From the NCBI RefSeq assembly GCF_009728735.1, contig NZ_CP024636.1:3847319-3911318 (forward strand): a stretch of 64,000 nucleotides of DNA. Reading direction: 5' to 3'. The translations under genes were made by a program, and so were the position numbers. The DNA is from Pantoea phytobeneficialis (GTDB lineage: Bacteria > Pseudomonadota > Gammaproteobacteria > Enterobacterales > Enterobacteriaceae). The notes under the pieces are model-generated. The model saw nothing but the letters and a program-made list of their open reading frames with translations, was not told where the DNA came from and searched no databases. Positions 1-64,000 of the stretch are shown in pieces (positions within the stretch are counted from its first letter, which is position 1; each line of letters opens with the position of its first letter).

Positions 1-347
1 AAATTGACGTTATGACCTTTCGGCATCACGATATCGTGCGGCACGCTGAGTGGTGCGGCATGCAGGTTTTCCAGCAGCCAGGCGTTATCTTTCACGATCA
101 CCGCCGCCACACTTTGCGCAATGCCCGCCGACGCACAGGAAACCACCACTGCGCTTTCCACCTCAAGCAGTTGCGCGATATACGCCCCGGTTTTATCCAC
201 CAGATCTTTCATCTCAAAGTAGTGGTTAAGGCCGTATTTCACGGTATCGACCACGTCTGCTGCCGGGGTCGATACGCCAAGAATGGTCATGCGACCAGAG
301 GCATTGATGACCTGCTTCAGGTCATATTTTTCATAAATCGAAGACAT
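1..347 (-). CDS. SelA-like PLP-dependent enzyme (DgaE family), 5' part only
   Basis: The window edge cuts this gene; only about the first 115 codons are present. It starts with ATG at 347 and overlaps the 3' end of the amidohydrolase gene by 17 bp, so the two are translationally linked. The N-terminus carries INASGRMTILGVS followed by a region rich in small residues, typical of the selenocysteine-synthase-like PLP enzymes that include D-glucosaminate-6-phosphate ammonia lyase (DgaE). The PLP lysine lies outside the window. Family membership follows from the N-terminal match and from the gene set; the substrate is unknown. It probably removes ammonia from a phosphorylated amino-sugar acid or a related amino acid. 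Confidence 0.8.
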   Translation of the reverse strand, partial: MSSIYEKYDLKQVINASGRMTILGVSTPAADVVDTVKYGLNHYFEMKDLVDKTGAYIAQLLEVESAVVVSCASAGIAQSVAAVIVKDNAWLLENLHAAPLSVPHDIVMPKGHNVN

Positions 348-1464
348 GATTGGCTTTCCCTTCATCTGTCAGATGCCATTGCCCCGCCACCACGGCGGCC
401 AGCGGCACCAGATGTTGCTCACCCAGCACCTGTTCGCCTTCAGCATCGACGAACGGGCGGGCTTCCTCTTTGACGGTAAAAATGGTCAGGTCGGCGTCGT
501 AACCGACCGCCAGGCAACCTTTGTTTTTCAGTCGCAGACCTTCAGCGGCTTTGCGTGTCACGCAGTCGATCACCTGCGGCAATGTCATGCCAATGCTGAA
601 GAATTTCGACATCACATGCGCCAGGCTGTGCACCGGGCCATTGATACGGTTGCGGCAGTAGATATCGGAGCTGATGGTGTCAGGCAGAATGCCCTGCGCA
701 ATCGCCTGACGCGCCACCTCAAAGCTGAAGCTGGCGCTGCCGTGGCCGATATCCAGCCGCACACCACGCGCTAACGCATTCTTCACCGCGGCTTTCAGCT
801 CGCCCTGCGGCGTAAGAATGCGGTTGGGTTTGCCGTTGTAGCAATGGGTGATGATGTCGCCGGAAGTCAGCAGATCGGCAATGTCCTCCAGCACCGGCGG
901 GTTGTTGCCGATATGCACCATCAGCGGCAGATCACCCGCCGCCTGCTGGATGGCTTTGGCCCGGATTAACGGCTGGATACCGTTTTCGCCCACTACGCTG
1001 CTGCTCATACGCGCTTTGAGGCCGACGATAAAATCGGGACGACGCTGAATAGCCTGCACCACCGCCTCACCGTCGATTTGCGCCATATCGGCCAGCTCGT
1101 TTTGCGTGACAATGCCGGTGCGGGCTATGTTGATCAGCGCACGAACGTCGGTCGTGACCTGTCGCGTAAGCTGATAAAAATCGTCAATATCATCAGCGCC
1201 GGTGCTGCCGGCATCCACCACCGTGGTGACCCCCTGTGCCACACCGATGGCATCCGCATCGTCGTGATAAATCGGCGATTTGGGATAACAGTGAACGTGG
1301 CTGTCGATCCAGCCTGCGCTGAGGTAGTAGCGCCCGGCCAGGTCGCGTTCTTGTGCCGCCTGACCGCTTACGCTACCCAGTGCGGCGATTTTGCCGTCCT
1401 GCCACGCAATATCCACCAGCTGTCCGTCGCACAGACGCGCACGACGGAGAATGACATCAAACAT
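331..1464 (-). CDS. Amidohydrolase/deacetylase family metallohydrolase
   Basis: A 377-residue TIM-barrel amidohydrolase with a complete binuclear-metal set: His56-Val-His58, Lys150 (probably the carbamylated bridging lysine), His184, His207 and Asp267. It should hydrolyse a C-N bond, for example in an N-acyl amino-sugar acid or a cyclic amide, in the cytoplasm. A strong GGAGG lies just before its ATG. It sits 9 bp after the DUF4310 gene and overlaps the PLP-enzyme gene. The arrangement matches the Enterococcus EF_0829-0839 and Aeromonas AHA_3910-type clusters as I remember them. All metal ligands are present, so it should be active; the substrate is unknown. Confidence 0.85.
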   Translation of the reverse strand: MFDVILRRARLCDGQLVDIAWQDGKIAALGSVSGQAAQERDLAGRYYLSAGWIDSHVHCYPKSPIYHDDADAIGVAQGVTTVVDAGSTGADDIDDFYQLTRQVTTDVRALINIARTGIVTQNELADMAQIDGEAVVQAIQRRPDFIVGLKARMSSSVVGENGIQPLIRAKAIQQAAGDLPLMVHIGNNPPVLEDIADLLTSGDIITHCYNGKPNRILTPQGELKAAVKNALARGVRLDIGHGSASFSFEVARQAIAQGILPDTISSDIYCRNRINGPVHSLAHVMSKFFSIGMTLPQVIDCVTRKAAEGLRLKNKGCLAVGYDADLTIFTVKEEARPFVDAEGEQVLGEQHLVPLAAVVAGQWHLTDEGKANHVFDL

Positions 1465-1473
1465 ACCCCCTCC

Positions 1474-2115
1474 TTAGAGAGAAACCGGGAAGATCGCGCC
1501 CAGCACCATGGCACCGAGAATCGCACCACCGGTAATCGGCTTGTTCCACAGGTAAAACAGCAGCGAACCCGCCAACGAACCAAGACCAATAGGAATTGAC
1601 GCGGTCATTGCCGACAGGATGATCAACGGACCGAGGAAGCGGCCAGAGGCGTTACCCGCCCCCATCATCACGTCGGCACCGTAGGTGGAGTCGCTCTGAT
1701 TGATGGTGAACTTACGCGCCAGGATGATGATGTAGCCAATCGCCACGCCAATCACCAGACCGGTTGCCAGCGAGGCGGCGAAGTTCGCGACTGGGAAGAC
1801 AATGCCCGCGCCCAGTAACAACGCCGGAACCCCCAGACCCACGCCGGTCTGAATCGCCCCGCCGATATCGAGAATCCCCACCAGCGAACCTTCGATTATA
1901 CGGGCGAACAGGAAGCTGGCACCGAACGCCGCTACCGCGCCGTAGACCCCGGTTTCCATGCCGGAACGCAGCATGGAGACAAACGCCACTTCGTTAAAAG
2001 CACCAATGCCGTACAGGTAGTACATATGCGTACCGGCAAACACCCCGGCGGAGAGCAGGCCGACAAAAATCGGGAAAGACCAGTCGGCGTACCAGAACCC
2101 TTTGTTTTCGTTCAT
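1474..2115 (-). CDS. DUF4310 family membrane protein
   Basis: A 213-residue hydrophobic protein with roughly six glycine- and alanine-rich membrane segments. It starts MNENKGFWYADWSFPIFVG and has a hydrophilic loop near residues 135-152. No characterised transporter signature was recognised. It lies between the DUF4311 membrane protein and the amidohydrolase, with 9-12 bp gaps, so the two integral membrane proteins are probably made together and may form one permease. Transport is inferred from topology and context only. Confidence 0.8.
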   Translation of the reverse strand: MNENKGFWYADWSFPIFVGLLSAGVFAGTHMYYLYGIGAFNEVAFVSMLRSGMETGVYGAVAAFGASFLFARIIEGSLVGILDIGGAIQTGVGLGVPALLLGAGIVFPVANFAASLATGLVIGVAIGYIIILARKFTINQSDSTYGADVMMGAGNASGRFLGPLIILSAMTASIPIGLGSLAGSLLFYLWNKPITGGAILGAMVLGAIFPVSL

Positions 2116-2127
2116 GCTGATGGCTCC

Positions 2128-2904
2128 TTATTTGCCGCTGAGGCTGTTGTGAATCATGTCCAGCCAGCCGGGAATACCCAGTTGGAAGGATTGCAGCAGT
2201 TTCATGTCAAAGCCGCGGAAGAAACCGCTCAGCACGAACAGCAGCACAATGGCGGTCATCATCACCTTGGTGACTTTGTTCCAGCCGCTCTCCTCGACAC
2301 CCTTACCGATCAGGATACCCAGAACCAGGCCCGGTACGGCGTTGCCCATAATCAGCTGCGCCAGGCCGCCGAAAATGGTGGCCCAGAAGCCCGATTTCTT
2401 ACCGGCATCAATCGCTGCCAGCCAGAAAATCACTGGCATCACGGTGTTCACCAGCAGGTTGGCCGCCGGTACCAATACTTTTACCGCCGTAACCTGCAAC
2501 GCTGCCGGAACGGCAGAAGCGGTGCTGTTCAGGAAGGCGACGACGATCATGCCGATGATGCCGCAGGCAATCGCCATCTTCTTCGGGTTGTGTAGTGTTT
2601 CTGCTACGTTGCGGTTTTTCACCATCAGGGCCGCCGCGCCCCAGTTCGGCAGGATGCGATGGTCAACATCCTGAGTGAAGGAACCCGCTGCAACGGATGA
2701 AGCCCAGGCGTTAAAGAAAAAGCCGAGACCAAAGGAGAAGTGCGATGCCGGATCGCCCTCACAGGAGTTAAGCTCGCCCAGCGTACGGAACGCGCCCATG
2801 CCCTGCGTGGTAGGAGCATGGAACATGCGCGCCGCACCTGCTCCAACGCCAACCCCTACCAACCCGCCAATGATTAACGACTTAAACAAAATAATTAAAA
2901 ACAT
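2128..2904 (-). CDS. DUF4311 family membrane protein
   Basis: A 258-residue membrane protein. It begins with a hydrophobic, glycine-rich helix, and further membrane segments lie around residues 110-135, 145-165, 175-200 and 210-230. A conserved-looking polar stretch (GELNSCEGDPASHFSFG, about residues 43-59) follows the first helix. It is always found with DUF4310 in this gene set as I recall it. The pair resembles the two membrane subunits of a mannose-type PTS in arrangement, but no PTS sequence motif is visible. Function unknown; permease subunit inferred. Confidence 0.8.
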   Translation of the reverse strand: MFLIILFKSLIIGGLVGVGVGAGAARMFHAPTTQGMGAFRTLGELNSCEGDPASHFSFGLGFFFNAWASSVAAGSFTQDVDHRILPNWGAAALMVKNRNVAETLHNPKKMAIACGIIGMIVVAFLNSTASAVPAALQVTAVKVLVPAANLLVNTVMPVIFWLAAIDAGKKSGFWATIFGGLAQLIMGNAVPGLVLGILIGKGVEESGWNKVTKVMMTAIVLLFVLSGFFRGFDMKLLQSFQLGIPGWLDMIHNSLSGK

Positions 2905-2931
2905 GCGTTTACCTTTGTTTTTCGTCTGTTG

Positions 2932-3231
2932 TTAAGGTGCCGCCGTGAATTCCACCTGTTCGGTATCGATCACGGTGACGCTGACGGTAATCTCCAGCTC
3001 CACGCTGTAGTTCCGTCGCTCACGCGCGAGGAAAAAGAACAAAAACTTCTCTGTCTTAACGCGCTCCTGCGCGCGCAGCACCCGGACATCCTGGGGTTCG
3101 ATGCGCAGCAGAATTTTTTGTGTGGTGCGCAGCACCTGCTGCTGCACCTTACTCAGGGCATCGGCAAAGGCTTTGGCTTTGCTGTCACCTTTGCCCTGTA
3201 CCGTTACCTGAGTCACGTATTGTTGTTTCAT
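2932..3231 (-). CDS. DUF4312 family small protein
   Basis: A 99-residue soluble protein with no signal peptide or membrane segment. It reads as alternating beta strands and helices (YVTQVTVQGKG near the N-terminus, VELEITVSVTVIDTEQVEF near the C-terminus). It starts 2 bp after the stop of the SFCGS gene. It is a conserved member of the EF_0829-type cluster with no known activity. A role as a cytoplasmic partner of the DUF4310/DUF4311 membrane pair is plausible but not shown. Confidence 0.75.
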   Translation of the reverse strand: MKQQYVTQVTVQGKGDSKAKAFADALSKVQQQVLRTTQKILLRIEPQDVRVLRAQERVKTEKFLFFFLARERRNYSVELEITVSVTVIDTEQVEFTAAP

Positions 3232-3233
3232 AC

Positions 3234-3590
3234 TTAGCTGCCGTATTTTTTGTTCCAGGCCTGTACCAGCCGTTCACCCAGCTCTTCTTTATCCATAAAA
3301 CCAAAACCGAGGACATTGGCACCTTCGTTAATCGCCGTGACGCCTTCATCAATCGAACGCATACCGTGCTTTGATTTGTAGCCATATTTGTTCTGCGCGG
3401 TAATTGCCCCCGCACCGCCGCTGCCGCAGAAGGAGATGCCGAAATCCGCATTTTCTGCCTTCATGACGTCACCCAGCTTCATATCTGCCGCTACCCCCGG
3501 CACCACCACGGCACGCCCACCGGCTTTCTCTACGCCAGCCGCGACTTTTTGCCCTTTACCCAAACGATCACCAATGACTACCGTTACCAT
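3234..3590 (-). CDS. Glycine-rich SFCGS family protein
   Basis: A 118-residue soluble protein. An in-frame TTG lies at 3596, but AGAGGA precedes ATG 3590 at normal spacing, so the ATG is preferred. The N-terminus reads VVIGDRLGKGQKV and a central glycine-rich segment contains SFCGSGGAGA with one cysteine. The start resembles the mannose-type EIIB motif (DDRLIHGQV), but lysine stands where EIIB has its phosphorylated histidine, so EIIB chemistry cannot be assumed. It lies between the PRD gene and DUF4312. Function unknown. Confidence 0.8.
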   Translation of the reverse strand: MVTVVIGDRLGKGQKVAAGVEKAGGRAVVVPGVAADMKLGDVMKAENADFGISFCGSGGAGAITAQNKYGYKSKHGMRSIDEGVTAINEGANVLGFGFMDKEELGERLVQAWNKKYGS

Positions 3591-3615
3591 GTTCAATTCC
3601 TCTTTGATTGCTGAC

Positions 3616-3948
3616 TTAATTCGATCTTGCTACTTCAATGTGGACGGACAGCAACCACGCCTCTTCGCGTGGCAGGTTGCCAAACAGATCCACCACCTGC
3701 TGCGCCAGCGCCATGGTCTCGGGCGAGATGTCCTCAAACAGCTCCGCTTCCACTTCCGGTAACGCTTCACCGGTCAGGGAGCGCGAGGCCATTGCTCGCA
3801 CATGTGAGGCCAGCATCTGCTGCTGCACCGCATTGGGTTCAATGTGGTGCGCGGCATACAGCGCGGCAATCTGCATCATCACGTTATCCGCCAGCGCCTG
3901 AATCGCTTCCGGCGTGCTTTGTTTCAGCGGAACAGCTTCACTACTCAC
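3616..3948 (-). CDS. Small PRD-domain protein (EF_0829/AHA_3910 type)
   Basis: A protein of about 110 residues covering a single PTS-regulation-domain-like helical fold, with histidines in HVRAMASR and SVHIEVARSN and no DNA-binding domain. A GTG at 3957 overlaps the AGGAG ribosome-binding site; GTG 3948 lies 8 nt after that site and is the better start. It is the first gene of the operon. PRDs are normally phosphorylated by PTS proteins, so this one may sense sugar flux for the system; that is inference. No DNA-binding activator is visible in the window. Confidence 0.7.
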   Translation of the reverse strand: MSSEAVPLKQSTPEAIQALADNVMMQIAALYAAHHIEPNAVQQQMLASHVRAMASRSLTGEALPEVEAELFEDISPETMALAQQVVDLFGNLPREEAWLLSVHIEVARSN

Positions 3949-4038
3949 CTGGCTCACTCCTGTTTACAGCGGACAATGACAGTTAATTCGCGTTGAGAAG
4001 AAATTACGCTGTTCGCTGTTGGCTGTGGAGACGCATCT

Positions 4039-4058
4039 TTTCCACCTCAAAGTGGAAA
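4039..4058. promoter_or_regulatory. Inverted repeat upstream of the PRD-led operon, candidate operator
   Basis: A perfect 7-6-7 inverted repeat, TTTCCAC-N6-GTGGAAA, in the 250 bp gap between the operon start and cybC. It is about 90 bp upstream of the first gene. It could bind a dimeric regulator. No convincing -10/-35 pair was identified beside it. Confidence 0.35.
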
Positions 4059-4170
4059 TCATGCGAGCAACTGTGCGCCAGATCGCAGGATGCACGAATA
4101 ATGCAAAACGCATCACGTTTTACACAGAATGATGGATTTAACGCATTCAGGCAGTCAGATATGACCAGGG

Positions 4171-4197
4171 AAATAAGGCCAGCCAATTAGCTGGCCT
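4171..4197 (-). terminator. Probable terminator of cybC
   Basis: Stem AGGCCAGC/GCTGGCCT with a six-base loop, followed on the minus strand by TTATTT just after the cybC stop. The T-run is interrupted, so it may be a weak terminator. Confidence 0.5.
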
Positions 4198-4202
4198 GAC
4201 TA

Positions 4203-4589
4203 TCAGCGGAATTTCTTATGGTTGGCGTTGCGAATATCTTCCAGTTTCTTCGCTTCGGTTTTGGCTTCGTCCAGTTTGTTGGCTTTCGCCAGTTGGTCGA
4301 CCACATCAATCTGGGCGATCAATGAATCAAGTCCGGCATGGAAATCCTTGATCTGGGCGCTATCAGCAGGCTGACCTTCCAGCTTTTCCGGCGTGGATTT
4401 TTTGGCATCCTCCGCCGCCTGGCGCATCTTGCCCAGTGCGGTTTGCATCTCCTGCGCATCATCAGTTTTTTTAACCGTGCTCAGGCCATCTTTGAGGGTA
4501 TCCATATCTTTTTCCAGGTCAGCCGCATATAAGCTGGCACTGGAGAACAACAACGACAGAGACAACATTGCAATCACATGCTTACGCAT
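4203..4589 (-). CDS. cybC: Soluble cytochrome b562
   Basis: A 128-residue periplasmic four-helix-bundle haem protein. A signal peptide (hydrophobic core LSLSLLFSSASL) ends at SLYA-ADLEK, giving a mature chain of 106 residues. Mature Met7 (DMDTL) and the C-terminal histidine in NANHKK correspond to the two haem-iron ligands of E. coli cytochrome b562, so haem binding should be intact. It is a single gene next to pmbA, as in E. coli. Its physiological electron partner is not known. Confidence 0.93.
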   Translation of the reverse strand: MRKHVIAMLSLSLLFSSASLYAADLEKDMDTLKDGLSTVKKTDDAQEMQTALGKMRQAAEDAKKSTPEKLEGQPADSAQIKDFHAGLDSLIAQIDVVDQLAKANKLDEAKTEAKKLEDIRNANHKKFR

Positions 4590-4616
4590 CGTTTATTCCT
4601 TTTTTATTTTACTGAC

Positions 4617-4643
4617 AAAAAAGGCAGCCTTGCGGGCTGCCTT
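4617..4643 (-). terminator. Rho-independent terminator of pmbA
   Basis: GC-rich stem AAGGCAGCC/GGGCTGCCTT followed on the minus strand by a run of six T residues, 16 bp after the pmbA stop codon. Confidence 0.85.
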
Positions 4644-4658
4644 CAGGAAGCGATGTCA

Positions 4659-5999
4659 TTATTGACCGGCGATCTTCATCTCCGGTAGCAGCACCGATCC
4701 ACACTGGATGTTGCTGCGGGTTTCAATATCGTTGCCGACAGTGACCATATTGCGCCACATATCCTTCAGGTTGCCGGCGATGGTGATTTCGCTCACCGGG
4801 TACTGGATCTCACCGTTCTCCACCCAGTAACCGGCAGCACCGCGTGAATAGTCACCGGTAATGGCGCTCACACCCTGCCCCATCAGCTCGGTCACCACCA
4901 GGCCACGCCCCATCTGCTTCAGCAAATCTGCGAAGCTGTGGCCCTGACCGGCAATGCGCCAGTTGTGGATACCGCCCGCATGGCCGGTGCTTTGCAGACC
5001 GAGTTTGCGCGCGGAGTAGCTGGTCAACAGCCAGTTTTGCAGCACGCCATTTTTGATAATGTCACGCGCCTGAGTGCGTACCCCTTCGCTGTCAAACGGC
5101 GTTGAGGCCAGCCCTTTCAGCAAATGCGGTTTCTCTTCGATGGTCAGCCATTCCGGCAGGATCTGCGTGCCCAACGCATCCAGCAGGAAGGTGGATTTAC
5201 GATAGACGCTGCTGCCGCTGATGGCCCCCACCAAATGGCCAAACAATCCGGTTGCCACTTCCGGGGCGAAAATCACTGGCGCTTGCATGGTGGAGAGTTT
5301 GCGTGGCGCCAGGCGTGACAGCACGCGACGCGCGCATTCAGCACCAACCCAATCCGCGCTTTGCAGATCGTTGATATCACGGCCAATGGTGTAGGCGTAA
5401 TCACGTTCCATCTCGCCGTTCTGCTCGGCAATCACGCAACTGGAGAGCGAGTGGCGGCTGGAGCAGTAGCTTTGCAACATGCCATGACTGTTGCCAAAAA
5501 CTTTGATACCGACGTGGCTGTTGAAGCTGCCGCCTTCGGTGTTGGTGATACGCTTGTCAGCCTGTAGCGCAGCCTGTTCCGCCTGCGCGGCCAGCTCAAT
5601 GGCGCGATCGGCATCGATCTCCCACGGATGGTAGAGATCGAGATCCGGTGCCTCGAACGCCAGCAAATCGCGATCCGCCGGGCCAGCATTGGGATCGCTT
5701 GAGGTGTAGCGGGCAATATCGATCGCCGCCTGCACGGTGCGTTTGATGGCATCCGGGCTGAGGTCGGTCGAGGAAGCACTGCCTTTGCGATTCTGATGAT
5801 AAACGGTGATGCCGAGTGCGCCATCGCTGTTAAATTCGACGTTTTCCACTTCGCCGTAGCGGGTACTGACACCGATACCGGTGGTTTTGGTCACCGCCAC
5901 TTCTGCGCCATCGGTGCTGGCTTTCGCCAGTTCCAGCGCCTGTGCGACAGCCTGTTCCAACACTTTACGTTGTTCTGCAACCTGAGTAGATACGTTCAT
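4659..5999 (-). CDS. pmbA: Metalloprotease PmbA (TldE)
   Basis: A 446-residue cytosolic protein, close to the E. coli length of 450. It pairs with TldD to form the heterodimeric TldD/TldE protease, which matures microcin B17 and degrades unfolded peptides such as CcdA. The PmbA subunit lacks the HExxxH zinc motif found in TldD, and none is seen here. The C-terminal domain contains [17 protein letters not shown] and the terminal [17 protein letters not shown] typical of the family. It is divergent from yjgA, as in E. coli. tldD is not in the window. Confidence 0.95.
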
Positions 6000-6115
6000 C
6001 GACCTGCCGTCTAATCTTATGTATGAATGTTTTGAGTCTATCAGACTCAGAGAACAATTTCGCAGTCACCCGATAAACTGGTAGGATTAGCCTCTTTTTT
6101 TTAGGGAGCCAAGAG

Positions 6116-6661
6116 ATGACCAAGCAGCCCGAAGACTGGCTCGATGATGTGCCGGATAATCAGGAAGAAGAAGACGAAGAGATTATCTGGGTCAGTAAAA
6201 GCGAAATTAAACGCGATGCCGAGGAGCTGAAGCGCCTGGGTGCCGAGTTAGTTGATCTGGGGAAAAACTCCCTCGATAAAATTCCACTCGACGAAGATTT
6301 ACGTGCCGCGATTGAACTGGCGCAGCGTATTAAGAAAGAAGGTCGCCGCCGCCAGTTGCAGCTGATCGGCAAAATGCTGCGCGCGCGCGATGAAGATCCG
6401 ATCCGCCAGGCACTGGATAAGCTGAAAAACCGCCACAACCAGCAGGTTGCGCTGTTCCATAAACTGGAAAACTTACGCGATCGTCTGATTGAGCAAGGTG
6501 ATGATGTGATGGCCGAGGTGATCAACCTCTATCCGCAGGCGGATCGCCAGCAACTGCGCAGTATGATCCGTAATGCGCAGAAAGAGAAAGCCGGTAACAA
6601 GCCACCGAAATCCGCGCGTCAGATTTTCCAGTATTTGCGTGAGCTGGCTGAAGCACAATAA
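6116..6661 (+). CDS. yjgA: Ribosome-associated protein YjgA (DarP)
   Basis: A 181-residue highly charged protein of the UPF0307 family. It binds late 50S precursors and helps dual-action ribosome assembly around the peptidyl transferase centre. The N-terminus is strongly acidic ([17 protein letters not shown]) and the rest is a basic helical region. AGGGAG lies 10-15 bp before the ATG. It is divergent from pmbA and convergent with mpl, the E. coli order. Confidence 0.93.
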
Positions 6662-6677
6662 GCTTCAAACTGCTGAA

Positions 6678-6709
6678 CCGTAACGGCGCGATAAATCGCG
6701 CCGTTACGG
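6678..6709. repeat. REP-like palindrome between yjgA and mpl
   Basis: A near-perfect palindrome, CCGTAACGGCGCGAT with ATCGCGCCGTTACGG, of 14-15 bp arms. It shares the GGCGCGAT/ATCGCGCC core with the copies at 9258 and 23068-23160. It lies in the 49 bp gap between convergent genes and may also work as a bidirectional terminator, although no T-run follows. Confidence 0.8.
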
Positions 6710-6710
6710 A

Positions 6711-8066
6711 TTAACGACCCAGCCTCTCCAGCAGTTTCTGATGGATCCCACCAAACCCGCCGTTGCTCATCACCAGGATGTTATCGCCCGGCTGTGCCAC
6801 CTTCGCCACCATCTCCACCAGCGTATCGATATCCGCGCTCCAGTGCGCAGGCTGGATACAGGCATCAGCCACGTCCGACACCTGCCACGGAATATGGTGT
6901 GGCTGGAACAAGAACACCTCATCCGCACGTCCCAGTGACGGAGCCAGTTCATTCTTACTGACGCCCATCTTCATGGTATTGGAACGCGGCTCCAGCACCG
7001 CCAGAATACGTGCCGTGCCGCCGACTTTGCTACGCAGCGCAGCCAGGGTAGCCAGAATTGCCGTGGGGTGATGAGCAAAATCGTCATAGACCTTGATGGC
7101 ATTCACTTCACCACGCAATTCCAGACGACGGCGCGCGTTGATAAAGCGCCCCAGCGCTTCGCCCGCATCTTCGGGTTTCACACCGACATGACGCGCGGCG
7201 GCTATCGCCATCAGACCGTTATGCATGTTGTGTTCGCCCACCAGGCCCCAGCTCACTTCCGCCACTTTGGCGCCATCGAGCCAGACTTCCCAGCGTGAGG
7301 CATCCGGCGTCAGTTTTTTCGCCTGCCAGTGGCCGTTGTCGCCCACCGTTTCCTGCTCGCTCCAGCACCCCATCGCCATCACCTGCTTCAGGTTGTGATC
7401 GTGTTCCGGCAGCAGGATCTTCCCCTGGCCCGGCACGATACGGATCAGATGATGGAACTGTTTCTGGATCGCCCGCAGATCGTCAAAGATATCCGCATGA
7501 TCGAACTCCAGATTGTTAAGAATCAGTGTGCGCGGGCAGTAATGAACAAACTTGGAGCGTTTGTCGAAAAAGGCGCTGTCGTACTCATCCGCTTCGATAA
7601 CGAAGAACGGGCTTTTTCCTAATTTTGCTGATACATCGAAATTTCCTGGCACACCACCAATAATGAAGCCAGGTTCAAGGCCACAAGCCTCCAGAATCCA
7701 CGCCGCCATGCCGGCTGTCGTGGTTTTGCCGTGAGTACCGGCCACTGCCAGCACCCAGCGGTCACGCAGCACATAATCGTGCAGCCACTGTGGACCAGAG
7801 AGGTAGGGAATGTTGCGTTCCAGCACAGCTTCCACACAGGGATTTCCGCGTGTCATGGCGTTACCAATGATCACCATATCGGGTGCAGGATCGAGCTGGC
7901 TGGCATCATAACCTTCCGTTAATTCAATGCCTTGCTGCTCCAGCAAGGTGCTCATTGGCGGATAGACATTGGCGTCAGAGCCGGTCACCTGGTGGCCCAG
8001 CGAGCGGGCCAGCATCGCCAGGCCGCCCATGAAAGTGCCACAAATCCCAAGGATGTGAATACGCAT
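6711..8066 (-). CDS. mpl: UDP-N-acetylmuramate:tripeptide ligase Mpl
   Basis: A 451-residue Mur ligase of murein recycling. It joins recovered L-Ala-gamma-D-Glu-meso-Dap to UDP-MurNAc, bypassing MurC, MurD and MurE. The P-loop GTHGKTT is at residues 110-116. EADEYDSAFFDKRSK and the GEHNMHNGLMAIAA segment of the central domain follow, then the C-terminal domain with DDFAHHP. Length matches E. coli Mpl (457). It is divergent from fbp. Confidence 0.96.
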   Translation of the reverse strand: MRIHILGICGTFMGGLAMLARSLGHQVTGSDANVYPPMSTLLEQQGIELTEGYDASQLDPAPDMVIIGNAMTRGNPCVEAVLERNIPYLSGPQWLHDYVLRDRWVLAVAGTHGKTTTAGMAAWILEACGLEPGFIIGGVPGNFDVSAKLGKSPFFVIEADEYDSAFFDKRSKFVHYCPRTLILNNLEFDHADIFDDLRAIQKQFHHLIRIVPGQGKILLPEHDHNLKQVMAMGCWSEQETVGDNGHWQAKKLTPDASRWEVWLDGAKVAEVSWGLVGEHNMHNGLMAIAAARHVGVKPEDAGEALGRFINARRRLELRGEVNAIKVYDDFAHHPTAILATLAALRSKVGGTARILAVLEPRSNTMKMGVSKNELAPSLGRADEVFLFQPHHIPWQVSDVADACIQPAHWSADIDTLVEMVAKVAQPGDNILVMSNGGFGGIHQKLLERLGR

Positions 8067-8235
8067 AAATTTGTTCCATTACTCATAAGTCCGGCGCTCA
8101 GTTTAACCCCGAGTGCAAGTGGAAGAAACGGATTTGGCCTATGGTTTTTGAAGTTCAATCGGCTAAACTGCGTACGCATACGTTGGCAGTTTGTTACAGT
8201 GGCTGCCACTCCATCGTAGATTCAGGGAATGTGTT

Positions 8236-9243
8236 ATGAAAACGTTAGGCGAATTTATCGTCGAGAAGCAACACGACTTTCCTCACGCCACAGGTGAACT
8301 GACGGCGCTGATTTCAGCCATCAAGCTGGGAGCTAAAATTATCCACCGCGACATCAACAAAGCGGGTCTGGTGGATATTCTTGGCGCCAGTGGCGTGGAA
8401 AACGTCCAGGGTGAACAGCAGATGAAGCTGGACCTGTTCGCGAACGAAAAGCTGAAAGCGGCACTGAAAGCGCGCGGCATTGTGGCTGGTATCGCCTCTG
8501 AAGAAGAAGATGAGTTCGTCATCTTTGAAGGCGTTGAGCACGGTAAATACGTGGTGCTGATGGACCCACTCGACGGTTCTTCCAACATCGACGTTAACGT
8601 TTCCGTTGGCACAATCTTCTCGATCTACCACCGTGTTTCACCGCCGGGAACACCGGTTACCGAAGCTGACTTTATGCAGCCGGGTCACAAGCAGGTTGCC
8701 GCAGGTTACGTGGTCTACGGTTCGTCTACCATGATGGTTTACACCACCGGGGTTGGCGTTCACGCCTTTACTTACGATCCGTCACTTGGGGTATTCTGCC
8801 TGAGCCACGAACGTATGACCTTCCCGGAGAAGGGCTATACCTACTCCATCAACGAAGGAAACTACATTCGCTTCCCGCAGGGCGTGAAAAAATATCTGAA
8901 GTTCTGCCAGGAAGAGGATATTGCGACTAAACGTCCTTATACCTCACGCTACATCGGTTCTCTGGTGGCAGATTTCCACCGTAACCTGTTGAAAGGCGGA
9001 ATTTATCTCTACCCAAGCACCGCCAGCCACCCGAAAGGTAAGCTGCGTTTGCTGTACGAATGCAACCCAATGGCGTTCCTTGCCGAGCAGGCAGGCGGTA
9101 AAGCCAGCGACGGTAAACAACGTATTCTCGATATTCAACCAGAAACCCTGCACCAGCGCTGCCCGTTCTTCTGCGGTAATGACGCGATGGTGGATGACGT
9201 CGAGCGCTTCCTGCGCGAGTTCCCGGATGATCACCAGGGCTGA
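8236..9243 (+). CDS. fbp: Fructose-1,6-bisphosphatase class I
   Basis: A 335-residue cytosolic gluconeogenic enzyme that hydrolyses fructose 1,6-bisphosphate to fructose 6-phosphate. The metal-binding signatures are intact: SEEE at residues 89-92 and [10 protein letters not shown] at 110-119. The reading frame extends upstream to 8191, but ATG 8236 gives [12 protein letters not shown] as in E. coli and has AGGGAA upstream. It is divergent from mpl, and a strong palindrome follows it. Confidence 0.96.
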
Positions 9244-9257
9244 TTGCTAGCATAAAG

Positions 9258-9283
9258 TCGCGGCGCGATTTATCGCGCCGCGA
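9258..9283. repeat. REP-like palindrome between fbp and a chemoreceptor gene
   Basis: A perfect 11 bp stem, TCGCGGCGCGA/TCGCGCCGCGA, with a TTTA loop, in the 45 bp gap between convergent genes. TGGTTTT follows on the plus strand, so it may also terminate fbp. It belongs to the GGCGCGAT-core family seen elsewhere in the window. Confidence 0.8.
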
Positions 9284-9288
9284 TGGTT

Positions 9289-10851
9289 TTAAGCAGTGGC
9301 GATACGAAACTGCGCCATTGATGCCTGTAGCTGCTGCGATTGCGCTTCGAGCGATTGGGTTGCCGCACTGGCTTCCTCCACCAACGCCGCATTCTGCTGC
9401 GCCACCTCGTCCATTTGCGTCACCGCCTGATTGACCTGCTCAATACCGCGACTCTGCTCTTCAGAGGAAACCGAAATCTCCTTCATCAGCGTGGTCACGC
9501 GCATCACCTCACTGGAGATTTCATCCATCGTTTCACCCGCCTGCGTCGCCATGACGCTGCCCTCTTTGACACGGGTTTGCGAGTCGCTGATCAGCTCACG
9601 AATCTCCTTCGCGGCGGTGGCACTGCGTCCCGCCAGGGTACGCACCTCATTTGCCACCACGGCGAAACCACGCCCCTGTTCACCCGCGCGGGCCGCTTCC
9701 ACTGACGCGTTCAGGGCCAGAATGTTGGTCTGGAATGCGATGCCATCAATCACGCTGAGAATATCGGCGATGCGATCGGAGCTGTGGGTGATTTCCTGCA
9801 TCTTCTCAATTACATAGCACACCACTTCTGCGCCACGATCGGCGGTGTCAGAAACGCTGTTCGCCAATTGATGCGCCTGCTGAGCATTGCTGGCGTTGAG
9901 TCGTACCGTGGCGGTGAGCTGCTCCATGCTGGCAGCAGTTTGCTCCAGCGACGCTGCCGACTCCTCAGTACGCTGGGAAAGGTGCACCGTCCCGGCCGCC
10001 AGCTCACGGCTGCCGACATCAATTTGCAGGCTGGCTTCGCGCACCTGGCTGACGGAATCGCGCAGGGCCAACTGCATCACCGCCAGCGCCTGATTCAGGC
10101 GTCCCAGCTCATTGTGGGTGGTTTCGGGCAAGGTTTGTGACAGATCCCCTTCAGCTACCCGTTGCAGATGGCCAATCGCACTTTCCAGCGGTGTCAGCAA
10201 CAGTCGACGCAGGATCTGCCACGCCAGTACGATCAACACCACCGTCAGCACCACGGCAATGCCAATCAGGATTTTCATCTGCGTTTCATTACGCGCCGCC
10301 TTCGCCAGGCGATCAGCAGAGACTTGATCGGCGTACAAGCTGAAATCGTTCACCGCTTTGGCGTAGTTGGCCGCCAGAGTGGAGAGGTTGCCTTCCAGTA
10401 CCGTGTAATATTCATCGGTGTACTGCTTTTGCAGCGCATCCATCATCGGCGCAATACCTTGTTGCAGATAAGCGCCAAAGCTGGCTGCCACCGCATCAGC
10501 CAGGATTTTGCCCTGGGCCGTCACGGTGCCAGCATCGACAAAATCCTTCAGATGCTTTTGCGAGGTGACAACATCAGCCTGGGCCTGTTTGGTCACTGCG
10601 GCCCCCTCATCCAGCAGGCCAATTTCGATTTTGCGCACCGCCAGCGCACCACTGGCGCGAGCACGCATCAGATCAGCGTTGCTTTGATACAGGCTATTGA
10701 GTTCAATGCCCTGAATACGATTGATCACATCCAGCGACTGATTGCCGGCATTGATGGCGTAAATTCCCAGGGTGCTGACCGCCAACAGCAGCAATGTCAT
10801 AAAGGCGAGTAGTGTGAGTAGACCGGTCCGTACTGATAAATTTTTGATCAT
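9289..10851 (-). CDS. Methyl-accepting chemotaxis protein, Tar/Tsr type
   Basis: A 520-residue transmembrane chemoreceptor. TM1 is at about residues 11-33, a helical periplasmic sensor of about 155 residues follows, TM2 is at about 193-215, then HAMP, and the signalling hairpin tip ([20 protein letters not shown]) is at about 372-391. The sensor has the four-helix layout of Tar and Tsr, but the ligand cannot be read from the sequence. The C-terminus ends QFRIATA and lacks the NWETF-type tether for CheR and CheB. A sigma-28-like promoter lies upstream. In E. coli ytfQRT-yjfF occupies this position. Confidence 0.92.
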
Positions 10852-10908
10852 GTTAGTACCCGTGTGTGTAGAAAAAGGCAGAAATCCAGCAGCCCTAAAA
10901 CGGATAAG

Positions 10909-10936
10909 TTATCGGCAGTCACCTCGCTAAACTTTA
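10909..10936 (-). promoter_or_regulatory. Candidate FliA (sigma-28) promoter for the chemoreceptor
   Basis: On the minus strand TAAAGTTT and GCCGATAA are both perfect matches to the flagellar class III consensus, separated by 12 nt where 11 is usual. The site ends about 58 bp before the ATG. Confidence 0.65.
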
Positions 10937-11021
10937 ACCATTGTTGATGGTCAATCTAATGATGATCACCTGTTCTTCAATAATGCTAACGTTACTCCAA
11001 CCCCGATTGAGGAATTCCAGA

Positions 11022-11435
11022 ATGAAAAAATGGCTCCCGGTTGCCTGTCTGTTGCTGAGTGGTTATGCGGGCGCACAGGACAATCTCATCGATCAGAAAT
11101 TGCAGCGTTGCCTGAACCGTGAATCCAGTACTGTCGGGATGTCTCAATGTTATGACGCAGCTAATAAGGCGTGGGATCAGGAGATGAACAACCAGTACAA
11201 CCAAATGATGAAAAAATTAACTGGTGCACCTAAAGCCAAATTAAAAAGCGCCCAGCGTGCCTGGCTGGCTTATCGTGATAGCTGGCTTGATGCCAGCAAG
11301 AGCTACTTTTCCGCCAATCAGGGCACTATGGCCATGCTTTCGCTTGGTGCACAAGGGGTCGATTTGGTACGCAATCAGGCACTGATGCTGCAATCTATTA
11401 ACAAAGGCAGTTGCGCGAATCCCGATGATTGTTGA
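11022..11435 (+). CDS. LprI-like (DUF1311) secreted protein
   Basis: A 137-residue protein with a signal peptide (MKKWLPVACLLLSGYAGAQ). The mature part has the DUF1311 pattern: an early cysteine pair (QRCLN and SQCYD), then QEMNNQYNQMMKKL and AQRAWLAYRDSWLD. The LprI N-terminal domain is linked to lysozyme inhibition in mycobacteria; most enterobacterial members are uncharacterised. ATG 11022 has GAGGAA upstream and is preferred to the ATG at 10941. It is divergent from the chemoreceptor. Confidence 0.8.
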   Translation: MKKWLPVACLLLSGYAGAQDNLIDQKLQRCLNRESSTVGMSQCYDAANKAWDQEMNNQYNQMMKKLTGAPKAKLKSAQRAWLAYRDSWLDASKSYFSANQGTMAMLSLGAQGVDLVRNQALMLQSINKGSCANPDDC

Positions 11436-11505
11436 TAAATGGGGGCGGTAAAAACCGCTTCGCGTTGGCAATTGTCAACGCCCCATCAATTCTCAGGGAG
11501 AAATC

Positions 11506-11955
11506 ATGGCTGCTTATGCCTCGACCATCATTCTGATTTGCCTCGCCGTTCTGAGCTATTTCGTCCACAACAACGCCGTCACCATCTCCATTCTGATTCT
11601 GTTGGCGATTAAAATCACCCCGCTGGCGCAGTTCTTCCCTTATGTCGAAAAACAGGGAATTCAACTCGGGATTATTATTTTGACCGTGGCGGTCATGGCA
11701 CCGCTGGCCAGTGGATCGCTGCCAGCGTCTTCGTTGATTAAATCTTTTGCCAACTGGCAATCGATTGTGGCGATTCTGGTCGGGGTGTTTGTGGCATGGT
11801 TGGGGGGGCGCGGCGTGCACTTTATGAGCGCGCAACCCTCGGTGATTGGCGGCTTATTGATTGGGACGGTGATTGGTGTGGCGTTCTTCCGGGGCGTTCC
11901 GGTCGGACCATTGATTGCTGCGGGCATTGTCTCGCTGTTTGTCGCAGCGAAGTAA
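11506..11955 (+). CDS. DUF441 family membrane protein (YeaL-like)
   Basis: A 149-residue inner-membrane protein with four hydrophobic segments. It matches E. coli YeaL in length (148) and in the [17 protein letters not shown]-terminus. AGGGAG precedes the ATG. In E. coli yeaL lies elsewhere, near mipA-yeaH. Here it sits between the lprI-like gene and ppa. Function is unknown. Confidence 0.85.
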
Positions 11956-12011
11956 CCGGCTGGACCATTCCGAAACGCCAAAAAGAGGGCATACTTTCGG
12001 AGTCAGTTGGC

Positions 12012-12017
12012 TATAAT
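12012..12017 (+). promoter_or_regulatory. -10 element of the ppa promoter
   Basis: A perfect TATAAT 38 bp before the ppa ATG. No good -35 match was found at normal spacing, so only the -10 box is listed. Confidence 0.55.
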
Positions 12018-12055
12018 AGCCGACACTCAACTTACGACTAATGAAGGAAAGCCAG

Positions 12056-12586
12056 ATGAGTTTGAACCAGGTGCCCGCAGGTAAAGATCTGCCAGAAGAT
12101 ATCTATGTCATCATCGAGATCCCGGCCAATGCCGATCCGATCAAATATGAAGTAGACAAAGAGTCTGGCGCCCTGTTTGTAGACCGTTTTATGTCTACCG
12201 CCATGTTCTATCCGTGCAACTACGGTTACATCAACAACACCCTGTCTCTGGATGGTGACCCGGTTGACGTACTGGTGCCGACCCCGTATCCGCTGGAGCC
12301 GGGCTCCGTTATCCGTTGCCGTCCGGTTGGCGTGTTGAAAATGACCGACGAATCCGGTGAAGATGCCAAACTGGTTGCGGTTCCGCACACCAAACTGAGC
12401 AAAGAGTACGATCACATCAAAGATGTGAACGACCTGCCGGAACTGCTGCGTGCGCAGATCACCCACTTCTTCGAGCACTACAAAGATCTGGAAAAAGGCA
12501 AATGGGTGAAAGTTGACGGCTGGGACAACGCAGAAGCCGCCAAAGCTGAGATCATTTCCTCTTTCGAGCGCGCTCAGAAGAAATAA
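12056..12586 (+). CDS. ppa: Inorganic pyrophosphatase
   Basis: A 176-residue cytosolic enzyme, identical in length to E. coli Ppa. It hydrolyses pyrophosphate to phosphate and pulls biosynthetic reactions forward. The active-site signature DGDPVDVLV and the preceding [10 protein letters not shown] segment are intact. ATG 12056 is preferred to the in-frame ATG at 12041 because AAGGAAAG lies at the right distance and MSLNQVP matches E. coli. A TATAAT box and a clear terminator frame it as a single-gene unit. Confidence 0.97.
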
Positions 12587-12615
12587 TCTGTAAAGCGAGC
12601 GGAAGACATCCTGTA

Positions 12616-12646
12616 AACAGGCCCGATTTTCGGGCCTGTTTTTTTC
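12616..12646 (+). terminator. Rho-independent terminator of ppa
   Basis: AACAGGCCCG/CGGGCCTGTT stem with a short loop, followed by an unbroken T-run, 30 bp after the ppa stop. Confidence 0.93.
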
Positions 12647-12657
12647 GTCTGTCCTGC

Positions 12658-14139
12658 CTAACGCTGGCAACCCTGCAACGTAAAGTCGACCGTCAGGCGA
12701 TTTTGATACTTATACAGATCATAATCCTGATGGTGGGCAATGCGTTCTCCCTGACACAATCCCTCGTGCAGATTCTCATTCGTCACGGTAAGGTCGTCTT
12801 TCAACGGGTTAAGCACCTGATAACCTTTCAGCGCCATATACGGGAAAGGGAACCACCAGTTGGCAAAATACTCTGGAATCAGCACACCCAAAACCGGATA
12901 GTTTCTCAATGCATTTTTATACACCTGGGCACGAGGTGATGTCCCAACAAACTGCATATAAAAGTTTTGATCAGCGAGCGTCGCGGTATCATTTTTCAAC
13001 TGATAAACGACACCCTGATTAATATTATCCTGCTGTTTGATCGCGTTACCGTAAACATAAATACTGGTCACGGCGTAAAGCAACGGCACGGCCATAACAG
13101 CGAAAACAAAACACATTTTCCCTCGGAATGCCCATGCCATCAACGTGGCGCTAAACAACATAAACCCACTGATTGAAAGCAAAGCGCGCGGGACGAGCAG
13201 CGCATTTTCCAGAAACAACAAGTTACCGGCAATCATCACAAACGCGACCAGGGGTAATAGCAGTGCTAATAAACCGATTGCTATGCGTGAATGCTTCATC
13301 CCGGCTCTGATATAACGCAGTGCAATAACTGCGGCGGAGATAACGGCCAGAATAAGAATGGCAACCAGCACCGCCATTCCTTTACCGTCTTTATAGAAGG
13401 TCTGATTAATGAAATCCCAGTAAGCCTGTACGTTATGATTGATGGTCAGCCATAACTGATTACCTGCGATATTCGGGTGATTAGCCGGGTGATCGCCTGA
13501 GAATGTCGATGGCAGTACAATCTTCAAATAAATTATCGATGCCACCAGCACTTCCACACCACGTTGCAGCAAAGACATAAAGATAACCGCAGGACGATCA
13601 TTATTTATTATTTGCCTGAACGTCACCACCAGGGCCATCATCACCGCAACATTGACGGCAATCTGATAAAGGCTATAAATTGCGATAATGATTGCAATAC
13701 CAATAACAAAACGAACGATTCTGTTTAGAGGTGGCAAAAGCACCCACGCTAAACTTAGCGCCAGGGCACAACTTAGTGTCAATACATCAAAACGGTAGGA
13801 GAAAACTTCCGCAAGATAAGGGTTTGCAAAAAAGCTCAGGGTCGCTAATGCACCAATCCAGCCCGGCAAAGAACTGAAGTTTTGTTTATGATAAAGAGAG
13901 AAAACGAAGGCCAGCAGCGCAATTGAAATGATTAATGGAAGTGGGAATATATCCGCCACATGACTACTCAGAAACATCATTTTCATAATGATGTCAGCCA
14001 GTGGCCTGCCATCTCCTCCCCAATTAGTATACCCGAGCGTCGCTCTCCCGTTATCATCAATATAATAAATATTAGCGATAAGCAATGGCAGACAATAAAG
14101 AAAAGCAGCAACAAGATAACTATTATAATACTTTTTCAT
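12658..14139 (-). CDS. GtrII-type glucosyltransferase-domain membrane protein
   Basis: A 493-residue integral membrane protein with about ten hydrophobic segments and a C-terminal periplasmic-type region of about 130 residues. The loop after the first helix contains YIDDNGRATLGYTNWGGDGRPLAD, close to the DD/DGRPLAD signature of GtrII O-antigen-modifying glucosyltransferases. Such enzymes move glucose from an undecaprenyl-phosphate carrier to O-antigen. The usual partners gtrA (flippase) and gtrB (bactoprenol glucosyltransferase) are not adjacent. Base composition is clearly more AT-rich than its neighbours, which suggests acquisition. The glycan target is unknown. Confidence 0.75.
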   Translation of the reverse strand: MKKYYNSYLVAAFLYCLPLLIANIYYIDDNGRATLGYTNWGGDGRPLADIIMKMMFLSSHVADIFPLPLIISIALLAFVFSLYHKQNFSSLPGWIGALATLSFFANPYLAEVFSYRFDVLTLSCALALSLAWVLLPPLNRIVRFVIGIAIIIAIYSLYQIAVNVAVMMALVVTFRQIINNDRPAVIFMSLLQRGVEVLVASIIYLKIVLPSTFSGDHPANHPNIAGNQLWLTINHNVQAYWDFINQTFYKDGKGMAVLVAILILAVISAAVIALRYIRAGMKHSRIAIGLLALLLPLVAFVMIAGNLLFLENALLVPRALLSISGFMLFSATLMAWAFRGKMCFVFAVMAVPLLYAVTSIYVYGNAIKQQDNINQGVVYQLKNDTATLADQNFYMQFVGTSPRAQVYKNALRNYPVLGVLIPEYFANWWFPFPYMALKGYQVLNPLKDDLTVTNENLHEGLCQGERIAHHQDYDLYKYQNRLTVDFTLQGCQR

Positions 14140-14228
14140 TTCCCTTCTCGTTTATATTTTTGTCCCAACCTGTGAACGGGATGACTCACCACACCAATCG
14201 CTTGTCTATCTCCCCGGTCTGAACTGTA

Positions 14229-14260
14229 AAAAAGGGCCATGTACGACATGACCCTTTTTA
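14229..14260 (-). terminator. Terminator of the tamA-tamB-ytfP operon
   Basis: AAAAAGGG-CATGT/ACATG-CCCTTTTTA hairpin just beyond the ytfP stop. It has A/T runs on both sides, so it may act in both directions. Confidence 0.8.
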
Positions 14261-14280
14261 ATAACTGTTAACCCTTCAGG

Positions 14281-14637
14281 TTACTCATCCTTTGGCAGAT
14301 CCTCGCGCTGCAACCAGTCACCGCTCGGGATACGAGTAAGTCCTTTGATTGAGCGCTGATAAACGTAAAGCCAGGCGCTGCCATAAGGCGTCTGGATCAA
14401 TTGGCGTTTATATTCGCCATTCCTGGTGCGCAAAGCATCCAGCTCGCCCAGGGTGCTGGCGTCGATGCGATAGACTTCGCAATAGACGCTTCCCTCCCCT
14501 TCAACCACGCCCGGGTAGTGACCCAGATTGTAGAGTTCAAACCCTTCAATCTGATGGTCACCAAGCCATTGCGCATTCGTCATCCAGTGACTGTTTCCTT
14601 GTTTGCGCCGTAAACTGCCGTAGACAATTATTCGCAT
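14281..14637 (-). CDS. ytfP: Gamma-glutamylcyclotransferase-like protein YtfP
   Basis: A 118-residue cytosolic protein of the GGCT/AIG2 fold (E. coli 113). The substrate-loop motif VYGSLRR is at residues 4-10. The likely catalytic glutamate lies in the RNGEYKR region. The gene starts 2 bp after the tamB stop, so it is co-transcribed with tamA and tamB. The true substrate is not established. Confidence 0.93.
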   Translation of the reverse strand: MRIIVYGSLRRKQGNSHWMTNAQWLGDHQIEGFELYNLGHYPGVVEGEGSVYCEVYRIDASTLGELDALRTRNGEYKRQLIQTPYGSAWLYVYQRSIKGLTRIPSGDWLQREDLPKDE

Positions 14638-14639
14638 TG

Positions 14640-17600
14640 CTAAAACTCAAACTGATAGAGCAAATCCAGTGCCTGATCAACGCCAGACACGGCTTCCAAA
14701 TAGAGTTTGGGCATCAGGCGATAACGCAAGGTTAAGGTCGCCAGTGAATCAAATATGCCAACACCGTATTTTACTTGCAGACCCGGCAACACATAACCAC
14801 TTACCTGCACCTGCTGGCTGTCGCCAACACCGGTGGTATCAAGCGCAAGGTTACTGACGCCAAATGTCTCCCCGATTTTACCCATAACCTGCCCACTTTG
14901 TGCAACCCCCAGGCCAATTAACGCAGAAGTTAGTGCATTGCTGTCGCCGTTGGCATCGAGTCCCTGACCACGCAACAGATAAGAAAGCGCCTCCTGCTGC
15001 GACATCGCCGGGTCGGAGAAGATTTCAACTTTAGGTTCATCGGCTAACCCGGTTACGCGAATCCCGGCGGTGACATCATCCTCAGTCGATTCCGGGTTGC
15101 GGATAGCTTCGAGGTTCAGATAGGGCTGATCAGGCGGTCCGGCGAATTGCAACTCGCCTTTGCGTACAATCAGATCCTGACCGTAAGCACGAAAACGACC
15201 GTCCGGGATATTAATCTGGCCGTTCAGTCCAAGACCGGTTTTATCCTGCACCAGCTTCAGGTCGCCATTCAGCTTCGCTTTCAGGCCGAAGGCTGACAAA
15301 CGCACATCGTTTCCGACGTGGATAACCAGATTGCTGTTGATCGGGATGGCGTTGGTTTTCGGCTGAATCGGTTTCAGATTCTGGTCCAGCATCACTTCGT
15401 CCGACGACACGCCAGTTGCACTTTCCGGCACTTCCTGCACGGTGATGCGCGCCCAGGGAATATCCACCCGGCCATCAAGATTGAAAGCCGCTGGCGTCGC
15501 TTCAAACACCAGGTCTGGCGACACATCCATACGCACCATTGGCGGTACGGTGACGCGTACCCGGCTGCCCTGCGCGGCAATGCGCGCACGCCAGTTATCG
15601 AGCTGGCTCCAGTCAGCATTGCCGTTAAGGTTGATATTGCCTTGGGCGGTCTGGATCAAGCCATTGAGGGTCGAACTCATCCCGTTAAATACCATGTTGA
15701 GGTTAGCTTCGGTGAGGTCAACCGGCATAAAGCTGGCTTCAACGTCCACGCCACTCAACGCCAACTGGCCGAACACCTGCGGCTGTTGCAGATTGCCGCC
15801 GAGCCGAAGGGCGCTGTTGAGATTGCCCTTGATCTTCTCGCCCTGCATCAATGCCGGGTTGAACATTGCCAGCGAAATATTGCTGATGTTGACGTTACCC
15901 GATAGCTGACGACGTTTCTCGGGGTCAGCGATTTGCACATCGCCACTTAACTGCCCGTTATTCACAATGCGAATTAGCCAGTCGAGCTGGGCACGACCGT
16001 TGTGCATGGCGGCATTGAGGTTCAGGGTGTCGAAAGCAATCGGCAACGTATTACCCTGCACATCCTGTTCGACTTTCACGCCATTGCCCTTCAGTGCAAC
16101 GGTGCCGGTCGGCAGTGCGCCGTCGGCCGTCCAGTTCACGCGTGCATCACCGCTGAATACGCCGGTCAGCTTAGTTTCATCGGTCAGGAAAGGTTTGATC
16201 ATCGCTAAATCAAAACGACTCAGCACCACATGGGCGTGACCACTGGCACCCGCTTCAATCGGCTCCGGCACGCATACCTGCGCATTCGGGTTTTGCCAGC
16301 AGTGTGGCCCGATAGTCGCGGTTTGTTTGCTGTTGAGATAATCAATCGCCATCGCCCGCGTCAGACGCCACTCGCCTACCGGGGTGTCGAAGCGGGTATT
16401 GTTCAACGTCCCCTGCCAGTGCTGCGTTTTGCGGTCAAAGCTGCCGTTGAGCGCCAGCTGACCGGAAACCGGCTCACCCTGCACGTTCAGTTTCAACTGA
16501 TGCTGCTTTTCGTTGCCGTCAGCATTGAGCGTGAGCAGATTGATCGCCAGCGTATCCTGCTTCAGTTGCTCAACGCGCAGTTGCAGTTTACCCGCCACCT
16601 GGTCGCTGGATTTCACGTCCCCCTGCAACGCAACACGCGCAATGCTCAGCGCCTGCCAGCGCAAGCCGGTAGCGGTAAGGTCAGCCAGCACTTGCGGTGC
16701 CTGTAGCGTTCCTCGTGCCTTGATGTTGCCTTTCACCACACCGCCCAACCCTGGCAGCGCATTGTCGAGGTGCGGCGCATCAATGACGGCGTCCAGATTC
16801 AGTGCATCACCCAGCTCGCCTTTGACATCAACATGGTTACGCCCCAGCACCAGATTGATTCCGGGGATTTTCCACTGGTTGTAGCTGTTGCCGGTGAGAG
16901 AACCATCGGCGCTGACCGCATTATTTTTCACATTCCCTTTCAGCTGTAGCTGCGGCACGCTCAGCTGCCAACTGCCGCCGTACAGGCTACCGCGTGTGGC
17001 GATTTTGCCATCCAGCTTCGCTGGCCACTCCGGGTATTGTTTGGCGGTGTTGATGCCGGATAGCGTCAGTTCACCGTGCCAGCTGATCGCTTTGCTCCAG
17101 TCCACCAGCGCGGTCAGGTCGATATTGCCCTGCAACGCCGCCACCCGCAGCTTGTCGAGGTTGAACTGCTGCACATTGCCTTTGCCGTCGAGTGAGATGT
17201 CAGCAGGTGGGACACCTTCTCCTTTCACCGCCGTACGCAATGACATCACGTAATCGGTGGCTTTGCCTTTAAACTGATAATCCAGCTTATCCGCCTGATA
17301 CTGCACCGGGCCGGTCAGCGGCCAACGCAGTTGCGGGCTGGTAAGTTTCAGTGACAACGGCAGCCCCACCACCGCAGGCTGGGCGGCAGCATCTAACTGC
17401 GCCTGCACCGGGCCAGAGAGATTAAGCGCCAGCTTTAACTCATCACGCAGCGCGCCGCTCAGGTTCAGTTTGATCTTCTCCCCTTTAATCGGGTCAAGAT
17501 TCACCGCACCGCTGAGCGCAAAATTGACCGGCCAGTTATCGGCCAGAGTGGCCTCACCGCTGGCGTTGACCTGCCCCTGGGTGGAATCCACATCGAAGGT

Positions 17601-18410
17601 TTCCAGTTGCAGATGGCGATCGTTCGTCTGGGCTTTCAGCAGCAGGCTGTTGATGGTGACATCGGTATCGCCGGTCAGTCGCAGTTGTTTACCGCTCAGC
17701 TCCTGCACGGTGATATCCAGCGGCAGTGTAAAGTCCGGTAACGCAGGCAGTAGCGGTTGAGCAAACATCGCCTGTAGCGTCTCGCCCAGCGGTTTCTCTT
17801 CCGGCTGCGGTTGCTGAACTTTCGGCTGCACCACCTGCTCATCGACGACTTTGGCTACTTTAGGCAGCGCAATCAGCAGGCTTTCAATATGGGTTGGTGT
17901 CAGTGTCAGCGCACGCTCCTGCCAGTGCAGGCCGGTAGTGAAATCCAGCAGCGAAATCGCCGTGTCATCCACTTTGACATTGATGTTATGCAGGCCGACT
18001 TTGCTGAGGGTGATCGGATAGGGGGTGCTGAGATTGGTCGTCCCGCTCTCCGGCTCCGGCGCAGGCGCACTAGCCGGTGCCATTTTCTTACTATCCACCA
18101 CCACGCTGACATCCTGCAATCCGATGTCATCGACACACACCGAGGAGTGCAGCAGACAATTCAGGTTGAGCGCCAGATGGAAGCGTCCGGCATCCACGCT
18201 GACGCCCGGCATTTCATACTTCACGCCACTGAGCGTCAGATCGCGCCAGCCACCTTCGACTTTGTTGATGGATAATCCCGGCACCCAGCGATCGGCCCCT
18301 TTCAACAACAGATGCAAACCCGGTGTGGTGCCAATCAGAAACGCCACGCTGCCGAGAATCAGCAGCAGAAAAATACCAAAACCTATCAGGACCTTTTTCC
18401 ACAGCTTCAT
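14640..18410 (-). CDS. tamB: Translocation and assembly module inner-membrane subunit TamB
   Basis: A 1256-residue AsmA-like protein (E. coli 1259). One N-terminal membrane anchor (about residues 8-28) is followed by a very long beta-rich periplasmic chain of the bridge-like lipid-transfer type, and by the C-terminal DUF490 domain ending in an aromatic YQFEF. TamB spans the periplasm and works with TamA in outer-membrane protein insertion and in anterograde phospholipid transport. Its ATG overlaps the tamA stop by 4 bp (ATGA), showing translational coupling. Confidence 0.96.
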
Positions 18411-20146
18411 AGTTCAGGCCCCAGTCCGATATAAAATTGCAATCCATGCTCCTCATCATCACCAATCGGACGAGCGATATCGAGTTTGATTGGCCCGACC
18501 GGAGAAGCCCAGCGCACGCCAAAGCCCGCGCCAGTTTTAAAGTTGCTTTGTTTGATGTCGTTCACCGCTTCGCCGGAGTCGATGAACACCGCTCCCCACC
18601 ATTTTCCGGTCACGTTGTATTGATATTCGAGAGAACCGGTCGCCAGTTTCGAGGCGCCGGTCAGCTTACCGTTGTCATCGCGCGGTGAAATTCCCTGATA
18701 TTTGTAACCGCGAATGCTGCGGTCACCCCCGGCGAAGAAGCGTAAGTCGGGCGGGACTTTTTCAAAATCGTTGGTCTCAATCCAGCCAAGATTGCCGCGT
18801 AGCACAAAGCGATTCTTCTCACCCAGCGTGCGGATCCAGACGTTTTGCGCCTGTAAGATCAGGAAGTCGACATCTGAACCCCAGGTGGTATCCGACACAT
18901 CTGCTGAATAGCGCTGGGAATCGCCCCAGTTTGGCATCAAGCCACCACGCGAACGGGTACGGCTAAGGCTGACGCCGGGATACAGCAGCATGGTGGTGTT
19001 GGTGACGCTACCCTGGGTAAAGTGGTCGAGACTCCAGCGCAGGTTGACGGCTCTTTGCCAGCCGCTGCTGCTGTCCCAGTTACGTGACACGCCAAGCGTG
19101 GTGGTGTCAGCTTTGGTATCGTTCAGGTCGGTGCGTTTTACCCCACCGGAGAAGGTATAATATTGTTCCAGCGGGCTTTTCAGCAGCGGGACTTTATAGC
19201 TGAGATCGAGCTGCTGTTCCGGCGCGGAAATATAGGCGCTGGTGGTCAGGCTATGACCGCTGTCATTAATCCACGGCTTTTTCCAGGTGCCTTTCAGACG
19301 CGGCCCGACATCGGTGGAGTAACCGATACCGGTTTCGATGGTGTTTTCCGTGCGCGGAGAAACCACGGCATTGAGCGGCAACACTTTGGTTTGTCGCCCT
19401 TTATCAAATTCGGGTGCCACCACGACCGAGTTGAACCACCCCGTGGCGGAGAGACGGCGGTTTAGTTCTGCCAAATCGCGCGAGCTGTAGGGATCGCCCT
19501 CTTTAAACGGCACCAGATTGCGCAGATAGGCTTCATTAATCTGCGATCCCTGAAAAGTTACATCACCAAAGCGATAACGTGGGCCGCTGTCATAGTCGAT
19601 GTTCCAAAACGCCTCACGACGCTCCACTGACACGCCAAGCTGGCTCTGCTTAAAGTCACCGTCGAAATAACCATTACGCAGCGCCAGGCTGGAGAACCCG
19701 CTTTTAAATTTGTCGTAATCACCATGATTGAGCTGAGTACCCACCTTCGGGGTGCCCTGCTTAACCCAAGCTTTGTAGTCGGGATCGTTTTTCGCGGCGC
19801 CTTCCACCACGATGGTACTGCCGCCAATCTTGACAGGCTCTCCGGCCGTGACGCGCGCGATTAATACCGGGCGTCCCCCCTGCGGCGGTGCCGGACGCGA
19901 TTCGAAATCAATCTGAGGCTCATAGTAACCCAGGGCGCGTAGCCCCTCTTTAACCGCTACGGCAACACGCGCGCGGAAACGACCGTCGTTGGAAACCTCG
20001 TCGCTACCAATGGTGGAGAGGCGCGCCCTGACGTTTTTCTCTAAATCCCCGGATAAGCCTTCCAGCTGCAATCGCACCTTGGCCGCATGAAGGGCAGGTG
20101 CGACCAGCAACAGGCTGGCCATGCAATAAATATGAAATCGTGGCAC
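18407..20146 (-). CDS. tamA: Translocation and assembly module outer-membrane subunit TamA
   Basis: A 579-residue Omp85-family protein (E. coli 577). A signal peptide ends near LHA-AKVRLQ. Three POTRA domains cover about residues 22-265, and a 16-strand beta barrel follows, with the Omp85 motif GGDRSIRGY in the second half. The start codon is GTG, five bases after AGGAG. It forms the TAM complex with TamB. In E. coli msrA lies divergently upstream; it is absent here. Confidence 0.96.
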
Positions 20147-20168
20147 GCTTACTCCTGTTAATAATGCC

Positions 20169-20196
20169 TGCCCCTATTCCGCAGGGGCATTTTTTT
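20169..20196 (+). terminator. Terminator-like hairpin antisense to the tamA leader
   Basis: TGCCCCT/AGGGGCA stem followed on the plus strand by seven T residues, so it would stop plus-strand transcription running antisense out of tamA. On the minus strand it forms a hairpin inside the tamA 5' leader. Confidence 0.6.
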
Positions 20197-20413
20197 GTTT
20201 CGCGGGTAAAACCCGTGCAGGCATACCCATCAGCATAGCCGCTCTTTTCCCCGAACAGCTGCGTAAAAACGGCAATTAAGCCAAATCGTGTCTATTGTCG
20301 GCAAATGACCGGAGCGATACAACAACGAAGCGGCGCTTCTGCGGGTTCTTGACAAGCACTCAGACTAATCTTAAGCGCTGTTACGTCTCCGCTGGCGGCA
20401 TGATGAGCGCTGC

Positions 20414-20422
20414 TGCTATAAT
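20414..20422 (+). promoter_or_regulatory. Extended -10 promoter for paeA
   Basis: TGCTATAAT, a perfect extended -10 element. Transcription would start near 20429 and give a 5' leader of about 170 nt. Confidence 0.6.
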
Positions 20423-20472
20423 CACCGTCCGGCAGGCATCGCCTGCTTTCATTTCTGCCCCGACGTTTACTG

Positions 20473-20576
20473 ACTTGTCGAATTGGCGCAGACATTTTTG
20501 GCACGGATAGCCCTGTTTGACTGGTAAGTACCGGATGTACGCCCTTTCTGAGCTGCCCAGGCCAAAAATGACAAGT
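20473..20576 (+). promoter_or_regulatory. Structured 5' leader of paeA, candidate cis-regulatory RNA
   Basis: Two upstream segments, ACTTGTC (20473-20479) and CATTTTTGGC (20493-20502), are complementary to the contiguous stretch GCCAAAAATGACAAGT (20561-20576). This makes a long bulged stem that encloses about 58 nt with a smaller GTAC/GTAC hairpin. The stem ends 21 nt before the paeA ATG. It matches no riboswitch class that I recognise. Confidence 0.5.
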
Positions 20577-20597
20577 GATTAACCCAACGGACCATTT

Positions 20598-21941
20598 ATG
20601 CTCGATAGCTTACTTGTCATTCTTTTACTGATTATTATCAGTGCCTTTTTTTCTCTGTCGGAAATCTCGCTGGCGGCTGCCCGCAAGATCAAGCTTAAAC
20701 TGCTGGCTGATGAAGGAAATATTAATGCTCAGCGTGTCCTGAAGATGCAGGAGACGCCGGGTATGTTCTTTACCGTGGTGCAGATTGGCCTGAACGCGGT
20801 GGCGATCCTCGGTGGTATCGTCGGCGATGCGGCCTTCTCCCCCGCTTTTAACTCGCTGTTCACCCGTTTTGTCTCGCCAGAGCTGGCCGATCAACTGAGC
20901 TTTATTTGCTCCTTCACCATCGTCACCAGCATGTTCATTCTGTTTGCCGATTTAACCCCGAAACGGGTTGGCATGATCGCCCCGGAAGCCATTGCGCTGC
21001 GTATCATCAATCCGATGCGCTTTTGCCTGCTGGTGTTCCGCCCGTTGGTATGGCTGTTTAACGGACTCGCGAACGTCTTCTTCCGTATTTTTAACCTGCC
21101 GATGGTGCGTAAGGACGACATCACCTCCGATGACATCTACGCCGTGGTGGAAGCCGGTGCACTGGCCGGGGTGTTGCGTAAGCAGGAACATGAGCTGATT
21201 GAGAACGTGTTCGAGCTGGAGTCCCGCACCGTGCCTTCTTCCATGACGTCGCGTGAAAATATCGTCTGGTTTGATCTGCACGAAGACGAAAGCAGCCTGA
21301 AAGCGAAAATCGCCGAGCACCCGCACTCCAAATTCCTCGTCTGCGATGGCGATATTGACCATATTGTCGGTTATGTCGATTCCAAAGAGTTACTGCTGCG
21401 CGTACTGGGTAATCAAAGCATGACGCTAAACAGCGGCGTGCAAATTCGCTCTGCGTTGATTGTGCCGGATACGCTGACGTTATCCGAAGCACTGGAAAGT
21501 TTTAAAACCGCCGGTGAAGATTTTGCGGTGATTATGAACGAATACGCGCTGGTGGTCGGTATTATCACGCTCAATGATGTGATGACCACCCTGATGGGCG
21601 ATCTGGTCGGTCAGGGGCTCGAAGAACAGATTGTGGCGCGTGATGAGAATTCGTGGCTGGTGGAAGGCGGTACGCCGATTGATGACGTGATGCGCGTGCT
21701 GCATATCGATGAGTTCCCACAGTCGGGCAACTATGAAACCATCGGCGGCTTTATGATGTATATGCTGCGCAAGATCCCGAAACGTACTGATTTTGTGAAG
21801 TTTGCGGGTTATAAGTTTGAAGTGGTGGATATCGACAGCTATCGCATCGACCAGTTGCTGGTAACGCGTATTGATGAACGCCCGCCGGTGCTGAATGTGG
21901 CGAAAAACGCCGCCGCTGATGCTGAAAATCCCTCATCGTAA
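20598..21941 (+). CDS. paeA: Cadaverine/putrescine exporter PaeA (YtfL)
   Basis: A 447-residue inner-membrane protein of the UPF0053/CorC-HlyC family, identical in length to E. coli YtfL (PaeA), which exports polyamines under stationary-phase stress. Layout: an N-terminal CNNM-type membrane domain (about residues 1-190) with three or four helices and TVVQIGLNAVAILGG; two CBS domains (about 200-340) with LVVGIITLNDVMTTLMGDLV; and a C-terminal CorC_HlyC domain (WLVEGGTPIDDVMR). It is monocistronic with a clear terminator. Confidence 0.93.
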   Translation: MLDSLLVILLLIIISAFFSLSEISLAAARKIKLKLLADEGNINAQRVLKMQETPGMFFTVVQIGLNAVAILGGIVGDAAFSPAFNSLFTRFVSPELADQLSFICSFTIVTSMFILFADLTPKRVGMIAPEAIALRIINPMRFCLLVFRPLVWLFNGLANVFFRIFNLPMVRKDDITSDDIYAVVEAGALAGVLRKQEHELIENVFELESRTVPSSMTSRENIVWFDLHEDESSLKAKIAEHPHSKFLVCDGDIDHIVGYVDSKELLLRVLGNQSMTLNSGVQIRSALIVPDTLTLSEALESFKTAGEDFAVIMNEYALVVGIITLNDVMTTLMGDLVGQGLEEQIVARDENSWLVEGGTPIDDVMRVLHIDEFPQSGNYETIGGFMMYMLRKIPKRTDFVKFAGYKFEVVDIDSYRIDQLLVTRIDERPPVLNVAKNAAADAENPSS

Positions 21942-21960
21942 CCACGCGATAAAAAATTCA

Positions 21961-21984
21961 GGGCGCCATCGGCGCCCTTTCTTC
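21961..21984. terminator. Bidirectional terminator between paeA and ytfK
   Basis: GGGCGCC/GGCGCCC stem with an ATC loop, TTTCTTCT after it on the plus strand and a T-run on the minus strand. It serves the convergent genes paeA and ytfK. Confidence 0.85.
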
Positions 21985-21987
21985 TGC

Positions 21988-22194
21988 TTAATTGTACTCG
22001 GCTTGTAGCCGCAGCACCTGGCGATTGATTTCGGACATCACGCTTAAGTGCTGCACGTCTTTGACGCGCGGGATAAGCACCTTCCCTTTATCGAACTCGA
22101 ATGCGCCAACGTCCTTGATGTACAACCTTCCTTTAAATAGCGTTTTTACGTATTTCGCAATTTGCAGCGGATTATAACGCTGGAAGATCTTCAT
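21988..22194 (-). CDS. ytfK: YtfK, activator of the SpoT alarmone response
   Basis: A 68-residue DUF1107 protein nearly identical to E. coli YtfK ([11 protein letters not shown] at the start, [15 protein letters not shown] in the middle). YtfK shifts SpoT toward (p)ppGpp synthesis under phosphate or fatty-acid starvation. The frame is open upstream to 22371, but ATG 22194 is the family start. In E. coli it responds to PhoB; no convincing Pho box was found here. Confidence 0.93.
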
Positions 22195-22512
22195 GCTGTT
22201 CTTAACTCCTGTACAGATGTAAAACGCTTCGCCGTTGCCAAAATCGGTACGAGCCCATGAAGCGCAAATGAGGCCTAAACTATAGAACATCCTGCGTTGC
22301 GGATGTTCCGAAAAAATGATTTTTTTACTGAATTGACACATCATTACAGAACACTCTGTTATCACGGTCACACAATCCAGTATAAACCTTCGGACATTAA
22401 GGAATTGTGGCGTTGGTTACAAAGCTGTGAACTCGCCGCGACAGGGCGCATCATCCACGCTTATTATTGCAGGAACATGACCAACTGGTCTGATCACTCA
22501 GGAGCAACTTTC
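22195..22512. other. Divergent regulatory region between ytfK and ytfJ
   Basis: 318 bp without a credible gene. It contains a perfect inverted repeat, GAACATCC-N8-GGATGTTC, at 22285-22308, followed by an A/T-rich stretch. The repeat could be an operator shared by the two genes. An open frame (22297-22512) upstream of ytfJ lacks a ribosome-binding site and is not called. Confidence 0.5.
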
Positions 22513-23067
22513 ATGCGATTGCCACATCTGGTGTTTGCACTGGCGCTACTTTTACCTAATCTCGCTGCGGCACACCTGTTCAAACAGGGGGAGCGCGTAC
22601 CTGCGGTCGGTATCAATGACAAAGGAGAATTGCTCTGGCAGCAGGATAAATTTAGTTATCGCCCGTGGAATAGCGCGCAGCTCATCGGCAAAGTGCGGGT
22701 CATCCAGCATATTGCCGGGCGATCGTCAGCTAAAGAACAAAATGCGGCATTGGTTGAAGCCATTAAAGCCGCCGGTCTGCCACATGACCGCTACCAGACC
22801 ACCACCGTGGTCAATACTGACGATGCCATTCCAGGCACCGGTATGTTTGTACGTAGCAGCATCGAAAGTAATAAGCAGCAATATCCGTGGTCGCAATTTA
22901 TCGTCGATAGCAACGGCAACGCGCGTAAAGCCTGGCAACTGGAAAGTGGCGGTTCAGCGGTGGTGGTGCTGGATAAGAGCGGGCATGTGCAGTTCGCCAA
23001 AGATGGTGCACTGACGCAACAAGAAGTACAGCAGGTGATGACGCTGTTACATCAACTGCTGAAGTAG
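22513..23067 (+). CDS. ytfJ: Periplasmic thioredoxin-fold protein YtfJ
   Basis: A 184-residue secreted protein, the same length as E. coli YtfJ. The signal peptide ends at LAAA-HLFKQG. The core motifs IGKVRVIQHIAGR and VVNTDDAIPGTGMFV are conserved. The fold is thioredoxin-like but no CxxC pair is present, so redox activity is unlikely. ATG 22513 follows AGGAG by eight bases. Function is not established. Confidence 0.92.
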   Translation: MRLPHLVFALALLLPNLAAAHLFKQGERVPAVGINDKGELLWQQDKFSYRPWNSAQLIGKVRVIQHIAGRSSAKEQNAALVEAIKAAGLPHDRYQTTTVVNTDDAIPGTGMFVRSSIESNKQQYPWSQFIVDSNGNARKAWQLESGGSAVVVLDKSGHVQFAKDGALTQQEVQQVMTLLHQLLK

Positions 23068-23153
23068 CGGCGCGATTTATCGCGTGCCCTGGCCTTTCAA
23101 CGGCGCGATTTATCGCGCGCCCTGGCCCTTCAACGGCGCGATTTATCGCGCCG
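23068..23153. repeat. Tandem REP-like palindromes, 33 bp period
   Basis: Units start at 23068, 23101 and 23134. Each begins CGGCGCGATTTATCGCG, and the first two continue GCCCTGGCC-TTCAA with single-base differences. The third ends as a full palindrome. They fill the gap between convergent ytfJ and cysQ and share their core with the palindromes at 6678 and 9258. Confidence 0.88.
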
Positions 23154-23172
23154 TTACGTTACGGTTTGCGGA

Positions 23173-23919
23173 TCAAAACAGCGACACGCGAAAGCCAGGA
23201 TTGAGGAACGATTCACGCGGAGCATAGTCAAGGGTTTTGCCGGTCCAGTCATGCACATGCGCGCCTGCGGCGATCGCGACGGCGTGTCCGGCACCGGTAT
23301 CCCAAATGTTAGTTGGTCCAAAGCGCGGGTAGAGTTGGGCCTTCCCCTCTGCTACCAGGCAGAATTTTAGTGATGAGCCGATGGCCGTCGTCTGATGTTC
23401 ACCCAACTGCTGCAAATACTCTTTCAGTTCCTCATCCTTATCAAAATGGGAACGGCTGATCACCACCAGCGGCGGGCGTGCATCGCGCACATGCACCTGG
23501 GTTTTGTTGCCCCCTTCTTCTTTCCAGGCTTTGCCTTCCGCAGCGGAATAAAGCACGCCGATGGCGGGCGCATACACCACACCCAGCACGGGTTTTCCTT
23601 TTTCAATCAGGGCGATATTTACCGTGAACTCACCATTACGCTTGATAAACTCTTTGGTACCGTCCAGCGGATCGACCAGCCAGTAACGCTGCCAGTGCTG
23701 ACGGATTTCCCAGCCTGGTGGATCTTCCTCTGACAACACCGGTACGTCAGGCGTCAGGCTATTCAGCCCGCTCACAATGACTTTATGCGCGGCGAGATCA
23801 GCTGCCGTGACCGGAGAGTCGTCAGCCTTGCGTTCGATATCCATCGGCTGTACGCCGTTGTAAACCTGCATAATCGCATCGCCCGCCTCACGAGCCAGCT
23901 GGCAAATTTGCTCTAACAT
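23173..23919 (-). CDS. cysQ: 3'(2'),5'-bisphosphate nucleotidase CysQ
   Basis: A 248-residue member of the inositol-phosphatase superfamily (E. coli 246). It removes the 3'-phosphate from PAP, a by-product of sulfate assimilation. Metal-binding motifs are intact: SEED at 63-66, DPLDGTKEF at 83-91, and [10 protein letters not shown] near the C-terminus. It is divergent from cpdB, as in E. coli. Confidence 0.95.
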
Positions 23920-24203
23920 ACTTCACCTCTTTTTCTGCTGATTCTGCTTACTCGCTGCCAACGGTAAACCTGTATCCATTTTAGCAGGCGACCCGTGTTA
24001 CCCGAGGCACACGCCGGGGCGAGCGCAATCTATTTTAATATCAATATCATAGTTCAACGCATGCCGTCATCTGTGACCTGATGCTCTGTGGCATCGGTAC
24101 AGCCACATGGCAAAACCCTGAAGCACATCACGTTTTCATCTGACAATTTGTCACCTTTTTACATTATTTTGAGAGGCCAATTGGACAGCAACAAGGAGGC
24201 AAC

Positions 24204-26150
24204 ATGTTCAAAGTGAGCATGGCGTTACTGACATTCGGCCTTTCAGCCGCTCTGGCACAGGCCGCAACGGTGGATTTGCGCATTCTGGAAACCACCGATC
24301 TGCACAGCAATATGATGGACTTTGACTATTACAAAGACACCCCAACAGAAAAGTTTGGCCTGGTACTTACCGCCACGCTGATTCATCAGGCGCGTTCGCA
24401 AGTCAAAAATAGCGTGCTGGTGGACAATGGCGACATCATTCAGGGCAGCCCGCTCGGTGATTACATGGCAGCGAAAGGGTTGAAACCCGGCGAAGTCCAT
24501 CCGGTGTACAAAGCGCTTAATACGCTGGATTACAGCGTTGGTAATCTCGGCAACCACGAATTTAATTATGGCCTGCCTTATTTGAAAAAAGCGCTGGCGG
24601 GCGCGCGTTTTCCTTATGTGAACGCCAACATTATTGACCTGAAAAGCGGAAAACCGCTGTTTACCCCTTATCTTATTAAAGAAACGACCGTCACTGACCG
24701 CGACGGGAAGCCACAAAAGTTAAAAATCGGTTACATCGGCTTCGTTCCGCCGCAGATTATGATCTGGGATCGCAACAATCTACAGGGAAAAGTTCGCGTT
24801 GATGACATCACGGAAACAGCGAAGCGTTATGTGCCGGAAATGCGTACAAAAGGTGCTGAAATAATCATCGCTATCCCACATTCCGGTTTAAGCAGTGAGC
24901 CGTATCACGCCCTGGCGGAAAACTCGGTTTACTACCTCAGCCAGGTTCCAGGCATTGATGCCATCATGTTTGGGCATGCGCATGCGGTGTTCCCGAGTAA
25001 AGATTTTGCCGCTATTAAAGGCGCAGACATTGCACAGGGGACGCTGAATGGCGTGCCCGCCGTGATGCCTGGCATGTGGGGCGATCACCTCGGTGTAGTC
25101 GATCTGGTGTTGGATAACGCCGGCGGTCACTGGCAGGTGAAGCAGGGCAAAGCCGAGGCGCGTCCGATTTATGATAGTGTGACCAAAAAATCACTGGCTG
25201 CTGAAGACGTCGGGTTGGTGAAAGTACTGGCACAGGATCATCGTGCTACGCGCGCCTTTGTCGCCAAACCGATCGGCAAATCCGCTGATGTGATGTACAG
25301 CTATCTCTCGCTGGTACAGGACGATCCTACAGTGCAGATCGTCAATAACGCCCAGCGTGCCTATGTTGAACATTTTGTTCAGGGCGATCCCGATCTCAGC
25401 CGCTTGCCGGTACTGAGTGCGGCGGCCCCATTCAAAGCGGGTGGTCGCAAAAACGATCCGACCAGCTACGTGGAAGTGGAGAAAGGCAATCTAACCTTCC
25501 GCAATGCCGCAGACCTCTATCTCTATCCCAACACCCTGGTGGTAATGAAGGTCAGCGGGGAGCAGGTGAAGGAGTGGCTGGAGTGTTCTGCCGGGCAGTT
25601 TAACCAGATCGATCCACACAGCACTCAACCACAATCGCTGATCAACTGGGACTTCCGCACCTATAACTTTGATGTCATTGACGGCGTGCAGTATCAGATT
25701 GATGTCACCCAACCGGCGCGCTACGACAACGAATGTCAGCTGATCAATAAAGATGCCTCACGTATTAAGGATCTCACCTGGCAGGGCAAACCCATTGATC
25801 CCGGCATGACATTCCTGGTGGCAACCAATAACTATCGCGCTTACGGCGGCAAATTTGCGGGGACAGGAGATAAGTTTGTGGCGTTTGCTTCGCCCGATGA
25901 GAACCGCTCGGTGGTAGCGGCTTATATCAGCAGCGAAACCAAAGCGCATGGCGAGGTTAAACCGCAGGCGGATCATAACTGGCGTCTGGCAGCGATTCAT
26001 ACCTCTACGCCGTTAGATATCCGTTTCGAAACCGCACCTGGCGCGAAAGCTACTGGCTTTATCCAGCAACACGCGGATTATCCGATGAAAGCGGTAGGAA
26101 GTGACGAGATTGGTTTTGCGATTTGGCAGGTAAATTTACAACAGCAGTGA
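24204..26150 (+). CDS. cpdB: 2',3'-cyclic-nucleotide 2'-phosphodiesterase/3'-nucleotidase
   Basis: A 648-residue periplasmic bifunctional enzyme (E. coli 647) that salvages nucleosides from 2',3'-cyclic and 3'-nucleotides. A signal peptide ends at ALAQA (about residue 21). The calcineurin-like metallophosphatase domain has [29 protein letters not shown] and FGHAHAVFP. The C-terminal 5'-nucleotidase domain binds the base. AAGGAGG precedes the ATG. CTGACA-N16-CATTAT at 24140-24167 is a possible promoter. Confidence 0.96.
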
Positions 26151-26156
26151 GGGATG

Positions 26157-26180
26157 GCGGGCGGCAAATCGCCGCCCTGC
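26157..26180. terminator. Hairpin between convergent cpdB and fklB
   Basis: GGGCGGC/GCCGCCC stem with an AAATC loop in the 37 bp gap. No T-run follows on either strand, so a terminator role is only possible. Confidence 0.4.
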
Positions 26181-26187
26181 CTGAGCC

Positions 26188-26808
26188 TTACAGGATTTCC
26201 AGCAGCTCTACTTCAAAGATCAGGGTGCTGAACGGCGGGATGGAGGCACCCGCGCCACGCTCACCGTAGGCAATGTTATGAGGGATAACCAGTTCCCATT
26301 TGGAACCAACCGGCATCAGGGTCAGAGCCTCAATCCAGCCGGCAATCACGCCGCTTACCGGGAATTCTGCCGGTTCGCCACGCGCCACAGAGCTATCAAA
26401 CACGGTGCCGTCAATCAGTTTACCGGTGTAGTGCACACGCACGCGGTCCTGACGAGACGGGATAGCCCCATCACCCTGTTTGATCACGCTGAATTGCAGA
26501 CCTGATTCGGTGCTGCTTACGCCTTCACGCTGTGCGTTCTGCTCAAGGAACTTCTGACCTTCTGCCGCCATCGCCTGTACGCGCTCACGACGCACGCCTT
26601 CAGCACGCTCGTGTACTTCGCGCAGGGCGCGGTGAACCACATCAACCGGAACTGCCGGTGAATTCCCTTCCAGCGCGTCGCGCAGGCCCGCGAGCAGCGC
26701 TTCCGGCTGCAAACCTTGCAGTCCGGACTCCAGCAGCTGCTGGCCTACCTGTAAACCGATACCGTAACTTGCTTGTGCTTCGACGCTGTCGAATGAAGGG
26801 GTTGTCAT
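26188..26808 (-). CDS. fklB: FKBP-type peptidyl-prolyl isomerase FklB (FKBP22)
   Basis: A 206-residue cytoplasmic prolyl isomerase, the same length as E. coli FKBP22. The N-terminal half is a helical dimerisation domain. The C-terminal FKBP domain (about residues 100-206) has [16 protein letters not shown], a GWIEAL variant of the usual GWxEAL motif, and [13 protein letters not shown]. It acts on protein folding and is divergent from oapA. Confidence 0.95.
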
Positions 26809-27024
26809 CTTGTTTCCTTAATCCCGGAGAAAAATAGAAACGGCAGCATAACAGCGCAGGCCGCTGGCGTAAAATCTCGCGCATCACAGATGACATTTCT
26901 CAGGGAAAGAGAAACAATACAGACGTCAAATTTTTCAATGCTGGCAGGCACTTCGTGCCCACATTGCCCATACTACACTAGAGGAGAGGATGAGCCTTTC
27001 CTCCGTCGAGATAAGAGAGAATAC

Positions 27025-27669
27025 ATGGGCCAGATCGCCCCACGACGTCGCAGGACGCGCGCATCGCGTACTTTTTTACCCTGGTTGCAACGTTGGCTGC
27101 CGCAAGGTAAACGCCAGGCCGCCAGTGAGGAGGTTTCACGAATGGCTTCAGCTACCCCTTCCCGCTTTGTTGGCGGTCTGCACCGCGTCTGGCATCTGCT
27201 GGACAATGTTCGCTGGATGGATCCCCTGCCCGCGCTGCACCGGCGCGGTATCGTGATTGCGCTGCTGGTTATCCTGTTAGCCTTTCTGTGGCCCAGCAGC
27301 ACGCCGCAGTATCCGGTGGAACGCCCGGTCAGCGAAAGCGCACCCAAAGAGGTACCGATGCAGGCGGAGATTTATGACAACAAGAGCACACCAGCCGCTG
27401 ATTCACAGGGTGAGTGGCACACCTATACCGTTGCCTCTGGCCAGACGCTGGCGCAGCTGTTTCGCGATAACAATTTACCGGTGAATGATGTGTTTGCGAT
27501 GGCACGAGTGGAAGGCAACGATCAACCGCTAAGTGCGTTGCAAAGTGGTCAGCAGGTGAAAATTCGTCAGAATGCCCAGGGTGTGGTGACAGGATTAACC
27601 GTGGACAGCGGCAACGGACCGGTGCTGTTTACCCGTCAGCCAGACGGCAGCTTTATCCGCGCGCAATAA
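27025..27669 (+). CDS. oapA: Cell-envelope opacity-associated protein OapA (YtfB)
   Basis: A 214-residue cell-division-associated envelope protein. A basic cytoplasmic N-terminus (RRRRTRASR) and the OapA_N motif WMDPLPALHRRG precede one membrane anchor (about residues 75-92), a linker, and a C-terminal LysM-like OapA domain (HTYTVASGQTLAQLFRDN) that binds glycan. AGAGAGA lies before ATG 27025. A later ATG at 27142 would remove the basic tail and bring the protein nearer E. coli YtfB, so the start is uncertain. Confidence 0.85.
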   Translation: MGQIAPRRRRTRASRTFLPWLQRWLPQGKRQAASEEVSRMASATPSRFVGGLHRVWHLLDNVRWMDPLPALHRRGIVIALLVILLAFLWPSSTPQYPVERPVSESAPKEVPMQAEIYDNKSTPAADSQGEWHTYTVASGQTLAQLFRDNNLPVNDVFAMARVEGNDQPLSALQSGQQVKIRQNAQGVVTGLTVDSGNGPVLFTRQPDGSFIRAQ

Positions 27670-27672
27670 CAA

Positions 27673-27697
27673 AAAAGCCGGCACAAGGCCGGCTTTT
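27673..27697. terminator. Bidirectional terminator between oapA and rplI
   Basis: AAAAGCCGGC/GCCGGCTTTT stem with a five-base loop and T-runs on both strands. It closes the rpsF-rplI operon on the minus strand. Confidence 0.92.
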
Positions 27698-27715
27698 CCG
27701 CATTACCGAGTAAAA

Positions 27716-28165
27716 TTACTCAGCAACTACATTCACAACCAGTTTCGCGAACACATCGCCGTGAACCTGGAAGTCAACTTCGTGCTCACCAACGGTGCGC
27801 AGAACGCCGTTCGGCAGACGAACTTCGCTCTTAGACACTTCAACGCCAGCTGCAGTTACAGCGTCAGCGATGTCGCGAGTACCGATGGAACCGAACAGTT
27901 TACCTTCGTCGCCTGCTTTAGACGCAACGGTAACGCTGCCCAGAGCATTGATTTTCTCAGCGCGCGCGTTAGCAGCTGCCAGAACTTCAGCCAGTTTGGC
28001 TTCCAGTTCAGCGCGACGAGCTTCGAATTGCTCCAGATTTTTCTTGGTAGCTGGTACCGCTTTCTGCTGCGGGAACAGGAAGTTACGTGCGTAACCCGCT
28101 GCAACGTTTACCAGGTCACCCAGGTTACCCAGGTTTACTACTTTATCAAGCAGAATAACTTGCAT
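27716..28165 (-). CDS. rplI: 50S ribosomal protein bL9
   Basis: A 149-residue protein with the bL9 start [16 protein letters not shown], a long connecting helix and the C-terminal domain. It binds 23S rRNA near the L1 stalk and helps hold the reading frame between adjacent ribosomes. It is the last gene of rpsF-priB-rpsR-rplI. Confidence 0.98.
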
Positions 28166-28203
28166 TACCTTATCCTCTTAAAGTCGTGGTTGACGGCGGC
28201 CGA

Positions 28204-28753
<550 letters not shown>

Positions 28754-28759
28754 GTTGGA

Positions 28760-29543
<784 letters not shown>

Positions 29544-29750
29544 ATGAAAACTTTCGTTATCGCTGCTTTACTGGGTCTCTTCCTGTCTACTCCCGCGGTT
29601 GCCAGCACTACTGATTATGCGCAGCAGATGCGAAGCAACAGCAGCCAAGCGGCATCAGGCCCTGTCTACGTCAACCGGCTGGGCGCACCCAGTGATAACC
29701 ACACCGGCGCCAATAGCAGCGCGGCTGAACGGTTATCGTCTCAATTGTAG
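29544..29750 (+). CDS. Small secreted protein, unknown function
   Basis: A 68-residue protein with a signal peptide (MKTFVIAALLGLFLSTPAVA) and a mature chain of about 48 residues rich in Ser, Asn and Ala, with no cysteine and no recognised family. GAGGAG lies upstream at normal spacing. A hairpin follows it. The signal peptide and ribosome-binding site support a real gene. Confidence 0.65.
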   Translation: MKTFVIAALLGLFLSTPAVASTTDYAQQMRSNSSQAASGPVYVNRLGAPSDNHTGANSSAAERLSSQL

Positions 29751-29766
29751 TCCGGTGTGTCGTAAC

Positions 29767-29800
29767 GGGCTGGCGGTGGATTGCCAGCCCGAATTCATTT
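29767..29800. terminator. Possible terminator between the small secreted gene and yjfP
   Basis: GGGCTGGC/GCCAGCCC stem with an eight-base loop and GAATTCATTT after it on the plus strand. The T content is low. Confidence 0.45.
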
Positions 29801-30549
29801 CACAGATGATGTTTGAAAAAACTCACCAGCGCGCACAACGCTGAAGGGGTGATTTTGTGCCCAATCTGCTTCTCCGACAGAAAGGTTAACTTGCCGTCGA
29901 GTTGCGCTTCACGTAATGCCTTCTCCAGCCGCACCGTTTCGGCAAACGGCACCACTTCATCAGCTTCGCCATGCCATAACAACAGAGGTCGGTTCGCCAG
30001 TTTTTCGAGGTGCTGGCTGGGATCATAAGGGGCCAGCGGTGCCAGACGTGCGGCAAAAGTTTCTTTTTGCTCCGGCGTGCGCGCCACCAGCGGTGGAAAC
30101 AGCATATGGCTCAGTTGCATAAAGTAGCACGACCCCATCATACAGGCGACGCTGTGGATCTGCGGATAACGTGCCATTGCCCCCAGCGCCGTCATCCCGC
30201 CCATCGACGCCCCCGCCACAGCAAAGCGTTCTTCCGCAATCCAGTCTTTTTCCCGCAGTGCCGCTTCCAATAGCGGCACTTCGTCGATGTTTTGTCTGAG
30301 AATCTCCCAAAAATGCGTCATGCGGGTTTCGGTATCGCCGTTATAACGCGCACCATGCATATCCGCATCCGGCATCACCACACGAAACCCCGCCTGTGCC
30401 AGGGCAACCGCAAAGTAGCTGTACACCTCTTTCGACGAGGTGAAGCCATGATAAAACAGCACGGTCGGTAAACGCGCCTGCCGCTGTCCCGCGGGTGCCG
30501 CATGGATACACTGGATTCCTGCCAGTGTTTCCGTCGCCAGTTCAATCAT
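29800..30549 (-). CDS. yjfP: Carboxylesterase YjfP
   Basis: A 249-residue alpha/beta-hydrolase, the same length as E. coli YjfP. The oxyanion-side motif FYHGFTSSKEVYSYF is followed by the nucleophile elbow GASMGG, an acid residue in LLWHGEADEVVPF and a catalytic histidine in IGHKITP. It hydrolyses short acyl esters in vitro; the natural substrate is not known. ATG 30549 follows GGAGG and is preferred to the start at 30576. Confidence 0.93.
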   Translation of the reverse strand: MIELATETLAGIQCIHAAPAGQRQARLPTVLFYHGFTSSKEVYSYFAVALAQAGFRVVMPDADMHGARYNGDTETRMTHFWEILRQNIDEVPLLEAALREKDWIAEERFAVAGASMGGMTALGAMARYPQIHSVACMMGSCYFMQLSHMLFPPLVARTPEQKETFAARLAPLAPYDPSQHLEKLANRPLLLWHGEADEVVPFAETVRLEKALREAQLDGKLTFLSEKQIGHKITPSALCALVSFFKHHL

Positions 30550-30646
30550 GTCGCCTCCGTTGAGAATGATTATCACCTGCTCAAGTGTAAACCCTGCACT
30601 TCAAAACGCGAGTCACTTCACATTTTTGTGCGAATAATTTCCACCC

Positions 30647-30673
30647 TAAACCTTTTGCCCAGTTTGCCGTTGA
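30647..30673 (+). promoter_or_regulatory. Candidate FliA (sigma-28) promoter for the Cache chemoreceptor
   Basis: TAAA-N15-GCCGTTGA, with exact class III spacing and six of eight matches in the -10 half. It ends 37 bp before the ATG. Confidence 0.6.
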
Positions 30674-30710
30674 TCTTGTATCCCTTCATCCACATCAACA
30701 TAGGTAATTT

Positions 30711-32642
30711 ATGAAGCGTCTCTCTCTCAGCGCAATGGGTCTCGGCATCAAGCTGTCTGTACTGACGTCTTTAAGCGTAGCCGTGGTACTGCTGACCCTC
30801 ACCCTGACCCTGAGCCACAACGCCGCTCGCCAGCTGGAGCAACTGGCGACTGACGATATGCAAAATCAGGTGCAGGGCATCAGCGAGATGGCCACCATGT
30901 TTAATACCACCCTCTCTGCCGAGGTGGCGAATTACACCCGATTGTTTCAGAGTTTTCTGCCGAAGCGCTTTAGTCGCGATGAAAGCGCCCGCATCCAGGT
31001 GGGCGACATCAACACGCCGACCCTGCGTGCCGGGCTGAAAACCCTCAACCTTGACCAGATTGCGGTGGATGATTTCCTCGATCGTACCGGTGCCGTGTCG
31101 ACTGTTTTCGTGCGTGACGGTGATGATTATGTCCGTATCGCAACGTCGCTGAAGAAGGAAGACGGCAACCGTGCGATCGGCACCCGACTGGACCGCAGCA
31201 GCGCCGCCTGGCGTAACGTCAATCAGGGCAACGTTTATCGTGGCCTGGCTACCTTATTTGGTCACCGTTACATCACGCAATATCAGCCCGTCACCGATGA
31301 CAGCGGTGCGGTGATCGGCATCCTGTTCGTCGGGGTACAAATCGATAAACAGTACGCGCTGATGCGCGAAAAAGTGCTGGCCCGCCATCTCGGCGACAGC
31401 GGGCGCTTCTTTGTGCTGAACGGTGCAGCCGGTGCCACTCAGGGACAATATCTGTTTGATAGCCAGCGCGAAGGCAAATTGCCGCTGTGGAGTGCGGCGA
31501 CACAGCAACAATTGCTGAACGAGCCAAAAGGTCTGGTCGCCATTCCGCTGGACGGTGAAACCAAACTTCTGGCCTGGCAGCAGTTGCCGGGCTGGAACTG
31601 GATTATTGCCGGGGAAGTCAGCCAGGCCAGCCTGCTGGCTCCGATTACCCAAAGCCGTAACCTGTTTATCGCTATAGGTCTGGCGTTGGTGATTGCCTTT
31701 GCCATCGGCTTTATGTGGTACAGCCGCCGGGCCATCACCCGCCCGCTTCATCAGGTGATCCATTTAGCCGAGGAGTATGCGGCAGGGAATCTCCAGGCGC
31801 ATCTCGACTCGACTCGCCATGATGAAATTGGCCAGTTAGTGGCGGCGATTAACGGCATTGGTGATGGCCTGGAGCAGATCGTCGGTCAGGTGCGCCAGAC
31901 TGCACAGCAGATCAGCCAGGGCACCGACAATATTGCCGCCAGCAGCCAGAACATCAGCGAACAGATTGGTCGCCAGGCCAGCAGCGTGGAACAAACCTCC
32001 GCCAGCATGGAACAGTTTGGCGCAACCGTAGCGCAAACTGCGGCCAACGTGCGCCAGGCGCTGGTATTGGTGGGTGAGACTGACCAGACCGTGTCCCTGG
32101 GTGGCAAAACCGTATCACGTTCGGTCAGCACCATGACCGAAATACGCGTCGCCTCGCAAAGCATCGCCGATATCACCCATGTGATTGAATCTATCGCGTT
32201 CCAGACCAATATCCTGGCACTGAATGCGGCGGTAGAAGCGGCACGAGCCGGTGAGCATGGTAAAGGCTTTGCCGTGGTGGCGGCGGAAGTTCGCGCACTG
32301 GCGCAGCGCAGCGCCCAGGCAGCCAAAGAGATTGACGGACTGATCACCCGCTCCATCAGTAAGGTAGCGGAAGGTCATGCCCTGTCTGAGCAGACGCGTG
32401 ATGCCATGCAACACATTGTGGAACATATCACGCAGGTAAAAGCCCTGATGGGTGAGATCAATGTTGCCGCACAGGAACAGGCCGCAGGCATTGGTCAGGT
32501 GAATCTGGCGATGAACCACATCAGCCAGGCTACCCATCAGAACAGCGATCTGGTGACTGAATCTGAGGCCACCGCCCAAAGCCTGAGTCAGCAGGGCCAT
32601 CATCTGACCCAGCTGGTGAGTATTTTTCATCTCAAGTCATAA
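30711..32642 (+). CDS. Methyl-accepting chemotaxis protein with Cache-type sensor
   Basis: A 643-residue chemoreceptor. TM1 is at about 14-34, followed by a large periplasmic Cache-like sensor (about 36-310, containing [20 protein letters not shown] and [20 protein letters not shown]), TM2 at about 318-337, HAMP and the signalling hairpin (tip [20 protein letters not shown] at about 496-515). It ends IFHLKS without a CheR/CheB tether. Cache receptors bind amino acids, organic acids or amines; the ligand here is unknown. No counterpart lies at this place in E. coli. Confidence 0.92.
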
Positions 32643-32697
32643 TGCGGCAGGGGAAGATGGCATACACTTGAGCCATCTTCCCTGAACCGGAGCTACC

Positions 32698-33024
32698 ATG
32701 CGCGTTTCGTTATTTCTGGCCTTCAGCCTGCTGTTGAGCGGCTGCTCGGCACTGACGCCAACTCCCAAAGCGCCACCGCCACCCACCACACATGCTCAGG
32801 AAATTAATCGAGCGCAGAGCTACGGCCTGCCCAAACTCGGTACCATCAGCGCTCAGGTGCGCGGCTCGCCGGATGATGCCCAGCGCGCTATCGCCGCCAG
32901 AGCGAATCAGTTGGGTGCGACGTATTATCAGGTTTTGATGCTGGATGAGACGGTTTTGCCCGGTTTCTGGTACGCCACCGCCATCCTTTATGGCCCCTCA
33001 ACCGGAACAGGCTCGCAGCAGTAA
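32698..33024 (+). CDS. bsmA: Biofilm stress and motility lipoprotein BsmA
   Basis: A 108-residue lipoprotein with lipobox LLSGC (cysteine at residue 16), a proline-rich spacer and a DUF1471 (YhcN-like) domain with RGSPDDAQRAIAARA and ATYYQVLMLDETV. E. coli BsmA (109 residues) affects biofilm and motility under stress. Its last 27 bp overlap the 3' end of aidB on the opposite strand. Confidence 0.92.
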   Translation: MRVSLFLAFSLLLSGCSALTPTPKAPPPPTTHAQEINRAQSYGLPKLGTISAQVRGSPDDAQRAIAARANQLGATYYQVLMLDETVLPGFWYATAILYGPSTGTGSQQ

Positions 33025-34626
33025 CCGCGAGTTAAGATCGTGGCTTAATGGCCGCTGCCCGCGCGTATCGAGAAACTGCTGACACCAGCCATCGGCCAGT
33101 GGCGGTTCAGCCACTTTGAGCAGGATGGCCGCCGTGGCCAGTTGCAACAGTTCCGTCGTGACCGCGCGCGCTTGCCCCTCCTGCACATTGCCGAGACGCA
33201 AACGCAGTTGCCGCCAGCGACGGTCGAAATGACGGTTGCAGCCTTTGACTGTCTCCAGTTCATCACTGATCATCGCCAGCATATCGGATTGCCGGTTCAG
33301 AACCCGTAGCACATCCAGGCACATCACATTGCCGGAGCCTTCCCAGATGCTGTTGACCGGCATCTCACGATACAGGCGTGGCAGTTCGCTTTCTTCGCAA
33401 TAACCAATGCCGCCGAGCACCTCCATAGCTTCGGCCACAAAGGGTATCCCGGCCTGGCAAATAACATACTTGGCTGCGGGAGTGAACAGCCGCGCATAGA
33501 GGCGCTCATGCTCGCTGACCGGGGTTGACCAGGCACGAGCCAGACGCAGCAGCAGGGCTGTTTGTCCCTCTAGCTGGAGCGCCTGCTGTGCCAGCACCGT
33601 GCGCATCAGGGGCTGATCGCTGAGATTTTTGCCCATCACCTGGCGTTGTTGCGCATGATGCAGGGCGATGGAGAAGGCGCGACGCATCAGCCCGTGACTG
33701 CCAAGCGCGCAATCGAAACGCGTCATTCCTCCCATCTTCAGAATCAGACGGATGCCTTCGCCCTCTTCGCCCATTAACCAGCCGATGGCGTCCTGGAATT
33801 CCACTTCGCAGCTGGCATTGGAACGGTTGCCGAGTTTGTCTTTCAGACGTTCAAGCCGAATGGCGTTACGCTCGCCATCCGGTAACAGGCGCGGCAGGAA
33901 AAAGCAGCTCAGGCCACCCGCGGTCTGTGCCAGGATCAGGTGCGCATCGCTTTGCGGCACCGAGAAAAACCATTTATGCCCGACGATACGATAAGTCTCA
34001 CCTGGCCCACGCCCTCCCAGCGGTTCCGCGCGTGTGCTGTTGCTGAGCACATCAGTGCCGCCTTGCTTCTCGGTCATCCCCATGCCAATCAGCAAACCGC
34101 GCTTTTTATTACCGGGTTGATGATGTGCATCATAACGGTCGCTCAGTAACGCATCGCGCCAGTCGGCGTAGGGCTCAGGTAGATGGTTTTGCAGCAGCGG
34201 GATGGCGGCATGGGTCATGGTCACCGGACAAAGAGAGCCCGCTTCTACCTGCGCGTGCAAAATAAAACGCGCGGCGCGCGCGACCATCGCATTGGGTTGT
34301 ACATCGGGTTGCCAGCTCAGATTATGCAGGCGGCTGGCGCATAATCCCTGCATCAACAGATGCCAGGCGGGATGAAAACGCACCTCATCCAGTCGTTCGC
34401 CGCGCGCGTCATAGCGCACCAATTCCGGTGGCTGAGCATTGGCCAGTCGCCCCAGTTCCAGTGATTCGGCACTGCCGAGTTGCAGGCCCACAGAGGCCAG
34501 CCACTCTCGATCCCAGCTGGCACCTTCACGCGCGACAGCTTCGCATAACGGCAGATCGCGGGTGAACAGGTTGCTGTTGCTCAGTGGCTGAGGTTGATTG
34601 AAAACGTTGTGAGTGGTCCAGGTCAT
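32998..34626 (-). CDS. aidB: Acyl-CoA dehydrogenase-like protein AidB
   Basis: A 542-residue flavoprotein (E. coli 541) of the acyl-CoA dehydrogenase family with GMGMTEKQGGTDV, GHKWFFSVPQSDA and EVLGGIGYCEESELPRLYRE. E. coli AidB is part of the Ada adaptive response, binds DNA, and limits alkylation damage by some agents. The region just upstream was not seen to contain an obvious Ada box. It is convergent with and overlaps bsmA. Confidence 0.96.
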   Translation of the reverse strand: MTWTTHNVFNQPQPLSNSNLFTRDLPLCEAVAREGASWDREWLASVGLQLGSAESLELGRLANAQPPELVRYDARGERLDEVRFHPAWHLLMQGLCASRLHNLSWQPDVQPNAMVARAARFILHAQVEAGSLCPVTMTHAAIPLLQNHLPEPYADWRDALLSDRYDAHHQPGNKKRGLLIGMGMTEKQGGTDVLSNSTRAEPLGGRGPGETYRIVGHKWFFSVPQSDAHLILAQTAGGLSCFFLPRLLPDGERNAIRLERLKDKLGNRSNASCEVEFQDAIGWLMGEEGEGIRLILKMGGMTRFDCALGSHGLMRRAFSIALHHAQQRQVMGKNLSDQPLMRTVLAQQALQLEGQTALLLRLARAWSTPVSEHERLYARLFTPAAKYVICQAGIPFVAEAMEVLGGIGYCEESELPRLYREMPVNSIWEGSGNVMCLDVLRVLNRQSDMLAMISDELETVKGCNRHFDRRWRQLRLRLGNVQEGQARAVTTELLQLATAAILLKVAEPPLADGWCQQFLDTRGQRPLSHDLNSRLLLRACSG

Positions 34627-34711
34627 AACGGCTCCTCGCGCTTACCCGTCACACTAAGTATGAGGACGACGCGCAGTTATGCCTGGCACAGAAACTAATT
34701 TGCGGTGGGGA

Positions 34712-35446
34712 TCACGCCTGACGTTGGCGTACGGCCTCAAACAGGCAAATGCCGGTGGCTACCGAGACGTTGAGGGAGGAGACGCTGCCCGCCATCGGAA
34801 TGCTGATCAGTTCATCGCAATGTTCACGGGTCAGACGGCGCATGCCCTCACCTTCCGCCCCCATCACCAGCGCCAGGGACGCCGGCAGCTTGCTCTGATA
34901 CAACGTATGATCGGCTTCACCGGCGGTACCGACGATCCAGACCTGATATTCCTGGAGCAGACGCATGGTGCGCGCCAGGTTGGTGACACGAATCAACGGG
35001 ACGTTTTCTGCGGCGCCACAAGCCACTTTCTTCGCCGTCGCATTCAGTTGCGCCGAGCGATCTTTTGGCACGATCACCGCGTGCACACCAGCCGCATCGG
35101 CACTGCGCAGGCAGGCACCGAGGTTATGCGGATCGGTAACACCATCAAGGATCAACAGGAACGGATTCTCAATGGATTCCAGCAGATCCGGGAGATCCCC
35201 TTCCTGATAATTTTTACCCGGCTTCACGCGCGCCACGATACCCTGATGTACCCCGCCTTCTGCCTGACTATCGAGCCACTGGCGGTTCGCGACTTGCACG
35301 GCAATTCCCTGAGCTTCCAATGCAGCGATCAGCGGTTGCAGGCGACGATCGTCACGGCCTTTGAGGATAAAGACTTCCTGAAAACGCTGGGGGTCACGCT
35401 CCAGCAACGCCTGCACGGCATGGATACCAAAAATTATTTCACTCAT
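34712..35446 (-). CDS. rlmB: 23S rRNA Gm2251 2'-O-methyltransferase RlmB
   Basis: A 244-residue SPOUT methyltransferase (E. coli 243). It methylates G2251 in the P loop of 23S rRNA. An N-terminal L30e-like RNA-binding domain is followed by the knotted domain with [20 protein letters not shown] and [18 protein letters not shown]. It lies downstream of rnr, separated by an inverted repeat. Confidence 0.96.
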
Positions 35447-35474
35447 TACTTAGCTCAAGGTTGGATGTCGAACA

Positions 35475-35532
35475 GTAGCGGCGCAATTCATTGCGCGCTT
35501 TGTAAAATCTGCGCGCTAAATCGCACCGCTAC
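35475..35532. repeat. Imperfect long inverted repeat, pair of diverged REP-like units
   Basis: GTAGCGGCGCAATTCATTGCGCGC (35475-35498, split here: GTAGCGGCGC then AATTCATTGCGCGC) is mirrored by GCGCGCTAAATCGC and ACCGCTAC (35511-35532). The arms are imperfect. It resembles two opposed copies of the GGCGCGAT palindrome and lies between rnr and rlmB. Confidence 0.65.
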
Positions 35533-35556
35533 GAAATGTGCCGGAACTTTATGGCA

Positions 35557-37995
35557 TCAGGCTTCGCTGGTTTTCTTCTTCGCCGCACGCTTCGCTTTTG
35601 TGGCGGCGGCGATTTTACGGGTTTTTTCGGAGACTTTTTTGCTTTTTTTCTCGCTTTTCGCTTTGGCCGGTTTTTTCTTGCCACTGCGGAAAGCCTCATC
35701 CGGCTCGAAATTCACGCTTTTACCGGCGTCACGGCGACGCTTCGCCGGAGGCTTGCCGCCACGCTTCTCGCGCTCACGGACGGTTTTGCCCTCACCACGC
35801 GGCACACGCTTGCTGGAAATCAGCGCGAAGTCGATTTTGCGTTCATCCATATGCACCGCTTCAACCCGTACTTCTACCGCGTCACCGAGACGATAAGTAC
35901 GTCCGCCGGACTCGCCGATCAGGCGTTGGCCCACCGGATCGAAACGATAGTAATCATTATCCAGCGATGACACATGCACCAGACCATCGATAAACAAATC
36001 GTTGAGACGCACGAAGAAACCAAAACCGGTCACGCTGGAGATCACACCGTTAAAGACGTTACCCACCTGATCCTGCATAAAGTCGCATTTCAGCCAGTCG
36101 GCGACGTCACGGGTGGCTTCGTCAGCACGGCGCTCAGTCATCGAGCAGTGCTGACCGAGTTGCAGCATCTGCTGCATGTCGTAGTGATAACCGCCGGTAG
36201 CCGTGGTGTTGCCCTTCTCTTCACCCTGCTCTTTCGCCAGCAGATACTTGATAGCGCGATGCAGCAGCAGATCCGGGTAGCGGCGAATCGGCGAAGTAAA
36301 GTGTGCATACGACGCCAGCGCGAGGCCAAAGTGGCCGCGGTTTTCCGGGTCGTACACCGCTTGTTTCATCGAACGCAGCAGCATGGTTTGCAGCATTTCC
36401 GCGTCCGGTCGATCGGCTATTTGCGTCAGCAACTCGGCATAATCGATCGGCTGCGGTTTGCTGCCACCCGGCAGGCTCAGACCCAGTTCGTTGAGCACGG
36501 TGCGGAAACTGGTGATGCTGTCATCACTGGGACGATCGTGATCGCGGAACAACGCGGGTTCTTCGTTCTTCTCAACAAAGCGCGCTGAAGCGATGTTAGC
36601 GAGGATCATGCACTCTTCAATCAGCTTGTGCGCATCGTTACGGACCGTGCGCTCGACACGTTCAATGCGGCGATCGGCGTTGAAGATAAATTTGGCTTCT
36701 TCGGTTTCAAACGAGATGCCGCCACGCTGTTCACGCGCCTTTTCCAGCACCTGGTACATCCGATGCAACTCTTCAAGATGCTTCACCAGCGGAGCATATT
36801 GCTCACGCAGCTCCGGGTTACCTTGCAGAATGTTCCACACTTTGGTGTAGGTCAGACGTGCGTGTGAATTCATCACCGCTTCATAGTGTTTGTAACCGGT
36901 GAGTTTACCGCTGGCGGAGATGGTCATTTCACACACCATACACAGGCGATCGACCTGCGGATTCAGTGAGCACAGACCATTCGACAGCACTTCCGGCAGC
37001 ATCGGGACAACCTGGGACGGGAAATAGACCGACGTGCCGCGCTGGTGCGCTTCGTTGTCCAGCGCCGTGCCCGGACGCACGTAATAGCTGACATCGGCAA
37101 TCGCTACCCATAAGCGCCAGCCGCCACCGCGTTTTTTCTCGCAGTAGACCGCATCGTCGAAATCGCGTGCATCTTCACCATCAATGGTGACTAACGGCAG
37201 TTGGCGCAAATCGACACGGCCTTTCTTCGCCGCTTCTGGTACTTCTTCTTTCAGTTGAGCGATCTGCTTTTCTACCGCTTCCGGCCAAACATGGGGGATT
37301 TCATGGGTGCGCAGCGCCATATCAACGGCCAGACCGGTTCCCATGTTGTCACCAAGCACTTCGGTGACTTTACCCAATGCCTTGGTACGACGTGTTGGGC
37401 GCTGGGTGATCTCCACCACCACCACGGATCCCATACGCGCATTCAGCGTCTGGTCCTGCGGGATCAGGATATCAAAGCTCAGACGGCTGTCGTCCGGCAC
37501 CACAAACCCCGTGCCGGCATCGGTAAAGTAACGACCAACAATCTGGCTGTTGCGCGGTTCCAGTACCCGCACCACGCGTGCCTCGCGGCGGCCTTTACGA
37601 TCCGCACCGCCAGGTTGTGCCAGAATCACGTCGCCGTGCAGACACAATTTCAACTGCTCTGCGGAGAGATAGAAATCATCTTTCTGTCCTTCCACACGCA
37701 GGAAACCATAGCCATCACGGTGGCCAATGACTTTACCGCGTAGCAGATCGAGACGTTCTGGCAGGGCGTAACATTGACGACGGGTAAATACCAGTTGACC
37801 ATCGCGTTCCATCGCACGCAGACGACGACGCAACGCTTCCAGCTGCTCCTCGCTGGTGATGTTAAGTTCCTGCGCGATGTCCTCGCGGTTGGCAGGTTTT
37901 TCACGCTTTTCTAGTAGCGCGAGGATAAATTCCCGACTTGGAATCGGGTTTTCATATTTTTCAGCTTCTCTGTCCTGAAAAGGGTCTTTTGACAT
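35557..37995 (-). CDS. rnr: Ribonuclease R
   Basis: An 812-residue processive 3'-5' exoribonuclease (E. coli 813) that degrades structured RNA and helps tmRNA quality control. Order: N-terminal helix-turn-helix and cold-shock domains, the RNB catalytic domain with [18 protein letters not shown] (acidic metal ligands) near residues 270-290, an S1 domain ([22 protein letters not shown]), and a lysine-rich tail. It follows nsrR by 16 bp and is probably co-transcribed with it. Confidence 0.97.
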
Positions 37996-38011
37996 TACGG
38001 TTCCTCCGATG

Positions 38012-38455
38012 TCATTTTTGATGGATTGCCACCGGCGGTTCGGACAATAAAATTTGGTACAAAGGGTCGTTACCTTTGACGAGATCGGCCAGGGTGTAGT
38101 TATCCAGTTCTTTCAGAAATAACTGGACCGCATCGTTCAAGGCTTTACGCAAGCGACAGGCTGGCGTAATCGAACATTCACTACAATTAACCAATTGTAA
38201 TGGCTCCATTTTTCTTACAACGTCGCCAATGACAATTTTTTCCGGGTCCATGCCTAAACGAATTCCGCCGTTTTTACCGCGCGTTGCGGCCACAAACCCG
38301 GCCCGACTGAGTTGGTTGATGATTTTGACCATGTGATTACGCGACACCCCGTAGGTATCGGTCACTTCGGTAATGTTGGTCTGTCTGCCTTCCGGCAACG
38401 TCGCCATGTAAATCAGAGCGCGCAGACCATAATCAGTAAAACTTGTAAGCTGCAC
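38012..38455 (-). CDS. nsrR: Nitric-oxide-sensing repressor NsrR
   Basis: A 147-residue Rrf2-family regulator that uses an Fe-S cluster to sense NO and represses NO-detoxification genes such as hmp. The N-terminal winged helix ([34 protein letters not shown]) is well conserved. Cluster cysteines are Cys91, Cys94 and Cys100 (CX2CX5C), two residues tighter than the E. coli CX4CX5C. The start codon is GTG, five bases after TGAGG. The C-terminal tail differs from E. coli. Confidence 0.95.
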
Positions 38456-38618
38456 ATTTACCTCAGTAAATCATCGGATGTTATTGTTATGCGCCAGCGG
38501 GCGTGGTGTTTAATTATGATGATAAACCAGTGTGTGAAGGCCGGTGCGTTTTTTTCAGGCAACTATCGATATTTGCAAGAAAAAATGGTGTGAGCGGAGT
38601 CAAAGAGCAGATAAGCAG

Positions 38619-38639
38619 AGGCCGGACAGAGTCCGGCCT
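38619..38639. terminator. Hairpin after purA
   Basis: AGGCCGGAC/GTCCGGCCT stem with a three-base loop just beyond the purA stop. No strong T-run follows on the minus strand. Confidence 0.5.
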
Positions 38640-38646
38640 GAGGGGA

Positions 38647-39966
<1,320 letters not shown>

Positions 39967-40114
39967 TTAAAAATGGATTCTACCACCTGATTTTCTCACT
40001 TTCAGCTCTTTTAGCATACGATTGCGTGGTTTTTTGCCTGAGTTTTGATCGATACAACATCTTGGGGGAAAATTGACTGCGAGACACAATGCCGCTCAGT
40101 CAGAACGCGCATTT

Positions 40115-40312
40115 TTAGCTCGCATGGACGCTAACCATGTAATAAATCACCACACCAGCAACCACCAGGCCGCCACCAAACCGATGTAACAAACGATCCG
40201 GCATCTGTGCCATTGCCAGAATCATACGCCGCCAGATACGCGGTAAAAACATCGGTCCCAGCCCTTCCAGAACCAGCACCAAAGCCAGTGCCATCCAGAT
40301 GGTTGTGTTCAT
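40115..40312 (-). CDS. yjeT: DUF2065 inner-membrane protein YjeT
   Basis: A 65-residue protein with two hydrophobic segments, IWMALALVLVLEGLGPM and GGGLVVAGVVIYYMV, matching E. coli YjeT. Two adjacent ATG codons (40315 and 40312) are possible; 40312 gives the E. coli length and better spacing from GGGGA. It lies between hflC and purA. Function unknown. Confidence 0.9.
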   Translation of the reverse strand: MNTTIWMALALVLVLEGLGPMFLPRIWRRMILAMAQMPDRLLHRFGGGLVVAGVVIYYMVSVHAS

Positions 40313-40324
40313 CATTCTTTCCCC

Positions 40325-40354
40325 AAAAAAAAGGCCGACATCATTGTCGGCCTT
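40325..40354 (-). terminator. Terminator of the hfq-hflX-hflK-hflC operon
   Basis: AAGGCCGACA/TGTCGGCCTT stem followed on the minus strand by eight T residues, 16 bp after the hflC stop and immediately before yjeT. Confidence 0.93.
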
Positions 40355-40370
40355 AAATTTATATCAGTTA

Positions 40371-41375
40371 TTAACGCGTGGCGTTAGAGGGGGCCTTCAT
40401 ATAACGGAAGAAATCGCTATCCGGGCTTAAAACCAGAATATCCTGATTATCCGCAAAGCTGTTCTCGTAAGCACGCAGACTGCGGATAAAGGCGTAGAAA
40501 TCCGGATCCTGACTGAATGCATCAGCAAACAGTTTCGCCGCTTCAGCATCCCCTTCACCGCGGGTGATCAACGCCTGACGCTGCGCTTCAGCCAGCGTAC
40601 GGGTTACCTGATAATCCGCCTGAGCACGCAATTTTTCCGCCTCTTCCTGGCCTTGTGAACGCTGACTACGCGCAACCGCTTCACGCTCAGCGCGCATACG
40701 GTTGTAAATAGCGTCAGACACTTCTGTCGGCAGGTTGATCTGCTTAATGCGTACGTCGACCACCTCAATACCCAGCGCCGCCATACTGTTCGGGTTCGGT
40801 GCCGGTTCATTGCTGTTGGTTTCACGCTCCACGCGTGCTGCCGCGTTGGCAATCGCGTCGTCGGCCGCTGGCGTCTGAACTTCGTCATCGTTGCCCGCGC
40901 TACCGGTGTTCAGCGCATCGCGAACATCAGTGGTCAAACGACCACGGGAGTCAGTCACGATGTCTTTCACGTCCAGACGTCCCATTTCAGAACGCAGACG
41001 GTCGCTGAATTTACGTTTCAGCAGCACTTCAGCCTGCGAAACGTCACCACCACCCGTTGCCAGGTAGTAACGGCTGAAATCGCTGATACGCCATTTGATG
41101 TAGGAATCAACAATCAGATCTTTTTTCTCTTTGGTGACAAAACGATCTGCCTGGTTGTCCATCGTCTGAATACGTGCGTCCAGCGATTTCACAGTTTCAA
41201 TAAACGGGATCTTGAAATGCAGACCCGGCGCGTACACCAGCGGTTTGTTTTCGCTGTCACGCAGAACCTTGCCGAAACGCAACACGATACCGCGCTGGCC
41301 TTCCTGTACCACGAACAGTGACGCGTAAAGCACCACCAGCACTACGATAATTACGGCGATAATTGGCTTACGCAT
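40371..41375 (-). CDS. hflC: FtsH-associated SPFH protein HflC
   Basis: A 334-residue SPFH/prohibitin-like protein (E. coli 334). One N-terminal membrane segment is followed by a large periplasmic domain. With HflK it forms the cage that surrounds FtsH and modulates degradation of membrane and soluble substrates. It starts 3 bp after the hflK stop. Confidence 0.97.
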   Translation of the reverse strand: MRKPIIAVIIVVLVVLYASLFVVQEGQRGIVLRFGKVLRDSENKPLVYAPGLHFKIPFIETVKSLDARIQTMDNQADRFVTKEKKDLIVDSYIKWRISDFSRYYLATGGGDVSQAEVLLKRKFSDRLRSEMGRLDVKDIVTDSRGRLTTDVRDALNTGSAGNDDEVQTPAADDAIANAAARVERETNSNEPAPNPNSMAALGIEVVDVRIKQINLPTEVSDAIYNRMRAEREAVARSQRSQGQEEAEKLRAQADYQVTRTLAEAQRQALITRGEGDAEAAKLFADAFSQDPDFYAFIRSLRAYENSFADNQDILVLSPDSDFFRYMKAPSNATR

Positions 41376-41378
41376 CGA

Positions 41379-42620
41379 TTATTCCCTCCCCATACGCTGG
41401 GTATCGTTACGCAGCGCATTAGCGCGACGCTGATCCATGATGCTGCTCGGACTGTACGATGAAGTGTCGCTATTGCTGGCGCTGCTATCTGAAACCGGCG
41501 GCAGCTTCATCAAATCGGTATTTTTCTGGCCAGGCTGGCCTGGGGCTGCCTGAGCGCCACGCATCAGCTGATCCAGCGGCAGGACCATCAGGTTGTTGCC
41601 TCGATCGTTAACCAGCACTTTGCGGGTATGGCTGAGCACGCGTTCCATGCTTTCGATGTAGAGACGCTCTCTGGTGATTTGCGGAGCGGCTTTATATTCC
41701 GGCAACATGCGAGCAAAACGCGCCACTTCACCCTGCGCTTCCAGCACGGTACGCTCTTTGTAAGCGCGCGCCTCTTCAAGGATACGCTGTGCCTGACCAT
41801 TCGCGCGCGGCTGTACTTCGTTAGCATAAGCTTCTGCTTCACGTACGTACTGCTCGCGGTTTTCACGCGCGGCAATCGCATCATCAAATGAGGCTTTCAC
41901 CTCTTCCGGTGGACGTGCCGCCTGGAAGTTCACATCGAGCAGCGTGATACCCATATTGTATGGACGGATGGTTTCGTCTATTTCACGCTGGGTATCGCTA
42001 CGCACCACGGTACGGCCTTCCGTCAGGATACGATCCATAGTGGAACGACCAATCACGCCACGCAGCGCGCTGTCAGTTGCCTGGCGCAGGCTATCGTCAG
42101 CACTGGTCACGGCAAACAGATAACGCTCCGGATCGGTCACGCGATACTGCACGTTCATTTCCACGCGCACCACGTTTTCATCCGACGTCAGCATCACGCC
42201 AGAAGCGGCGAGTTCACGCACCGCCTCCACGTTGACGGCTTGGACATGGTCGATAAAAGTAGGTTTCCAGTTGAGACCAGGCTCAACCAGATGGCTGAAT
42301 TTGCCGAAACGGGTGACGACGCCGCGCTCCGCTTCTTTAATGGTGTAGAACCCGCTGGCCGCCCAGATGATCACTGCCGCAGCGGCAACGATGCCAACCA
42401 ATTTGCCACCGCTACCACCGCTGCGCTGGCCGTTGTTGTCACTCTGTTTGCCACCGCCCAGTCCACCGAGTTTTTTACTCAGTTTACGGAAGATATCATC
42501 CAGATCAGGTGGTCCCTGATCGCGACCTCCTTTGTTTCCCCCAGAGTTGCCGCCTTGATTATTGCTGCTTCCCCACGGGTCGCGGTCCTGTCCGTTATTA
42601 CCGGGCTGATTCCACGCCAT
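41379..42620 (-). CDS. hflK: FtsH-associated SPFH protein HflK
   Basis: A 413-residue partner of HflC (E. coli 419). A glycine/asparagine-rich cytoplasmic N-terminus (MAWNQPGNNGQDRDPWG) precedes one membrane helix (about residues 75-97) and the SPFH domain. The frame is open to 42704, but ATG 42620 is the family start. Confidence 0.96.
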   Translation of the reverse strand: MAWNQPGNNGQDRDPWGSSNNQGGNSGGNKGGRDQGPPDLDDIFRKLSKKLGGLGGGKQSDNNGQRSGGSGGKLVGIVAAAAVIIWAASGFYTIKEAERGVVTRFGKFSHLVEPGLNWKPTFIDHVQAVNVEAVRELAASGVMLTSDENVVRVEMNVQYRVTDPERYLFAVTSADDSLRQATDSALRGVIGRSTMDRILTEGRTVVRSDTQREIDETIRPYNMGITLLDVNFQAARPPEEVKASFDDAIAARENREQYVREAEAYANEVQPRANGQAQRILEEARAYKERTVLEAQGEVARFARMLPEYKAAPQITRERLYIESMERVLSHTRKVLVNDRGNNLMVLPLDQLMRGAQAAPGQPGQKNTDLMKLPPVSDSSASNSDTSSYSPSSIMDQRRANALRNDTQRMGRE

Positions 42621-42700
42621 GTCTCTACTCCATTTATTGTATTTACGTTTTACCTTACAGCCGATGTACAGGCTGTTCCGGTAAATGAGTTGGGCAACGG

Positions 42701-43981
42701 TCAAACAATATAACTGGCTAGCGACGGCTCTTGTTTACATAAACGACGCCAGTCCACAATCGGCATTCGTACGTGTAAACCTACACTGCCATCATCTTCA
42801 TTCCACTCTTTCTCAATCGCCTGTAACTGGTAAAAACGACTGCGCAGACGTCCGGCTTCCGGTGGTAAACGCAGATCATACTGCGCAATTTCACCCGCCA
42901 GACGTTCTGATAGTGCCTGCCATAATAATGGCAGACCGACACCGGTCTGCGCGGAAAGCCAGACGCGAATCGGTTTATTCTCTTCATCACGGTCGATACG
43001 CGGTTCGAAACCATCCAGCATATCGATTTTGTTCATGATCAGCAGGGAAGGAATTTCGTCGGCCTCAATCTCTGCCAACACTTCATTAACTGCCTCGATG
43101 TTGTCATTGACGCGTAAATCAGCCGCATCAATCACATGCATCAGTAAGGTGGCCTGACGCGTTTCCTGCAATGTTGCCTTAAACGCCGCCACCAAATCGT
43201 GAGGCAGGTGACGAATAAAACCTACCGTATCTGCCAGCACCACTTCCCCCACATCCGCCACATTCAGACGGCGTAAGGTCGGGTCCAGCGTCGCAAACAG
43301 CTGATCCGCAGCATAAACATCCGCTGACGTGATGGCGTTGAACAGGGTGGATTTACCGGCGTTGGTGTATCCCACCAACGAAACGGTTGGCACATCGGCT
43401 TTAGCGCGCGCCTGTCGTCCCTGTTCACGCTGTTTTTCCACGCGCTCAAGACGGGAAAGGATCAGACTGATACGGTTGCGCAGCAAACGACGGTCCGTTT
43501 CCAGCTGGGTTTCACCCGGACCACGCAAACCGATACCGCCCTTCTGGCGCTCAAGGTGCGTCCAGCCACGAACCAGACGCGTTGCCAGATGGCGTAGCTG
43601 TGCCAGCTCGACCTGCAATTTACCCTCATGGGTACGGGCGCGCTGAGCAAAAATATCGAGAATTAAGCCGGTGCGATCGACAACGCGACATTCGCACAGC
43701 CGCTCAAGATTTCGTTCCTGAGCAGGGGATAAGGCATGATCGAATAAAACGACCGATGCTCCACTCGCTTTCACCGCATCGGCAATTTCAACTGCCTTTC
43801 CTTCACCGACAAAATATTTGGGATGTGGCGCTTTACGGCTGCCAGTAATAACCTGCAGCGCTTCGACGCCCGCAGAAGAGACAAGAGTTTCAAACTCCTG
43901 CAAATCTTCCAGCTCTTTGTCTTGGGAGAACCAGATGTGTACCAGTACGGCCTGCTCACCGGCATCATAACGGTCAAACAA
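42701..43981 (-). CDS. hflX: Ribosome-splitting GTPase HflX
   Basis: A 426-residue Obg-HflX GTPase that splits stalled 70S ribosomes under heat stress. The N-terminal HflX domain contains [16 protein letters not shown]; the G domain has GYTNAGKST (G1), DTVGF (G3) and NKID (G4). The start codon is TTG, preceded by GCGAGG. It follows hfq in the operon. Confidence 0.96.
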
Positions 43982-44061
43982 GCTATAACCTCGCTAAAAT
44001 AAATAACCAGGACGGGAAAACGTTCGCGCTCTCCAGCCCTGGCTTCACGGCAACACAAAAA

Positions 44062-44373
44062 TTATTCTGCGTTATCGCCGTCTTGTTGTGGCTGCGACTG
44101 AGCGGCCTGGTTGCTTCCGCCGTGGTGGTAGTTACTGCTTCCGCCGCCCGCATTGTTGCTATGGTGCGATACCGGACGAGAAGGAACCACTGTAGAGATG
44201 GCGTGCTTATACACCATCTGGCTAACTGTGTTTTTCAACAAAATAACGAACTGATCGAAGGATTCAATCTGCCCTTGCAGCTTAATACCATTCACCAAAT
44301 AGATCGAAACCGGTACACGTTCACGACGCAGTGCGTTCAAAAACGGGTCTTGTAATGATTGCCCCTTAGCCAT
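44062..44373 (-). CDS. hfq: RNA chaperone Hfq
   Basis: A 103-residue Sm-like protein that forms a hexamer and pairs small RNAs with mRNAs. The core is [20 protein letters not shown] through [17 protein letters not shown], with the distal- and proximal-face residues intact. The C-terminal tail is rich in Asn, Gly, Ser and His, as in other enterobacteria. Confidence 0.98.
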
Positions 44374-44475
44374 TCTATCTTTTCCTTATATGCTTGTTGT
44401 TTGTTACTTTTTGAACCGTGGTTCAGAAAAACTGCGTAAAAAATTTGCGCACGATAACGGATCAATTGTACACAA

Positions 44476-45426
44476 TCATCCCTGCTTCGCACTAACAACC
44501 TGAAGCACCGCATTACGCGCTAAATCTGGCTCGTCACTGTCTAACCAGTGCACGTCAGGCCAGCCACGTAACCAGGTCATCTGGCGTTTCGCGAGCTGCC
44601 GGGTTGCGCAAATTCCCCGATAAACCATTTCGTTGTAATCGATTTCGCCAGTGAGATAAGACCACATTTGACGATAACCAACACAGCGAATGGAAGGCAT
44701 ATCCGTATGCAAATCACCTCGTGCAAACAGAGCGCGAGCCTCCGCTTCAAACCCTGACGCCAGCATCTGGTTGTAACGCAACGCAATGCGTTGATGTAGC
44801 AATTCGCGATTCGCCGGAGCGATTGCGAACTGATACACGTCGTAGGGTAACGCTTCACCGGATGTTTTTGTCAGTTCCGTTAAAGTTTTACCCGAAATAA
44901 AAAAAACTTCCAGTGCTCGCGAAAGTCTCTGCGGATCATTCGGATGAATACGACCACCGGCGACCGGATCGATTTCACACAGCTGACGGTGCAAGGCATC
45001 CCAACCTTTCTCCGCCGCCATTTGCTCTATCCGCTGACGCACGTCCGGATCGGCCGAGGGCAGCGGCGACAATCCTTCAAGCAACGCCTTGAAGTAGAGC
45101 ATGGTTCCACCAACAAGCAACGGAATCTTACCCCTTTGGGTGATTTCCGCCATTTCTGCCAACGCATCACGACGAAATTCGGCAGCGGAATACGCCTCCG
45201 CCGGGTCGCGAATGTCCAGCAAGCGATGGGGTGCTTGCGCTAACTCCTCTTCGGACGGCTTCGCCGTGCCAATATCCATCCCGCGATAGATTAAGGCAGA
45301 GTCAACGCTAATAAGTTCCACCGGAAGATGCTGACGCAACGAAATTGCCAGCGCCGTCTTACCGGAGGCAGTCGGGCCCATCAAAAAAATTGCCTTAGGC
45401 CGGCTAGCCTGGTTCAGTTCACTCAT
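44476..45426 (-). CDS. miaA: tRNA dimethylallyltransferase MiaA
   Basis: A 316-residue enzyme, identical in length to E. coli MiaA. It adds dimethylallyl to A37 of tRNAs that read UNN codons. The P-loop GPTASGKT is at 17-24, and [34 protein letters not shown] and the C-terminal insertion region follow. Its ATG overlaps the mutL 3' end by 8 bp. Confidence 0.97.
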
Positions 45427-47260
45427 GCTTCAACGCGTTAATCGCGCTCTCAATCTCAACGGCCTGTAACAGGCCAGAAGGCGGCGACTTTAACAGTTGC
45501 GGGCATAGCCGTTCCAGCTCCGCCAGCAACGTAATCGCCTGCGAGTGATTCCAGTGCGGGGCTTCTGCATTGTCACGACGGGCCAGCCACTGGGCCAGTG
45601 CGAACGCAGAAACCTCTTGCTGCCGGGCGAGATAGCCTAACAGTTCTGGAATCAAGATTTGTAAATTTTGTGTGCGTAACGGTAAAGGCACCGCGCGGAG
45701 CGTCACATGCTGCCCTTCCCGTTGTAAATCAATGCCCATCGCCGTTAACAATGCCGCTTGTCGGCCAATTACCGCCATCTCCTCTGCCGCGACTTTCAGC
45801 CTGACAGGGATCAGTAACGGCTGTGGTTTCAGCCCTTCTTCTCCAGGTTGCAACTGGGCCTGTTTTAGCCAACGTGCGGCCACCGGTAAAGAGAGTAATT
45901 GCAGCGTATCGCCACGCTCCAGCAAGGCATAACATTGACGAACCACGCTCAGTACCCGCCCAAAGCTTTGCACATGAGCCGCAAGCGGTGTTTCGCTTGC
46001 GGGTTTAGGCACGGGGGCCGGGACGGATGGCGCTTTTGCCGGCGTCGGCACGCTGACCGGCGTTTGTATCAGTTTCTGATAGGCCGCCCCTTCACGCGTG
46101 TTATAGCCTGGCTCTTGCGACTGCCAGCCACCGCCCGCAGCGCCTGAGCGACGTGGCGTTGCCGCTGGCTGGGAAAAATGATTTCCGCCCGCCGCCTGCC
46201 GGTTCTCCGGCTGCCACTGTGGCGCAGGTTCTTCTGCGTGTGCAATCGGCAATTCAGCAGCACGGCTGGCCTGTAAGGCGCTCATCACCCCTTGCCAGAT
46301 AAAATCATGGACCAGACGTGACTGGTGAAAACGGACTTCGTGCTTGGCCGGATGAACGTTAACATCCACCTGGTGCGGATCAATTTCCAGATAAAGCACG
46401 TAAGCCGGTTGCTGCTCATCACCTAACTGGGTTTGATAGGCCTGGCGAATGGCGTGATTGATCAGTTTATCGCGCATCATACGGCCATTGACGTAGCAAT
46501 ATTGCAGGTCCGTCACCTGACGTGAACCGGCCGGATCAGCCACCCAGCCGCGCAGGGCCAAATCATCATGCTGCCAGTCAATCCTCAGCGCATGCTGCAT
46601 AAAGGTGGTGCCGCAAATCGCCCCAAGTCGACGCTCACGCTGTGCATCCTGAGTCACGCCACGATACTGGCGCATCAACTTACCGTTATGGCTGAGCGAG
46701 ATCGCCACATCGAAACGCGCCAGCGCAATGCGACGAATCACTTCATCAATGTGGGTAAACTCGGTTTTCTCCGTACGCATGAATTTACGGCGGGCCGGGG
46801 TGTTGTAAAACAGGTCGAGGACTTCCAGCGTGGTGCCAACCGGATGTGCCGCCGGTTTAACCGTGACCGCCATTTCCCGCCCTTCGGCGTAGGCCTGCCA
46901 GGCTTCGGTTTGATCTTCAGTACGTGAAGTGAGCGTCAGGCGGGACACCGAACTGATACTGGCGAGCGCTTCGCCACGGAAGCCCAGGCTGACAATGGCT
47001 TCGAGATCGTCCAGCGAGGCAATTTTGCTGGTTGCATGTCGCGCCAGTGCCATCGCCAGTTCATCTTTAGCTATCCCACAACCGTTATCACGAATGCGGA
47101 TTAACTTTGCGCCGCCCTTTTCGATGTCCACATCGATACGCGTGGCCCCGGCATCGAGGCTGTTTTCCACCAGCTCTTTCACCACCGATGCCGGACGCTC
47201 CACCACTTCGCCTGCGGCGATCTGGTTTGCCAGCTGTGGCGGTAAAATCTGTATAGGCAT
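45419..47260 (-). CDS. mutL: DNA mismatch repair protein MutL
   Basis: A 613-residue GHKL ATPase (E. coli 615) that couples MutS to MutH and UvrD. The N-terminal ATPase has [15 protein letters not shown] and [14 protein letters not shown] proline/alanine-rich linker (about residues 335-430) leads to the dimerisation domain, which lacks the DQHA(x)2E(x)4E endonuclease motif, as expected where MutH exists. ATG 47260 is the family start; the in-frame codon at 47290 is rejected. Confidence 0.97.
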
Positions 47261-47303
47261 GGTGGTGATCCTTGTAGCTGGCTGGCCCACCAGGGGCCAG
47301 CAA

Positions 47304-48953
47304 TCAGGATTGCGGGATTTTCAGAGTTTGCCCCAACATCACGTTAGAGGACTTCATATTATTGGCCTGCATGATGGCATTGGGGCTGACGCCATAATGG
47401 GCGGCAATTGCGGTTAATGAGTCACCGCGCACTACCTTATGGCGAACCGGACCACGCGAGGTACTTGCGGTGACGGTCGATTTCGCCGGCACCTTCAGGC
47501 GTTGCCCAACCCAAACCACATCACGTTTCAGGCTGTTCATCTCGCGCAGCGTTGCCATACTGACACCGTATTTTGCGGCGATACCTGACAAGGTTTCACC
47601 ACGCGTCACGGTATGGCGTTGTGTCGCACCCGTATATTGCACCGTGCCTGTCGCCGGATTACTGGCGACGCTTACCACTGGTGCGTTATCCAGCGGGCGG
47701 TTTTCTTCCCTTGGGACCGATTGCAACGGGTGCGCCAGGAAGTAATTACGTAACCCTTTATAAATCGACTGTGCAATCTTCTGCTGATAAGCGCTGCTGC
47801 CCAGCAGCCGCTCCTCAGTCAAATTACTGATAAAGCCGGTTTCGACCAATAAAGAGGGGATATCCGGTGAACGTAATACACCGAGGCTGGCATGCTCAGG
47901 CAGACGTTTATGCAACGGCGTAATGCCACGCAACTGCTGCAACACCTTCACCGCCACATCATAGCCAACACGCTGCGAATGGCCGAATTGCAGATCCAAT
48001 ACCGCCTGGCTCAGATAGGGATCGGCCTGGGTATTCGCCAGCAGATCACCTGCGCCGCCCAGCAGTTCTGATTGTTTCTCTTTCTGTTCCAGCCAGTTTG
48101 CCATTTCGCTGTTCGCGCGACGGTTGGATAGCACCCACACCGAGGCGCCGGTTGCTGAGTGGCTGGGTGCCGCATCGGCGTGAATGGATACCAGCAGGTT
48201 GGCGTTTTCTTTGCGCGCAACGTCAGAGCGGCCCATCACCGAGATAAAGTAGTCTCCGGTACGCGTCAGGACCGGTTTAAACATCGGGTCCTGATCCATC
48301 AATGCTTTCAATTTACGTGCGATGGCGATGGTGACATTTTTCTCATGCAAACCACGCTGCCCGGTCGCACCGGGGTCCTGGCCGCCGTGACCGGCATCAA
48401 TCGCGACAATCACCGGTTCGTTACGACTCACCGCGCCACCGGGACGGATGGTGGTATTACTCCTGCTGACCGTGGTTACCGGGTTAGCGTTAAACGGATT
48501 TCCCTGATTGCTGCTCGTGGTTTCGCGCACCGAGCTGACCGGTGCCGCATTGCGCTTCGCCGTTTGCGTACCGCGAATGGTGAACACCACGCGATACTGA
48601 TTGCCATCACGCTGAGTCGTTGCGCGGGTACGCGCAGCCTGGGTTAATTCAAATACCAGACGAATACTCTGCTTATCTTGTGGCTTACTGTTGCGGATAC
48701 GCTTAACGATATTTTCGCCGCTGAACGTCAACGGCAATCCCTGAATATTGCCGCTCTGGCGGATATCCAGTACCACGCGATCGGGGTTGTGCAACGGAAA
48801 AAAACCGTACACAGGCTGACCGTTAAAGCTCAGGGTGACCGTCGCCTGACTGTCACCATTATCGACTTTGATATCTGCTAATGTGGCGGCCAGCGCCGAG
48901 GTGGAGAACAGGCAGAGCAGCGCCAGCAACGCCATTTTCATCCGTGACATCAT
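47304..48953 (-). CDS. amiB: N-acetylmuramoyl-L-alanine amidase AmiB with two LysM domains
   Basis: A 549-residue periplasmic amidase that splits septal peptidoglycan with EnvC activation. Order: signal peptide (ending TSALA-ATL), AMIN domain (about 25-130), zinc amidase_3 domain with [22 protein letters not shown] and LVETGFISN, then two LysM modules near the C-terminus. E. coli AmiB (445) ends before these modules. The ATG overlaps the tsaE stop (ATGA). Confidence 0.95.
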
Positions 48954-49426
48954 GCCTGATCCCTGCACTGCTGGAACTGTTGTAGCAGGGTTTCGCCCTG
49001 CGCTGAAACCGCCTGGAGTTCTGCTTCACGCGCATTGTCAACGTAACGCAATGTCAGCGCCAGGTCCGGTTCAGGTAAGACACACGCACCCTGCTGTGGC
49101 CATTCAACCAGGCAAATGGCATCGCCGCTGAAATAGTCGCGAATTCCCATAAACTCCAGTTCTTCCGGATCGGCTAAACGATACAGGTCGAAGTGGTATA
49201 ACGTACGGCTATCCAGCGTATAGGGTTCGACCAGCGTATAAGTCGGGCTTTTAACATTGCCCTGATGGCCCAGCGCCTGCAAAAAACCACGACTGAATGT
49301 CGTTTTACCCGCGCCCAAATCGCCATATAAATAAATCACCAGCGCGCTGTTGCATACGCGAGCCAGCTGCGCGCCAAGTTCAAGAGTTGCCGCTTCATCA
49401 GGCAAAGAAATAACACAGGTCTTCAT
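48950..49426 (-). CDS. tsaE: tRNA t6A biosynthesis ATPase TsaE
   Basis: A 158-residue P-loop ATPase (E. coli 153) with [13 protein letters not shown] near residues 36-48. It works with TsaB, TsaC and TsaD to make threonylcarbamoyladenosine at A37 of ANN-decoding tRNAs. It lies 3 bp after nnr and overlaps amiB by 4 bp. Confidence 0.96.
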
Positions 49427-49429
49427 TCT

Positions 49430-50947
49430 TTATTGTTGGATCATCTCTGGATTAACAAACTGCCACAGCAGCTCGAACAAATCAGTGGCCAGCATACCGC
49501 GTGTACCGCGCTGGCGGGCAACGGCGTCCGCTGCTGCACCATGCGCCACGCAGCCTGCACAGGCCGCATCAAACAGGGCCAGTTTTTGGCCCATCAGCGC
49601 GGCAATAATGCCGCTTAATATATCGCCCATACCGCCAGAGGCCATACCGGCATTGCCAACATCGCTGATGACCAGGTTTCCCTGGTCATCAGCGATCACC
49701 GTACCCGCCCCTTTCAACACCACGACGCCACCGTAGCGTTTGACCAATGTCTGGGCGGCATGGATGCGGTCGCTCTCAATTTCGCTGGTCTTGACGCCCA
49801 GCAGACGCGCCGCTTCGCCGGGATGTGGCGTAATGATGCGATTCTGACGGTAATCCGCATTGATTGCCAGCAGGTTGAGCGCATCCGCATCCCAAAGCAT
49901 CGGCTTTTCGCAGGCTACAACCGTTTTCAGCGCCTGTTTACCCCAATCGCGCTGGCCCAAGCCTGGGCCAATGGCAATCACATCCGCCCATTCCAACGCC
50001 TGCTGTAGCCGTTCTTCGACCAGCGCATCCACCATCAGTTCCGGTCGGGCGGTCAGGATTGGCGCGATATTATCTTCATGCGTCAGCACGCGCACAAGCC
50101 CTGCCCCGGCACGCAATGCTGCTTCTGCCGTCATGCGAATCGCGCCCGCCGTTCCCCGATCCCCGCCAACCACCAGTAAACGACCATGATCGCCCTTATG
50201 CGAGGTGGCTTTACGCGGCTTCAGCCAACGAGAGAGGTCCTGAGCATCAACACGCTGCATCGGTGCCGGGTTACCCGCAAGAAAGACCGACAGCCCCAGC
50301 TCATCGACATGCAATTGCCCGATATAATCACGCGCTTTGCCGGTAAGTTGTCCGGGTTTCAACACAATCATGCTTAAGGTATGCGCGGCCAGCATAGTCG
50401 CCCCCGGCGCCGTACCGTTGGCTGCCGCCAGCCCTGAAGGCATGTCGATTGCCAGCACCGGTGCCGCATGAGCATTGGCGAGCGTAATCAGATGGTCATA
50501 AGGTGCAGCAGGCGCACGGTTCAGCCCGGTGCCGAGCAGAGCATCAATGATCACCTCAACCTGTTCCGGCCAGCAGGCATCGGCTGCATGAATCACTCCG
50601 CCTGCCGCCAGCCATGCTTCACGCGCTTGCTGCGCTTCTTCCGGTAGCGGTTTGCTGCCTTCACACGCCAGCAGCGTGACCGTGATGCCTGCCGCTTGCG
50701 CCAGTCGCGCCACCACATATCCATCGCCGCCGTTGTTGCCGTGCCCGCAGAGAACCAACCAGTGACTGGCTTCAGGCCATAAGCGACGTGCCAGTTCATA
50801 GCTGGCCTGCCCGGCGCGCTGCATCAGTTCATACAGGGTCAGTCCCAGGCTGTCGGCGGCATCGCGCTCCAGTTTTCCTATCGCCTGCGCAGGCCAGACA
50901 GAGTGTGATAAACTGCGCGTGTTAGCGTTCAATTCCTGGTTTCTCAT
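49430..50947 (-). CDS. nnr: Bifunctional NAD(P)H-hydrate epimerase/dehydratase Nnr
   Basis: A 505-residue repair enzyme for hydrated NAD(P)H. The N-terminal YjeF_N epimerase domain has CGHGNNGGDGYVVARL; the C-terminal ADP-dependent dehydratase domain has DADALN, TPHPGEAARLLG and NAGMASGGMGDILSG. GAGAGGG precedes the ATG. Its start codon and the divergent queG start codon share two bases. Confidence 0.96.
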   Translation of the reverse strand: MRNQELNANTRSLSHSVWPAQAIGKLERDAADSLGLTLYELMQRAGQASYELARRLWPEASHWLVLCGHGNNGGDGYVVARLAQAAGITVTLLACEGSKPLPEEAQQAREAWLAAGGVIHAADACWPEQVEVIIDALLGTGLNRAPAAPYDHLITLANAHAAPVLAIDMPSGLAAANGTAPGATMLAAHTLSMIVLKPGQLTGKARDYIGQLHVDELGLSVFLAGNPAPMQRVDAQDLSRWLKPRKATSHKGDHGRLLVVGGDRGTAGAIRMTAEAALRAGAGLVRVLTHEDNIAPILTARPELMVDALVEERLQQALEWADVIAIGPGLGQRDWGKQALKTVVACEKPMLWDADALNLLAINADYRQNRIITPHPGEAARLLGVKTSEIESDRIHAAQTLVKRYGGVVVLKGAGTVIADDQGNLVISDVGNAGMASGGMGDILSGIIAALMGQKLALFDAACAGCVAHGAAADAVARQRGTRGMLATDLFELLWQFVNPEMIQQ

Positions 50948-52085
50948 GTCATACCCTCTCGATCTTCAACAGCTTGCTCAACAGATTAAACTCTGGGGGC
51001 GCGAACTCGGCTTCCAGCAAGTCGGTATTTGCGATACCGATCTCAGCCTTGAAGAACCCAGGTTGCAGGCGTGGCTGGATAAACAATACCACGGTGAGAT
51101 GGAGTGGATGGCGCGTCATGGCATGATGCGCGCGCGTCCCCATGAGTTACTACCCGGCACATTGCGGGTGATCAGCGTTCGTATGAATTACCTGCCGGCC
51201 AAAGCGGCCTTCGCCAGCACGCTGAAAAATCCGCAACTGGGTTATGTCAGCCGCTATGCGCTGGGCCGCGATTATCACAAAGTATTACGCAATCGACTGA
51301 AAAAGCTCGGGGAAAAGATTCAGGAGCAGTGTGGCGAACTGAATTTCCGCCCATTTGTTGATTCCGCCCCGCTGCTGGAACGTCCACTGGCAGCCAAAGC
51401 AGGCCTGGGCTGGACCGGCAAACATTCACTGATTCTCAACCGTGAAGCGGGTTCGTGGTTTTTCCTCGGCGAGTTGCTGATCGACTTGCCGTTGCCAGTA
51501 GATACCCCGCAGGAAGAACAGTGTGGCCGTTGTGTCGCCTGTATGACCATCTGCCCGACATCAGCGATTGTCGAGCCGTACACCGTAGATGCGCGACGTT
51601 GTATCTCTTACCTGACCATTGAACTGGAAGGTGCCATCCCGGAAGAGTTTCGCCCGCTGATTGGCAACCGTATCTATGGTTGCGACGATTGCCAGTTGAT
51701 TTGTCCGTGGAACCGCTATGGGCAACTCACCGACGAAGACGATTTTTCACCGCGTGCCGTGCTGCATGCACCACCGCTCACCACGCTGTTTATGTGGGAT
51801 GAAGCAAAATTTTTGCGCGTGACTGAAGGGTCGGCCATTCGCCGTATTGGACATCTGCGTTGGTTGCGTAACGTAGCGGTGGCATTGGGCAATGCGCCCT
51901 GGTCAGAAGAAAATATCGCCGTGTTGCAACAGCGTTCAGGAGAGCATCCCTTGCTGGATGAACATATCGATTGGGCGCTGGCTCAACAGCGTGAGAAGCG
52001 TGCCGCTCTTAAAGTTGAGGTCCAGCCTGCACAGAAATTGCGTCTGGTACGAGCGATTGAAAAAGGTCTGGCGCGTGATGCGTGA
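50946..52085 (+). CDS. queG: Epoxyqueuosine reductase QueG
   Basis: A 379-residue cobalamin and Fe-S enzyme, the same length as in E. coli. It reduces epoxyqueuosine to queuosine at tRNA position 34. Two 4Fe-4S ligand sets are intact: CGRCVACMTICPT and CDDCQLICPWN. No strong ribosome-binding site is seen because the upstream bases are the antisense of nnr. Confidence 0.96.
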   Translation: MSYPLDLQQLAQQIKLWGRELGFQQVGICDTDLSLEEPRLQAWLDKQYHGEMEWMARHGMMRARPHELLPGTLRVISVRMNYLPAKAAFASTLKNPQLGYVSRYALGRDYHKVLRNRLKKLGEKIQEQCGELNFRPFVDSAPLLERPLAAKAGLGWTGKHSLILNREAGSWFFLGELLIDLPLPVDTPQEEQCGRCVACMTICPTSAIVEPYTVDARRCISYLTIELEGAIPEEFRPLIGNRIYGCDDCQLICPWNRYGQLTDEDDFSPRAVLHAPPLTTLFMWDEAKFLRVTEGSAIRRIGHLRWLRNVAVALGNAPWSEENIAVLQQRSGEHPLLDEHIDWALAQQREKRAALKVEVQPAQKLRLVRAIEKGLARDA

Positions 52086-52510
52086 TTGAACAAATTTGCA
52101 GGATAAAATCCTTTTCCACATGCTGTGAATAAAATTATCAAGCCGATTAACGGGATGCCCCGTTATATCGTCCAGTAAGTTTAACAACAGTCTGAAACAT
52201 GAAAAAATAGATTAAAATCAATAAATTATAAATTTATCGTAAACATTTATACATACATTAGGATATAAGCAATCGTCCAGAGCCTGTGGATAACTCTGTT
52301 CAAAACGGTTTTGCATATAGGGTAAAACGCCGTCTGAATGCACCGGGCAGATTGTGGATAACCTGCTGGCCTATCAAGGCAGCGACTGTCGTCAGTTCAT
52401 CAATTTTTGACTTTGCAGCATTGCGCAAACTTTCCAGAAAACGGTTTGGCTGCCACAGTTTTAGTTTTGCTCGTGACCGAAGACAAATAACTTAAATGAA
52501 TATTCAAAAC
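52086..52510. other. datA: datA-like DnaA-titration region
   Basis: 425 bp without a gene. It holds DnaA-box matches TGTGAATAA (52124-52132), TGTGGATAA (52285-52293) and TGTGGATAA (52353-52361), plus one-mismatch boxes at 52112-52120 and 52247-52255. A perfect IHF consensus, AATCAATAAATTA, lies at 52216-52228 between the boxes in an AT-rich stretch. In E. coli datA lies at the same place, between queG and glyV, and an IHF site between its DnaA boxes drives ATP-DnaA hydrolysis. Confidence 0.82.
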
Positions 52511-52586
<76 letters not shown>

Positions 52587-52611
52587 GTAGGAGGTACTGC
52601 TATACAAATTT

Positions 52612-52687
<76 letters not shown>

Positions 52688-52713
52688 ATAGGAGGTACTG
52701 CTGAACCAAATTT

Positions 52714-52789
<76 letters not shown>

Positions 52790-52839
52790 ATCATCTTGGT
52801 TCTGGCCGCACCGAAATTCTTCATCGGTACGGGGTGCGC

Positions 52840-52867
52840 ATTATACGAGAAATCCTTTCCATCGCAA
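52840..52867 (-). promoter_or_regulatory. Promoter of the tRNA-Gly array
   Basis: On the minus strand TTGCGA (-35, 52862-52867) and TATAAT (-10, 52840-52845) are 16 bp apart. A GC-rich discriminator (GCGCACCCC) follows, as expected for a stringently controlled stable-RNA promoter. Confidence 0.75.
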
Positions 52868-52951
52868 GAGCCTGAAAGCAAAATTTTGCGCTTTCTGCGC
52901 GTTTGCCGATTAATTCAGCAACCTGCTGTTTTCCTGCGCACCCGAAGGCGA

Positions 52952-53500
52952 TTAAAGCTGCAAAAAATGCTCGCGGTAATACGCCAGTTCCGCCACGGAC
53001 TCGCGGATATCATCCAATGCCTGATGGCTGCCGCTTTTTTTGAAGCCTGGCAGGATGTCTGGCTTCCAGCGACGCGCCAACTCTTTCAGGGTACTGACAT
53101 CGAGATAACGGTAGTGGAAATAAGCCTCCAGCTCCGGCATATATTTGAACAGGAAGCGACGATCCTGACCGATGCTGTTGCCACAAATCGGCGAGGTATT
53201 AGCAGGCACCCACTGTTGCAAAAATTCGATAGTCGCCAGTTCTGCGGCACGATCGTCAAACTGGCTGGCCTTCACGCGATCCACCAGACCGCTGTTGGTA
53301 TGGGTACGCACATTCCAGTCATCCATCAGCGCCAACTGCGCATCGGACTGATGTACCGCCATCACCGGCCCTTCCGCCAGAATATTCAGATTGGCATCCG
53401 TTACCAGCGTAGCGATCTCAATGATGCGATCGCGTTCTGGATCCAGCCCGGTCATTTCGAGGTCGATCCAAATCAGATTATTTTCATTTCCAGCTGTCAT
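52952..53500 (-). CDS. orn: Oligoribonuclease
   Basis: A 182-residue DEDDh exonuclease (E. coli 181) that degrades di- and short oligoribonucleotides and finishes pGpG turnover. [18 protein letters not shown] holds the first acidic pair and [15 protein letters not shown] the last. ATG 53500 is the family start; the in-frame start at 53530 is rejected. It is divergent from rsgA. Confidence 0.97.
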
Positions 53501-53602
53501 GCATTTTCCGCCCGTTGCCAAAGTCGTCATTACACTAAATTAAGGTGTATCATAGACGTTTTGCCCAGCGGGGCGAAGCCTGGCGAAAGCGTGAGAGGAT
53601 GC

Positions 53603-54652
53603 GTGAGCAAAAATAAACTGTCGAAGGGTCAACAACGTCGCGTAAGCGCGAACCATGAGCGTCGTCTGAAGCAACGGAGCGAAAAGCCGGAACCGGATGA
53701 TAGCCTGTTTGGGGAGCCAACCGATGGCGTAGTGATCAGCCGCTTCGGCATGCACGCAGACGTTGAAGACAGCGCAGGCGAGGTGCATCGCTGCAATATT
53801 CGTCGCACCATTCGATCGCTGGTTACCGGCGATCGCGTGGTCTGGCGTGCGGCCAATGAGAACGGCGGCAAAGGGATCGTCGAAGCGGTATACGATCGTA
53901 CCAGCGTATTGACGCGCCCCGACTTCTACGACGGTGTCAAACCGATCGCCGCCAATATCGATCAGATCATTATCGTGTCGGCGATCCTGCCTGAGTTGTC
54001 ACTTAACATCATCGATCGTTATCTGGTCGCCAGTGAAACCCTGGGGATCGAGCCACTGCTGGTATTGAACAAAACCGATCTGCTGGACGATGAAGCGCGT
54101 GCTTTTGTTGATGAACAGATGGCGATTTACCGCCACATTGGTTATCGCGTCCTGATGGTGTCCAGCCGCGCCAAAAACGGCCTCGATGAGCTGGAAGCTG
54201 CGTTAACCGGACGTATCAGCATCTTTGCCGGGCAGTCCGGTGTCGGCAAATCCAGCCTGCTGAATGCGCTGCTGGGCCTCGATGTCGCGGGTGATGAGAT
54301 CCTGACTAACGACGTGTCGGATGTTTCAGGTCTTGGCCAGCACACCACCACTGCCGCACGCTTGTACCATTTCCCGCACGGCGGCGATGTGATTGATTCG
54401 CCGGGTGTACGCGAATTTGGTTTATGGCACCTGGAGCCGGAACAAATCACCCGTGGATTTGTCGAATTCCGTGAGTTTCTTGGCAGTTGCAAGTTTCGCG
54501 ACTGCAAACACGGCAATGATCCCGGCTGTGCTATTCGTGAAGCGGTAGAGAACGGCATCATCGATGCTTCTCGCTTCGATAACTACCACCGAATTCTGGA
54601 AAGCATGGCGCAAGTAAAAACGCGTAAAAACTTTTCCGCCAGCGAAGATTAA
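53603..54652 (+). CDS. rsgA: Small-subunit biogenesis GTPase RsgA
   Basis: A 349-residue circularly permuted GTPase (E. coli 350) that checks 30S maturation. An N-terminal OB fold is followed by the permuted G domain (NKTDLLDD, then [25 protein letters not shown]) and a zinc knuckle ([14 protein letters not shown]). GTG 53603 follows GAGAGG and starts [13 protein letters not shown] as in E. coli. The far longer open frame reaching back through the tRNA genes is not coding. Confidence 0.96.
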
Positions 54653-54656
54653 CGGT

Positions 54657-54782
54657 TATACCCAAAATCATTCGAACGGCAGGAAGGCGGCAAACGAGTG
54701 AATCCCAGGCGCTTACTCAGGTAAGTGACTGGGGTCAGCGAGCCCAGCCAACGCACCTGCCGTTTGAAGGATGGAGGGTATA
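54657..54782. repeat. ERIC element (enterobacterial repetitive intergenic consensus)
   Basis: A 126 bp imperfect palindrome bounded by TATACCC and GGGTATA. The centre contains GTGAATCCCAGGCGCTTACT and GTAAGTGACTGGGGTCAGCG, close to the ERIC1R and ERIC2 core sequences. The length fits the ERIC unit exactly. It begins 4 bp after the rsgA stop and could affect transcription between rsgA and psd. Confidence 0.93.
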
Positions 54783-54869
54783 CAACGGCACATTCGCCAA
54801 CTGACCGGGGCGCTGCTACAATCCGCCCCCTTTTGTATAAACGATGTGTAATAAAGCCAGGAGGCTAAG

Positions 54870-55766
54870 GTGTTTGATCGTTTTAAGCTCGGCCTGAATC
54901 ATATTCTGCCTAAGAAAGGACTGACCGAACTTGCCGGTTGGGGTGCCAGTCGTCGTGGTGGCTGGCTGACCAAAGCGGTCATCGATATTTTTGTCTGGTA
55001 CTACAAAGTGGATATGGCGGAAGCCAGCAAACCAGACACCGCCAGCTATCGCACCTTTAATGATTTCTTCGTGCGCCCGTTAAAAGAGGGGGCTCGCCCG
55101 ATCGATCCCGATGCCACGCTGCTGGCTCTGCCTGCCGATGGTGCCATCAGTCAGTTAGGTCGCATCGAAGGGGATCAGATTTTCCAGGCCAAAGGCCATT
55201 ACTACTCGTTGCAGGCACTGCTGGCGGGTAATGATACACTGGCGGAACAGTTCCAGGACGGTGAGTTTGTCACCACTTACCTCGCCCCGCGTGATTATCA
55301 CCGGGTACATATGCCGTGTAACGGTATCCTGCGCGAAATGATTTACGTGCCAGGCGACCTTTACTCCGTCAACCCTCTGACCGCGCGTAACATTCCAAAC
55401 CTGTTTGCACGTAACGAGCGCGTGATTTGTGTGTTCGATACCGATCATGGTCCGATGGTACAGATTCTGGTTGGTGCAACCATCGTGGGAAGTATCGAAA
55501 CCGTTTGGGCCGGTACCATCACGCCGCCACGCGAAGGGGTGATCAAACGCTGGCACTACCCGGCAGCCGATCATGATGGCGCGGTAGTGCTGCTGAAGGG
55601 CCAGGAAATGGGACGCTTCAAGCTGGGTTCCACCGTCATCAACCTGTTTGCCCCGAAGCGCGTCAAACTGGCAGAGAGCCTGGAAGCGGAGAGCAAAACC
55701 CGTCTTGGTCAGCCGCTGGCTATCGCGCTGCCGCAGCAGGGTGAAACCACCCCGCTCGCCGACTAA
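54870..55766 (+). CDS. psd: Phosphatidylserine decarboxylase proenzyme
   Basis: A 298-residue inner-membrane enzyme that makes phosphatidylethanolamine. The self-cleavage motif LGST has Ser254 as the future pyruvoyl residue, and Asp90 and His147 complete the catalytic set, so alpha and beta chains should form. GTG 54870 follows AGGAGG. The C-terminal tail is shorter than in E. coli (322). It is followed by mscM after 14 bp. Confidence 0.96.
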
Positions 55767-55780
55767 CAGGACAACTCCCT

Positions 55781-58700
55781 GTGCGTGCCTTTCTTATCCT
55801 GCTGCTGAGTTTGTGGCTCAGCAGCCCTGTTTTTGCGGCCAGCGTGCCGCAAGCCAGTGACCTGAAACAGGAACTGGATGCCGTCAAATCCGCTAAAAGC
55901 TCCCCTGCCCAAACCGAACAAATTCAGACGCTGGAAACGGCACTCAATTTCCTTGCTGAACGCGATGATTCGCTGGAGCGGGCAAAGCAATATCAGCAGG
56001 TAATTGACGACTTCCCCCGTCTGGCGCGAGAACTACGCCAGCAACTCGCCAGCATGACCAGTGAGAGCAGCAAAACGGTGCGCAATAATATGAGCAGCAC
56101 CGAACTGGATCAGGAGATTTTGCAGGTCAGCAGTCAGTTACTGGAAGAGGGACGTCAGGCACAGCAGGAGCAGGATCGCGCACGCGAAATCAGCGATTCG
56201 CTGTCGCAGTTGCCGCAGCAGCAGACCGAGGCGCGCCGGGCCATGACGGAGAGCGACCGTCGCGTGCAGGGCGCGTCAACCGCCACCACCCCGCAGGAAC
56301 AAGCCCAGATCTATGCACGTCAGGCGGAGAACGCCGCCAACAAAGCGCGTGTGGATGAACTGGAACTGGCGCAACTCTCCGCCAATAACCGTCAGGAATT
56401 GGCGCGCATGCGTGCCGAAGTGCATCAACGTCAGGCCTCACAACTGGATAATTACCTGCAAGCGCTGCGCAATCAGTTGAACAATCAGCGCCAGCGTGAG
56501 GCTGAACAGGCACTGGAACGTACCGAGCAATTGGCGGAAAACAGCGGCGATCTGCCCAGCGCCATTAGCGAACAATTCCGGGTAAACCGTGAGCTGTCTG
56601 CTGACCTTAATCAGCAGGCACAACGCATGGATTTGGTCGCCTCGCAGCAACGCCTGGCGACCAATCAGACGTTGCAAGTTCGTCAGGCACTGAGCACCCT
56701 GCGTGAGCAATCGCAATGGCTGGGCGCATCGAACCTGTTGGGCGAGGCCTTGCGCGCGCAGGTGGCGCGTCTGCCGGATATGCCCAAATCACAGCAGATC
56801 GACAACGAAATGGGCCAGTTGCGCGTACAACGGCTCCGTTATGAGGATTTGCTGGAGCGTCAGCAGGCATTACGCAAAGAGAAGCAGGATGATGGCACGC
56901 CTTTCACCAGTGAACAGAGCCGCATTCTGGAAGCCCAGCTGAAAACTCAGCGCGAGTTGCTTAACTCCTTAATTTCCGGCTGCGATACGCTGATTCTGGA
57001 AATCACCAAACTCAAAGTTTCCAATACCCAGCTACAGGATGCACTGACGGAAGTGCGCGATGCCACCCATCGTTATCTGTTCTGGACCGCTGATGTCAGT
57101 GCGGTTGACCTGAGCTTTCCGGTGGATACCGCACAAGCCCTGGCACGGCTGTTATCGCTTGATACGCTGGGCCAGTTAGGCAAAGCACTGGCGATGATGT
57201 TTACCAGCAAGGAAACGGTGCTACCGATTCTGGGAGCCGTGCTGCTGGTTGGGTTCAGCATCAGTTCACGCCGCCACTATCATGCTTTTCTGGCACGAGC
57301 CGCCAGCAAAGTGGGCAAGGTGACACAGGATCACTTCGGCCTGACAATGCGCACGGTGTTCTGGTCGATTCTGGTCGCCGTGCCGATTCCGGTGTTATGG
57401 GCGGCCCTCGGTTATGGTTTGCAGGAAGCCTGGCCCTACCCGATAGCGGTGGCAATTGGCGATGGCATCACCGCCACGCTGCCTCTGCTGTGGGCGTTTA
57501 TGATCAGCGCCTCTTTTGCCCGCCCCAATGGCCTGTTTGTCGTGCATTTCCGCTGGCCTCAGGCGCGTGTGGCACGCGCAATGCGTTATTACTCGCTTAC
57601 CGTTGGCCTGATTGTGCCGTTGATCATGCTGTTGATCGCTTTTGCCAACCTGGAAGATCGTGAGTTCTCCTCGACGCTTGGCAGGCTGTGCTTCATCCTG
57701 ATTTGCGGTGCATTAAGCATCGTGACCGTCAGCCTGAAGCGCGCCGGCATCCCGCTGTACCTGGATAAAGAAGGCAACGGCGATAACTTTATCAACCGCA
57801 TTTTGTGGAACCTGATGATCGCCATTCCACTGGTTGCGGCCCTCGCCTCCTGCATTGGCTATCTGGCGACTGCGCAGGCACTGCTGGCACGCCTGGAAAC
57901 TTCCGTCGGCATCTGGTTCTTCCTGCTGGTGATTTACCATATTGTTCGCCGCTGGATGTTAATCCAACGCCGCCGTATCGCCTTTGACCGCGCCCGCCAG
58001 CGTCGTGCAGAAATGCTGGCCAACCGTGCGCGCAGTGAAGAGGATAAAGAGCAGCCTGCCACCAGCATTGAGGGCGTGGGAGTGGAAGCGGATGAACCCA
58101 TCATCGATCTGGATGCTATCAGCGCCCAGTCGCTGCGCCTGGTTCGTTCGATTCTGACCCTGATTGCCCTGGTGTCGGTGATTGTGTTGTGGTCGGAGAT
58201 TCACTCGGCGTTCGGTTTCCTCGAAAATATCCGCCTGTGGGATGTCAGCACCACGGTGCAGGGGGTGGAAAGCATCCAGCCAATTACCCTCGGTTCGATT
58301 CTGATCGCCATTCTGGTGCTGATTATTACCACCCAGTTGGTGCGCAATATGCCTGCGCTGCTGGAGCTGGCGCTGTTGCAGCACCTGAGCCTGACGCCTG
58401 GCACCGGCTACGCCATCACCACGGTGACCAAATATATCCTGATGCTGATTGGCGGACTGATTGGCTTCTCGATGATTGGCATTGAATGGGCGAAGCTGCA
58501 ATGGCTGGTCGCCGCGCTGGGTGTTGGTCTGGGCTTCGGTTTACAGGAGATTTTCGCCAATTTTATTTCTGGCCTGATTATCCTGTTCGAGAAGCCGATT
58601 CGTATCGGCGATACCGTCACCATCCGCGATCTCACCGGGAGTATCACCCGCATCAATACCCGTGCGACCACCATCACCGACTGGGATCGCAAAGAGATTA

Positions 58701-59122
58701 TCGTGCCGAATAAGGCGTTTATTACCGAGCAGTTCGTTAACTGGTCGCTTTCCGATTCGGTGACGCGTGTGGTGCTGACTATCCCGGCACCGGCTGGGGT
58801 GAATAGCGACGAAGTGACCTTGATCCTGAAACAAGCGGCCGAACGCTGTACCTACGTACTGGATACGCCGCCCCCGGACGTGTTCCTTGTCGATCTGCAA
58901 CAAGGTATCCAGTTGTTTGAACTGCGAGTCTACGCCGCCGAAATGGGCCACCGCATGCCGCTACGCCATGAACTGCATCAGCTGATTTTGCATGGTTTTG
59001 CCGAGCACGGTATCGAAATGCCCTTCCCGCCTTTCCAGGTTCGTATGGAAACCCTGGGCAAGAAAAGCCCGGCCAGCAATGGCACACCTGCGGCACGGAA
59101 TTATAAGTCGGGTGGGTTGTAA
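55781..59122 (+). CDS. mscM: Mechanosensitive channel of miniconductance MscM (YjeP)
   Basis: A 1113-residue MscK-like channel (E. coli 1107). A signal peptide (LILLLSLWLSSPVFA) leads into a long coiled-coil periplasmic region (about 25-460, Gln/Ala-rich), about eleven membrane helices, and the C-terminal MscS domain with GVGLGFGLQEIFANFISGL and IGDTVTIRDLTG. It protects cells from osmotic downshock. The start is GTG and it is co-transcribed with psd. Confidence 0.96.
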   Translation: MRAFLILLLSLWLSSPVFAASVPQASDLKQELDAVKSAKSSPAQTEQIQTLETALNFLAERDDSLERAKQYQQVIDDFPRLARELRQQLASMTSESSKTVRNNMSSTELDQEILQVSSQLLEEGRQAQQEQDRAREISDSLSQLPQQQTEARRAMTESDRRVQGASTATTPQEQAQIYARQAENAANKARVDELELAQLSANNRQELARMRAEVHQRQASQLDNYLQALRNQLNNQRQREAEQALERTEQLAENSGDLPSAISEQFRVNRELSADLNQQAQRMDLVASQQRLATNQTLQVRQALSTLREQSQWLGASNLLGEALRAQVARLPDMPKSQQIDNEMGQLRVQRLRYEDLLERQQALRKEKQDDGTPFTSEQSRILEAQLKTQRELLNSLISGCDTLILEITKLKVSNTQLQDALTEVRDATHRYLFWTADVSAVDLSFPVDTAQALARLLSLDTLGQLGKALAMMFTSKETVLPILGAVLLVGFSISSRRHYHAFLARAASKVGKVTQDHFGLTMRTVFWSILVAVPIPVLWAALGYGLQEAWPYPIAVAIGDGITATLPLLWAFMISASFARPNGLFVVHFRWPQARVARAMRYYSLTVGLIVPLIMLLIAFANLEDREFSSTLGRLCFILICGALSIVTVSLKRAGIPLYLDKEGNGDNFINRILWNLMIAIPLVAALASCIGYLATAQALLARLETSVGIWFFLLVIYHIVRRWMLIQRRRIAFDRARQRRAEMLANRARSEEDKEQPATSIEGVGVEADEPIIDLDAISAQSLRLVRSILTLIALVSVIVLWSEIHSAFGFLENIRLWDVSTTVQGVESIQPITLGSILIAILVLIITTQLVRNMPALLELALLQHLSLTPGTGYAITTVTKYILMLIGGLIGFSMIGIEWAKLQWLVAALGVGLGFGLQEIFANFISGLIILFEKPIRIGDTVTIRDLTGSITRINTRATTITDWDRKEIIVPNKAFITEQFVNWSLSDSVTRVVLTIPAPAGVNSDEVTLILKQAAERCTYVLDTPPPDVFLVDLQQGIQLFELRVYAAEMGHRMPLRHELHQLILHGFAEHGIEMPFPPFQVRMETLGKKSPASNGTPAARNYKSGGL

Positions 59123-59150
59123 AAATGAGGTGCGCAGTGGATGCGCACCT
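59121..59150 (-). terminator. Terminator of mdh
   Basis: AGGTGCGCA/TGCGCACCT stem with a five-base loop, followed on the minus strand by CATTTTT, 8 bp after the mdh stop. It also lies just after mscM. Confidence 0.85.
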
Positions 59151-59157
59151 GGTCAGT

Positions 59158-60093
59158 TTATTTCACAAACTCTTCGCCCTGAGCGATATCTTTCTTCAGC
59201 GTATCCAGCATGCCGGTTAACGCCTGTTGCTCAAAGGCGCTGAGCGGTCCGAGTGGACGGCGCTCCACGATACCGGTTTTGCCCAACAACAGTGGCTGCG
59301 AGAAGAAACGCGCGTATTCGCCATCCCCTTCCACATAAGCACATTCGACCACGTTCGCTTCCCCTTGCATGGCGCGTACCAGCGACAGACCGAAACGTGC
59401 CGCAGCCTGACCCATTGACAGGGTCGCTGAGCCGCCACCGGCTTTGGCTTCCACCACTTCCGTACCGGCGTTTTGGATACGTTTGGTGAGATCCAACACT
59501 TCCTGCTCACTAAAGCTAACGCCTTTGACCTGCGACAGCAGCGGCAGAATAGTGACGCCAGAATGCCCCCCGACCACGGGTACGTCGATCTCGCCGGGTT
59601 GCTTGCCTTTTAACGCCGCAACAAAGGTGTTGCCGCGGATAATATCCAGTGTAGTTACGCCAAACAGCCGGTTTTTATCATACACACCCGCTTTCTTAAG
59701 CACCTCTGCCGCAATCGCCACCGTGGTGTTAACCGGGTTAGTGATCACGCCAATCAAGGCCTTGGGTGCGGTGCTCGCCACCTGCTCAATCAGGTTACGA
59801 ACAATGCCTGCGTTAACGTTAAAGAGGTCGGCGCGGTCCATGCCGGGTTTACGTGCCACTCCGGCGGAAATCAGCACCACATCGGCTCCCTTCAGTGCGG
59901 GTGTGGCATCTTCACCACTAAAACCCTCAACTTTCACTGCGGTAGGAATATGGCTGAGATCCACAGCCACACCCGGCGTAACCGGGGCGATGTCATAAAG
60001 CGAAAGGGCTGAACCTGCGGGTAATTGGGTCTTAAGCAACAGTGCTAGCGCCTGGCCAATACCACCAGCGGCACCGAGAACGGCAACTTTCAT
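59158..60093 (-). CDS. mdh: Malate dehydrogenase
   Basis: A 311-residue NAD-dependent TCA-cycle enzyme (E. coli 312). The Rossmann motif [14 protein letters not shown] is at about 8-21, NPVNTT near residue 120, and the catalytic histidine in [10 protein letters not shown] near 177. ATG 60093 follows AAGGAG; the frame is open to 60201 but that start is rejected. It is divergent from argR. Confidence 0.98.
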
Positions 60094-60993
<900 letters not shown>

Positions 60994-61484
60994 AACCCTG
61001 CCCGCTACCGGCAGATTACCTGCCGGTAACAACTCGGCCATTCCCTTTACCCGCCGTCACGCTTGAAGAAAAATCCTCAAGAAACAATACATTAAGTATA
61101 TTCTCGTCCGTTCTCACGCCCGATAATAATTGGTAGGACCTTTTATCCTGCTTAACCTTTAGCGCTATTTTACACTGCTTTACACAACAACATCAGCTAT
61201 ATACCCCACTCGCAGCGTATCAGCCAGCTGGATCAACCGTATTATTTCGCACAGAAAGATAAAATAACATAGGTCATTGTTTTTACATGTAATTAACAGG
61301 TGTTGTGCAGAAACCAGGCGGTTTTTATAACACTCAGTTATTAAAAGTTGTCATAAGGACAAAGAATAACAACCAAACATTATTAGCAGAATATTAATTT
61401 CATGAGTGATTAGATCTATACTTCTTTTCGTGATGCAAATCACACCAAACAAAAAGAGAAAAAACAGAAGACGAGGAAATAATC
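60994..61484. other. Gene-free 491 bp AT-rich region between argR and yhcN-1
   Basis: A perfect 9 bp hairpin, TACCGGCAG/CTGCCGGTA (61006-61028), may end argR transcription though no T-run follows. TATACT at 61417-61422 is a possible -10 for yhcN-1, and a CRP-like site overlaps the expected start. No coding frame was credible. Confidence 0.5.
61429..61444 (+). promoter_or_regulatory. CRP-like site upstream of yhcN-1
   Basis: CGTGA-N6-TCACA, one mismatch from the CRP half-site consensus. It lies about 41 bp before the ATG and close to the predicted transcription start, so it may repress rather than activate. Confidence 0.4.
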
Positions 61485-61748
61485 ATGAAAGTTAAAACTA
61501 CTATCGCAACCATGAGCATTCTATCTGCCCTGTCATTTGGCGCTTTCGCCGCAGATTCTATTAATGCTGATCAGGCAATGAATCTGCAACCGGCCGGCAC
61601 CATCAGTGTCAGCGGCACGGCTGGTTCGCCGATGGATATCCATCAGCAACTGAGCGAAAAAGCAGACCAGCAAGGTGCTAAAGCTTATCGCGTGATCGAA
61701 GCGCGTAATGACAACACCTACCACGCGACTGCTGAACTTTATAAATAA
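61485..61748 (+). CDS. yhcN: YhcN/BhsA-family (DUF1471) periplasmic stress protein, copy 1
   Basis: An 87-residue secreted protein. The signal peptide ends at SFGAFA-ADSINA, and the DUF1471 domain has GTISVSGTAGSPMDI and AKAYRVIEARNDNTYHATAELYK-like residues at the end. It is the closest of the three copies to E. coli YhcN, which helps tolerance of acid and peroxide and has the same neighbours. GAGGAA precedes the ATG. Confidence 0.93.
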   Translation: MKVKTTIATMSILSALSFGAFAADSINADQAMNLQPAGTISVSGTAGSPMDIHQQLSEKADQQGAKAYRVIEARNDNTYHATAELYK

Positions 61749-61837
61749 GTTCGCCGAAACAAGACGCAATGTGAAAGGCAACCCATTTGAGACGCGATTG
61801 CGCTCAGGTTGCTGACCCAAATTCAGGAGAGTGAATC

Positions 61838-62110
61838 ATGAAAACTAAATTATCTATCGCAGTGCTGAGCCTGGCTTCCGTTCTTTCTTTCGGTGCCAGC
61901 GCAGCAAGCCTGATTACCAATGAGCAGGCAGACACCATGAATCTTCAACCGCTGAACCAAACCATCAGCGTGAGTGGCCGTGATGGCGACCAGAACAACA
62001 TCCGTCAGGAACTTTCTGCCAAAGCCGATGCTCAGGGTGCCAGCCACTATCGCATCATTGAAAACAATCAGAATGACACCTACCACGTCACTGCTGAACT
62101 GTACAAATAA
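61838..62110 (+). CDS. YhcN/BhsA-family (DUF1471) periplasmic stress protein, copy 2
   Basis: A 90-residue paralog with the same signal peptide and domain layout but more divergent (LNQTISVSGRDGDQNNI, HYRIIENNQNDTYHV). CAGGAGAG lies upstream. It is 89 bp after copy 1, so the copies may be co-transcribed or have their own promoters. Confidence 0.9.
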   Translation: MKTKLSIAVLSLASVLSFGASAASLITNEQADTMNLQPLNQTISVSGRDGDQNNIRQELSAKADAQGASHYRIIENNQNDTYHVTAELYK

Positions 62111-62213
62111 TCGATAAATGATTATCCGGCGCCCAAACGGCGCCTGGATATGAATCGACGACCCGCTACCCACTTACCACCGCAGGTTGTTGATTGTAAT
62201 GAGGAGACGAACA

Positions 62214-62477
62214 ATGAAAATCAAAGCAACCATCGCAACCGCTAGCCTGCTCTCACTGTTGACCTTCGGTGCCTCTGCGGCACAACTGGTCACGGCGGAA
62301 CAGGCTCAGAATATGCAGCCTGCGGGGACAGTGACCATCAGTGGTACTGCCGGTGCACCAATGGATTATCGTGCTCAGCTGTCGCAAAAAGCCGATGAAC
62401 AGGGTGCCAGCGCCTATAAAGTGATTGAAGCCCGCACCGGCGACAACTATCACATCACTGCTGAACTGTATAAGTAA
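62214..62477 (+). CDS. YhcN/BhsA-family (DUF1471) periplasmic stress protein, copy 3
   Basis: An 87-residue paralog (GTVTISGTAGAPMDY, AYKVIEARTGDNYHITAELYK at the end), closer to copy 1 than to copy 2. ATG 62214 follows GAGGAG. A strong terminator ends the array. Confidence 0.92.
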   Translation: MKIKATIATASLLSLLTFGASAAQLVTAEQAQNMQPAGTVTISGTAGAPMDYRAQLSQKADEQGASAYKVIEARTGDNYHITAELYK

Positions 62478-62506
62478 TTCCTCGTCAACTGCTTGACGAA
62501 CCCTTT

Positions 62507-62531
62507 GGCCCCGCTCGCCGGGGCCCTTTTT
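62507..62531 (+). terminator. Terminator of the yhcN array
   Basis: GGCCCCG/CGGGGCC stem with a CTCGC loop followed by five T residues. Confidence 0.9.
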
Positions 62532-62534
62532 GCG

Positions 62535-62804
62535 TTACTTCACATTAAAGCGGAGCTGGCCATCCAGCTCCTCTTCTGCTTCATCAAACAGCAAAATCAA
62601 CGCCCCATAGCGACGCTTCTGTCCTGATCCTAAGTGAATAAACTCAATCTCCAGCGGTAACGGCAGTTGCTCGCCTGTCACCACTTCCCAGAGATCGTCC
62701 AAATCAGTAATCGCCAGATCCGCCAGCGCAAAACGGTCACTGAACTGGCGGAAGAAGTGCGCCTGATCGACGATTTCATCGAAATCAAAACGTTCGATTC
62801 TCAT
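62535..62804 (-). CDS. yhcO: Barstar-family protein YhcO
   Basis: An 89-residue protein of the barstar fold (RIERFDFDEI at the start, LPLPLEIEFIHLG and GALILLFDEAEEEL near the end), matching E. coli YhcO. Barstar homologs inhibit RNases, but no RNase partner is present here. Two adjacent ATG codons (62807 and 62804) are possible. Confidence 0.92.
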   Translation of the reverse strand: MRIERFDFDEIVDQAHFFRQFSDRFALADLAITDLDDLWEVVTGEQLPLPLEIEFIHLGSGQKRRYGALILLFDEAEEELDGQLRFNVK

Positions 62805-62989
62805 CATGACGACTCTCTTTTCTGTACCACTGCCCATTAAACCGGGTAGCCTGCGTTGATATGTTTGTGTTGCTGCGGGGTGTGGATGCCCTCCTTCCCC
62901 CTGACAGTTTGCATCCCGTCAGGAAAGTATAGATGGCATTACCGGTGGGTTTTGTGAGAGTGAGCCACCGCATCACGCGGTGGCTGGTT

Positions 62990-64000
62990 TCAGATTTGAA
63001 TCAATGTGTTCTGATACTTACTCAGCATGCTGGCTAAACGTTTTACCGGCTCCGTTACGCTGCTCGGTGCCGCGTAGTGCTGGAGTTTCTCCTGATAGAC
63101 ATCCAGCTCGCGTAACAACTGCTCAAAATAGACACGTCGTTTATCATCGCTACGCGTCGAGATCACCTGGTCAGCAGTGGATCGCAGCTGACGGTGATAG
63201 GCGGAGAGATCTGCATTGATCGGCACCTCGGCATTGCGTAAGCGTTGATGGCCGATAATCAGCGTCAGCGCGATACGGTATTTATTGATATCGCCGGGGA
63301 ACAGATTGAGCAGCAGAAACAGTTGCTGATACAGCGCCGGTAAGTGATTCTCGCGACGACGCGCCTGATTGGTGGTCATCGCCGCCACCGCCGCATACAT
63401 AAAGCGATTCAGCAACTTACGTCCGGTACGCGCCTTAGATTTGTCACGAATCAGCAGAATCACCATCATCGCCACAAAACATCCAATCACCTGGCCCAAC
63501 ACGTTGTCGAGAAACACGTTGAACTCGAACTTCATCGGGTTATCCAGTACCAGCACGTTGATGGTACCAATCAGGGCACCTAACGTTCCCAGTTGGCGAC
63601 GCTGGACAAAGATGCCGCCAATAAAGCCCAGCAGGCCAATCGCGATGCAAAGCAGCAGCATACTTTGCTGGGTTGCAGGCAGGACGTATATAAAGTAGAG
63701 CGCACCCAGCGGCACTGCGACCGTCATACCGTAGAGGAAGTCTTTTGCCATCATCAATGGATTAGGGGTGCGCATCGCCAGTGCGGTGATTACCGCCAGC
63801 ATCACCATACAGCCACTGCCAGAGGTCCAACCGGTGTACAACCAGAAAAGTGAGCCAATCGCCGTCGCCGCAAATGTACGTACGCCGTTAATCATCGCAT
63901 GGTGGGTTTCGGCAGAACGCGCCTGAATCACCACTTCACGTTGCAGAATACCGTCTTCCAGCGTAGTGATGCGGCTGTTGCTCCTGACGCCATTAATCAG
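62990..64000 (-). CDS. aaeB: Aromatic carboxylic acid efflux pump subunit AaeB, 3' part
   Basis: The frame is open to the window edge, so only the C-terminal 336 or so residues are seen (E. coli 655). The segment has an FUSC-type membrane region ([33 protein letters not shown], several helices) and a helical cytoplasmic tail. AaeA and AaeB export p-hydroxybenzoate and related acids as a relief valve. aaeA should lie beyond 64000. Confidence 0.93.

Follow-up and report, generated by a model that had tools for sequence, protein, structure and literature searches.

The nine-gene operon at the left end of the analyzed DNA (the window, 64,000 nucleotides of Pantoea phytobeneficialis) is, on balance, best read as a catabolic pathway for an N-acyl-2-amino-2-deoxy-aldonate, with a five-gene module that would act as a PTS-like Enzyme II by importing and phosphorylating the substrate. 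The most likely substrate, as we infer it, is N-acetyl-D-glucosaminate (GlcNAc1A) or its lactone. The argument draws on computed gene content, gene order and conservation, the predicted fold of the SFCGS protein, catalytic and phosphate-site residues, and module swaps between related cassettes.

Gene content and conservation of the operon

All nine genes lie on the same strand and encode PRD, SFCGS, DUF4312, DUF4311 and DUF4310 proteins, an amidohydrolase, a DgaE-like PLP lyase, a KDPG aldolase (DgaF) and a PRD/EIIA regulator. Positions 1–3957 of the window hold six of them and the first 365 bases of the DgaE-like gene on the minus strand; the operon runs on to the left of position 1 with the rest of that gene, then DgaF, then the regulator (record L002):

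1..365, minus strand: start of the DgaE-like PLP ammonia-lyase gene, overlapping the amidohydrolase gene and ending outside the window (L002 position 9226)
331..1464, minus strand: amidohydrolase/deacetylase (EF_0837 family), candidate N-deacylase; TIGR03583, 549.8 bits (cut-off 432)
1474..2115, minus strand: DUF4310 membrane protein (EF_0833 family) with hydrophobic segments; PF14187/TIGR03579
2128..2904, minus strand: DUF4311 membrane protein (EF_0832 family) with several hydrophobic segments; PF14188/TIGR03580
2932..3231, minus strand: DUF4312 protein (EF_0831 family), small, without a hydrophobic segment; PF14189/TIGR03578
3234..3596, minus strand: SFCGS protein (EF_0830 family); PF14272, TIGR03577
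3616..3957, minus strand: stand-alone small PRD protein (EF_0829/AHA_3910 family); TIGR03582, 123.7 bits (cut-off 69.35)
Left of position 1, same strand: DgaF KDPG aldolase; PF07071; NF047796, 382.9 bits (cut-off 300)
Left of position 1, past DgaF, same strand: regulator with HTH, Mga, PRD and EIIA domains

The seven-gene cluster described in an earlier note on this DNA (two membrane proteins, three small soluble proteins and two enzymes) was thus present, and reading the sequence to the left of position 1 revealed the KDPG-type aldolase gene that it had predicted there. Each of the five unnamed proteins, two with membrane-type hydrophobic segments and three small without any, scored above the threshold that NCBIfam sets for its family (TIGR03582/03577/03578/03580/03579). 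The TIGR members stand side by side as in the EF_0829–EF_0839 and AHA_3910–3917 clusters, in agreement with the match made in that note. The DUF proteins of the module are not named in the literature found.

Adjacent operon genes were separated by at most 27 bases or overlapped. All nine were found in the same order in 78 of 80 related loci of other genomes, located via DUF4311, the other two being interrupted by contig ends; the arrangement is therefore not due to chance. DUF4311 was found in 30 among 247 genomes, each with DgaE approximately 3 kb away (30/30), so that the suggested conservation of the genes as a group was borne out.

The amidohydrolase retained H56, H58, K150, H184, H207 and D267 (84–85 of 85 rows per residue); we take HxH, Lys, His, His and Asp to be the binuclear ligand set of EF_0837-type amidohydrolases, and the six metal ligands confirm the earlier description of a complete binuclear enzyme. 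Solved relatives include 8wzy, 2ics and 2ogj. The DgaE-like assignment of the lyase also stood, with 591.6 bits against TIGR01437 (subfamily cut-off 385.3). It scored 367.5 bits against the D-glucosaminate-6-phosphate (DgaE) equivalog, under the cut-off of 600, with the active-site residues mostly kept. The accessible text of the study of D-glucosaminate-6-phosphate lyase (DGL) describes a docking model that places the substrate phosphate beside Arg301/332/346 (PMC9529869). The aligned residues of the DgaE-like lyase, Arg310/341/355, were present in 79/79 rows, as were the PLP lysine and the equivalent of His163.

The five-gene module and the proposed pathway

DUF4311 and DUF4310 are proposed as the two halves of a candidate permease. 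His30 of DUF4310 was invariant (84/84 rows). The AlphaFold2 model of DUF4311, of low confidence, yielded no fold match, and in Pfam both proteins matched their own DUF models and no known EIIC or EIID family. Comparison by hhalign with mannose-type EIIC, EIID, glucitol EIIC (EII-GUT) and YhfT detected no similarity, with two sequences in the glucitol set and three in the YhfT set, and with mannose-type and glucitol as the EIIC families compared.

Among the soluble proteins, the PRD protein carried two invariant histidines, His52 and His106 (91/91 aligned rows), and SFCGS an invariant cysteine, Cys57 (76/76 rows), at the position of RpiB Cys66; these figures describe conservation, which does not imply phosphorylation. 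The stand-alone PRD protein had no Pfam match here, and its Bartonella homologue passed the Pfam PRD model. The AlphaFold2 model of SFCGS (pLDDT 90) was predicted to share the RpiB/LacAB fold: all of the best 21 rows from VIA-align and 43 of the best 45 from Foldseek were RpiB/LacAB. We propose the PRD protein as a candidate histidine phosphocarrier or sensor and SFCGS as a candidate cysteine phosphocarrier, IIB-like. No conserved His or Cys column was found in DUF4312 (88 rows).

Phosphoryl transfer, transport, the order of steps and regulation are inferred in the following scheme. DUF4310 and DUF4311 would form the inner-membrane permease, with DUF4312 as an accessory part, and the phosphoryl group of HPr~P would pass to the PRD protein (His52/His106), then to SFCGS (Cys57) and on to the incoming sugar acid, which would enter 6-phosphorylated, as with a PTS Enzyme II. 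A lactonase, in loci that have one, would open the lactone, the amidohydrolase would take off the acyl group, and the DgaE-like lyase would eliminate ammonia to give 2-keto-3-deoxy-6-phosphogluconate, which DgaF would cleave to pyruvate and glyceraldehyde-3-phosphate. Control would lie with the PRD/EIIA regulator, which would sense the phosphorylation state and turn the operon on; PRD and EIIA domains were found in the regulator here and in Bartonella, and PRD in that of E. faecalis. This scheme keeps the deacylation and deamination of an N-acylated amino-sugar acid proposed earlier, which remained the best fit.

Source of the phosphate and alternative readings

The earlier note had assigned uptake to a novel permease. 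The uptake role is retained here, while the evidence favors a phosphorylating PTS-like module over a plain permease, which leaves the origin of the phosphate needed by DgaE and DgaF unexplained. None of the 78 complete loci (up to 20 kb each) matched either of two PfkB kinases, GntP, MupG or cellobiose-type EIIC, nor did 13 further complete loci (of 20 examined), and the operon genes here had no kinase or SSS family match in Pfam. Six cassettes without the DUF module were compared, drawn from a small number of lineages; every one carried a mannose-type PTS, or another transporter and a sugar kinase. A mannose-type EIIABCD–DgaE–DgaF cassette with no kinase or amidohydrolase match occurred in L. 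paracasei and as second copies in two genomes (G370 and G166); amidohydrolase–DgaE–DgaF–PfkB kinase cassettes occurred with GntP in Priestia, and with lac/cel-type EIIC and a MupG-type protein in C. difficile and Niallia. Since the DUF module of E. faecalis co-occurs with lac/cel-type EIIC, MupG and a kinase, the kinase there does not discriminate between readings. On two Bartonella plasmids, the operon is followed by a gene for an HPr-EI fusion (motifs GLHARPA and GGATSHVAI), a relative of which adjoins ptsG in Caballeronia.

It is unlikely that DUF4310 and DUF4311 are instead an ordinary secondary or phosphate-ester permease, with the substrate phosphorylated outside or by an unlinked kinase and with PRD, SFCGS and HPr-EI only controlling expression. 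Neither protein matched any EIIC or EIID tested, and a regulator with PTS domains may itself need PTS phosphorylation, in which case the HPr-EI of Bartonella might have the PRD regulator as its only target. However, PRD, SFCGS, DUF4312 and DUF4310 were present in 80/80 loci found by DUF4311 and likewise in the Bartonella and Enterococcus records, even though the Enterococcus regulator gene is located elsewhere, and the sole symporter cassette examined (Priestia) has a linked kinase. That SFCGS is an active RpiB/LacAB-type sugar-phosphate isomerase adding a pathway step, with the module importing a ketose or aldose precursor, appears very improbable. SFCGS has the predicted fold and the CG[ST]G cysteine motif in common with these isomerases and reached E = 7e-4 against TIGR02133, far under the cut-off, but it is shorter, the column of E. 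coli RpiB His99 (presumably catalytic) holds Glu or Asp in 7/7 aligned SFCGS rows, and the C-terminal tail, which presumably carries an arginine, is absent. Judging from the mannose-PTS cassettes, moreover, DgaE and DgaF do not require an isomerase.

With PTS-like uptake still the favored reading, the identity of the substrate can be weighed separately. The GntP permease in one swap, together with a lactonase gene between DgaF and the regulator in 26/78 loci, points to an aldonate or lactone. It is quite possible that this is another acylated or lactam 2-amino-aldonate (an epimer, a different acyl group, or a peptidoglycan-derived acid) rather than GlcNAc1A, which would be compatible with PTS-like uptake. 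MupG-type proteins beside these enzymes in three Firmicutes records are in line with this, as are the lyase score (367 bits vs. 600 for the equivalog) and the unsupported link to chitin-oxidizing LPMOs (12/30 DUF4311-positive vs. 53/217 other genomes, p = 0.08; 4/22 vs. 51 of at most 215 without genus g234, p = 0.79). Against it stands the full retention of the PLP lysine, of the residue matching His163 and of all three arginines at the phosphate site; the carboxylate arginine of D-glucosaminate-6-phosphate lyase is Lys in 37/79 rows.

Relation to known systems

For many bacteria, the PTS is one of the major routes of sugar uptake, and its permease classes are generally regarded as known. To our knowledge, no PRD or RpiB-fold protein serves as an EII phosphocarrier. 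We tentatively propose, as a nearly balanced proposition, that PRD–SFCGS–DUF4312–DUF4311–DUF4310 constitutes a new PTS Enzyme II class with no sequence relationship to any permease family compared. Within it, a relative of RpiB-fold isomerases would have become the cysteine carrier and a regulatory PRD the histidine carrier, and the E. coli yhf operon would be a second branch. New here are the phosphate-site arginines without an operon kinase, the module swaps, the Bartonella HPr-EI fusion, and the RpiB fold and invariant cysteine of SFCGS alongside the two invariant histidines of the PRD protein. If correct, this would add a further PTS permease class with new phosphocarrier folds and give a function to five uncharacterized families in gut, insect and plant bacteria.

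The E. coli yhfSTUVWXYZ operon likewise combines a stand-alone PRD, a small protein whose cysteine motif resembles that of RpiB, YhfT, a hydrolase and PLP enzymes. Its enzymes differ, however, YhfT had no similarity to DUF4310/4311, and direct hhalign comparison of YhfU with SFCGS detected no similarity (0.6%). The cassettes of Priestia and, according to the accessible text, B. cereus (PMC4896439) have the amidohydrolase, DgaE-like enzyme and KDGP aldolase in common with the operon here, but a symporter (GntP) and a sugar kinase replace the five-gene DUF module.

The Salmonella dgaABCDEF system for D-glucosaminate, as far as the accessible text describes it (PMC9529869), follows the same cassette logic with a DgaE-type lyase and DgaF aldolase, and its PTS uptake yields the 6-phosphate, as proposed here. 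It imports through mannose-family EII proteins, whereas the DUF module takes their place here; the lyase here falls under the DgaE equivalog cut-off, and the three mannose-type cassettes seen had no amidohydrolase match, in contrast to this operon. The Pseudoalteromonas ong pathway of oxidative chitin degradation, in the accessible parts of its descriptions (PMC9537276, PMC12017989), uses SSS symporter uptake, with deacetylation and deamination before KdgK phosphorylation. It shares deacetylation by the amidohydrolase superfamily, deamination by a PLP enzyme and a final KDG-6-phosphate. OngB, described there as mononuclear and D-aminoacylase-like, has only a weak match to the present hydrolase (9kb1, E = 1.9e-5), a member of the EF_0837 family; with kinase and SSS families absent from its Pfam matches, the operon is not a member of the ong type. 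If our reading holds, it would provide a phosphorylation-first route for oxidized amino sugars, as opposed to the ong route, in which, as described there, phosphorylation comes last.

Operon layout, conservation and distribution

The nine genes of the operon under study overlap or are separated by at most 27 bases. The part beyond window position 1 was read in same-genome sequence to the left (L002, in which the position minus 10000 gives the window position).

Window 3957–1, minus strand: PRD, SFCGS, DUF4312, DUF4311 and DUF4310 (the five-gene DUF module), amidohydrolase, and the 5' portion of the gene for a DgaE-like PLP ammonia-lyase
L002 10365–9226, minus strand: the DgaE-like gene, completed by same-genome sequence beyond the window
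L002 9229–8492, minus strand: KDPG aldolase, DgaF type (Pfam/NCBIfam family matches)
L002 8477–6558, minus strand: regulator of 639 residues with HTH, Mga, PRD and EIIA-type domains

The families named for the first six genes in an earlier note were recovered by Pfam and NCBIfam matches (NCBIfam alone for the PRD protein). The KDPG aldolase it foretold just beyond position 1 proved real, since a DgaF-type gene was found in the left-side sequence (L002 9229–8492).

Related loci (the best 80 of 541 from a scan of genome contigs) came from Pantoea, Erwinia, Serratia, Yersinia and other enterobacteria. All nine genes were present in identical order in 78 of these 80, confirming the expected joint conservation; the remaining two end at contig edges and still carry the five module genes. 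Gene orders placed PmbA on the same flank in 71/80 loci and cytochrome b562 in 61/80, so the site is largely common to them. In the window, cytochrome b562 and PmbA (4203–5999) adjoin the operon on its upstream side. A lactonase (PF10282 in the Klebsiella copy) sits between aldolase and regulator in 26 of the 78 complete loci among the best 80 of 541, and in three of the 78 a gap of 510 to 3103 bases takes its place, containing two forward reading frames in one locus, a 452-residue open frame on the opposite strand in another (L062), and no forward frame of at least 90 residues in the third. Regions L199 (3918–7013) and L050 carry an insert of about 3.1 kb in this interval, with frames of 151 and about 590 residues that, judged by eye, look like a secretion chaperone and its partner.

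DUF4311 was present in 12 of 398 Pseudomonadota genomes. In a sample of 247 genomes of the order it scored above the cut-off in 30 and a DgaE-family gene was found in 31; all 30 DUF4311 genomes carried the latter on the same strand, with starts 2.5 to 3.3 kb apart. The 31st genome (G452; L182 7332–10198) has a decayed cluster copy, in which PRD, SFCGS, amidohydrolase and aldolase fragments flank an open DgaE-like frame. Outside the enterobacterial set, the cluster was present on plasmid records of one Enterococcus and two Bartonella (DUF4311 identity 69 to 73%). In the plasmid record of E. faecalis, the aldolase gene (L099; record positions 650582–651315) is split into two matching pieces and lacks an annotation, which may reflect a frameshift. 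An Aeromonas caviae record (L100 12738–13349) has the DUF4310 start fused in frame to the DgaF end, with loss of most of DUF4310, the amidohydrolase and DgaE, through deletion or assembly error.

Nature of the substrate

The substrate of the DgaF aldolase family is a phosphorylated sugar acid. For D-glucosaminate-6-phosphate lyase, PMC9529869 describes a manual docking with the phosphate placed near Arg301, 332 and 346 and the carboxylate near Arg226, and His163 shown as proton donor. By alignment, the equivalents here are Arg310, 341 and 355, Arg232 and His169. Among 79 DgaE-like rows left after a length filter, with the window's own gene counted twice, the three phosphate-site arginines, the PLP lysine and His169 occurred in all 79 and the His162 equivalent in 77, while the Arg232 column held Arg in 42 and Lys in 37. 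Judged by this conserved phosphate site and the aldolase family, the operon substrate should be phosphorylated. No kinase gene lies within the operon, and two PfkB kinases (the kinase family covered by this search), GntP, MupG and cellobiose-type EIIC were matched in none of the 78 complete loci among the best 80 of 541 (up to 20 kb each). Thirteen of 20 further regions were complete and likewise without PfkB kinase, GntP, MupG or cellobiose-type EIIC matches; the other seven comprised two mannose-PTS cassettes, one decayed and one cut region, and three with distant DgaE-like genes, with GntP in one of these and an amidohydrolase relative near another. A possible extra symporter variant was noted in genome G249 (L194 5251–9129), where a distant DgaE-like gene (34% identity) has a GntP-type permease in its vicinity.

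The amidohydrolase was complete and binuclear, as first read from the window, its six metal ligands each being kept in 84 or 85 of 85 rows, which points to an N-acylated substrate. That this substrate is an aldonate carrying a 2-amino group is suggested by GntP-type symport, by the lactonase and by the chemistry of DgaE and DgaF. The strongest candidate is N-acetyl-D-glucosaminate: it is a product of chitin-oxidising LPMOs, and marine bacteria break it down by removing first the acetyl and then the amino group before a phosphorylation step (PMC9537276 and PMC12017989). A study of chitin use in Aeromonas was unable to confirm the GlcNAc1A route in that organism (PMC11653859). Co-occurrence of LPMOs with DUF4311 was unsupported in the 247-genome sample (12/30 vs. 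53/217 genomes, p = 0.08). This was also the case after removal of genus g234, presumably Aeromonas, in which eight genomes carry DUF4311 (4/22 vs. 51 of at most 215, p = 0.79).

Proposed phosphorylating uptake and a possible PTS link

Six DgaE–DgaF cassettes without the DUF module were compared. In L. paracasei and in second copies in genomes G370 and G166, mannose-type EIIA, EIIB, EIIC and EIID immediately precede DgaE and DgaF, and amidohydrolase and kinase matches were absent. The Priestia cassette combines amidohydrolase, DgaE, DgaF, a PfkB kinase and a GntP-type symporter, a set resembled by B. cereus genes described in PMC4896439. Those of C. difficile and Niallia contain lac/cel-type EIIC, a MupG-type protein, amidohydrolase, DgaE, DgaF and a kinase. 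E. faecalis has the DUF module together with EIIC, MupG and kinase. Read most simply, the DUF module would carry out the import and phosphorylation for which other cassettes use EIIABCD or a transporter plus kinase. The amidohydrolase accompanies systems handling an N-acylated substrate. A further PTS–aldolase cassette, in Listeria (L181 2157–6693), has an ascorbate-type PTS, phosphotriesterase-like and creatininase-like proteins and a distant KDGP aldolase.

On both Bartonella plasmids the operon is followed, on the same strand and 64 bases past the regulator, by an HPr–EI fusion of 671 residues, the two copies differing at 2 of 672 positions. Both the GLHARPA and the GGATSHVAI motif, which we take to be the HPr and EI phosphorylation sites, are intact in this fusion. 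Longer relatives occur on other plasmids; the one in Caballeronia is adjacent to ptsG, which encodes the glucose permease, and in Azospirillum the distance to ptsG is about 3 kb. The arrangement fits a PTS permease joined with its energy source; alternatively, the fusion could serve the PRD regulator. Bartonella is not known to have a sugar PTS. Uptake by the five-gene module as a PTS-like Enzyme II is the reading towards which we lean, by a modest degree, and the amino-sugar-acid chemistry is rated higher. Modelling of DUF4311 (21 sequences) gave low confidence (pLDDT 68, pTM 0.54) and this model no match among solved structures; by hhalign, DUF4310 and DUF4311 showed no similarity to mannose-type EIIC, EIID, EII-GUT and YhfT. 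Both domains were combined in 4 of 120 proteins listed, a hint that they act together, though these proteins may be sequencing artefacts.

Our literature search found no paper naming DUF4310–4312 or the SFCGS family; the cluster families are already NCBIfam 'hypoth_equivalog' entries, and an E. faecalis study mentions EF0838 and EF0839 and suggests amino-sugar metabolism (PMC7701990). Five points appear to be new: the argument for a phosphorylated substrate, the swaps of the module between cassettes, the Bartonella HPr–EI gene, the predicted RpiB fold of SFCGS and the module read as a PTS-like Enzyme II. A similar design is seen in the E. coli yhf operon (L083 4936–12345): it encodes the stand-alone PRD protein YhfY, YhfT, PLP enzymes and a phosphotriesterase-like hydrolase, and its small protein YhfU has a cysteine motif resembling that of RpiB.
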